A model generated the notes under the pieces. The model did not search any database. It was given only the letters and a program-made list of their open reading frames with translations, and was not told the origin of the DNA. The position numbers and the translations under genes were made by a program. A stretch of 46,543 bases of DNA from an uncultured Acinetobacter sp. Lineage in GTDB: Bacteria > Pseudomonadota > Gammaproteobacteria > Pseudomonadales > Moraxellaceae. This document shows positions 1-46,543 of the stretch, piece after piece; position 1 is the stretch's first letter; every line of letters starts with the position of its first letter. The DNA lies in assembly GCA_947627655.1 (NCBI GenBank), contig CANQWW010000003.1:1-46543 (forward strand). Reading direction: 5' to 3'.

Positions 1-1024
1 ACAAATTGACAGGTCTGTTGCTTTTCACAGCGGGCATCCTGTAAGTAAAAACTCCATCCGGAGTTTGTTGGAATTAGTTCGAAGGAAAGCTGGCATTATT
101 AGGCAAATTCATGCCTAAATTCAAAACGACAAAGAATTATAAAACGTGCACTATCAAAATACAAACGATCACGAATGGCTTTTTACCAAAATAATGTTAA
201 ATAAGAATCATTAACAATGATAACCACTTATATATAGATCAAAAAACACTAAGACATTTTATCTATATTATTGGTTTTTAAAACTTATATAGCCTTAATA
301 GCTATTGTTTTCAACATAAATAAGAAATTTGCCAGCCTAGACTAAAGCCGAACAGCAAATAGACAAAAATTAACGAGTCCTCTCATTCGACACGAAATTT
401 CACGCCCTATTCTATTTTATTGTTAAATACTCAGTATTTTATTTAAAATATAGAAATCCAATATCATCAAATGAAAGAACAACTTATTTTAATTTGTATG
501 ACCCCAAAACACAGAAAACCAATTCCTAAAATGGCAAAAATGATGAAATTTCAAACACCCAGTTTCCATTCACGATTTGATTTGTATTAAATTTTAACCA
601 TTTAAATCAGCGCTACACTTCCCTTCATAGATGCAGCATAAAGTCAGTATTTATTAAAATGGCAAAGCTAACCCCCCCTATATTATGAATTTTCTCACAG
701 TTTATTTTAACTTGTGCAAAAAGCATGCGCTTTAAAATTTCCATCAAAAATGATTTTTTGATGTTTTAAAGTTTCTATTCTTTAAAATTTTTCCTGCACC
801 CTTTGTTAATTTGACTTATTATATTGCGCCAAGTGCTGCAATTTTTAGAGTGCCTTATGAATAGTTTGGGGTTTTACTGGCAACGGTAAACTTTTATCCA
901 TAAGTATAATTGACAAAATTTCAGCACTCTCTAATCTTATGAGCAAATTTGACCCATCTGATTTTGCGCATTAAAAATAGTAAGCAAAACAGATTTACAT
1001 TCACCAGGACAGGAGATCTATTGA

Positions 1025-2302
1025 ATGTCTGAAGCAACTGGCAAAAAAGCCGTTTTACAGCTTGATGGCAAACAAATTGAACTACCAATTTACAGCGGCA
1101 CATTAGGCCCAGATGTAATTGACGTTAAAGATGTATTGGCTGCAGGTCACTTTACTTTTGATCCTGGTTTCGTGTCTACAGCGGCGTGTGAATCTAAAAT
1201 CACATTCATCGATGGTGGCAAAGGCGTTCTTTTACACCGTGGTTACCCGATTGACCAGCTGGCAACTAAAGCAGACTACCTAGAAACTTGTTACCTGCTT
1301 CTCAATGGCGAGCTTCCTACTGCTGAACAAAAAGAAGAATTTGATGCTAAAGTTCGTAACCACACCATGGTTCACGACCAAGTTAGCCGTTTCTTCAATG
1401 GTTTCCGTCGTGATGCGCATCCTATGGCGATCATGTGTGGTGTTGTTGGTGCGCTTTCTGCTTTCTATCACAACAGCCTTGACATCGAAAATATTGACCA
1501 TCGTGAAATCACTGCGATTCGCTTGATCGCTAAAGTGCCGACTTTGGCTGCATGGACTTACAAATATACCGTAGGTCAGCCATTCGTTTACCCACGTAAC
1601 GACTTAAGCTACGCAGAAAACTTCCTGTACATGATGTTTGCAACGCCAGCAGACCGTGATTACAAAGTTGACCCGATTCTTGCAAAAGCAATGGACCGTA
1701 TTTTCACGCTTCATGCTGACCACGAACAAAACGCGTCTACGTCTACAGTACGTCTAGCGGGTTCTACTGGCGCGAATCCATATGCATGTATCGCTGCGGG
1801 TATCGCTGCACTATGGGGCCCTGCTCACGGTGGTGCAAACGAAGCTGTTCTTACGATGCTGGATGAAATCGGCTCTGTAGAAAACGTTGCTGGCTTCATG
1901 GAAAAAGTGAAAACTAAAGAAGTTAAACTGATGGGCTTCGGTCACCGAGTTTACAAAAACTTCGATCCACGTGCGAAAGTAATGAAAGAGACTTGTGACG
2001 AAGTGTTAACTGCACTTGGCATCAACGATCCACAACTTGCTTTGGCGATGGAACTTGAGCGTATTGCACTTTCTGACGAATACTTCATCAAGCGTAACCT
2101 GTACCCGAACGTAGACTTCTACTCAGGTATCATCCTTAAAGCGATTGGTATCCCGACTGAAATGTTTACTGTAATCTTCGCGCTTGCACGTACTGTTGGC
2201 TGGATCAGCCACTGGTTAGAAATGCACAGCGCTGCTTACAAAATCGGTCGTCCTCGTCAGCTTTACACTGGCGAAACTCAACGCGACATCGAAGGTCGTT
2301 AA
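1025..2302 (+). CDS. gltA: citrate synthase (type II)
   Basis: 425-aa ORF; citrate synthase motifs [11 protein letters not shown] and [15 protein letters not shown]; terminator follows. Confidence 0.98.
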
Positions 2303-2323
2303 TTCAAAAGAATTAAAACTTTC

Positions 2324-2354
2324 AAAAAAACCACCCTTTTGGGTGGTTTTTTTA
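2324..2354 (+). terminator. Rho-independent terminator after gltA
   Basis: AAAAAAACCACCC-TTTT-GGGTGGTTTTTTT. Confidence 0.9.
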
Positions 2355-2492
2355 TTTCTTGAAAAAATATTCACAACAATAGCAGCCAAGAAAAAAACAG
2401 GTTTATTGGGGGAAATGGTGTGATAAAGATGCTTACAAACCTCAACCTATAATCCCGTTATAATCAGGCTATTCCATATATTCGCCACGACT

Positions 2493-3002
2493 ATGCCCTA
2501 CCGTGTTTTATTCTTGCTGCTCAGACTGATCCGATTTCCGCAATTTAAGTGCCGCCATCTGACCGAAGGCGAAATCCAGATGTGCCGTTCAGTATTTGGC
2601 GACCGTATTGATTACGCGCGAGTACAGGTCATGAATCATCCTTTCCTGCCGTGGCAACCGAAATATATTCTGATGGCACCCAGCGGTTATATTCATGTAC
2701 GCAATATTCTTTTTAAAGACGATTATTCCAAAGAGACTGCAAGGTATCGGGCAGTGTTTATTCATGAGATGACGCATATTTTTCAATATCAGCAAGGCAT
2801 TAATGTGCTATGCAAAGGCGCCATTTTACAGACTGCCTATTTTTTAAGTTTGGGGAAATACAATCCTTATAAATACACTTATATCCCCGGCAAGTCGTTT
2901 TGGCATTACAATATTGAACAGCAGGGCGATATTGCCCGTGACATTTATCTCAAAAAAATACCTAATATTATTCAACAACTGGATACACAGTTTAAGGGCT
3001 AA
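2493..3002 (+). CDS. small HExxH-containing protein, putative zincin-like metallopeptidase (Rhs/Vgr-related type annotation likely)
   Basis: 169-aa ORF with HEMTH motif and a downstream NIEQQGD segment. Confidence 0.7.
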   Translation: MPYRVLFLLLRLIRFPQFKCRHLTEGEIQMCRSVFGDRIDYARVQVMNHPFLPWQPKYILMAPSGYIHVRNILFKDDYSKETARYRAVFIHEMTHIFQYQQGINVLCKGAILQTAYFLSLGKYNPYKYTYIPGKSFWHYNIEQQGDIARDIYLKKIPNIIQQLDTQFKG

Positions 3003-3327
3003 CAACCTTATATTTAACATGTCTACTGAACTTTAAGCAGATCAGATACAAAATCCTAAGTCTTGATTTTATTTTTAATAATACAGTTGCATTTCAACTA
3101 TAAATCTATGCAAACAACGCTAGCATCTGCCTCAATTTTCGATAGAATAACTCTTGTCTGATATTTTACTCCCAATACATGAGATTAAGTATCAAGCTTT
3201 ATGATTGTGTTTAAATTTATAGCCATTTGGCATTATGTTAATACCAGATTGCACTCTACTGAATAACTATAATTTTAAATATCAGCCGATTAGTGCAAAT
3301 ATCTATCAGGATTAGGATTTAGTTGGA

Positions 3328-4953
3328 ATGAAAAGTTTTAAAATTGCCCTTGCTCAATTCTCTCCACACGTAGGCAATATCGATGCCAATACGCAATACA
3401 TGATCGAACAGGTCAATTTAGCCAAAAAAGATAATGCCGACCTAATTATTTTTCCAGAACTTTCACTGTTGGGCTATCCGGCAGATGACTTGATTTTACG
3501 CCCAAGCCTGAGCAAACGCACTCAACAAGCATTTGACCAACTTGCTGTAGTCAAAGATATTGTCATGGTATTTGGTTTTGTAAACCAGACTGAAGACGGC
3601 CAGCGCTTTAACTCTGCTGCCGTCATGAAAGATGGTCAGGTTTTAGGTATTTATAATAAACAGATTCTGCCAAATTATGGTGTATTTGATGAAAAACGTT
3701 ATTTTAACGAGGGTCATCAACATCTGGTATTTGAATACTTGGGGCATAAATTTGGTGTATTGATCTGTGAAGATGTCTGGTCGCTTACTACCGTGCAACA
3801 ACTAGCACAATTGAACATCGATACAGCACTGATCTTGAATTCTTCACCATACGAAGTCGGCAAGCCACAACATCGCATTGATACCATGGCAGCCCTAGTC
3901 AAAGAACTTAACTTCAATCTGGTTTACTGTAACCAGGTAGGTGGGCATGATGATCTAATCTTTGACGGCACCAGCTTTATTTTAAATAAAACCGGTGAGC
4001 TTGCGTTACAGGCGCCGAGCTTTAAGGAAGGCCTGTGGGCAGCCGAGTACAATGCTGAACAGCAAGTCTTTAACAAAGCTGAGATTACTCCTGTTCTGGA
4101 CACCATGGCAGAGATCTATCAAAGCTTGGTAGTCGCTACACGTGATTATGTCCAACGTTCTGGCTTTCCAGGGGTGATTCTGGGTCTCTCCGGTGGTATT
4201 GATTCGGCCTTGACCTTGGCCATTGCTGTCGATGCAATTGGGGCCGATAAGGTTCAGGCCGTCATGATGCCTTATACTTATACCGCACAGATTAGTGTTG
4301 AAGATGCAGCCGAGCAGGCAAAAACCTTAGGTGTGACTTTCGGTATTGCCGAGATCAATCCGATTGTGAATAGTTTCCTGCAAACGCTTTATCCATTCTT
4401 CGGTGATTCACCAGTAGATACCACGGAAGAAAACCTACAGGCCCGTTCTCGTGGCACTCTATTAATGGCGCTGTCCAACAAATTTGGTAACCTGGTATTA
4501 TCTACCGGGAACAAATCTGAAGTGTCGGTCGGTTACTGCACACTGTACGGCGATATGGTCGGCGGTTTTTCAGTCCTAAAAGATGTCTACAAAACCATCG
4601 TCTTTGAACTGGCCAAATACCGTAACAGTATTGCTGACAAACCGGTGATCCCTGAACGTGTGATTAGCCGCCCACCTTCAGCAGAATTACGCCCAGACCA
4701 ACTGGATCAGGATTCTTTACCAGCCTATGAAATATTAGATGCAATCTTGTACTCGTATATTGAAGAAGATATCAGTCAGGATGACATCATTGCCAAAGGC
4801 TTCGAAGCAGAAGTGGTGAAACGTGTTATTCGTCTAGTCGATCTTAACGAATACAAACGTCGTCAAGGTGCAATTGGTCCACGTATCAGCTCACGTGCCT
4901 TTAGCCGTGAACGTCGTTATCCAATCGTGAATGGCTGGAAACCTGGTACCTAA
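3328..4953 (+). CDS. nadE: glutamine-dependent NAD+ synthetase
   Basis: 541-aa ORF; N-terminal nitrilase/amidase domain (FPELSLLGYPADDL, LICEDVW) plus NAD synthetase SGGIDSALTLAIA and STGNKSE motifs. Confidence 0.97.
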   Translation: MKSFKIALAQFSPHVGNIDANTQYMIEQVNLAKKDNADLIIFPELSLLGYPADDLILRPSLSKRTQQAFDQLAVVKDIVMVFGFVNQTEDGQRFNSAAVMKDGQVLGIYNKQILPNYGVFDEKRYFNEGHQHLVFEYLGHKFGVLICEDVWSLTTVQQLAQLNIDTALILNSSPYEVGKPQHRIDTMAALVKELNFNLVYCNQVGGHDDLIFDGTSFILNKTGELALQAPSFKEGLWAAEYNAEQQVFNKAEITPVLDTMAEIYQSLVVATRDYVQRSGFPGVILGLSGGIDSALTLAIAVDAIGADKVQAVMMPYTYTAQISVEDAAEQAKTLGVTFGIAEINPIVNSFLQTLYPFFGDSPVDTTEENLQARSRGTLLMALSNKFGNLVLSTGNKSEVSVGYCTLYGDMVGGFSVLKDVYKTIVFELAKYRNSIADKPVIPERVISRPPSAELRPDQLDQDSLPAYEILDAILYSYIEEDISQDDIIAKGFEAEVVKRVIRLVDLNEYKRRQGAIGPRISSRAFSRERRYPIVNGWKPGT

Positions 4954-4977
4954 TTTCAATTTTCCTGAATGATAAGC

Positions 4978-5011
4978 AAAATCGCCTAAGTTCACTTAGG
5001 CGATTTTTTTA
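4978..5011 (+). terminator. Rho-independent terminator after nadE
   Basis: AAATCGCCTAAG-TTCA-CTTAGGCGATTTTTTT. Confidence 0.9.
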
Positions 5012-5123
5012 TAGCTATCGTTTGACAGACTTAAAATTTATGACGGCAGTTATATGTTTAGATCAGAAGAATAGTGCAATAGTTTAAGGAAAACACTGGA
5101 TACGAAATGCTCTTTTTCAGGCA

Positions 5124-5155
5124 CAAAAAAAGAGACCAAGCTGAGAGCTTGGTCT
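5124..5155 (-). terminator. Rho-independent terminator of tRNA-Met
   Basis: AGACCAAGCT-gag-AGCTTGGTCT, followed on the minus strand by a T-rich run. Confidence 0.75.
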
Positions 5156-5162
5156 TTAAAAA

Positions 5163-5239
5163 TGGTGGCTATGACGAGACTTGAACTTGTGACCCCCGCA
5201 TTATGAGTGCGGTGCTCTAACCAACTGAGCTACATAGCC
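5163..5239 (-). tRNA. tRNA-Met (elongator, anticodon CAT)
   Basis: Reverse complement GGCTATGTAGCTCAGTTGGTTAGAGCACCGCACTCATAATGCGGGGGTCACAAGTTCAAGTCTCGTCATAGCCACCA folds as a cloverleaf with encoded CCA. Confidence 0.95.
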
Positions 5240-5838
5240 GTAAACTGTGTGCGCATTATCTTAACTTCCTCGCTCAGCGTCAAGCATTTTAATTCACAAA
5301 TGTTCAGTCTTTATGCAAATAGAGAATAATCATTTAAAAATTAAACAAATACCGTGCTCGATTGTTTAATTTTTTTCGCTATAGCTTTATTTGTACCCGG
5401 TGATCTCTTTTTTTTAAGTACGCATAAAGATAAAAATAAATATAAAATCAGCTAGATATAGCAGCTTTACTTACTCCCCTTTTTATCCTCACTTAAGGCC
5501 ATAGAGCGGAGTAAAAACCTCTGTTGTACTATTTTTGATTAAAATTGGTGTTCAAACTGGAGTATGTTCTCTTTTCCAGCACAGAAAAATATATCATGCA
5601 CTCCTGCTTTCAACGCTAAGTCAATCGCTTGAACTGCTGCTGTATACTACTTGCAGCTTCAAATTATTATTCAAATAATCTTTCATTTAAAACACAGAAT
5701 GGCTCAATCTTGAATTCCTACGGATTTAGCTGGTTTTATTTCTGCGCAATAGGGTATATGATCAAACTATAAGCAGTAAATTTAGCCCGGTAAACCGGAT
5801 CATAATTATAAAACTTTGCTTCCGTAAGGAGATTGGTT

Positions 5839-6291
5839 ATGACTTTTCAAAATATTTTAGTTCCGATTGATGGTTCACAAACTTCACTTGCTGTTGTAGA
5901 TAAGGCTGTAGAGCTGGCCAAAGCCTTTAACAGCAAAATTACTGTTGTTCAGGTAATGACGCTGGATCCTTATATTGCTGCTGAATATATTACTGCAGCA
6001 CAAACCAACGATCTGATTGAACGTGCCCGTACTGCTATTTTGCAAAATCTGGAAGAGGCAAAACAACGTTTCGAACAGGCTGGTGTACAAGTAGAATCTC
6101 AATTACTTGAAGGCCAGGTGGTCAATACAGAAATCATCCGCGCCGTGAAAACCCTAGGTGCTGACCTGATTGTTATTGGCTCGCACGGTCGCACCGGCTT
6201 TAAGAAATTCTTCCTGGGCAGTGTCGCTCAAAGCATTTTGGGTCAAGCTGAGGTGCCGGTACTGGTGATCCGTGGACAGGCCTCAAACTGA
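5839..6291 (+). CDS. universal stress protein (UspA family)
   Basis: ILVPIDGSQTS start and GSHGRTGFKKFFLGSVAQSILGQAEVPVLVIR ATP-binding motif; ATG at 5839 with AAGGAGAT upstream (ORF track starts at TTG 5833). Confidence 0.93.
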   Translation: MTFQNILVPIDGSQTSLAVVDKAVELAKAFNSKITVVQVMTLDPYIAAEYITAAQTNDLIERARTAILQNLEEAKQRFEQAGVQVESQLLEGQVVNTEIIRAVKTLGADLIVIGSHGRTGFKKFFLGSVAQSILGQAEVPVLVIRGQASN

Positions 6292-6304
6292 TTGCAGTGA
6301 CTGA

Positions 6305-6332
6305 AAACACCCCAGCTCGCTGGGGTATTTTT
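6305..6332 (+). terminator. Rho-independent terminator after the USP gene
   Basis: ACCCCAGC-tc-GCTGGGGTATTTTT. Confidence 0.8.
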
Positions 6333-6663
6333 ATGTCGGTATGCCGTCCCATTGATAGGTTCCCAGATGAATACGGTCACCGATCACGACCACACCTTCT
6401 GCAAGTAAGCTTACTGCCTGAAGGTTGTGTCCTTGTGCATCTTTTTTCATCACACTGATTTTACCTTGTGCATTGATGACACGATGCCAAGGTAGATCTG
6501 AAGCTTCATCCATCTCGCTTAGCACCCGACCGACCAGACGAGCGTGTCGTGGTAGTCCTGCCAGTCGGGCGATCTGACCATAACTTGCCACCTTGCCTGG
6601 TGGAATTAAGGCCACAACGCTCAGAATCATTTGTGCAAGTTCATCACTGGGTTTGGCTGACAT
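6331..6663 (-). CDS. alkyltransferase-like protein (Atl, MGMT-fold)
   Basis: 110-aa ORF; GKVASYGQIARLAG and PWHRVINAQGKIS, i.e. Trp in place of the MGMT active-site Cys (PCHRV). Confidence 0.88.
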   Translation of the reverse strand: MSAKPSDELAQMILSVVALIPPGKVASYGQIARLAGLPRHARLVGRVLSEMDEASDLPWHRVINAQGKISVMKKDAQGHNLQAVSLLAEGVVVIGDRIHLGTYQWDGIPT

Positions 6664-6783
6664 GCTGAATTATCCTATGACAATATTGAGTAGCATCATA
6701 CTGTACCGTTGCATCCCTCTACTCAATATTCGAGCATAAAAAAGAGAATCCGAAGATTCTCTTTTGCACACATGGATACCAGA

Positions 6784-8283
6784 TTAAAAGTTATCGGGGC
6801 TTTCCAGTCGTTTAACTTCTTGTGCTTTTTCCGGATTATGCACGGCTGCTACCCCATCTTCATCTTTTTCATCCACCAGACTTTCCGGTTTATACACTGT
6901 AATGATTTCATTACCTTGCGCATCTTCACCAATTATATACTGGAAACCTTTACGGTTCATTTTATGGCACAAGCGCTGATACCAGCCTTTCCAGCCTTCT
7001 TTCTCTTCATTCGGATTGTAATAAAAGGCATTCATGACCGCAGGCAGCCCCAAACCGCAGACGAGTCCTGATAACAACACTACAATAAAAGTATAGCCGA
7101 CCAGAATACTGCTATATTCTTCCAGTTGCGGAATATTGGCCACGGCGAGAATAAGCGCGAGTGAAATCCCGCCTCGTACGCCGCCCCAAGACAGAATCGC
7201 CAGACTGCCGTTATAGCGTTTATTGCGTAAATGCGGAAACATGGAAAAAGATAAGAAATTCGCAGCGAAACGTGCGCCATGCAGAATAATAAAGGCCACG
7301 ATCCCGCCAAGAATCAGACTGGTACTTAAGTCAAGAATAAACAGTTCCAAACCGATCAAGGTAAACAGGAAGGAATTAATAATCCCCTCTACGGTATGCC
7401 AGAAATGATTCACGTCACCAATATCAGCATCAGCCAGAATTTCTTTCCATTTATTACCGACAATCAGACCGCCAATGACACAGGCAATCGGCGCAGAAGC
7501 ATGAGCCAACAAGGCTATCAGATAGGAACCACAGGCGAGCAATGCCGTGGTGAGGATCAGGGACTCCATCTCATGCTTGCCACGTAAAATCCGTAAAATT
7601 GCCAGACCAAAACCAACCCCGATCAATACGGCCACGACAATTTCATACAGCAGAGTTTGTAGTACGCCCAATAGCGTAAAGTTTTCTCCCTGTAAGACAC
7701 TTAACAAGGTCATAAACAGCGCAATACACATGGCATCATTAAACAGCGATTCGCCTTCAAGTTTTACCATCAGGTGATGCGGCGCCCGCACAGAACTGAG
7801 CACCCCTTTAATCCCGATCGGATCCGTTGCTCCCAGGGCTGCGCCCAGCAGCAGCAAGACCAGCAGATCGACATGTTTGCCAATCAGGAACTGATAGCCA
7901 TACAACGCTAAACCAAAAAAGACCGCACAGAACACTAAAGCCAGACTGGCCAGAATACCGATAGGTCGCCAGTGATTACGTAAATCAGACACTTTAAATT
8001 TCAGTGCTGATGAGGTCAAAATAAAACAGATGACCCCATTAATCAGGAAATCATAAAAGTCGACCTGACGTACTGCCTGTTCAATATTGGCGATATTGAT
8101 ACTAAAAAATGGATTGCCCTGTAACAGGCTGGCTCCCCATTGCAAAATAAAGACAAAAATAGCCGAGACAATGGGCACCCCAATCGCTTGTGGAAAACCC
8201 AGAACCCTTTTATTAAACATGGTGGTCGCAATGGATAAAGCAAATACAACCGTTAAAAGTTGTAAGAAGAAGAAATTGCCCAT
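6784..8283 (-). CDS. Na+/H+ antiporter (CPA1/NhaP-type)
   Basis: 499-aa polytopic protein; GATDPIGIKGVL, EGESLFNDAMCIALF, SWGGVRGGISLAL motifs. Confidence 0.92.
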   Translation of the reverse strand: MGNFFFLQLLTVVFALSIATTMFNKRVLGFPQAIGVPIVSAIFVFILQWGASLLQGNPFFSINIANIEQAVRQVDFYDFLINGVICFILTSSALKFKVSDLRNHWRPIGILASLALVFCAVFFGLALYGYQFLIGKHVDLLVLLLLGAALGATDPIGIKGVLSSVRAPHHLMVKLEGESLFNDAMCIALFMTLLSVLQGENFTLLGVLQTLLYEIVVAVLIGVGFGLAILRILRGKHEMESLILTTALLACGSYLIALLAHASAPIACVIGGLIVGNKWKEILADADIGDVNHFWHTVEGIINSFLFTLIGLELFILDLSTSLILGGIVAFIILHGARFAANFLSFSMFPHLRNKRYNGSLAILSWGGVRGGISLALILAVANIPQLEEYSSILVGYTFIVVLLSGLVCGLGLPAVMNAFYYNPNEEKEGWKGWYQRLCHKMNRKGFQYIIGEDAQGNEIITVYKPESLVDEKDEDGVAAVHNPEKAQEVKRLESPDNF

Positions 8284-8504
8284 GAGGGTTCCCTAAAGGT
8301 GCGCCTTATTTTAACAATCAGGCGTTTGACTTATTCAAAATTTAAATACCAATTAGCAAGGCATTTCTTGATAAAATAATTCTAATCCTGTTTTCGTTTG
8401 TTTTTAGTTAAGTTTTTTTTCAATCGTTTTAATTGCCGAAATATCATACAATCCATCCACTTTATTTTATCTGCTTTGTGCAGACCATTTAGAACTTCGC
8501 TCCT

Positions 8505-9059
8505 ATGCATCAAAGTGTAAAAACCATTTTCCGCCTCTGCTTCGCCGTGGTGATTTTCCTGATTACCTTGTCACTGTGCTTGACCTGCTTCGCCAAACTT
8601 CAGGACATCATGCAGGCTGAACAGAGCTTTCAGCAAGGTCAATCCCTGCGTCTCAACAGCAGTCCAAACCAGCAGTATATTTTGGTATCGAATAATCAAA
8701 AGCCTGATCAGGCGATTTTTGTCTTGATTGCTGGAAATGGTTATATTGCCAAAAGTAGCTGTGAGCATTATCCCAACCTGTGTCTCGATGAGGACAATCA
8801 GTCACATAGCCGTCAGATTATGCAAATACAGTTGTTTAAGGCAGGCCAGTTTTCCTATATTGAGCAAGTCAGCTATCGAGACAGTCGTAGTGGTCAGTTT
8901 GCAGAATTTACTTATGACAAAAATCAGATTCAGCAGTTTTATCAGCAGGATATTACTAGCTTGAAATATATTGTATTTGCCATTGCCCTGTTTGCTCTGT
9001 CTGCATTATTGGTAAGTTTCAAGCTGATAAAAAATTTCCGTCAGTTCTTAAACAAGTAA
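8505..9059 (+). CDS. hypothetical membrane-anchored protein
   Basis: 184-aa ORF with N- and C-terminal hydrophobic segments. Confidence 0.7.
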   Translation: MHQSVKTIFRLCFAVVIFLITLSLCLTCFAKLQDIMQAEQSFQQGQSLRLNSSPNQQYILVSNNQKPDQAIFVLIAGNGYIAKSSCEHYPNLCLDEDNQSHSRQIMQIQLFKAGQFSYIEQVSYRDSRSGQFAEFTYDKNQIQQFYQQDITSLKYIVFAIALFALSALLVSFKLIKNFRQFLNK

Positions 9060-9086
9060 CAAGCAAATAGACACGCCATACCCAAA

Positions 9087-9404
9087 AAAGGAGCCTCGGC
9101 TCACTGCTGCCCACAATTTTAACTAGGTTTGTATGAAGCAATAAAAAACAAGATACCAACTTAAATATATGAAGTTTATTAATCTTTATAATTAAGTACT
9201 ATATAGCCTCATCTTTTCTTTAAAAGTTTAAATGGGTTTGTGTAGGCAGAACCCTACTTTGGAAAGACCCAAAGTAGGCAAAAGTCTCTTATTACCCATA
9301 CACGACATCCTGTCGTGATGGGTAATGTGTGGCATCCCTGCCACACGCGCGTAGCTTAAACCGAATCACTTCAACTCTGGGGCAGCAGTGACTTCGGCTC
9401 CTTT
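9087..9404. repeat. MITE-like intergenic element with imperfect terminal inverted repeats and three internal hairpins
   Basis: Left AAAGGAGCCTCGGCTCACTGCTGCCC (9087-9112) versus right GGGCAGCAGTGACTTCGGCTCCTTT (9380-9404); internal palindromes at 9253-9278, 9291-9326 and 9327-9346. Confidence 0.65.
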
Positions 9405-9450
9405 GCGATTCCTTAACTTATCCCTATATAGACTTCATACCTTAGAGGTA

Positions 9451-10359
9451 TTAAATAGGTCGATTGAAAGTGTCACAATCAGCCATCTGACCAGATTTCA
9501 GGCCTGTATTAAACCACTGTACACGCTGTGCGCTGGTACCATGGGTAAAACTATCCGGTACTACACGACCTTGGGCTTTTTTCTGTAAATAGTCATCGCC
9601 AATTTTATGTGCTGCGTCCATGGCTTCCTGTACGTCACCTTGTTCCAGGAACTGGGTCCGCTCATGATTATGGTAGGCCCACACACCGGCCAGGCAATCT
9701 GCCTGCAATTCCTGACGTACCGATAACTGATTGCCCTGCACTTCACTGGCCTGTTGACGGGCTTGCTGCACCTGAGAAGAAATCCCCAGCAGGGTTTGAA
9801 TATGATGACCCACCTCATGCGCGACCACATAGGCCTGAGCAAAGTCGCCTGCCTGATCATGACGTGACAGTTCAGTACTGTTCTGCTCGCCCGTAATCCC
9901 CATCTGGGTACGCATATCTTTAAAGAAGGCAGTATCAATATAAACCTTCTGATCTGCTGGACAATAAAATGGCCCCATGGCTGATTGTGCTGTACCACAG
10001 CCTGAATCCACTACACCACTGAAGAGGACCAGCGTAGGTGCTGTGTAGGGCTGGTTAAGCTGGCTTTGAAAGACTTGTGACCAGGTGTCTTCGGTGTCGG
10101 CTAATACTGTGCCCACAAATTCCATGGCTTCTTGCTGCTCTGGTGTCGGATTATCCAGACCACGTGTTTCAGCAGCACCTGACATGCCGGAAGTGACCTG
10201 TTTGGTGGTCTGATAAGTCTGTTGTGGATCAAGTCCCAAAAACTTCCAGCCCACAAAAGCAACGATCAGTCCAACAATACTGATCCCGCCAACTTTCGCC
10301 CCAGCACCGCCACGGCGGTCTTCCACATTGCTACTCACACGACGACCTTTCCAGCGCAT
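9451..10359 (-). CDS. ypfJ: neutral zinc metallopeptidase, YpfJ family
   Basis: 302-aa ORF; MRWKGRRVSSNVEDRRG N-terminus and HEVGHHIQTLLG zinc motif. Confidence 0.92.
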   Translation of the reverse strand: MRWKGRRVSSNVEDRRGGAGAKVGGISIVGLIVAFVGWKFLGLDPQQTYQTTKQVTSGMSGAAETRGLDNPTPEQQEAMEFVGTVLADTEDTWSQVFQSQLNQPYTAPTLVLFSGVVDSGCGTAQSAMGPFYCPADQKVYIDTAFFKDMRTQMGITGEQNSTELSRHDQAGDFAQAYVVAHEVGHHIQTLLGISSQVQQARQQASEVQGNQLSVRQELQADCLAGVWAYHNHERTQFLEQGDVQEAMDAAHKIGDDYLQKKAQGRVVPDSFTHGTSAQRVQWFNTGLKSGQMADCDTFNRPI

Positions 10360-10407
10360 AGTTCATTTCCTTTAAATATATACAGCTTATTTTACTCATT
10401 TTTTCGC

Positions 10408-11334
10408 TTAAGCTTTGCTAGATTTTGGCCAGAACTTACCAATGAGTGCCACCACTATGACCACCAGAATTCCAGCCAAGATACCGACTGCAAAATTAAT
10501 CAGTACAGAGGTCAATGCACCGAAAATACTGCCCAGATTTGGAATTTCTTCTACATACGCGACGCTATCTTCAGTAAAGTGATGAATAAACGGAACTGCA
10601 TGGTTAATAATCCCACCACCGACCAGAAACATCGCCGCAGTACCAACCACCGATAGAATTTTCATCAGCATCGGAGCAAAAGCCAGCAAGCCCCGCCCCG
10701 CGCTTTGTTTAACCCCAGATTCCTGCTGGGTTAAATACAGGCCGATATCATCAATTTTCACAATCAGGGCCACCAGACCATACACCCCAATTGTCATAAC
10801 AACAGCGATTAAACTCAGTACTGAAACTTTGGTCAGCATGGAAGCCGCAGCTACCGTACCCAGCGTAATCACAATAATTTCAGCGGAAAGGATAAAATCG
10901 GTCCGCACTGCGCCTTTAATTTTTTCATTTTCAAGCGTGATCAGATCGCTTTCAGTCCGGATCTTTTCCTCTACTGCGGCCTCCACTGTTTTGGCTTTTT
11001 TATGCTTCAAGCTATGAATAATTTTTTCTACACCTTCATAACTCAGAAATAAACCACCCACTACCAGCAAAGGATTAATCAGCCAGGGCGCCACAAAGCT
11101 GATCAGTAAAGCCAGAGGAACCAGAATCAGCTTGTTGACGAATGAACCTTTGGCCACTTTCCAGACCACAGGTAATTCCCGGTCGGCGTTCACACCACTG
11201 ACCTGCTGGGCATTCAAGGCCAAATCATCGCCCAACACACCCGCCGTTTTCTTGGCAGCGACTTTGCTCATGACAGAAATATCGTCGAGTACCGTTGCGA
11301 TATCATCCAAAAGTAATAATAAACTGCTCGCCAT
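10408..11334 (-). CDS. DUF808 family inner-membrane protein (YedI-like)
   Basis: 308-aa [48 protein letters not shown] signature. Confidence 0.92.
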
Positions 11335-11524
11335 TCTTATTCTTCCTTGGATCTTTTAAAATATTCTAATCAAAAAAAATCCGCGAGATTGTATTTACTT
11401 CATTAATTTTCCCAGATTTTTTAAGCTGAGGATTTATTCTGGCTGACATTCAAAAACAGAATGCCGTACAATGTTGCGATCCTAAAAAATTGAATGTAGT
11501 ACGACTACTGTTTTGGAATAGATA

Positions 11525-12538
11525 ATGAGTAATCAAGATAATCGCCCAGTAATCTTGACTGGCGACCGTCCTACCGGACAACTTCACCTCGGTCACTTTG
11601 TTGGTTCTTTGCGTTCTCGCGTGGGTTTACAAGATTCTCACCATCAACACCTTCTGCTCGCTGATGCACAAGCGCTCACCGATAATGCAGATAACTTCGA
11701 AAAAGTACGTCGTAATATTATTGAAGTGGCTACTGACTATCTGGCAGTCGGTATTGATCCAACCAAAACTACAATTTGTGTACAGTCTTGCCTGCCTGCC
11801 TTAAATGAGCTGACCATGCTGTATCTGAACTTCGTGACGGTTTCTCGTCTGGAACGCAATCCAACGATTAAATCTGAAATTCAGATGCGCGGTTTTGAGC
11901 GTGATATTCCAGCAGGTTTCTTGTGCTATCCAGTTGCACAAGCAGCAGACATTACCGCCTTTAAAGCCACTGTGGTGCCTGTCGGTGAAGATCAGATTCC
12001 AATGATCGAACAGACCAATGAAATCGTGCGTCGTCTGAACCGTCAGGTCGGTCGTGAACTGCTGCCAGAATGTAAAGCACTGCTTTCAAATGTTGGCCGT
12101 TTGCCAGGCTTTGATGGTAAAGCGAAAATGTCCAAATCTCTGGGTAATACGATTGTGCTGGATGCCTCGGACAAAGACATCAAAAAAGCGGTTAACGCGA
12201 TGTATACCGACCCGAATCACCTGCGTATCGAAGATCCAGGTCAGGTAGAAGGCAACGTGGTATTTACCTATCTGGATGCTTTTGACCCAAATAAAGAAGA
12301 GCTGGAAGAATTAAAAGCTCACTATCGCCGGGGTGGCCTAGGTGATGGTACGGTGAAAAAACGTCTGGACGGTATTCTGAAGGAACTGATCGGTCCAATC
12401 CGTGAACGTCGTATGGAATTGGCTAAAGATCCAGATTACATTATGGATGTGCTGAAAACCGGTACAGACCAATGCCGCGATATTACCCAAGCCACTTTAG
12501 ATGAAGTAAAAACCGCTTTGGGTGTATTCCGTTTCTAA
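11525..12538 (+). CDS. trpS: tryptophan--tRNA ligase
   Basis: 337-aa ORF; DRPTGQLHLGHFVGSL (HIGH-like) and KMSKSLGNTI (KMSKS). Confidence 0.97.
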   Translation: MSNQDNRPVILTGDRPTGQLHLGHFVGSLRSRVGLQDSHHQHLLLADAQALTDNADNFEKVRRNIIEVATDYLAVGIDPTKTTICVQSCLPALNELTMLYLNFVTVSRLERNPTIKSEIQMRGFERDIPAGFLCYPVAQAADITAFKATVVPVGEDQIPMIEQTNEIVRRLNRQVGRELLPECKALLSNVGRLPGFDGKAKMSKSLGNTIVLDASDKDIKKAVNAMYTDPNHLRIEDPGQVEGNVVFTYLDAFDPNKEELEELKAHYRRGGLGDGTVKKRLDGILKELIGPIRERRMELAKDPDYIMDVLKTGTDQCRDITQATLDEVKTALGVFRF

Positions 12539-12560
12539 ATAATTTTCCACTCCAAATGCT

Positions 12561-12589
12561 AAAAAGCCCTTCTTGTAAGGGCTTTTTTT
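12561..12589 (+). terminator. Rho-independent terminator after trpS
   Basis: AAAAAGCCCTTCTTGTAAGGGCTTTTTTT. Confidence 0.88.
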
Positions 12590-12639
12590 ATCGCTTTTCT
12601 ACACAGTCTATCCATATAGGGCAATGTGTTTCACACGAA

Positions 12640-12820
12640 TATCAAAAAACTTACTTTATTTAACAGCTTTTAACACGTTTACTCATGTAATCCAGGTTCA
12701 GACATTTTATGATGATTACATATTCAGGAAACAGCAAGAAACATTCTCCACAGTTTCATTTGCAACAAGTTTTTCCTTTTTCTACGCAATGACCACCCCA
12801 ATCATTGCGTTTTTTTTGTC
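12640..12820 (+). ncRNA. candidate sRNA downstream of trpS (possible Aar homologue; boundaries approximate)
   Basis: Orphan plus-strand terminator CGCAATGA-ccaccccaa-TCATTGCG-TTTTTTTT (about 12785-12818), separate from the trpS terminator and preceded by U-rich TTTTTCCTTTTT; same position (3' of trpS) as A. baylyi Aar. Confidence 0.45.
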
Positions 12821-12907
12821 TATAATTTTTGTCAATCATCGTAGTCTCGCTGTTCCAACTCTCGCTATTCCTATAACCATGCCCTGCAAGTGAATAATGA
12901 CTACCGA

Positions 12908-12940
12908 TAAAAAAACCCGCATCATGTGCGGGTTTTTTTT
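12908..12940. terminator. Terminator hairpin at the 3' side of lysS (symmetric A/T flanks)
   Basis: AAAAAACCCGC-ATCATGT-GCGGGTTTTTTTT. Confidence 0.8.
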
Positions 12941-12950
12941 ATACTGCTAC

Positions 12951-14480
12951 TTAAGCGTGTTTATGACGCATATGCGGGAACAGGATAACATCGCGAATAC
13001 TTGGCGCATTGGCAAAGATCATCACCAGACGGTCAATACCGATACCCTCACCTGCTGTTGGCGGTAAGCCGTATTCAAGTGCTTCAATGAAGTCGGCATC
13101 GTAATGCATTGCTTCATCATCGCCCGCGTCTTTTTCAGCCACCTGTGCCTGGAAGCGCTCAGCCTGATCAATTGGGTCATTCAATTCCGAGAAGCCATTC
13201 GCCAGCTCACGACCACCGATAAAGAATTCGAAACGGTCAGTGATGTGTGGATTGTCATCATTACGACGCGCCAATGGAGAGGTTTCTGCTGGATATTCAG
13301 TAATGAAAGTTGGCTGACGCAGTTTGGTTTCAACCGTTTCTTCAAACACGATGGTTTGCAGTTTGCCCAGACCAAAACCTGGCTTCACCTGTTCTTTCAG
13401 CTCGTCCTGAACATATTTCGCCAAGAACTCACGGTCGTTGACATTTTCTGGTGTGAACTGCGGGTTGTGCTCAAGAATGGCATCAAACATTGAAATTTTC
13501 TTGAATGGACCTTTGAAGCTAAACACTTCTTCGCCATAAGGCACATCCGTTGTACCGAGAATATCCAATGCCAGTTTTTCCAGCATTTGCTCAGTCAGTT
13601 CCATCAGGTCTTTATAGTCTGCATAAGCCTGGTAGAACTCGATCATGGTGAATTCTGGGTTATGACGCGTTGACACACCTTCGTTACGGAAGTTACGGTT
13701 AATTTCGAACACACGCTCAAAACCACCCACCACTAGACGCTTCAGATAAAGCTCAGGTGCAATACGCAAGAACAATGGCATATCCAAAGCATTATGATGC
13801 GTTTCAAATGGACGCGCAGAAGCACCACCTGGAATCACATGCATCATTGGAGTTTCCACTTCCATATAACGTTTTTCAGTCAGGAAGGTACGGATACCCG
13901 CCACAACCTTGGCACGAATTTCAAAGGTCTTACGAGTTTCTTCGTTAACGATCAGATCCAGGTAACGCTTACGATACTTCATTTCAGTATCGCTTAAACC
14001 ATGGAACTTGTCTGGAAGTGGACGTAGCGACTTGGTCAGTAATTCAAACTGTTCGATATGTACATATAGGTCACCTTTACCAGAACGACCGATATAGCCT
14101 TCAATGGCAATGATATCGCCCAGATCTAGACCTTTAATGCTGGCTAAGGTGTCCGCATCTAGCTCTTTACGTGGAACGTATAGCTGAATCCGACCAGTCA
14201 TATCCTGAATCACGATGAATGAGCCACGGTTCAGCATGACACGACCAGCAACTTTTACATATACCTTTTCGCCAGCTTCAATTTCTTCTTTTGCTTGCTC
14301 AGCGAACTGGTCTTGAAGATCCTGCGCATAGTGTTCACGCTTAAAGGTATTTGGCCATGGGCTATTACCGGTTTCCTTAGCGTGTTCTTCAATCTGCTTT
14401 AACTTGGCATGACGCTGTGCAATTAAATCGTTTTCGGAAATGTGTTGTTCAGAAGTCGATTGAGCGTTAGTTTGCGTCAT
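12951..14480 (-). CDS. lysS: lysine--tRNA ligase (class II)
   Basis: Class II aaRS motifs ([50 protein letters not shown]); likely start MTQTNAQS at 14480. Confidence 0.97.
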
Positions 14481-14855
14481 CTCTGCCTCGAATAAGATAA
14501 GTAAAAAAATGGAAGGTGCATACAATAGCAGATTTTGTAGTTAAATCGTAGCATCAACCCTCATCTGGATTATCTTTTCTGTTCAAATTGTTTTGGCACA
14601 GAAAAAAAGCCTGTGCGCTTGCGCCTGAATGTAAGCAAAGCTGATTTTTTAATGAGAAATTAATTGAACATTTATTAAAAAAATAACGTTTTAATATCAA
14701 ATCTTTTACAGAACTGAAGCCGGTCTTTAACTAAGGTCGAATGACACCCAATCTGTTAGACCAAATGCTAACTTCTTTTCACTTTAAGAAGCTCTACAAT
14801 GCAAGTCGACGCAAATGATTGCGAGACCATAAAACAACTGAAACGAAAGGTCATA

Positions 14856-15353
14856 ATGAGCCAATGCACTGCAAAAATCCTATATCTCCATGGACTTGAT
14901 TCTTCCAAAGAGTCAGCCAAGTTCCATGCCATCAATGCAACAAATAAATTTTGTATTGATGTGGATTATCGCAACCTCAATTATGCAACCATGGCCGAGT
15001 TTTATAATGAAATAATTGAAAAAATCCAGCCTGATATTCTGGTTGGACATTGTCTGGGCGGCTATTGGGCACTTAAGCTGTCACAACAGCACCATATTCC
15101 CTGTGTCGTGGCGAACCCGAACCTGGCACCTACTTTCCGTGATGATTACTCACCAATCTGTGATGCGGATTTGCAGCACGATATTCCACAGATGGCGTAT
15201 ATTGAACTCGGTGATGAAATCATGGATATTCATGCCATCCAGTCACAGCTAGAAGACTATATTCAGATTGAAACCTTACATGGCGGCCATCATCGTCTGG
15301 AGTGTCCAGAGCGGCTGAATCCGTTGATTCTGCAGATTGAGCAACTGCTGTAA
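14856..15353 (+). CDS. YqiA/YcfP-type alpha/beta-fold esterase
   Basis: ILYLHGLDSSKESAKFHA and GHCLGGYWAL nucleophile elbow; likely start MSQCTAK at 14856 (upstream in-frame start 14799). Confidence 0.8.
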   Translation: MSQCTAKILYLHGLDSSKESAKFHAINATNKFCIDVDYRNLNYATMAEFYNEIIEKIQPDILVGHCLGGYWALKLSQQHHIPCVVANPNLAPTFRDDYSPICDADLQHDIPQMAYIELGDEIMDIHAIQSQLEDYIQIETLHGGHHRLECPERLNPLILQIEQLL

Positions 15354-15380
15354 AATGATAGAAATAAAATCCTGATATTA

Positions 15381-15408
15381 AAAAAGCCTCACACTGTGAG
15401 GCTTTTTA
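15381..15408. terminator. Bidirectional-type terminator between the esterase and apt
   Basis: AAAAAGCCTCACACTGTGAGGCTTTTT between convergent genes. Confidence 0.85.
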
Positions 15409-15418
15409 GTAGGAGCAA

Positions 15419-15961
15419 TTAAGCTGCATCCGCTTCTGGCTTAGATTTATCATCCAATACCGACCAGACATTCAAGCCTAAGTCGCCATGCAAATCTGGT
15501 AGATCCAGAAAAATGCTGGCTCCTAATACCTGATGATGACATTTTTGCGCCAGCTGATTCACTGCTTTCAGGGTACCCCCTGTTGCCAACACATCATCTA
15601 CAATAATGACTTTTTGTGCAGCAATTTCAGCCGACATTTCCAGACGGTCCAGTCCGTACTCCAGACTGTAGCCCACACCGACTACTGGTGGCGGTAATTT
15701 GCCTGCTTTACGAACTAAAATTAAACCCTTGCCCAAACGCTGTGCCAATAGGCTAGCCAAAACAAAGCCACGTGCTTCAACAGCAATAAAGCTGTCTACT
15801 TCTGCCAGTTTTTCCGCAGGAATACTCGCGATCAAGGCATCGGTTAATGGACCAATGTTATTCATAAAAAGTGGAGTCAGGTCAAAGAAACAGATTCCTG
15901 GCTTTGGAAAATCTTGGACAGTACGAATGTGAGACCACAACGAAGTAGACATATTGCTCAT
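15419..15961 (-). CDS. apt: adenine phosphoribosyltransferase
   Basis: VEARGFVLASLLAQRLGKGLILVRKAGKLP and VIIVDDVLATGGTL PRPP motif. Confidence 0.96.
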   Translation of the reverse strand: MSNMSTSLWSHIRTVQDFPKPGICFFDLTPLFMNNIGPLTDALIASIPAEKLAEVDSFIAVEARGFVLASLLAQRLGKGLILVRKAGKLPPPVVGVGYSLEYGLDRLEMSAEIAAQKVIIVDDVLATGGTLKAVNQLAQKCHHQVLGASIFLDLPDLHGDLGLNVWSVLDDKSKPEADAA

Positions 15962-16453
15962 GGGAGATCATTAAAAAAGAAAAAGGAACCGCCAAATTTT
16001 AAACTGAATTGAAGCTAAAGAACAGGAAGAATTGCTCAATATTAAAGCAATACAGATTTCAATGCCTTATTATCTATTTTTAATTCAGTGGTTTAAAAAC
16101 ATTTTCTAGTTAAATAATTTTCTCCAGCAATTCACGCCATTTGATAATAAATGACAAAAGATGCTGCATGCCTGATATCTGCCTAAAAAATCCGATATTT
16201 GAATAGCGCTGCAAGATCATTGAGTTTAAGACGGTTCCTGATTGCTTAAAACTAGGGAATATCTGATATTTTTTGTCCCTTATCGCTATTCTGCTTTTAA
16301 TTTTGCTGAATAAACTGATAGGCACTTTACTTTAGGGCAGGAACTGCGTAAAAATTTACTCAAATATGTCCGCGTAAAATGCCATATTATTAGAGTCTTG
16401 CCTGTTTAGGTTTTTTGAGCCAGTGCGAATATTTTCTGGTTTTGGAGAGTTAC

Positions 16454-16618
16454 ATGAAAAAATATCAATGCATCGTTTGTGGATGGATTTACGACGAAGC
16501 GGAAGGCTGGCCTCAGGACGGTATTGTTCCAGGTACCAAATGGGAAGATATTCCTGATGACTGGACCTGCCCGGACTGTGGCGTTTCTAAAGTAGATTTT
16601 GAAATGATCGAAATCTGA
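16454..16618 (+). CDS. rubA: rubredoxin
   Basis: 54-aa [54 protein letters not shown] with two CxxC motifs. Confidence 0.96.
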
Positions 16619-16696
16619 TTTTGACCAGTCAAAGGCCATGTTGAATGGTCTTTTTTTATGCCTTTAACACACCCTATAACAAGCATGGAGTTGAAT

Positions 16697-17875
16697 ATGC
16701 ATCCTATCGTCATCATTGGTTCAGGTATGGCAGGCTATGCTGTCGCACGCGAGTTCCGCAAGCTTAACCCAGACCACGAACTGGTCATGATTTGCGCGGA
16801 TGATGCCACCAATTACGCCAAGCCTACGCTTTCCAATGCTTTAGTTGGCAATAAGGCACCTGAACATATCGCGCTCGGTGATGCAGCCAAAATGGCCACA
16901 CAACTGAACATGCGGATAGAAACGCATACCTGGGTCAAAGCAATTGATGCAGCAGCGCATGAACTCACCCTGATCAAAGACCAGTCAGCACAAAAACAGG
17001 CCTATTCAAAACTGATTCTGGCGGTCGGGGCCAACCCGATTCGTCTGGCGATTGCCGGCGATGGCAGTGATGACATTCATGTGGTGAATAACCTGACCGA
17101 TTATAAAGCGTTTCGTGCCAGCTTAGAAAATCGTCAGGACAAACGTGTGGTGATTTTAGGTGCCGGTCTGATTGGTTGTGAATTTGCCAATGACCTGCAA
17201 CATACTGAACATCAGGTGACCGTGATTGATCTGGCGCCTTATCCGCTGGTGCGCTTGTTGCCCGAGCATGTGGCTCAGGTTTTTCAGGAAAAGCTAGAAC
17301 AGGCAGGAATCAATTTTGTTCTGGGCACGACCGTCGAAAAAATTTCTAAAGTCGCAAATGGCGACTATCTGGTCACTTTGGCCAATGGTCAAACGGTCAT
17401 AGCCGATGTGGTGCTTTCAGCAATTGGCCTGCAACCGAATGCCGCTGTCGCTAAAGAAGCTGGCATTCAGGCAGCGCGTGGTATCTTGACCAATACCCAG
17501 CTGGAAACCAATCTGACAGATATTTTTGCGGTCGGTGACTGTGCAGAAGTGAATGGTACGTTGCTGCCCTACGTGATGCCAATCATGCAGCAGGCACGCG
17601 CGCTGGCCAAAACCTTAAATGGTGAAACCACACCTGTGCATTATCCGGCTATGCCTGTTGCAGTAAAAACACCAGCTGCACCGCTGACCGTTTTACCTGC
17701 ACCGCTGGATGTGGAAGTGAACTGGGAAACAGAAGAACTGGAAGATGGTATGCTGGCCAAAGCCATCGATGCAGACGGTACTCTGCGTGGTTTCGTGCTT
17801 TTGGGTGCAACCGCAGCCAAACAGCGTCTTGCTTTGACCAAGCAGGTTCCTGACTTGATTCCTGTAGCCATTTAA
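16697..17875 (+). CDS. rubB: rubredoxin reductase (NAD(P)/FAD-dependent)
   Basis: FAD motif IVIIGSGMAGYAVA, NAD motif VVILGAGLIGCEFA; adjacent to rubA; start MHPIVIIG at 16697. Confidence 0.94.
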   Translation: MHPIVIIGSGMAGYAVAREFRKLNPDHELVMICADDATNYAKPTLSNALVGNKAPEHIALGDAAKMATQLNMRIETHTWVKAIDAAAHELTLIKDQSAQKQAYSKLILAVGANPIRLAIAGDGSDDIHVVNNLTDYKAFRASLENRQDKRVVILGAGLIGCEFANDLQHTEHQVTVIDLAPYPLVRLLPEHVAQVFQEKLEQAGINFVLGTTVEKISKVANGDYLVTLANGQTVIADVVLSAIGLQPNAAVAKEAGIQAARGILTNTQLETNLTDIFAVGDCAEVNGTLLPYVMPIMQQARALAKTLNGETTPVHYPAMPVAVKTPAAPLTVLPAPLDVEVNWETEELEDGMLAKAIDADGTLRGFVLLGATAAKQRLALTKQVPDLIPVAI

Positions 17876-17932
17876 GGTTTAAATACCAAGGACATTCTTT
17901 GTACAGAATGTCCTACTTTCAGGAAATCTATC

Positions 17933-18871
17933 ATGAACAGTGCTTTGCAATACGGTCCTTCTCCCTATTCGGCTTTTATGCAAGAAACCAAGGTCGATCT
18001 TGGCAATGGCATTGAATTGCATGTAGAAGTCGGCGGTTTAGAACATCAGCCTACCCTTCTGCTGGTGATGGGCTTAGGTGCACAGATGCTGTACTGGCCG
18101 GATTTTTTTTGTAAGTCCTTTATTGACCGAGGTTTTAAAGTTGTTCGTTTTGACAATCGCGATATTGGTCTGTCTTCCAAGGTTCATAACAAAGGCCCAC
18201 GTTTAAATACCCTAAAAATGATGAGCCGCTTTGTGCTGGGTCTTGGCAATCAGGGGTCGCCTTATACCTTGTATGACATGGCGGATGATGTGGCTCTGTT
18301 AATCGACAAGATGAATCTGGGTCCAGTCTATGTACTCGGTGCTTCCATGGGCGGCATGATCTCCCAGATTCTGACCGCCCGTTATCCCGAGAAAGTAAAA
18401 AAGCTCGGTTTATTGTTTACCAGCAACAATCAGCCCCTGCTCCCACCACCATTTCCGAAACAACTCTTTAGTCTAATAGGCAAGCCTGCCTCAACCGATG
18501 AAGATGGAATTGTCGACCACAGCCTGAAACTGTTTAACATCATTGGCTCACCTGGCTATGTCAATCAACTCGAAGCCATGCAGACTGCCCGTAAATTATA
18601 TAAACGAAGTTATTACCCGGCGGGTGTACTTCAACAGTTTTTAGCAATATTATGTACAGGCTCGTTGCTGCAACTGGATAAGCAAATTCGACAAGAGACC
18701 CTGGTGGTTCATGGTTCTCAAGATCGCTTGCTCCCACCCGGCCATGGTAAGGCTGTTGCAAAGGCAATATCTGGTGCTAAATTTGAATTAATTGATGGAA
18801 TGGGGCATGATATCCCTCCGCATTTTATTCCATATCTTAGCGAATTATTTGCTGATCATTTTACATCATAA
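17933..18871 (+). CDS. estB: alpha/beta hydrolase (EstB-like)
   Basis: GASMGGMISQ nucleophile elbow; position in the rubA-rubB-estB-oxyR order known from A. baylyi. Confidence 0.85.
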   Translation: MNSALQYGPSPYSAFMQETKVDLGNGIELHVEVGGLEHQPTLLLVMGLGAQMLYWPDFFCKSFIDRGFKVVRFDNRDIGLSSKVHNKGPRLNTLKMMSRFVLGLGNQGSPYTLYDMADDVALLIDKMNLGPVYVLGASMGGMISQILTARYPEKVKKLGLLFTSNNQPLLPPPFPKQLFSLIGKPASTDEDGIVDHSLKLFNIIGSPGYVNQLEAMQTARKLYKRSYYPAGVLQQFLAILCTGSLLQLDKQIRQETLVVHGSQDRLLPPGHGKAVAKAISGAKFELIDGMGHDIPPHFIPYLSELFADHFTS

Positions 18872-18883
18872 AACTAGGACACT

Positions 18884-19783
18884 ATGGCTGCATTACCATC
18901 CTTAAGACAGCTGTCATATCTCGTAACACTGTCAGAGACGCTGCATTTTACAGAAGCTGCTCGCCGTTCATTCGTGACTCAGTCCACCCTGTCTGGCGGG
19001 ATTATGGAGCTGGAGCGTTTACTCGGGGGCGTTCTGGTTGAACGTGATCGCCAGAATGTACGTTTGACTCCACTCGGAGAACAAGTGGTTGCACGTGCGC
19101 GTGTTCTACTGGCAGATGCGCAAGATTTAATGCGCCTCAGCCGCGAGATGAGTGAACCGCTCACTGGTGATTTGCATCTGGGTATTATTCCGACCATTGC
19201 CCCTTTTATCCTGTCACAACTTCTTGATGAAGTGCATAAACAGTTGCCCAAGATTCAGCTGCATTTGCATGAAGCACAAAGCGAAAAAATTGTTGAACGT
19301 CTTGAGCATGGTAACCTGGATATGGTTGTCCTCGCTCTGCCGTTTGACACGCGCAGCTTGAAAGTGGCTGAGATTGCCAAAGAAAATCTGTATGTGGTCC
19401 ACCACAAGTCAGACCAGCAGGTCGCTCAGGCAAAAAGCTTAGAAGATCTGGATCTGTCCCGTTTGATGTTATTGGAAGAAGGTCACTGCCTGCGTGATCA
19501 TGCCTTGAGTGCGTGTCCAATTGGTGAACGTAAAAATGATCACCGCTTGAAAGCCAGCTCACTGCCTACCCTCATCGAGATGGTCTCTTCTGATCTTGGC
19601 TTTACCCTGTTACCTGAAATTGCAATTCATACCAATATCGTGAAAGCAAATCCAGAACTGGAAACCAAAGCGATTAGTGCTGCGCCAAGTCGTACTTTAG
19701 CGCTGGTGACCCGTAAGAGCACCCCTTTACAAAGCGAATTTGATGTCTTGCTGCAGATCTTGCAAAAGATCACTCAGCACTGA
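18884..19783 (+). CDS. oxyR: LysR-family regulator, OxyR-like
   Basis: N-terminal LysR HTH (FTEAARRSFVTQSTLSGGIMELERLLGG), conserved Cys regions (EEGHCLRDHALSACP). Confidence 0.9.
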   Translation: MAALPSLRQLSYLVTLSETLHFTEAARRSFVTQSTLSGGIMELERLLGGVLVERDRQNVRLTPLGEQVVARARVLLADAQDLMRLSREMSEPLTGDLHLGIIPTIAPFILSQLLDEVHKQLPKIQLHLHEAQSEKIVERLEHGNLDMVVLALPFDTRSLKVAEIAKENLYVVHHKSDQQVAQAKSLEDLDLSRLMLLEEGHCLRDHALSACPIGERKNDHRLKASSLPTLIEMVSSDLGFTLLPEIAIHTNIVKANPELETKAISAAPSRTLALVTRKSTPLQSEFDVLLQILQKITQH

Positions 19784-20145
19784 TGCAATCTTGCGAACCA
19801 AGGAGTCTGTAAAGGCTCCTTTTTTATGTCTGACAAATCCAGAATAAAGCCAAAACACTGTTCACCCACTCTATATAAAACTATATTTATTAAATACTTA
19901 AAAATATTTTTGCTTTTTTTATCGTGTTCATTGCTGCTTTGCACTGTGTTTTATTGTTTGACTGGCAGGATGTCTTTACCTCTAGTTTGATTTATTTAAG
20001 TTTAATCGCCAAACCTACTTAGGCTATTTTAAAACATTGTATATAATGATAGTGATCTGGATGCCACAACCTATAACTTACGAGCTATTTAACTCAATAA
20101 TACTCAATCGATTTAGGTGTATTTTCCTTTGAGAATCTAAGGAAT

Positions 20146-20175
20146 AAAAAAGGACTGAATTTTCAGTCCTTTTCT
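20146..20175 (-). terminator. Terminator downstream of ppk1
   Basis: AAAAAAGGACTGAATTTTCAGTCCTTTTCTT. Confidence 0.75.
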
Positions 20176-20191
20176 TATAACTTTTCAAGAT

Positions 20192-22273
20192 TTATTTAAA
20201 AGTGTCTAGCAATACCCGTTGCGCATTATGGGCTTGCTCACCTTCAGCCACTTGAGCACGAACCCAAGTGCCATCCCCCTGTAATAACCAGGCCTGCTGG
20301 TTATCTTTTAAGTAATTTAACAACCCCTGTTGATAAATGCGTTTCTTCAGGGCCGGATCTTCAACCGGGAAGCAGGCTTCGACACGATTAAACAGGTTAC
20401 GGTCCATCCAGTCAGCGCTTGAACAGTAGATACGGGCATCACCATCATTGCTGAAATAATAGACGCGGGTGTGCTCCAGGAAACGCCCGACAATTGAACG
20501 CACTCGGATATTTTCAGACAGTCCCGGCAAGCCTGGACGCAAACAGCAGATGGAACGAATGATCAGGTCAATCTGGACGCCTGCCTGCGAGGCTTCATAG
20601 AGCTTATTAATCAATTCCAGTTCGGTTAGCGCATTGACTTTGACAATAATCTGAGCTGGTTTACCCGCTTTGGCATTGGCAATTTCATGGTCAATATAAT
20701 TGACCAGCTGGGCTTGCAAGGTAAACGGCGCATGCAACAGCTTTTTCAGCTTGGCCATTTTGCCCATCCCGGTCAGTTCCTGAAAGATACGATGCACATC
20801 TTCACACAGGTCTTTATCAGTTGTGAGCAAGCCATAGTCGGTATAAATTCGCGCATTGCCCGCATGGTAGTTGCCTGTCCCTAAATGCACATAGCGCACC
20901 AGCTTATTATTTTCACGGCGGACCACCAAAATCATCTTGGCATGGGTTTTATAGCCCACGATGCCATATACCACGACGGCTCCTGCTTCTTGCAAAACAT
21001 TTGCAACAGCGATATTGGATTCTTCATCAAAACGTGCGCGTAGCTCAATGACTGCAGTGACTTCCTTACCATTACGTGCGGCTTCTGCCAGCACCTGAAC
21101 AATTTCCGAGTCAGCCCCACTACGATACAGCGTCTGTTTAATCGCTAACACCTGGGGGTCACGTGCTGCTTCACGCAGCAATGAAATGACCGGAGCAAAA
21201 GATTCAAAAGGATGGTGCAGCAAAATGTCATGTTTCTGCATGGCACTAAAAATATTTTCGGACTTTTTCAGGACCTTCGGCACAATCGGCGTATGTGAGT
21301 CATAACGTAAATGCGGACGTTTAAAGTTATATAACAGTCGCGCCAGATTAACCGGTCCGGCCACCTTGTAGAGCTGTTCTTCTTCCAGATCAAACTCATT
21401 CAGTAGATATTCATAAATCGGCTGCGGACAGTTTTCGGTCACTTCCAGACGTACCGCACGACCAAAACGGCGCGAATTGAGTTCACCTTTCAGGGCAATC
21501 GCCAAATCTTCTACGTCTTCGTTTAAAGCCAGATCCGCATTTCGGGTGACACGGAACTGATAACAGCCAGTTGCGGTCATGCCCGGAAACAAATCCGAGA
21601 CATGCTCATGGATAATGGCAGATAACATCACATGATGTTCTTTACCGCCTGTCAATTCATCCGGTAAACGCACGACCCGTGGCAATGAACGGGGTGCCGG
21701 AACCACAGCCAGATCGATCTGACGACCGAAAGCATCTTTGCCTTCTAAAGTGACAATAAAGTTCAGTGATTTATTCACCAGACGCGGGAATGGGTGGGCT
21801 GGATCCAGACTGATCGGCGTCAACACCGGCGCCACTTGCTCTTGAAAATATTTTTTCACCCATTGTGACTGGGCGGGAGTCAGTTCGCCACGGCGCAAGA
21901 AGCAGATATCTTCTTCACGCAGTTTCGGCAAAATTTCTTCATTTAAAATCCGGTATTGACGCGCAATGGCGGCGTGAGCCGTTGCAGAAATCTGCTCCAG
22001 CACCTGTTTCGGCGTCAGGCCATCCGGACTCCGGCTTTCATTGCCCAAATCCAGCTGCTCCATCACCCCAGCGACACGAATCTCGAAGAATTCATCCATG
22101 TTACGAGAAAAGATCAGCAGGAAATTCATGCGTTCCAGCAAAGGGTGCAGTGGATCGACAGCCTGTTCCAGAACACGCAGGTGGAAGTCCAGGATAGACA
22201 ATTCACGGTTAATGTACCGATCATTATAGAGATATTCTGTGGGTGTCAAAGGGCTGCTGGCTACCGTATTCAT
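20192..22273 (-). CDS. ppk1: polyphosphate kinase 1
   Basis: 693-aa [61 protein letters not shown] motifs. Confidence 0.97.
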
Positions 22274-22397
22274 ATCGAACCTTTATTCATTTTCAAGCCT
22301 GAGTCAATACTATCAGTATGCTTCAAATTTATGACATTTTCATAAAAAAAGCCCGATTTCTCGGGCTCTATAGATTTTTTATCAATAAATTTTTCTT

Positions 22398-23072
22398 TTA
22401 AGGCAGTTCTGCATAACGCATATAACGGCGAATCATCTGTTTACGCGCATTTAATGAGGAAGATTGACGATGTTGCTGATAATATTTTGGATTGTTCAGG
22501 ATTGCAGCCAGAAAAATAGCTTCTTCTCGGCTCAGGCTTTCCGCAGTCTTACCAAAATAATGTTTGGCAGCCGCTTCTATCCCATAAATATGATGCCCAA
22601 ATTCAATCGAGTTCAGATAGACCTCTAGAATACGCTCTTTAGACCACATACGTTCCATCATCCAGGTTGCAATGGCTTCTTGACCTTTACGAACAAAAGA
22701 GCGTTTGTTAAATAGGAACAGGTTTTTTGCCAGCTGCTGGGAAATGGTAGAGCCGCCCGCCACCACCTTACCCTGCTCTTTATTACGACTCAGTGCAGTC
22801 TGAATGCCATCCCAGTCAAAGCCATGATGATGCACAAACTTACCATCTTCTGCCGTGACCACCGCCTTTTTCAGGTTGCTACTGATTTCATCATAAGGAC
22901 GCCATTGATGCTGAATCGGTGTCGCCGGCTCAGTCCAGTAATCTAAGCGCATCATCATGGTAGTATTCACCGGATTAAAGCGCCACCAGGCCAGACTGGC
23001 AAAAATCCACAGCTGTATACATAAAAACACACTGAACAACAGCAAGAAAATTCGAATCAGAAACGCTTTCAT
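22398..23072 (-). CDS. mtgA: monofunctional biosynthetic peptidoglycan transglycosylase
   Basis: GT51 motifs [17 protein letters not shown] and [15 protein letters not shown]. Confidence 0.95.
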
Positions 23073-23149
23073 GTCAGTGTGTTACTCCTGAAGAGGTGAT
23101 TTTTTCGTGTTAAGCTTAGAGGAAATATCAAATACGGCACCAGAATAGC

Positions 23150-23974
23150 ATGTCTGAATACGCTCCTCCTTCTATTCACCGTAAACTGGACGTCCACACC
23201 TGGTGGTTTACCGCCCTGCTGATTACAGTGAATATCGGCCTCTTTGTCTGGCAAATTTCGAGTGGTACAGATGCCAGTCATCCCAGTACTCAGGATGCTA
23301 TTCGCTGGGGTGCTGATTATGCACCTTTGACTTATCTTGCGGAACCCATCCGTCTGTTCAGTAGCATGTTTTTTCATTTTGGTCTGATTCATTTAATGTT
23401 GAACATGTGGGCGCTGTATATTTTTGGCAGTGTCGCAGAACAGCTCTTTGGCCGTGTCTATTTCGTCGGCCTGTACCTCAGTGCCGGCCTCATGGGCAGC
23501 CTGTTCAGCGGGTATATGAGCATTCAGGATACCTATGCACTTATTGAAGGTGGTGTGGCCAATTCCGCGCTACTGCCAAGTGTTAGTGCAGGTGCTTCGG
23601 GTGCCGTGATGGGCTTAGGCGGTGCACTGACCTTATTGTCGCTCTTTCCGGCATTGCCACAGCAGCGTTTTATTCTCGATAAAAAAACCTTACTCATGGT
23701 CATGGGCATTAACCTGTTTATGGGCTTTATGATCGCGGGTATCAATAATGCTGCACACATTGGCGGCATGCTCATGGGCGCGGTTCTGGCCGGCCTCTGG
23801 TATGCAGGACAAAAGCTGCAAGGTCGCGGGCTGATGACCCTCATCGCTTTGCTTGCTGCTGTTGCTGCCTGCTATGCGCTGTATCAATATAATCTGGAAC
23901 TGATCCAGCCGATTCAGCCACTTTGGCAGGAGATTCTGGAGATGATGCGTCAGCAGCTCAATCTGGCTGTCTAA
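23150..23974 (+). CDS. rhomboid-family intramembrane serine protease
   Basis: GASGAVMG catalytic Ser motif and NNAAHIGG catalytic His; polytopic. Confidence 0.9.
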   Translation: MSEYAPPSIHRKLDVHTWWFTALLITVNIGLFVWQISSGTDASHPSTQDAIRWGADYAPLTYLAEPIRLFSSMFFHFGLIHLMLNMWALYIFGSVAEQLFGRVYFVGLYLSAGLMGSLFSGYMSIQDTYALIEGGVANSALLPSVSAGASGAVMGLGGALTLLSLFPALPQQRFILDKKTLLMVMGINLFMGFMIAGINNAAHIGGMLMGAVLAGLWYAGQKLQGRGLMTLIALLAAVAACYALYQYNLELIQPIQPLWQEILEMMRQQLNLAV

Positions 23975-24003
23975 CGCATCAGGCCTCTTTCAAAATATGC
24001 CAC

Positions 24004-26475
24004 TTACTGGTTTAACTCGCGTAAGCTTTGTAAGGGCGGAATGTCCGACAGATAACTGAGACGATAACGACCGATCACTGCACACAATATGCTCATCAGG
24101 ATCGGTAAAATCAACCAGATTTCCCAGTGTGGCTGAATGGGTAGCTCCATCCGGTAACTGGCGACGGCGCTAATTACTTCGGCAAACAGACAGGAGACTA
24201 TCCCTGCACACAGGCCAATAAAACCAATTTCCAGACTGAGCATGGTTTTCAGTTTTTTCTTGGAACTGCCGAAAGAGCGTAATAAGGCCACTTCGCGTTT
24301 ACGCTCATCCATTAGCAGGTTCAGACAGGCGATCAGGACCAGAATCCCGGAAACGCTGACTAAGAGTGCCAGAATAGTTACAATTTGAACCAGCACCTCT
24401 ACAATGCGTTTAATCTCATTCAGAATCAGACTCACATCAATAAATACCGTATTCGAAAACTGCTGAATCAGCTGAACCAGTTTCGGTCGTTCGGATTCTG
24501 GAACATAAAAACTGCCCAGATAACTGCCGGCATTGGCATCCATGCTATTCGGGGTAAAAATAAAGAAGAAATTAGGACTAAAACTTTCCCATTCCACCGT
24601 ACGCAGATTGACGACTTTGGCTTCTAGTGGCCCTTCAGGCAGACTAAAGGTCAGTTTATCCCCCACCCGGATTCCCAGCTCTTTTGCCATATTGGCTTCT
24701 ACCGAAACCTCACCCGGTTGCTTGAGTTGTGCTTCGCCACTGACAATCACGTTATCTTGGGGATAGCGATCGGTCTGGGTCAGATTGAGTTCACGGCGTA
24801 GGGTATTGTGACTTTTAATCAGCTCAGCGGCAAAAGGCTGATCATTTTTCGCGACCAGTCGCCCACGGATATTCGGATACAAAGGTGTACTGCGCCAGCC
24901 ATTGTGTTGCAGCTGCGCTTTAAATTCCGGCATTTCAAAAGGCGGCAACCCATAGATAAACTGGTTTGGTGTGCCTTCCGGTAATTGCTGCTGCCAACGC
25001 TCTAGCAAATCGGTACGTAATACCGCCAGCACCGTGATCAGACTCAGCCCCAAGGCCAAAGCGGTAATTTGTAAGGCCGTTTGATAGGGCGTCCGTACAT
25101 AGGCAGAAATGCGGGATTTGGTATTGCGTAAAATTTTTAGCACCGCCCACACCGTGCAATACAATACGGCACAGAGCAGAATAATCGCTCCAATCACCCA
25201 GGCGGTCAGGACTATATTTTCGGTCAGCACAATACTAAAGATGATCAGGCTCAGCGTACCACTGGCCAGCATCCACAACATGGAATGAACCGATTTTTCT
25301 TCCTGTCGAATGACACGAATAGGTGCCGTATTCAGCAATTGCCATAGACTCGGCAGCACAAAACCGAGTAATACGATAGCACTGGTCAGCATCGCGACCG
25401 GTAAAGGTCCTGACAACATGGCCACCGCAGAGAATGTCAGTTGCAGATGCGGAATCAGCTGCAACATGAGCTGTAATAAGCCATATCCCAAACTAATCCC
25501 GACCAGAGTTCCGATCAGCATGGCGACCAGCAGGACCAGCCCCAGTAAAGCGAGATAGGCCAAAAGAATCTGCTGACGGGTGGCACCGATACAGCGCATA
25601 AGCGCAATGTGGTCCTGATTTTGCTGTACATAGCGCTGAGCAGTTAAGGCAATCGCGATGCCGCACAGCAAGATCGTCAGAATATTAGCCAGCTGCAAAA
25701 AGGTATCCAAATTCGCAATCGGCTTCATCAAACGGCTATTACTTTCACTGGCATTTCTCAGACGCAGACTGGGCTGCTCTTCCAACTGCGGCTCTGCTGT
25801 TTGCTCTGAACGCGATTCTATGATTTTTTTAAAATCGCGCTGGTAAGCCTGAACCCTGTCCGGCTCGCCGGCCATCAACAGACGGTAATCAATCCGGCTC
25901 CCCACCTGAATGGCATTGGTACGAGCCACATCAGCCTGAGAAATAATCACGCTGGGTGAAAACCCGGAAAAGCCCAGCTCCTGATTAGAATCATATGCAA
26001 TAACGGCCGTGACGGTGAATGCAGCATCGGCAATATTGACCTGTTCACCGACGTTGACCTTAAGCAAATCCATGGCGCGTTGACTAAGCCAGATTTCTCC
26101 CGGCTGCAGCTGTTTAGCCAGCGGTTGAACACGTAATTCACCGCGTAAAGGAAAAGCAGAATTAATGGCTTTGACATTGACCATCACAAATTCGTCATCG
26201 GTATGCGCCATACTGCCAAATACGGTGACTTCAGACTGTTGCAAGCCCTGCTGCGCTGCTTTATCGCGCCAGATCTCGTCAATCGGCTCATTGTTGCTCA
26301 GCAGCAGATCGCCGGCCAGCATCTCTGCAGCCTGCAATGCGACTGCATTTTGAATTTGCTCATTACTAAATTTAAGCGCGGTCGTGGCACTAATCGCCAG
26401 GGTTAAGGCAATTATCAGCAGATAGATGCCGGTGCTTTTAAAGCTCTGGGTCAGTAAAGGACGAAATAACTGCAT
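24004..26475 (-). CDS. ABC transporter permease, FtsX/MacB-like (YbbP-like)
   Basis: Large permease with duplicated FtsX domains; likely start MQLFRPLL at 26475 with GAGGATGA upstream; ybbP-ybbA-tesA order. Confidence 0.9.
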   Translation of the reverse strand: MQLFRPLLTQSFKSTGIYLLIIALTLAISATTALKFSNEQIQNAVALQAAEMLAGDLLLSNNEPIDEIWRDKAAQQGLQQSEVTVFGSMAHTDDEFVMVNVKAINSAFPLRGELRVQPLAKQLQPGEIWLSQRAMDLLKVNVGEQVNIADAAFTVTAVIAYDSNQELGFSGFSPSVIISQADVARTNAIQVGSRIDYRLLMAGEPDRVQAYQRDFKKIIESRSEQTAEPQLEEQPSLRLRNASESNSRLMKPIANLDTFLQLANILTILLCGIAIALTAQRYVQQNQDHIALMRCIGATRQQILLAYLALLGLVLLVAMLIGTLVGISLGYGLLQLMLQLIPHLQLTFSAVAMLSGPLPVAMLTSAIVLLGFVLPSLWQLLNTAPIRVIRQEEKSVHSMLWMLASGTLSLIIFSIVLTENIVLTAWVIGAIILLCAVLYCTVWAVLKILRNTKSRISAYVRTPYQTALQITALALGLSLITVLAVLRTDLLERWQQQLPEGTPNQFIYGLPPFEMPEFKAQLQHNGWRSTPLYPNIRGRLVAKNDQPFAAELIKSHNTLRRELNLTQTDRYPQDNVIVSGEAQLKQPGEVSVEANMAKELGIRVGDKLTFSLPEGPLEAKVVNLRTVEWESFSPNFFFIFTPNSMDANAGSYLGSFYVPESERPKLVQLIQQFSNTVFIDVSLILNEIKRIVEVLVQIVTILALLVSVSGILVLIACLNLLMDERKREVALLRSFGSSKKKLKTMLSLEIGFIGLCAGIVSCLFAEVISAVASYRMELPIQPHWEIWLILPILMSILCAVIGRYRLSYLSDIPPLQSLRELNQ

Positions 26476-26476
26476 C

Positions 26477-27172
26477 TCATCCTCCATTGACATGTTCAGT
26501 GAGCTGGCCATGATTCAGCTCAAAATGCCGTTGGCATTGTTTGGCCAGCTTTGGGTCATGGGTGACCAAGACCAGCGTTGTGCCTAATTCACGGTTTAAC
26601 TGAAACAACAGCTGTTCAATGTCCTGAGCCGTCTCAGCATCGAGGTTACCGGTGGGTTCATCGGCAAAGATGATCTTGGGTTCACTCACCAATGCCCGGG
26701 CAATCGCAACACGCTGCTGCTCCCCCCCTGACAAAACTTTCGGCGTTTGCTGCGCCTGACGATCTAGTCCTACTTTTTGTAATAAAGCCAGAGATTTCTG
26801 CTCGGCAGTGGCATAGTGAAAGTTAGGCTGCAAGCGTAACGGCAGCATGACATTTTCCAGCGCTGTCAAATGCGGCAATAACTGAAAAGACTGAAACACA
26901 AAGCCAATATTTTCCAGTCTGACCTTAGCACGCTGTTCTTCATTCAGCTCGCTGATCAGGCTGCCACATACCTGTAACTGGCCCGAACTGGCCTGATCCA
27001 AGGTCGCCAGAATCCCGAGCAGAGTCGACTTGCCTGAGCCAGAACGCCCGGTAATCGCCACCTGTTCCCCAGCTTGAATGTTTAGGCTTAAGTCCTCAAA
27101 AATCGTCAACTGTTTTTGTGAAAGTTGTATTTTTTGTGTCAATTGTTGAGCAGAAATGATTGGCTGTGGCAT
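26477..27172 (-). CDS. ABC transporter ATP-binding protein (YbbA/LolD-like)
   Basis: Walker [10 protein letters not shown], signature [15 protein letters not shown], Walker [13 protein letters not shown]; alternative upstream start at 27202. Confidence 0.93.
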
Positions 27173-27211
27173 GATGGTGTTTTTCTGGCATTCTTGAATC
27201 ATACATTCCCT

Positions 27212-27847
27212 ATGTCTCTGATAAATCGAAATCTAAAATCTTGGTTATTCCGCGGCTTGGTACTGGCTGGCCTGTGCTTGACCCCAGTTCTGGTTTCAGC
27301 AAAGACAATTATGATTCTCGGTGACAGCTTGAGTGCGGGCTATGGTATTCAACCTGAACAAGGTTGGGTGAATCTGTTGCAAAAACGTTTAGACCAACAG
27401 TATCCGAAACAGCATAAAGTGGTCAATGCAAGCGTCAGTGGTGAGACCACCAGTGGTGCAGTGGCGCGTTTACCGAAACTGCTACAAACACATAAACCAC
27501 AGATAGTGGTGATTGAACTGGGCGGCAATGATGGATTAAGAGGTCAACCGCCAAAGATGATTCAGCAAAACTTGGTCACTCTGGTGCAAAAAAGCCAGCA
27601 AGCCGGAGCCAAAACGATTCTGTTTGGTATGAAAATGCCGCCTAATTATGGGCAGGCGTATAGCAAAGCATTTGAAAATAATTATAAGTTGGTCAGTCAG
27701 CAACAGCAGGTAAAATTGCTGCCGTTTTTCCTCAATGGGGTCGCAGGGAATAAAAGCCTGATGCAAGCAGATTTGATTCATCCAAATGCCAAAGCGCAAA
27801 GCATCCTGTTAAATAATGCCTATCCTTATATTAAAGGCGCCCTATAA
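27212..27847 (+). CDS. tesA: arylesterase / SGNH hydrolase (TesA-like)
   Basis: ILGDSLSAGYGI block I, GGNDGLRG block III, DLIHPNAKAQ block V; start MSLINRN at 27212. Confidence 0.93.
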   Translation: MSLINRNLKSWLFRGLVLAGLCLTPVLVSAKTIMILGDSLSAGYGIQPEQGWVNLLQKRLDQQYPKQHKVVNASVSGETTSGAVARLPKLLQTHKPQIVVIELGGNDGLRGQPPKMIQQNLVTLVQKSQQAGAKTILFGMKMPPNYGQAYSKAFENNYKLVSQQQQVKLLPFFLNGVAGNKSLMQADLIHPNAKAQSILLNNAYPYIKGAL

Positions 27848-27884
27848 GGCGCCTTTAAACATGTCTGAGTTCATGGGTGAGGGA

Positions 27885-28499
27885 TTAGAAGTCAAAAAAG
27901 GTGACTTCACCCGTTTCTAATGAGTATTCAGCACCGACAACCTGGAGTTTACCTTGCTCGATCAGGTTTTCCAGCACCGCTGAACCATGACGTAACTGAT
28001 TGACCGACGCAAAAACATTGGAACGGACGGCATGTTTAGACAATTTTTCCAGATCATCTTTTAGTTCAGTCTGCATTAAAATTTCGACCGACGGACGGAC
28101 ACGTTTAACGATTGACATCAGATTTGCCGACGATGAAGCGCCAGGATTGGTCAGTGCCGCAATGGTCGAATCGATCGCGCCGCAATGCGTATGACCCAAT
28201 ACAATCACTACCGGACAGCCAAAACTTGCCGCAGCAAATTCCACACTTCCTACTTGCGAAGGTGCCACAATATTACCTGCAACACGAATCACAAACAGAT
28301 CACCCAGGCCTTGGTCAAAAACCATTTCAGCAGGTACACGTGAATCTGAACATCCTAAAATAATAGCAAAAGGCTCCTGACTTTCTGCCATTTCAGCACG
28401 CTGCTGATGCGATAACAGTTTTAAATGCTGCGTTTCACCATTTACAAAGCGCTGGTTACCCTTTTTAAGACGTTCTATAGCTTCCTGAGCTGTGAGCAT
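27885..28499 (-). CDS. beta-class carbonic anhydrase
   Basis: ILGCSDSRVPAEMVFDQGLGDLFVIRVAGN and GHTHCGAI zinc ligands. Confidence 0.95.
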   Translation of the reverse strand: MLTAQEAIERLKKGNQRFVNGETQHLKLLSHQQRAEMAESQEPFAIILGCSDSRVPAEMVFDQGLGDLFVIRVAGNIVAPSQVGSVEFAAASFGCPVVIVLGHTHCGAIDSTIAALTNPGASSSANLMSIVKRVRPSVEILMQTELKDDLEKLSKHAVRSNVFASVNQLRHGSAVLENLIEQGKLQVVGAEYSLETGEVTFFDF

Positions 28500-28803
28500 T
28501 CCTGTTTTACCACCGTTGTTTTAAGTTGGAATATATTAATCCTCTGTTTTAGGAATGTCACTTGCAAAAAAAGGGGATGTTAAAATTTATTACAAAGAAT
28601 AGGTTTCACACTTTGGTGACATTTTCCCCGCTTGTTTCACATGAAAACTAGATTTTTTCTCTGCATTCATGCAAGTTATGAGTGACATTGGTTAACAATA
28701 ATTTACAATAGAATGAAAATTGTTTTATCTCGGGGAAAACAATGTCCTTCAAGATAAGTCAGTTTTAAGAAATACATCTAATGACATACACGGAATTGTA
28801 GCC

Positions 28804-29841
28804 ATGATAAAAAAAACAATAAATCGCTCAAAATTTCTATGGATTCTTGGCTTATTCTTTACTGTCACTGCGGCCCCTTTCAGTCAGGCACAGGTCTTTT
28901 CACCGCTCCGTGCTCAATCTGCCAGTCTTATTTTGAATCAATATTTATTTCAGGAGCGTCTCCAGGCAGGTTTAAGAAATAAGACCGTTAAAGTCGGTGA
29001 TATTCACTGGAGCTATAATGAAGGCGGTCATCAGAACAAACCTGCGATTGTGCTTATTCACGGTCTGGCCGGCACCAAAGATGACTGGAATCGTGTCGCA
29101 CAGTTTTTAACTCCTTATTATCATGTCATCATTCCAGACTTGCCCAATAATGGTGACACCAGAATTCCGGAGAGTTTTGACTTTTCTGTTCCCAATGTCA
29201 CCTCTCAGCTACGTGCATTCCTGGAAAGCTTAAAGGTCGAAAAAAACCTGCATGTCGCCGGCCACTCTTTAGGTGGCCCTATTGCAACCGTGTATGCCTC
29301 ACAATATCCTTTTGACACCCAAAGCCTATTTTTACTGAATAGTGCCGGTATTTATAAACAGGCAAATACCCCCTATACCCGTGACCCGCACGCCCTGAAG
29401 CACCTGATTGTCAGTAAACCCGGAGATCTGGAGGATGTTAGCCACAAGCTGATGCAGCATCCTCCCGTACTGCCTTATCCATTGAAACAGGCCCAGGAAA
29501 AACTGTTAATTTCACGTGCTGAACAGACCAGTAAGGCCATTGATCAGATTGTGATGCTGAACCGCATCTACACGCCGGAAACCTTTGCCCGTCTGACCCG
29601 TACAGTTGAAGCGCCGACCCTGATTTTATGGGGCAAGCAGGACCGGATTATTAATGTCGAAGTTGCCAAAGAGCTATATTCACTGTTTAAACGGGCTGAA
29701 ACGCCGGTGATTCTGAATAATGTAGGCCATGTCCCGCTGCTCGAAGCAGAACAACAGGTCGCACAGCATTATTTACCTTTTCTTGCAAAGACACAGATTC
29801 TAAAAAATCCACTAGCTGATAAACTCATTCCTTTCAATTAA
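28804..29841 (+). CDS. alpha/beta hydrolase, secreted or membrane-anchored lipase-like
   Basis: N-terminal signal-like segment; LIHGLAGTKDDWNRVA, GHSLGGPIA, GKQDRIIN, GHVPLLEAE; start MIKKTINRS at 28804. Confidence 0.85.
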   Translation: MIKKTINRSKFLWILGLFFTVTAAPFSQAQVFSPLRAQSASLILNQYLFQERLQAGLRNKTVKVGDIHWSYNEGGHQNKPAIVLIHGLAGTKDDWNRVAQFLTPYYHVIIPDLPNNGDTRIPESFDFSVPNVTSQLRAFLESLKVEKNLHVAGHSLGGPIATVYASQYPFDTQSLFLLNSAGIYKQANTPYTRDPHALKHLIVSKPGDLEDVSHKLMQHPPVLPYPLKQAQEKLLISRAEQTSKAIDQIVMLNRIYTPETFARLTRTVEAPTLILWGKQDRIINVEVAKELYSLFKRAETPVILNNVGHVPLLEAEQQVAQHYLPFLAKTQILKNPLADKLIPFN

Positions 29842-29855
29842 GTTTCAGAGAAGTT

Positions 29856-30863
29856 ATGCAGAAACACCCGATGATTGAGCAGTTGATTGATGCTCAACTT
29901 GATTTTCTTGATCAGGTATTTTCTCAATCTGAAACCATTCAAAGCGAGTTTCATGAGTTTTATCTCTGGTTGCGCAAGCAGTCGCTTAAAGATCTGTGGA
30001 GCTGTGAACTGATCAATCAGCTGCTACAAAAGCAGATTCTGGATACTGCTGCCAGTTCTTTTCTGATTGAGCAGATTGCCGAACATATCCGGTTCGCATT
30101 GGTTCATCCAGCCAATGATACAACCAAAATTGCAGATGTCATTCCGGTACTGACCATTGATAAAATTGCACAATATGTGGCCAGCAAAAGTGGTCACCGT
30201 CAGCGCCTGATCAAAGCGGTGGTGAATAACCCTGCTTTTTCAGCGATGATTACGCAACTGATCCAGCATTCGATCCAGGACTATCTGGATAACTCGGTGA
30301 TCGCGAAAAGCGTACCGGGGGTGTCGCGTTTTATGAAAATGGGCAAATCGGTGCTGGAAAATGTCACGGATAGCAGTCTGGATAATACCATTGCCAAATA
30401 CTTGCAAAAAAATATTCTAAAGCTCAGCCAGATGAGTGAAAATGTGCTGAACCAGCACTTTGATGATGAAAAACTTTATCATTTTCAGGCCAATCTCTGG
30501 CATAAAATCAAGGATATGCCGCTCTCCGTCCTGAAAAATTATATTGAAGTGCAGGATCTGTCTCAGACTGTAGATTTAGGTCATGAGGTCTGGGATCACA
30601 TTCGCCAGACGGATTATTTACAACAGCAGATACAGGACGGCGTACATGCCTGGTATGTCCGTAATCAGGAACATACTTTTGATCTGCTGCTTCGCGATCT
30701 GAATATTGATGAGTCCTTAATTCAGCATGAATTAAATGCGTTACTGGTTCCTATGATTCAGCAGATGATTTCACAAGGTTATTTACGTGGACGTGCACGG
30801 ATCTATCTGGAGAAATTTTATTATTCAGAATCTACACTAAAAATTCTGAAAATTGAGGAGTAA
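29856..30863 (+). CDS. hypothetical helical protein, likely cotranscribed with the upstream hydrolase
   Basis: 335-aa ORF starting about 14 bp after the hydrolase stop; terminator directly after. Confidence 0.75.
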   Translation: MQKHPMIEQLIDAQLDFLDQVFSQSETIQSEFHEFYLWLRKQSLKDLWSCELINQLLQKQILDTAASSFLIEQIAEHIRFALVHPANDTTKIADVIPVLTIDKIAQYVASKSGHRQRLIKAVVNNPAFSAMITQLIQHSIQDYLDNSVIAKSVPGVSRFMKMGKSVLENVTDSSLDNTIAKYLQKNILKLSQMSENVLNQHFDDEKLYHFQANLWHKIKDMPLSVLKNYIEVQDLSQTVDLGHEVWDHIRQTDYLQQQIQDGVHAWYVRNQEHTFDLLLRDLNIDESLIQHELNALLVPMIQQMISQGYLRGRARIYLEKFYYSESTLKILKIEE

Positions 30864-30890
30864 AAAAAAGCCGCGAAAGCGGCTTTTTTT
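30862..30890 (+). terminator. Rho-independent terminator
   Basis: AAAAAAAAGCCGCGAAAGCGGCTTTTTTT. Confidence 0.9.
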
Positions 30891-30906
30891 AATGAAGTAG
30901 TGAAAA

Positions 30907-32973
30907 TTAGAATTTAATATTCATGCCGACCGTGTAGCGACGTCCATCCAATACCACATCATAGTCACTATTGGTGATTTCTTTATTGGCAATATTATAA
31001 ACACCCGCTGTCACGCTAACTTTATCTGTGGCTTTAAAAACTGTGCCTGCATCAAATGTGCCATAGCCTGGTGTACCATTTTCAATAATATCGCGCCCTA
31101 AATAATCACTGGTTTTACCCCGATAGTTATAATCTACCCACGTACTCCATACGTCTGAAATCGTATAATCCAGCCCCACATTTAGCATATGTTTAGGCAT
31201 TTTATTTAAAGGTTGACCTTTAAAATCACCTGATTTTTGCTCAGATTTTGTGTAAGTATAACTGGTACTCGCATGCAAGTTATCAAGCACATCATAATCT
31301 AATGTAAATTCTGCACCTTGCATTTCAGCTTCAGCAACGTTTTTCATCTGGCTGACGAAACGGTAAGAGTTACCTAATGCAGAACACTGCCATAATTCAG
31401 AAGGAGTTTTATTATCTGAATCAGGGGTCATACATAAGCGATCTTCAACAATTTTGTCTTTGAAATCTGAATGGAAAACCATCAAACTTGTGGTCAACCC
31501 CAACTCTGGCGCTGAATAGTTAAATCCAAATTCATAGCTGGTACTTTTCTCTGGAGATAAATCTGGGTTACCAATAATGACTGCACTGCCTTTACCAGTA
31601 CGTCTACCAAATCCCTCCGAAATATCACTGATCGTCGGTTGTTTATAACCTGTACTCACACCACCTTTCAGTGTGAAAGCATCGGTTAAATGATATACAC
31701 CATAAATACGTGGGGTAATTTCACCACCAAAATATTCATCTTTGTTATAACGCGCACCGAGGGTTAGTGCGAAGTCATCCGTAATACTCCATTCATCTTC
31801 TGCATACAAAGCAAATAACCAGCGATCAAGTGTGGTCAATCCGGTAATTGCAGCAAGCCCATTGGTAGTATCAATAATTTTTTCTTGTTGATATTGTCCA
31901 CCTACAGTCAACGCATGGTCTGCTAAAAAGACTGATGCTTGTGTATTAAAAACCTTTAATTCTTCACGCTTCTCATCAGGAATCGGACCACTATAAACTT
32001 TCTTGGTTGTTTCATCTTGATAGTAGGAATCAAGATTGAAATTATCGTATTGGGCTTTGTGCGTTAAAGTATAAAGATTTTTTTCATTTTCATTGATTGA
32101 TGCTTCAGTATCAACGGCGACACTTTTGCCCAAAGTTGTAGTGTATTGTTGACCTGTATAGTCATAGCGCAAACCGATGTCATTATGCTCATCAAGATTC
32201 CAAACGAGTTCAGTACCCAGTTTTCTTATTTTTTTCTCAGATTCACTTGAACCAGATTTTTGACCTTCTCCGCCGACAAAATCACTTTCATCATTACCTT
32301 GAAAATTAGCATCAATACTTAAAGCCAATTTATCCTGAACTAATGGTCCTGTGACATACATACCAACGCCATAACTGTCATTGGCAACATCATTATCTGA
32401 CTTGGTATATTCTGGAGAGATACTCCCATGCCAGCTACCCGAAGATGCTTTTTTAGTAATGATATTAACTACGCCACCCATCGCGTCTGAACCATACAGT
32501 GATGACATCGGACCACGAACAACCTCAATACGGTCAATCATATCAATCGGTGGCAGATAAGCACCAATTTTACCACCATCTGTACCATTACTATTGACAG
32601 TACGACCTGCACTCACTGGACGACCATTAATTAAATATTTGGTGTAATTCGCTCCCATACCACGAATAGTAATTTCTTTGTTATTCCCGCCCCCCTGAAC
32701 AGAAACACCTGGCATATTTTTTACTGCATCAATAACATCGGTATAGGACTTTTTTTGTAATTCTTCTGCGGTAATGACTGAAATTGAAGCAGGTGCATCT
32801 GCAATATTTTGTTCAAAACCACCGGCAGTTGTTACCACAATTGTCTGTAGTTTAGTTGCTTCAGCTGGTGCAGAATTCTGTTCTATAACAGCTGACTCTT
32901 GTGCCTGAACAGAAACCGCTATTGCAGATAATACCGCAACAGCTAAGGTCGATTTTAAAAATGGCTTGTTCAT
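30907..32973 (-). CDS. TonB-dependent siderophore receptor (FepA/CirA-like)
   Basis: Signal peptide, plug domain (ITIRGMGANYTKYLINGRPV, VEVVRGPMSSLYGSDAMGGVVNIITKK), C-terminal beta strand ending in MNIKF. Confidence 0.95.
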   Translation of the reverse strand: MNKPFLKSTLAVAVLSAIAVSVQAQESAVIEQNSAPAEATKLQTIVVTTAGGFEQNIADAPASISVITAEELQKKSYTDVIDAVKNMPGVSVQGGGNNKEITIRGMGANYTKYLINGRPVSAGRTVNSNGTDGGKIGAYLPPIDMIDRIEVVRGPMSSLYGSDAMGGVVNIITKKASSGSWHGSISPEYTKSDNDVANDSYGVGMYVTGPLVQDKLALSIDANFQGNDESDFVGGEGQKSGSSESEKKIRKLGTELVWNLDEHNDIGLRYDYTGQQYTTTLGKSVAVDTEASINENEKNLYTLTHKAQYDNFNLDSYYQDETTKKVYSGPIPDEKREELKVFNTQASVFLADHALTVGGQYQQEKIIDTTNGLAAITGLTTLDRWLFALYAEDEWSITDDFALTLGARYNKDEYFGGEITPRIYGVYHLTDAFTLKGGVSTGYKQPTISDISEGFGRRTGKGSAVIIGNPDLSPEKSTSYEFGFNYSAPELGLTTSLMVFHSDFKDKIVEDRLCMTPDSDNKTPSELWQCSALGNSYRFVSQMKNVAEAEMQGAEFTLDYDVLDNLHASTSYTYTKSEQKSGDFKGQPLNKMPKHMLNVGLDYTISDVWSTWVDYNYRGKTSDYLGRDIIENGTPGYGTFDAGTVFKATDKVSVTAGVYNIANKEITNSDYDVVLDGRRYTVGMNIKF

Positions 32974-33055
32974 ACCCTCTATGCCCCAATCCTATCTATG
33001 AAGAAATCATGTTCAAATTGCTACGCATTGTAACAATAAAAATTACAAACACAAT

Positions 33056-33080
33056 TGTTATCGATAATTATTATCATTAC
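33056..33080. promoter_or_regulatory. Fur-box-like site upstream of the TonB receptor gene
   Basis: GTTATCGATAATTATTATCATTAC contains perfect GATAAT-T-ATTATC (6-1-6), about 90 bp before the start codon. Confidence 0.75.
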
Positions 33081-33094
33081 TTTTCAGTTTATAT

Positions 33095-33121
33095 AAAAAA
33101 CCCTCCAAATTTGGAGGGTTT
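33095..33121. terminator. Hairpin with flanking A/T tracts near nfuA and the TonB receptor promoter region
   Basis: AAAAAACCCTCCAAATTTGGAGGGTTT. Confidence 0.6.
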
Positions 33122-33147
33122 GCTACTTGCGTTTTTTAAGACAAATA

Positions 33148-33786
33148 TTATTTAAAATAAGCGCCTTCAGCCTGACTATGATCCGTCTGGTCCACAACTC
33201 GTTGTAATTCAGGGATATGCTGTCTTAAAGTGGTTTCTACACCCTGTTTTAGGGTTACATCAATCGCTGAACAACCTTGGCAGCCGCCACCAAACTTAAG
33301 TACAGCTGTTAAGCCATTTTCAGGGTCTTCAACCACTTCGACTAACGCACAGTTACCACCATGACCCGCCAGACCCGGGTTAATTTCTGACTGAAGCACG
33401 TAAGTAATACGCTCTTCTACAGACGCATCCGGTCCGACACGTGGCACTTTTGAGTTCGGTGCACGGAAAGTCAACTGGCCGCCAAAGCGGTCTTTGTTGT
33501 AATCAATTACTGCATCTAATAGATAAGGAATAGATGGAGCATCAATAAATGCAGGAAAATCTGGGTATTCCTGTTGATAATCTGTCGGTATCACCTCATC
33601 CGGTGCACTATACGCCATGCAACATTCAGCACGCGGTGTACCAGGATTTTCCACAAAAACGCGCACACCAATACCCGGTGTGTTTTGCTTTTCAAGTAAA
33701 CCCTTTAAATACTCTTGTGCAGATGGGGTAATCAATAGGTTTGGAATTTCCTCTGCAACTGCAGTGCTGCTGTTCTCAGTCGACAT
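33148..33786 (-). CDS. nfuA: Fe-S biogenesis protein NfuA
   Basis: C-terminal Nfu domain with GGGCQGCSAIDVTLKQGVE CxxC; degenerate A-type N-terminal domain. Confidence 0.95.
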   Translation of the reverse strand: MSTENSSTAVAEEIPNLLITPSAQEYLKGLLEKQNTPGIGVRVFVENPGTPRAECCMAYSAPDEVIPTDYQQEYPDFPAFIDAPSIPYLLDAVIDYNKDRFGGQLTFRAPNSKVPRVGPDASVEERITYVLQSEINPGLAGHGGNCALVEVVEDPENGLTAVLKFGGGCQGCSAIDVTLKQGVETTLRQHIPELQRVVDQTDHSQAEGAYFK

Positions 33787-33946
33787 AACAATAATTTCCT
33801 CAAGCTCAGACGGCTATTTTAACTGAAGATGCGGGGTAAATATAAAATTTCAACTAAAATTGTCGGATTTATTATAAAAGTACTACCTAATTGTCAGATT
33901 AATGGCAAGATGAAGCATCATTACTTCAGAATTAGAACTGTTCAAT

Positions 33947-34564
33947 ATGCTGCATTTACCTTTTAATCATACTGTTACCCTTATTCTGATTACCTGTATC
34001 ATTTCCTTTATAGCTTTTTCCAAAGAGCAGGTCATGAACCGTCTGATTTTCTGGCCACCTGCGATTAAACAAGGTCAATATGACCGTTTTATCTCTCATG
34101 GTTTTATTCATGCCGACGGTACGCACTTGCTTTTTAACATGATTACACTGTTTTTCTTTGGCAGTATCATTGAAAGTTTTTACCGACAGTACCTATATGA
34201 ATTGGGCTTTGTGTTGTTCTATATGGGCGGTCTAATTGCAGCAATTATTCCAAGTTATTTACAAAATAAAAATAACCCACGCTGGGCGAGCCTTGGCGCT
34301 TCTGGCGCAGTTTCTGCTGTGCTGTTTGCTTATATCCTGTTTGAGCCATGGAAACTGATTTTCGTATTCTTTATTCCGGTTCCTGCTATCATTTTTGCAG
34401 TTCTATATGTGGCTTATAGCATTTGGTCAGGTAAACGCGGTAATAGCAATATCAACCATAGCGCACATCTATGGGGCGCTGCTTATGGCGTAATCATGAC
34501 CATCATTTTAGAACCTCGTCTGATTCCGCATTTTCTGAATAAACTGCTGCAGCTGCCTTTTTAA
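33947..34564 (+). CDS. rhomboid-family intramembrane serine protease
   Basis: GASGAVSAVLFA Ser motif and HSAHLWGAAYG His motif; HLLFNM TM2 motif. Confidence 0.88.
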   Translation: MLHLPFNHTVTLILITCIISFIAFSKEQVMNRLIFWPPAIKQGQYDRFISHGFIHADGTHLLFNMITLFFFGSIIESFYRQYLYELGFVLFYMGGLIAAIIPSYLQNKNNPRWASLGASGAVSAVLFAYILFEPWKLIFVFFIPVPAIIFAVLYVAYSIWSGKRGNSNINHSAHLWGAAYGVIMTIILEPRLIPHFLNKLLQLPF

Positions 34565-34614
34565 GTTGTGGCGATCAGGGATGATTTTCCCTCAAAAAAA
34601 CTTCGATGCCATGT

Positions 34615-34629
34615 AAATGATTTTCATTT
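34615..34629. promoter_or_regulatory. possible Fur-like palindrome upstream of the siderophore-binding protein gene
   Basis: AAATGA-TTT-TCATTT perfect inverted repeat about 45 bp before the ATG. Confidence 0.4.
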
Positions 34630-34671
34630 CTTTGAGTTATGCTAATCTGATACAAAATTTGAGGGTTAAAC

Positions 34672-35619
34672 ATGAAATTTAAAACATTACTTCTGGCGGG
34701 TCTGATCGGTTTAGGCAGCTCTTTGGCAGCACAGGCTCAGGTCAATTTTCAGTATCAAGAGCAGAATATCCAGCTGCAACACGTGCCGCAGAAACTGGCA
34801 GTCTATGAACTATCGGCACTGGATATTTTAAATGCACTGGGCATTCAGGCACAGTTGGTACCGGCAGCCAGTTATGCAGGCAAGTTAAGCCACTACCAGC
34901 AGGACAAATTTACCAAGGCCGGCAGCCTGTTTGAACCAGATTTAAACCTATTGAAGACAGCAAAACCTGATCTGGTGATTGTTGGCGGCCGCTCGGCTGG
35001 CAAGGCCGCAGAAGTCGGCAAGATTGCCCCTACGCTGAACCTGTCACCCGATACCGAGCAATATATTGCCAACCTGACTGAACGTACCCATGTCTTGGCA
35101 CGGGCTTTTGACAAAGAAAAACTGGCAACTGAAAAACTGGGCCAGATTGCTGAACTACAACAACAGCTGAAACAACAGACCGAAGGTAAAACTGCGCTGA
35201 TGCTGTTTGCGGTCGGTGACAACTTTATGCCACATGCCGACAATGACCGCTTTGGTTTTGTCTATGAATTGGCTGGATTACAATCTGTGCTTGATCCATC
35301 AGAAAAGTCGGATGCACCACACCCGGCAGCTGGTTCACCTGAAGCGAAGCAGGCCGCCGAGCTGAACTTGAAACGCTTGCAAGCCGCAGTGGCCAAGCAG
35401 CCGGATTACATCATTGTGCTGGATCGTGGTGCGGTAAATACCGGGAAATATACCGCGCAGAACAATATCCGCAAACATGCTGCCTTGAAAAATGCCAAGG
35501 CGCTAAAAAACAATAAGGTGATTTATGTTGATGCCGATGCCTGGTATCTAACCGGTGCCGGTCTGGACAATACCGCTTTTATGCTACAAGAACTGATCAA
35601 AGGCACTCAAGCCAAATAA
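34672..35619 (+). CDS. periplasmic siderophore/iron-binding protein (CeuE/FatB-like), no adjacent permease or ATPase
   Basis: Signal peptide; PDLVIVGGRSAGKAAEVGKIAPTLNL and DNRFGFVYELAGLQSV-type FepB/CeuE motifs. Confidence 0.88.
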   Translation: MKFKTLLLAGLIGLGSSLAAQAQVNFQYQEQNIQLQHVPQKLAVYELSALDILNALGIQAQLVPAASYAGKLSHYQQDKFTKAGSLFEPDLNLLKTAKPDLVIVGGRSAGKAAEVGKIAPTLNLSPDTEQYIANLTERTHVLARAFDKEKLATEKLGQIAELQQQLKQQTEGKTALMLFAVGDNFMPHADNDRFGFVYELAGLQSVLDPSEKSDAPHPAAGSPEAKQAAELNLKRLQAAVAKQPDYIIVLDRGAVNTGKYTAQNNIRKHAALKNAKALKNNKVIYVDADAWYLTGAGLDNTAFMLQELIKGTQAK

Positions 35620-35790
35620 ATTGCTGGCTGAATTTCTTTTAAGGGAAGTTTCGCACTTCCCTTTTTAATTGAAACATCTCGTAATAAATTAAGACCTCAC
35701 TCTGGTAGTTAATGCCACCCAGGGCGGCAACTTCACAGCGATAATGTATACATCTGTATATTAATTGCTGTAAGTTGCGAGATATTTTGC

Positions 35791-37332
35791 ATGTCCACTT
35801 CCCTAGACGGTCTTCAATTTCCTATTGCTGCTCCACAACAAAAACCAAGCACTTCAAAAGTTGGCCGTAACATCATTGCTGCAGCCTTAGGCGTAGTTGA
35901 TCCTGTACATGCTACTGCAGCACAACAGGAAAAAAACTGGCGTAAGCAATATCCGCTTTATTTTAAACATCTGGTTGAAGATGGACTGCGCTCTCCAGGT
36001 GCAGCACTCAATATTGCCAAGCAAGGCCTGGAAACAGCGCATGCCAGCTTTGAGTTTTACCGTAATGGTCAGAAGCATCTACTCAAAGATGTGCTGTCCT
36101 TAGCTGCGCAAGACCTGAATACCTTCCAGCTACAAGGCACATCTGAAACTGCCCCAGAATGGTATGTGCCTTATCATGGTAAAAAATTACAAGGACAGGA
36201 ATTACTCAACCAAATCCAGTCTTGGCAAGAACGTGGCATCGTTGAGCCAAGCCATGCCCATGCGCTGCGTGCATGTATTGCCCATCCAGAATGGTTTGAC
36301 TTGTCAGATCGTAGCACCGTGCTATTTGGTGCTGCATCTGAAGCCGGGCCACTCACCTGGCTATCGAAATGGAAAGCCAATATCATCGCGATTGACCTGC
36401 CAAATACACGTGTCTGGAGCAAGATTCTGGATACGGTCAGTCAAGGCAATGCTACTTTATATGCTCCATCGGTTGAGTCACTGCCAGCCAATACCTCAAT
36501 GGACGTATTAACAGAAAAACTTGGCGCGAATTTACTGACCCAGATTCCTGAAATTGCACAATGGCTGCTTCAGTTTGAACAGGATCTGGATTTGGCGGCA
36601 ATTGCCTACTTAGATGGTGAAAAGCATGTCCGTGTATCCATGGCGATGGATGCAATCATGCAATATGTTAGCGAGCAGAAAGCCAATACCAGCCTGATGT
36701 ACATGTGTACCCCGACCGATGTCTACGCTGTGCCTGAAGAGGTCGTTCAGGCTTCGCAACGTAAATACCAGCAGTTGTCTAAACTAGAAAGTCGTTTAAC
36801 CAAAGGTATTTCCCTGATTTCACGCCAGCATTTCTTCCAAAAGCATGATCAGGAATTATTCCGTTCCGGTGATAAGGCTTATGGCGTATGTGATTGTCTG
36901 GTCGTCGAGCAAGGCCCGAACTATGCACTGGCAAAACGCATTCAGCAATGGCGAGCAACGTTAGCACGTGCCCATGGTCAACATGTGAGTATTAATATTG
37001 CGCCTTCCACCACGACCTACTCAGTAACCAAAAATCCTTTGCTCAAAGCAGCATTTAATGGTGCCAGCTTGTTTGATGTGGAAGCTTTTGCACCGGAAAC
37101 CACTAATGCAATTATGGCAGCCCTATGGATTTATGACCTGCGTAATCCGGAATCAGTCGCAAACCCGGATGTGAAATTAAACCATCCACTTGAGTTGATG
37201 ATGTCTGGTGCGAACCATGGTGGTTTATGGCGTGTCGCCTATTTAGCACGTACCGCATTGCCATTTGCTGCACTATATGGATTTGCGACGGATAAATTAC
37301 CGAAAGGGTTGTTGGGTAAGTTGAAGAAATAA
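35791..37332 (+). CDS. conserved hypothetical protein with a Rossmann-like glycine motif
   Basis: 513-aa ORF; VLFGAASEAGPLTWL; no clear family recognised from the sequence. Confidence 0.75.
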   Translation: MSTSLDGLQFPIAAPQQKPSTSKVGRNIIAAALGVVDPVHATAAQQEKNWRKQYPLYFKHLVEDGLRSPGAALNIAKQGLETAHASFEFYRNGQKHLLKDVLSLAAQDLNTFQLQGTSETAPEWYVPYHGKKLQGQELLNQIQSWQERGIVEPSHAHALRACIAHPEWFDLSDRSTVLFGAASEAGPLTWLSKWKANIIAIDLPNTRVWSKILDTVSQGNATLYAPSVESLPANTSMDVLTEKLGANLLTQIPEIAQWLLQFEQDLDLAAIAYLDGEKHVRVSMAMDAIMQYVSEQKANTSLMYMCTPTDVYAVPEEVVQASQRKYQQLSKLESRLTKGISLISRQHFFQKHDQELFRSGDKAYGVCDCLVVEQGPNYALAKRIQQWRATLARAHGQHVSINIAPSTTTYSVTKNPLLKAAFNGASLFDVEAFAPETTNAIMAALWIYDLRNPESVANPDVKLNHPLELMMSGANHGGLWRVAYLARTALPFAALYGFATDKLPKGLLGKLKK

Positions 37333-37434
37333 TTTTTCTTCAATATTGTTTCCTCTCCTGAGCAAGTTTTAAAGCACTGCTTTTACATCACAACATTTAA
37401 TTTAAATCACGCTATTTGAATAAATAATGTAATT

Positions 37435-37493
37435 CCCTCTCCTCTCAGGAGATGAGCATCCTCAGAATATATTCTGAGTGCGTAAGGGAGAGG
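37435..37493. repeat. nested palindromic intergenic element
   Basis: Outer CCTCTCC (37436-37442) / GGAGAGG (37487-37493) and inner perfect palindrome CTCAGAATATATTCTGAG (37461-37478). Confidence 0.5.
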
Positions 37494-37507
37494 TAAAAAT
37501 CACCCAT

Positions 37508-37534
37508 AAAAAAACGCTGCCTTAGCAGCGTTTT
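37508..37534 (-). terminator. Terminator downstream of the PiT transporter gene
   Basis: AAAAAAACGCTGCCTTAGCAGCGTTTT. Confidence 0.8.
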
Positions 37535-37548
37535 AACATTAAATCTTC

Positions 37549-39210
37549 TTAGAAAACTTTTAACAGAATCCAGTACAAACCACCGGATAAACAGATTGTT
37601 GCTGGCAGGGTAAAGACCCAGGCAGAGAGAATGGTTTTCACCATCTGAAAATTCAGACCCGACTTATTCGCCACCATCGTACCGGCAACAGCGGAGTTGA
37701 GTACATGCGTGGTCGATACCGGCATACCGAAACCATCTGCGGCTGCAATCGTCGACATGGCCACAAGTTCGGCTGACATGCCTTGACCATAAGTCATATG
37801 CTGTTTACCAATACGCTCGCCAACAGTCACGACAATACGTTTCCAGCCAACCATCGTACCGAGGCCGAGCGCCAAAGCAGTGGCGACTTTTACCCAAGTC
37901 GGGATGTATTGCAAGAAGGAATCCAGGTTATCCCGGTATTCATCCACGACTTTTTCCTGTGCAGCAGTCATCGCTGGTAAAGCCTCAGCCTTATCCAAAC
38001 GCTTAAACGCAGTCGTGCTCAGGTACATGTCATTACGGAATTCTGAAACCTGCGCTTCTGGTACATCCTTGATGTTGCTGTAACTACCGACTTTATCACC
38101 CAAGTGCTCAGTTAAGCTGGCCAATGCAGGCACAACTTCAGGGGTGATTTCTTTGGTCTGAATATATTTCGTGATGATGGCACGCGCTTTTTCATCAGGA
38201 ATATCCGTATGATTTGGATAAATCACATCGGCAGTTTGCGCTGACAGCTGACCAAATGACTGGATATGTTGCGCATCCAGATTTTTGTTCAGTGAATATG
38301 CGAGTGGTACACAACCGATCAAGATGAGCATGATCAGACCCATACCTTTTTGGCCATCGTTTGAGCCATGGGCAAAACTCACCCCGGTACAGGTAAAGAT
38401 CAGAATAGCACGGATCAGCGGTGGTGGTGGCTTGTTGCCCTCAGGTGGCTGGAACAATTCCACCTGTTTTTTAAAGATTTTTTTGACCAGCAAGAACAGC
38501 ACTGCTGCAAATGCAAAACCGATTAAAGGTGAGAATAGCAATGCTTTCCCTACCTTCAGCACCTGATCCATATCTATACCGGAAGCGCCAGCGCCCGCAT
38601 GCAGCAGATAGTTCATGATGCCAACCCCGAGAATCGAGCCGATCAGGGTATGCGAACTGGATGCTGGAATACCCAGAAACCAGGTTCCCAAGTTCCACAG
38701 GATGGCTGCGATCAGCATGGCAAAGACCATAGCAAAGCCTGCTCCGCTACCTACATTCATAATCAGTTCGACTGGCAGCAAGGCAATAATGCCATAAGCT
38801 ACGGCACCACTGGCCACCATCACACCCATGAAATTACAGAAACCGGCCCACATGACTGCAACAGGCGCCGACAGCGCATTGGTATAAATGACTGTGGCGA
38901 CCGCATTGGCTGTGTCATGAAAACCATTTACAAATTCGAAGCTCAGTGCAATAAACAATGCTGTGGCAAGCAAAACAATCGTGTACAGGCCTAAAGCAGG
39001 TACATGCGCCAGGTCTACAGAAAGCTGAAAGCCAATATAAATGAGCGTAGAGATAATCAGCGTGAGAAACACCGGCATAAAGAATTTCGGTGTAGGCACA
39101 TGAACATTCTTCGACTCTTGCGAAGGATGCTCATGGGGTGAATCTAAGGGAGTTTGATTAGAATTCATGCAAGCAGGAATAGAGGATCCAAGAATCCCCA
39201 TATTGTTCAA
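37549..39210 (-). CDS. inorganic phosphate transporter, PiT family
   Basis: FVNGFHDTANAVATVIYTNAL and FAHGSNDGQKGMG signature repeats; polytopic. Confidence 0.95.
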   Translation of the reverse strand: MNNMGILGSSIPACMNSNQTPLDSPHEHPSQESKNVHVPTPKFFMPVFLTLIISTLIYIGFQLSVDLAHVPALGLYTIVLLATALFIALSFEFVNGFHDTANAVATVIYTNALSAPVAVMWAGFCNFMGVMVASGAVAYGIIALLPVELIMNVGSGAGFAMVFAMLIAAILWNLGTWFLGIPASSSHTLIGSILGVGIMNYLLHAGAGASGIDMDQVLKVGKALLFSPLIGFAFAAVLFLLVKKIFKKQVELFQPPEGNKPPPPLIRAILIFTCTGVSFAHGSNDGQKGMGLIMLILIGCVPLAYSLNKNLDAQHIQSFGQLSAQTADVIYPNHTDIPDEKARAIITKYIQTKEITPEVVPALASLTEHLGDKVGSYSNIKDVPEAQVSEFRNDMYLSTTAFKRLDKAEALPAMTAAQEKVVDEYRDNLDSFLQYIPTWVKVATALALGLGTMVGWKRIVVTVGERIGKQHMTYGQGMSAELVAMSTIAAADGFGMPVSTTHVLNSAVAGTMVANKSGLNFQMVKTILSAWVFTLPATICLSGGLYWILLKVF

Positions 39211-39664
39211 TTAAATTGTGACAATTATATGACAAAGCGCTGCTATATGAAGCAGTATTTCAGACTTTCTTGCTTCCGTTAATCTAAAATCCCAATGCCT
39301 TAAAACATAAATTTAATCTTTAAAATTCAATACACTAAACCTTCATCTTCAATTTAAACCAAGCGCAACTCCTGTATTGCCACTGTCTTATTCACTCAAA
39401 TATCCAGCGTACTTTTCTGACAAGGAGTTAAGCCGTGCCTGAATATTGCCTATAAAATATGACATTCTGATGAAAAGTAATCATTTTTACAGTGCAGAAG
39501 GTTTTTCTCAGACCTGCCTAGAGTCAGGAATAAGATTGGCCCTGTATTTCCTTATCAAATTTTCATATCAAGCATATCCAGCATTCTGAAGAACGGCTAC
39601 AGAAAACTGTGCACTAATCTGTTAAGATTATTGCCGTTTTTAAATGCTTACTGAGAAAGTCTGA

Positions 39665-42600
39665 ATGTCCACACTTGCCACCCTAAAAGAACTTCTTGCC
39701 AAAAGAATTTTAGTTATCGATGGTGCGATGGGTACCATGATCCAACGCCATAAACTGGAAGAAGCCGATTATCGTGGTGAGCGTTTTGCCGACTGGGCAC
39801 ACGACCTCAAAGGCAATAATGACTTACTCGTCCTGACGCAGCCGCAGATCATTCAAGGCATCCATGAAGCTTATCTGGAGGCTGGTGCCGATATTATCGA
39901 AACCAACACTTTTAATGGTACGCGCGTCTCCATGTCGGATTATCACATGGAAGATCTGGTTCCAGAGATCAACCGGACTGCCGCACGTCTGGCCAAAGAA
40001 GCTTGTGCCAAATATTCAACCCCGGAAAAACCACGTTTTGTCGCGGGGGTGATTGGTCCGACGTCACGGACCACTTCTATTTCGCCCAACGTCAATGATC
40101 CAGCATTCCGTAACATTACCTTTGATGCCCTCAAAGTCGACTATATCGAATCGACCAAAGCATTGATCGAAGGTGGTGCGGACATCATTCTGATCGAAAC
40201 GGTTTTCGATACCTTAAATGCCAAAGCTGCCATTTTTGCAGTGAAAGAAGTGTTTAAGAAAATTGGCTATGAACTGCCAATCATGATTTCCGGTACCATT
40301 ACCGATGCCTCAGGTCGTACCTTGACTGGTCAAACAGCAGAAGCCTTCTGGAACTCAATGCGTCATGCAGAACCGATCTCAATTGGTTTTAACTGTGCCC
40401 TTGGTGCAGATGCCATGCGTCCACACGTCAAAACCGTGTCTGACGTTGCCGACACCTTTGTTTCAGCGCATCCGAATGCGGGCCTGCCAAATGCCTTCGG
40501 TGGTTATGATGAAACCCCAGAAGAAACCGCTGCATTTATTCAAGAATTTGCTGAAAGTGGCTTAATCAATATTACTGGCGGCTGTTGTGGTACCACGCCG
40601 GATCATATTCGTGCGATTGCGCAAGCGGTTGAAGGCATTACGCCACGTCAAATTCCAGAGATTGAACCGGCTTGCCGTTTAAGTGGTTTAGAACCATTTA
40701 ACATTACCCAAGATTCATTGTTTGTGAACGTTGGTGAACGTACCAACGTCACTGGTTCTAAAAAGTTCCTGCGTCTGATTAAAGAAGAAAACTTTGCTGA
40801 AGCTTTGGATGTGGCACGTCAACAGGTGGAAGCTGGCGCGCAAGTCATCGACATCAACATGGATGAAGGTATGCTGGATTCAGAAGGTGCGATGGTGCAT
40901 TTCCTGAATCTGGTTGCATCTGAACCTGATATTTCACGTGTGCCAATCATGATTGACTCATCGAAATGGGAAATCATTGAAGCCGGCTTAAAATGTGTCC
41001 AAGGTAAAGCGGTGGTGAACTCGATTTCCCTCAAAGAAGGTTATGACGAGTTTGTCGAACGCGCGCGCCTGTGCCGTCAATACGGTGCCGCAGTCATTGT
41101 CATGGCATTTGATGAAAATGGTCAGGCAGATACCGCCGAACGCAAAAAAGAAATCTGTAAGCGCTCTTACGATGTGCTTGTGAATGAAGTCGGCTTCCCT
41201 GCTGAAGATATTATTTTTGACCCGAACGTTTTTGCAATTGCAACAGGGATTGAAGAACACAACAACTATGGTGTGGACTTTATTGAAGCCACAGGCTGGA
41301 TCAAACAAAACTTACCGCATGCCATGATTTCAGGTGGCGTATCCAACGTATCCTTCTCCTTCCGTGGCAATGAGCCGGTACGTGAAGCGATTCACTCGGT
41401 GTTCTTGTACCATGCCATTCAACAAGGCATGACCATGGGGATTGTCAATGCCGGGCAGATGGCAATTTACGATGACATTGATGCCGATTTAAAAGCTGCG
41501 GTTGAAGATGTGGTGCTGAACCAGAACCAGGGTGAAAGCGGTCAAGAAGCCACTGAAAAGTTGCTTGAGATTGCAGAAAAATATCGCGGGCAAGCTGGCG
41601 CGCAAAAAGCTGAAGAAAACCTGGAATGGCGTAATGAAAGTATTGAAAAACGTCTTGAGTATGCGCTTGTTAAAGGGATCACCACTTATATCGACCAAGA
41701 TACTGAAGAAGCACGTTTACAGTCAAAACGTCCACTTGATGTGATTGAAGGTCCACTGATGGCCGGTATGAACGTGGTGGGTGACCTGTTCGGTGCCGGC
41801 AAAATGTTCTTACCGCAAGTGGTCAAATCTGCACGTGTGATGAAACAGGCAGTAGCGTGGTTAAACCCGTACATCGAAGCGGAAAAAACAGTCGGTCAAT
41901 CAAAAGGTAAAATTTTGATGGCAACTGTAAAAGGTGATGTACACGATATTGGTAAAAATATTGTTGGCGTAGTACTGGGCTGTAACGGTTATGACATCGT
42001 GGATCTGGGCGTGATGGTGCCGTGCGAGAAAATCCTGCAAACTGCGATTGATGAAAAAGTCGATATCATTGGCTTGTCCGGTTTGATCACACCGTCTTTG
42101 GATGAGATGGTTTTTGTCGCGCAAGAAATGCAGCGTAAAGGCTTTAATATTCCCCTGATGATTGGTGGTGCGACCACATCTAAAGCGCATACTGCGGTGA
42201 AAATTGCGCCTAAATATCAAAATGATGGCGTGTTCTATACCGCAGATGCCTCACGTGCAGTCGGTGTGGTCACACAGTTACTCTCTGCTGAAATGAAGCC
42301 AAAAATGGCAGCAGAATATATTGAAGATTACGAAAAAATCCGTACTCGTCTTGCTAACAAACAGCCAAAAGCTGCAAAACTGTCTTATCAAGAATCGATC
42401 GAAAATGGCTTTAAGATCGACTTCGACAAAAATGCACCTATCCGACCAAACTTCATTGGCTCACAAACTTTCACTCACTATCCTTTAGAAACCTTAGTGG
42501 AATACTTCGACTGGACACCATTCTTTATTTCCTGGAGTTTGGCAGGCAAATTCCCGAAAATTCTGGAAGATGAAGTCGTTGGTGAAGCAGCACGTGACCT

Positions 42601-43351
42601 GTATACACAAGCGCAAGAAATGCTGCAAGACATCATCGAGAATAAACGTTTTGATGCGCGTGCAACATTCAGCATTTACCCTGCGAACCGTGTGGCAGCG
42701 GATACTGTTGCGGTAACCGATGAAAATGGCAATGTCACGCATCGCTTCGAGCACCTTCGTCAGCAGTCTGACAAGGTGACAGGCAAAGCCAACTATTCTT
42801 TGGCAGACTTTGTTGCACAGAAAGATGTGGCGCAGGATTATTTGGGTGGTTTTACGGTTTCGATTTTCGGTGCCGAAGAACTTTCACAAGAATACAAAGC
42901 CAAAGGTGATGACTATAATGCGATTATGGTTCAGGCTTTGGGTGACCGTTTTGCCGAAGCATTTGCCGAGCATTTACATGAACGTATTCGTAAAGAGTTC
43001 TGGGGCTACCAAGCGGATGAACAATTGTCGAATGAAGATTTGATCAAAGAGAAATATGTGGGTATTCGTCCCGCACCGGGCTACCCTGCTTGTCCTGAGC
43101 ATTCTGAAAAAGCGTCATTGTTTGACTGGTTAGGTTCGACCGATAAGATTGGTACTTACTTAACTTCGAGCTTCGCGATGTGGCCACCTTCATCAGTCAG
43201 CGGTTTCTATTATGCTAACCCTGAAACTGAATACTTTAACGTGGGTAAAATCTCTGGTGACCAGCTGGAAGATTATGCGAAGCGTAAAGGCTGGACCTTG
43301 GATGAGGCGAAACGTTGGTTAGCACCGAATTTGGATGATTCGATTGTTTAA
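39665..43351 (+). CDS. metH: cobalamin-dependent methionine synthase
   Basis: 1228-aa; homocysteine-binding [11 protein letters not shown], pterin domain, B12-binding [32 protein letters not shown], activation domain [15 protein letters not shown]. Confidence 0.98.
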
Positions 43352-43361
43352 TTGAATCTCT

Positions 43362-43461
43362 GAATCCCCCTAAATCCCCCTTTTCAAGGGGGACTTTGTC
43401 ATGTGATTAAATGAATTACGTGACAGCTCCTCCCTTTTTTAAAGGGAGGTTGGGAGGGATT
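43362..43461 (-). repeat. MITE/REP-like palindromic element, copy A (100 bp)
   Basis: GAATCCCCCTAAATCCCCCTTTTCAAGGGGGACTTT...CTCCTCCCTTTTTTAAAGGGAGGTTGGGAGGGATT; reverse complement shares AACCTCCCTTTAAAAAAGGGAGGA with copy B and AAAGGGGGATTTAGGGGGATTC with copy C. Confidence 0.85.
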
Positions 43462-43520
43462 AAAAAATCGTTTAAATTGAACTATACTAAACTCTTAAAA
43501 TTAAAATAATTTTCACAATT

Positions 43521-44849
43521 ATGGATCAATTTAATACCAGAGAATTAGCCTCAATTACATGGGTAGCCATACTTATAATAGCTTTAATATTCTACTCTGT
43601 AAAAAATGCTCAGCTCAGATATTCTCTTATCGCTGTTATCAAAGCATTTTTTCAAATTAAAATTATTACTTCTATTTTATTAATTACTACATATGTATTG
43701 CTAAGTGTATTTATCTTATATCAGATACAAATCTGGGATTTTAGCCAGCTTAAAAACACGCTTTTTTGGTATGTATTTTTTGCAATTGGTACTATGTTTA
43801 GTTTAAATACCATCAAAGAAGATTCTCACAACTTCTTTATTCAAACTATAAAATCATCAGTAAACTTAAGTATATTTCTTCAATTTATCATTAACTTTCA
43901 CACGTTTAATTTTTTGTTAGAATTAATTTTACTTATTCCACTTATTACCCTTTTAAGTATCATTAGTGCTGTTACTAATCAAACAAAAGATCAGATATTA
44001 GTTAAAAAACTTTGTTACTTTTTACTAGCTTTTATGTTTCTCCTATTTTTTATCCATTTTATTATTCAAATTTTCAAAGCCCCTTCAACATTTATAAGTT
44101 ATCAAGCATTACAAGATTTCTTCATACCAATCATTTTGACAATGCTCTATTTACCATTTCTATGGTTTTTTCTGTTATATATAAAATATGAAGAAATTTT
44201 TGTACGGCTTCAACTTCATATTAAAGATAAGAAAATCATCACTCTTACAAAATTTTTAGTCATCATCAACTTTCGAACCCAAAAAGATTTGATTGATGAG
44301 TGGTTTGATTACATCAAAATTCACAAGATTGAAAATTATATACAGCTTCTTAAGTCTTTTTCTCTCATAAAGCATAGAAATTTAAAAAGAAAAAAATTAA
44401 TTGATACTCCATTAGGAAATGGTTGGAATATATACAAGGCTGAAAATTATCTACGTAATTTTAAAATTCAAGTTAAGTATAGATATGTTTACGATGAGAC
44501 TTGGTCTGGAACTAAATCTATTGCTTTGGAGGATGATTTTAACCCTTCCACATTAACTTACTATATTCAAGGCAATGAAGATGCTGTGAAACAATTAAAA
44601 ATTAAACTATTTCTCTATGACATTAGCCTTATTCCAAAGTACTTAAGTATCTACATTGAAGCTATGGATTGCTTACTGAGAAACTCACTCCAAGGTAATT
44701 TAAATCACGACCATATAGATAACATTTATAACTTGGAAAATTTTTCAGACACGTTACACGACAAGCTACTTGAATTTCAATATGAAAAATTCACTCATTC
44801 AGTAAAACCCGCTTGTGAGTTATCATTCTGTATAAAGAATCCCACCTAA
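43521..44849 (+). CDS. AT-rich orphan multi-pass membrane protein of unknown function
   Basis: 442-aa ORF; about 6-7 hydrophobic TM segments in the N-terminal half and a ~200-aa soluble C-terminal half; last codons and stop lie inside repeat copy B. Confidence 0.75.
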   Translation: MDQFNTRELASITWVAILIIALIFYSVKNAQLRYSLIAVIKAFFQIKIITSILLITTYVLLSVFILYQIQIWDFSQLKNTLFWYVFFAIGTMFSLNTIKEDSHNFFIQTIKSSVNLSIFLQFIINFHTFNFLLELILLIPLITLLSIISAVTNQTKDQILVKKLCYFLLAFMFLLFFIHFIIQIFKAPSTFISYQALQDFFIPIILTMLYLPFLWFFLLYIKYEEIFVRLQLHIKDKKIITLTKFLVIINFRTQKDLIDEWFDYIKIHKIENYIQLLKSFSLIKHRNLKRKKLIDTPLGNGWNIYKAENYLRNFKIQVKYRYVYDETWSGTKSIALEDDFNPSTLTYYIQGNEDAVKQLKIKLFLYDISLIPKYLSIYIEAMDCLLRNSLQGNLNHDHIDNIYNLENFSDTLHDKLLEFQYEKFTHSVKPACELSFCIKNPT

Positions 44850-44958
44850 CCTCCCTTTAAAAAAGGGAGGAACTACGCGACTCCACGACCGTAATTAAAT
44901 TCGCGGAAAGTCCCCCTTTGCAAAAGGTGAGAAACTACGTTTCGCAAGAGGGGGATTC
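44837..44958 (+). repeat. MITE/REP-like palindromic element, copy B (122 bp)
   Basis: GAATCCCACCTAACCTCCCTTTAAAAAAGGGAGGA...AAATTCGCGGAAAGTCCCCCTTTGCAAAAGG...GAGGGGGATTC. Confidence 0.85.
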
Positions 44959-45321
44959 ATCAGCCAACTGATCCAAGCAATCCCGATAAACCACCTCCAC
45001 CACATCATCAATCCGCCCCATCACCTGACCATTATCAAACCGCAAAACTTTCAACCCAAGCTGAGCCAAAGCTTTATCTCGAATCCGATCTGCTTCCAGT
45101 CCTTCATCAGTAAAATGCTGACTACCATCACACTCAATCACCAAATTGGCAGCAGGACAGTAAAAATCCACGATGTAATTCAAAATGGGCTTTTGCCGAT
45201 AAAACTACAAACCTAAAATTTGCTTATTTCGAAGTTTTGACCACAATAGCTTTTCAGCATCAGTCATGTTATTGCGTAAGTCACGTGAGGCTTGTTTTAA
45301 GTTTTTATTGTAGGGTTTCAT
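44935..45321 (-). pseudogene. DUF559 (Vsr-like PD-(D/E)XK) endonuclease gene interrupted by one in-frame TAG
   Basis: MKPYNKNLKQASRDLRNNMTDAEKLLWSKLRNKQILGL*FYRQKPILNYIVDFYCPAANLVIECDGSQHF...; both halves are in one frame, split only by TAG at 45205-45207. Confidence 0.85.
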
Positions 45322-45343
45322 TTTTTTTATTCTCTCTCTTTTG

Positions 45344-45465
45344 GAATCTCCCCTAACCCTGAGCCATATATGGCGCAAGGACAAAGAGGGGAATTTCACG
45401 AATCCAAGACCACCATCAAATTCGCGTGAAGTCCCCCTTTAACAAAGGGGGATTTAGGGGGATTC
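45344..45465 (+). repeat. MITE/REP-like palindromic element, copy C (122 bp)
   Basis: GAATCTCCCCTAACCC...ATCAAATTCGCGTGAAGTCCCCCTTTAACAAAGGGGGATTTAGGGGGATTC. Confidence 0.85.
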
Positions 45466-45618
45466 TTTTCATCAATATATACATCAAAAACCGCCCCTTT
45501 TCTAACCGCTCAACCCCAAACCGCCCATTTTTACATTTTTAACTCTACAAAAACCCTCACTTTCTAGGATAATAGCCACATTTAGAACTCTCCCAAATTC
45601 ACGTGAAGGCTTCCCTCC

Positions 45619-46543
45619 ATGAAAAAACTGATCAACAACCCTGAAAACTTGGTTGTCGAAATGTGCAAAGGCTTTGTCTTGGCACATCCTGAACTGCAAT
45701 TTACTGAATCTTATAAAATCATTTCACGTAAACAAAAACACAATAACGTGGCACTGATCAGCGGTGGTGGTAGCGGTCACGAACCTGCACATGCTGGCTT
45801 TGTCGGCACAGGCATGCTAGATGCTGCCGTATGTGGTGATGTATTCGCTTCTCCGTCACAAATACAAATTTATAAAGCACTGACCCAAGTCGCGACTGAT
45901 AAAGGCGTGCTCATGATCATCAAAAACTACTCTGGCGATATGATGAATTTCCAGAATGGTGCAGCTTTAGCCACTGATGATGGCATTAAAGTGGACTATG
46001 TCAAAGTAGCCGATGACATCGCAGTCAAAGACAGCTTATATACCGTGGGTCGTCGTGGTGTGGCAGGTACAGTATTCGTACATAAAATTGCCGGTGCAGC
46101 AGCATCAAAAGGTTTAGAACTGCTTGAAGTGAAAGCTGTTGCACAAAAAGCTGCGGATAATGTGATTAGTCTGGGTTTTGCTTATAGCTCATGTACCGTT
46201 CCAGCCAAAGGCACACCAACATTTACTTTAGCTGATGATGAAATGGAATACGGCGTCGGCATCCATGGTGAACCGGGGATTCGTCGTGAAAAAATCTTGC
46301 CGTCTAAAGAATTGGCGCAGCGCATTATCGATGACCTGTTCCTAGACCGTCCTGACCTGACTGAAGTTGCTGTTTTGGTCAATGGTTTTGGTTCAACACC
46401 AATGCAAGAACTGTATGTGTTTAATAACGATGTATGTGAACATCTGGCACGTAAAGGCATCAAAATTTACCGTACTTTTGTCGGTAACTACATGACCAGT
46501 ATCGATATGAACGGTGCATCGGTATCTTTACTTGCGGTCGATG
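45619..46543 (+). CDS. dhaK: dihydroxyacetone kinase, DhaK domain (truncated by window end)
   Basis: MKKLINNPENLVVEMCKGFVLAHPELQFTESYKIISRKQKHNNVALISGGGSGHEPAHAGFVGTGMLDAAVCGDVFASPS; open to the window end, so absent from the ORF track. Confidence 0.94.
   Translation, partial: MKKLINNPENLVVEMCKGFVLAHPELQFTESYKIISRKQKHNNVALISGGGSGHEPAHAGFVGTGMLDAAVCGDVFASPSQIQIYKALTQVATDKGVLMIIKNYSGDMMNFQNGAALATDDGIKVDYVKVADDIAVKDSLYTVGRRGVAGTVFVHKIAGAAASKGLELLEVKAVAQKAADNVISLGFAYSSCTVPAKGTPTFTLADDEMEYGVGIHGEPGIRREKILPSKELAQRIIDDLFLDRPDLTEVAVLVNGFGSTPMQELYVFNNDVCEHLARKGIKIYRTFVGNYMTSIDMNGASVSLLAVD

Follow-up and report, generated by a model that had tools for sequence, protein, structure and literature searches.

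The window, the whole 46,543-nucleotide stretch of DNA from an uncultured Acinetobacter sp. that we analysed, contains a short element between two convergent genes. One of them (8505-9059) encodes a small membrane protein that had no match in a Pfam search, and the other (9451-10359) is ypfJ (PF04228). A first-pass annotation had described an element of roughly 318 bp at 9087-9404, with imperfect ends of about 25 nt, and had suggested that it is either a non-autonomous mobile element (MITE) or a structured RNA array. The element exists, and both ends lie where the annotation had placed them. However, the borders were drawn too widely: the outer AAAGGAGCC of each proposed terminal inverted repeat (TIR) varies from copy to copy, and represents the two arms of a local host terminator. 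Based on aligned copies and a paired-end scan, the mobile unit is a 289-bp sequence, CACTGCTGCCC...GGGGCAGCAGTG (Table 1).

Table 1. Features of the element and its insertion site (positions in the window; TSD, target-site duplication)
Feature	Position	Strand	Basis
Left arm of split host intrinsic terminator, AAAAAAGGAGCC	9084-9095		Outside element, overlaps TSD; pairs with opposite flank; rejoined site folds
TSD, left copy, GCCTCGGCT	9093-9101		7/9 match to right copy
Element proper (MITE, 289 bp)	9102-9390	+	About 40 genomic copies; borders of aligned copies; paired-end scan
Left TIR, CACTGCTG-CCCACAATTTT	9102-9120	+	Matches one ISAbe18 end
Conserved structured core (cargo module)	9203-9358	+	Covariance model R1; both-side changes at 12/38 pairs; genus-wide
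Core hairpin, CCTACTTTGG-AAAGAC-CCAAAGTAGG	9253-9278	+	Sequence; folding; covariation
Core hairpin with one bulged A, ATTACCCAT A CACGACA ... TGTCGTG ATGGGTAAT	9291-9326	+	Sequence; folding; covariation
Core hairpin, GTGTGGCA-TCCC-TGCCACAC	9327-9346	+	Sequence; folding; covariation
Right TIR, minus-strand reading CACTGCTGCCCCAGAGTTG	9372-9390	-	Matches other ISAbe18 end
TSD, right copy, ACTTCGGCT	9391-9399		Paired-end scan
Right arm of split host terminator, GGCTCCTTT	9396-9404		Outside element, overlaps TSD; intact orthologous terminators (L162, L165, L166)

A dispersed MITE with an autonomous partner

The annotation had proposed a search for further copies, and rather than a single copy without sharp ends, we found approximately 40 matches to the element in the 2.62-Mb draft genome from which it comes. 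Many of these are at contig ends, as expected for a repeat that breaks assemblies. When 24 copies were aligned with their flanks, conservation started at CACTGCTGTCCCA and stopped at TGGGACAGCAGTG, with a sharp boundary at CACTG/CAGTG, and the flank outside differed in each copy. As the annotation had noted, there is no credible ORF in the element.

Some contig ends start with the same TIR and then continue into a different sequence. This sequence is the 1,269-bp insertion sequence (IS) ISAbe18, which is present in the same genome as the MITE. The IS4 family is characterized by a DDE transposase and duplications of 9-13 bp; ISAbe18 encodes a transposase with the Pfam domains DDE_Tnp_1 and DUF4372, its record is annotated as IS4-like ISAbe18, and its duplications measure 9-10 bp. 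At both of its ends, the MITE matches ISAbe18 (CACTGCTGTCCCATAGTT; CA[C/T]TGCTGTCCCACAATTTT), its left end corresponding to one end of the IS (..CCCACAATTTT) and its right end to the other (..CCCATAGTT). Copies of the ISAbe18 type have the same 9-10-bp duplications as the MITE, and many of them are located in terminators. Published work documents ISAbe18 as active in Acinetobacter sp. Tol 5 (PMC8552602) and reports a 9-bp duplication for it in A. bereziniae (PMC6863613).

ISAbe18 and the MITE thus resemble each other in their terminal sequences, their duplications and their preference for terminator loops. They differ in that ISAbe18 has a transposase and, close to one end, a hairpin that resembles a terminator, whereas the MITE has a structured core instead. 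The hairpin is a palindrome, AACAAGAGGAAGCTCAAATGAGCTTCCTCTTGT, near the 3′ end of the transposase gene (L118/L119). Given this location, ISAbe18 may itself supply a new terminator where it disrupts the original one. Judging from the matching ends, ISAbe18 is the likely source of transposase for the MITE, on which it would act in trans.

The data therefore support a non-autonomous, IS-derived element, and the MITE interpretation of the annotation stands: the 289-bp sequence has TIRs but no transposase ORF, occurs in dispersed copies with unrelated flanks, is bordered by TSDs, is missing from orthologous sites and shares its ends with an autonomous IS. The alternative of a structured RNA array is also partly correct, because the module at the centre of the MITE is structured and conserved, and shows compensatory base changes.

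Three other origins were considered. A single-copy structured RNA is ruled out by the roughly 40 genomic copies with sharp, shared ends. We rejected a plasmid origin of the whole element, as plasmid matches span mainly the core and include no full-length copy. Phage matches are at chance level, and viral contigs contain no exact match to a core pattern, so we also rejected a phage origin.

Preference for the loops of intrinsic terminators

The annotation had reported no clear TSD, but one is present. It has decayed to 7 matches in 9 positions, and it was hidden from view because it coincides with the loop and inner stem of the host terminator. When the site is rejoined without the element, it forms a hairpin (-13.2 kcal/mol) accompanied by A/T tracts. 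In most other copies, too, the left and right flanks each supply half of a hairpin, as a rule with A/T runs next to it (e.g., AAAAAGCAGCTCGAAAGC-element-GCTCGAAAGCTGCTTTTTTTT), and the duplicated 9-10 nt correspond to the loop and inner stem of this hairpin.

We analysed 41 distinct sites, consisting of 31 MITE and 10 IS insertions, after leaving out three spurious end pairs. Exact TSDs of at least 9 bp occur in 21 of the 41 sites, compared to a mean of 0.6 for shuffled pairs of left and right flanks. If up to 2 mismatches are allowed, the number rises to 37 (shuffled mean 1.4). To evaluate terminators, we rejoined the flanks, removed one duplication and applied a strict hairpin scorer that handles mismatches; for controls, we used 1,722 positions in these flanks at a distance of 30-110 nt from the insertion point. 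A terminator-like hairpin is centred on the insertion point in 26/41 sites (63%), but at only 6/1,722 offset positions (0.35%).

The remaining 15 sites fail the strict test. Some are mutated terminators, while others (L077, L089, L102 and L118) resemble ordinary sequence rather than terminators. Targeting of terminator loops is therefore a strong preference, but not a rule. Nor is the specificity of ISAbe18 for terminators absolute, as selection in Tol 5 yielded an insertion close to a promoter (PMC8552602). Our search of the open-access literature found no report of a preference of IS4 elements for terminator loops, although this is not proof of novelty.

The ypfJ terminator also provides the empty sites that the annotation had recommended looking for. 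The orthologous terminator is intact and unoccupied in three relatives (L162, L165 and L166). In a fourth (L163), a full-length ISAbe18 lies in its loop, and in a fifth (L161), the same site contains a related MITE whose ends resemble those of ISAbe18 and whose core is reversed.

It could be argued that this pattern reflects survivorship, in that insertions elsewhere were lost through their harm to genes, and the elements are indeed nearly always intergenic and adjoin at least one gene 3′ end. We regard this explanation as highly improbable. The control positions are in the same flanks as the insertions, only 30-110 nt away, yet differ from them greatly in hairpin frequency, and ISAbe18 and the MITE have independently entered the same orthologous loop.

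A conserved structured core

The three internal hairpins described in the annotation are present, and the region is strongly structured. The predicted folding energy of 9080-9410 is -119.9 kcal/mol, compared to a mean of -70.9 for shuffled sequences (z = -10.4), and none of 100 shuffles reached it. Folding exceeds that of shuffles on both strands (z of -10.4 and -7.1). The hairpins belong to a unit of approximately 156 nt with four helices (9203-9358), which is better conserved than the rest of the element. We built a covariance model, R1, from 19 diverse copies of this core. In an alignment made from the sequences and not fitted to the structure, both partners have changed in 12 of 38 base pairs, a number reached by 0/500 shuffles and lost when the structure is slid along the alignment.

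At E ≤0.001, the model has hits in 116 of the 299 family genomes searched: 111 of these are Acinetobacter, and the other five, from other genera, match weakly. At least 15 Acinetobacter genomes have no match, and a sample of 273 other genomes from the class gave none. The weak matches, in other genera of Moraxellaceae (G176, G188, G192, G198 and G202; E-values 1e-5 to 5e-4), may either reflect distantly related modules or arise by chance. In eight Acinetobacter genomes, the core occurs in 56, 42, 31, 17, 12, 10, 4 and 1 copies, where the 56 in the genome of the window include fragments at contig ends.

No Rfam family, including C4 antisense RNA, matches the core above its gathering threshold, and we therefore rejected a known Rfam family as its identity. 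The only Rfam match in the entire window is a tRNA at 5166-5239. Group 1 C4-like sRNAs of A. baumannii are also multicopy structured RNAs (PMC5320573), but the core does not match the Rfam C4 model.

Several copies within the genome (L016, L018-L020 and L024-L028) have swapped variants of their hairpins. One variant is an extra palindrome, AACTCAAAATATATTTTGAGTT, that ends the first hairpin; the other is a longer arm, GAGCCAGTTTTAAGCACTGCTTTAAAACGCAGCGC, of the second hairpin, which is also found in other genomes (L059 and L202).

On the minus strand, 9291-9346 forms two hairpins with a GGA loop (CA-N-GGAUG; ACAAGGAUGU in some relatives). These loops resemble the binding consensus of CsrA/RsmA, and an rsmX model matched only below its threshold. 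We nonetheless set aside the idea of a CsrA sponge, given that the motif varies in one of the loops and that the orientation of the core relative to genes is unbiased.

Several vehicles for the core

The core is not limited to MITEs with ISAbe18 ends. In four genomes (G130, G013, G082 and G086), it occurs within elements that have unrelated ends, TAGATAACTTGCATAA...TTATGAAAGAAGTCTA. These ends match an IS of 917-918 bp, and a plasmid sequence resembling the end of this type of IS is annotated as an IS5/IS1182 family transposase. IS5-type ends are also found on elements without the core. Some core copies without ISAbe18 ends adjoin the 3′ ends of genes. In genome G097, copies L122, L184 and L209 have a third type of long flank that starts and ends near CTATAGC; these candidate termini possibly define another vehicle.

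Given that the same core occurs in elements with unrelated ends, it behaves like a passenger of several vehicles. Moreover, its structure is genus-wide, and it occurs both without these ends and in an IS5-type MITE, which suggests that it travels as a passenger and is not a decayed remnant of a transposase.

Two other explanations of the core were weighed. The first is that it is primarily an RNA selected by the host, such as an sRNA or a 3′-UTR stability element, for which the MITE is merely a vehicle. The covarying, genus-wide structure is consistent with this idea, as are the copies at gene 3′ ends that lack ISAbe18 ends. Furthermore, in an old orthologous insertion by a hemerythrin-like gene in genomes of the A. 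lwoffii group, the core appears by eye to have changed less than the arms. However, a consensus scan found neither a promoter nor a terminator inside the element in the window, core-only copies have no clear orientation bias relative to genes (17 ++, 12 -- and 23 convergent), the copy number ranges from 1 to 56 with none in some genomes, and Rfam offers no match. We consider primary host selection rather doubtful. According to crude ORF calls, core copies have the 3′ end of a gene on at least one side and are almost never between divergent genes, a placement that fits a REP-like or 3′-UTR hairpin better than a dedicated sRNA gene.

The second explanation is that the core is itself mobile, or a REP-like hairpin element, and inserts into existing MITEs. 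This would account for its presence in two different vehicles, for MITEs with IS5-type ends that lack it and for its reversal between the ISAbe18-like ends in L161. IS110-family ISs are reported to insert in REPs, and such an IS is repeatedly found in one core hairpin. On the other hand, we found neither a duplication nor a precise junction for the core alone, and identified no dedicated recombinase, so that autonomous mobility of the core seems quite unlikely.

The IS110-family insertions are in genome G097 (L202-L208), where at least five copies of the core contain an IS with a 329-aa DEDD transposase, inserted in the same hairpin each time. They split the core into two partial matches approximately 1.2-1.3 kb apart.

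Proposed mechanism

Very probably, the 289-bp MITE is moved in trans by the ISAbe18 transposase into terminator loops, and carries the structured core as a passenger. In this model, the IS4-family DDE enzyme would recognize the CACTGCTGTCCCA-type ends of the MITE and integrate it via a staggered cut of 9-10 bp. Its preferred target would be the centre of palindromic DNA flanked by A/T tracts, as found in the loops of intrinsic terminators, and DNA symmetry or A-tracts may provide the targeting cue. Insertion would split the terminator and duplicate its loop, leaving the terminator arms just outside the TIRs. If the arms and TIRs pair across the element, the terminator might remain functional. 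The interior holds the hairpin module of about 156 nt.

More speculatively, unrelated transposon families may have taken up a structured module that is found throughout Acinetobacter and spread it to gene 3′ ends, where it would act on transcripts or DNA. The vehicles would be MITEs of the ISAbe18/IS4 and IS5 types, and perhaps a third type. We regard this reading as less likely than not.

Relation to known elements and significance

It is well established that MITEs can derive from coresident ISs. The 111-114-bp Acinetobacter element MITEAba12 has ISAba12 ends and AT-rich targets without a sequence trend (PMC6382973). Like the element in the window, it is IS-derived, non-autonomous and flanked by 9-bp TSDs, and it is mobilized by a coresident IS. 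By contrast, the present element is 270-350 bp in size, has ISAbe18 ends, targets terminator loops and contains structured cargo. A 439-bp MITE flanks class 1 integrons in the same genus (PMC3934969); it probably differs from the present element, for which plasmid searches gave matches to the core only and no full-length copy.

Like REP/BIME-type repeats, the core is intergenic, hairpin-rich and multicopy, adjoins the 3′ ends of genes and receives insertions of an IS110-family IS. Unlike these repeats, it is a four-helix module inside IS4- and IS5-type MITEs. In the open-access literature, we found no report of REP-like repeats in Acinetobacter or of a shared structured cargo, which again does not prove novelty. 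Compared to known MITEs, the present element is unusual in its terminator-loop preference and its shared structured cargo.

These results make a statistically strong case that an IS4-family transposase and its MITE prefer the loops of intrinsic terminators, and they make the basis of this targeting testable, whether it is DNA symmetry, A-tracts or extruded hairpins. They also explain dozens of intergenic repeats in the genome, where many terminators have been interrupted. The core represents an uncharacterized structured family, absent from Rfam, widespread in the genus and carried by two transposon vehicles, that transcriptome and annotation work in Acinetobacter will have to account for. If unrelated transposon families have indeed taken up the module, a structured element would persist by hijacking several transposases.
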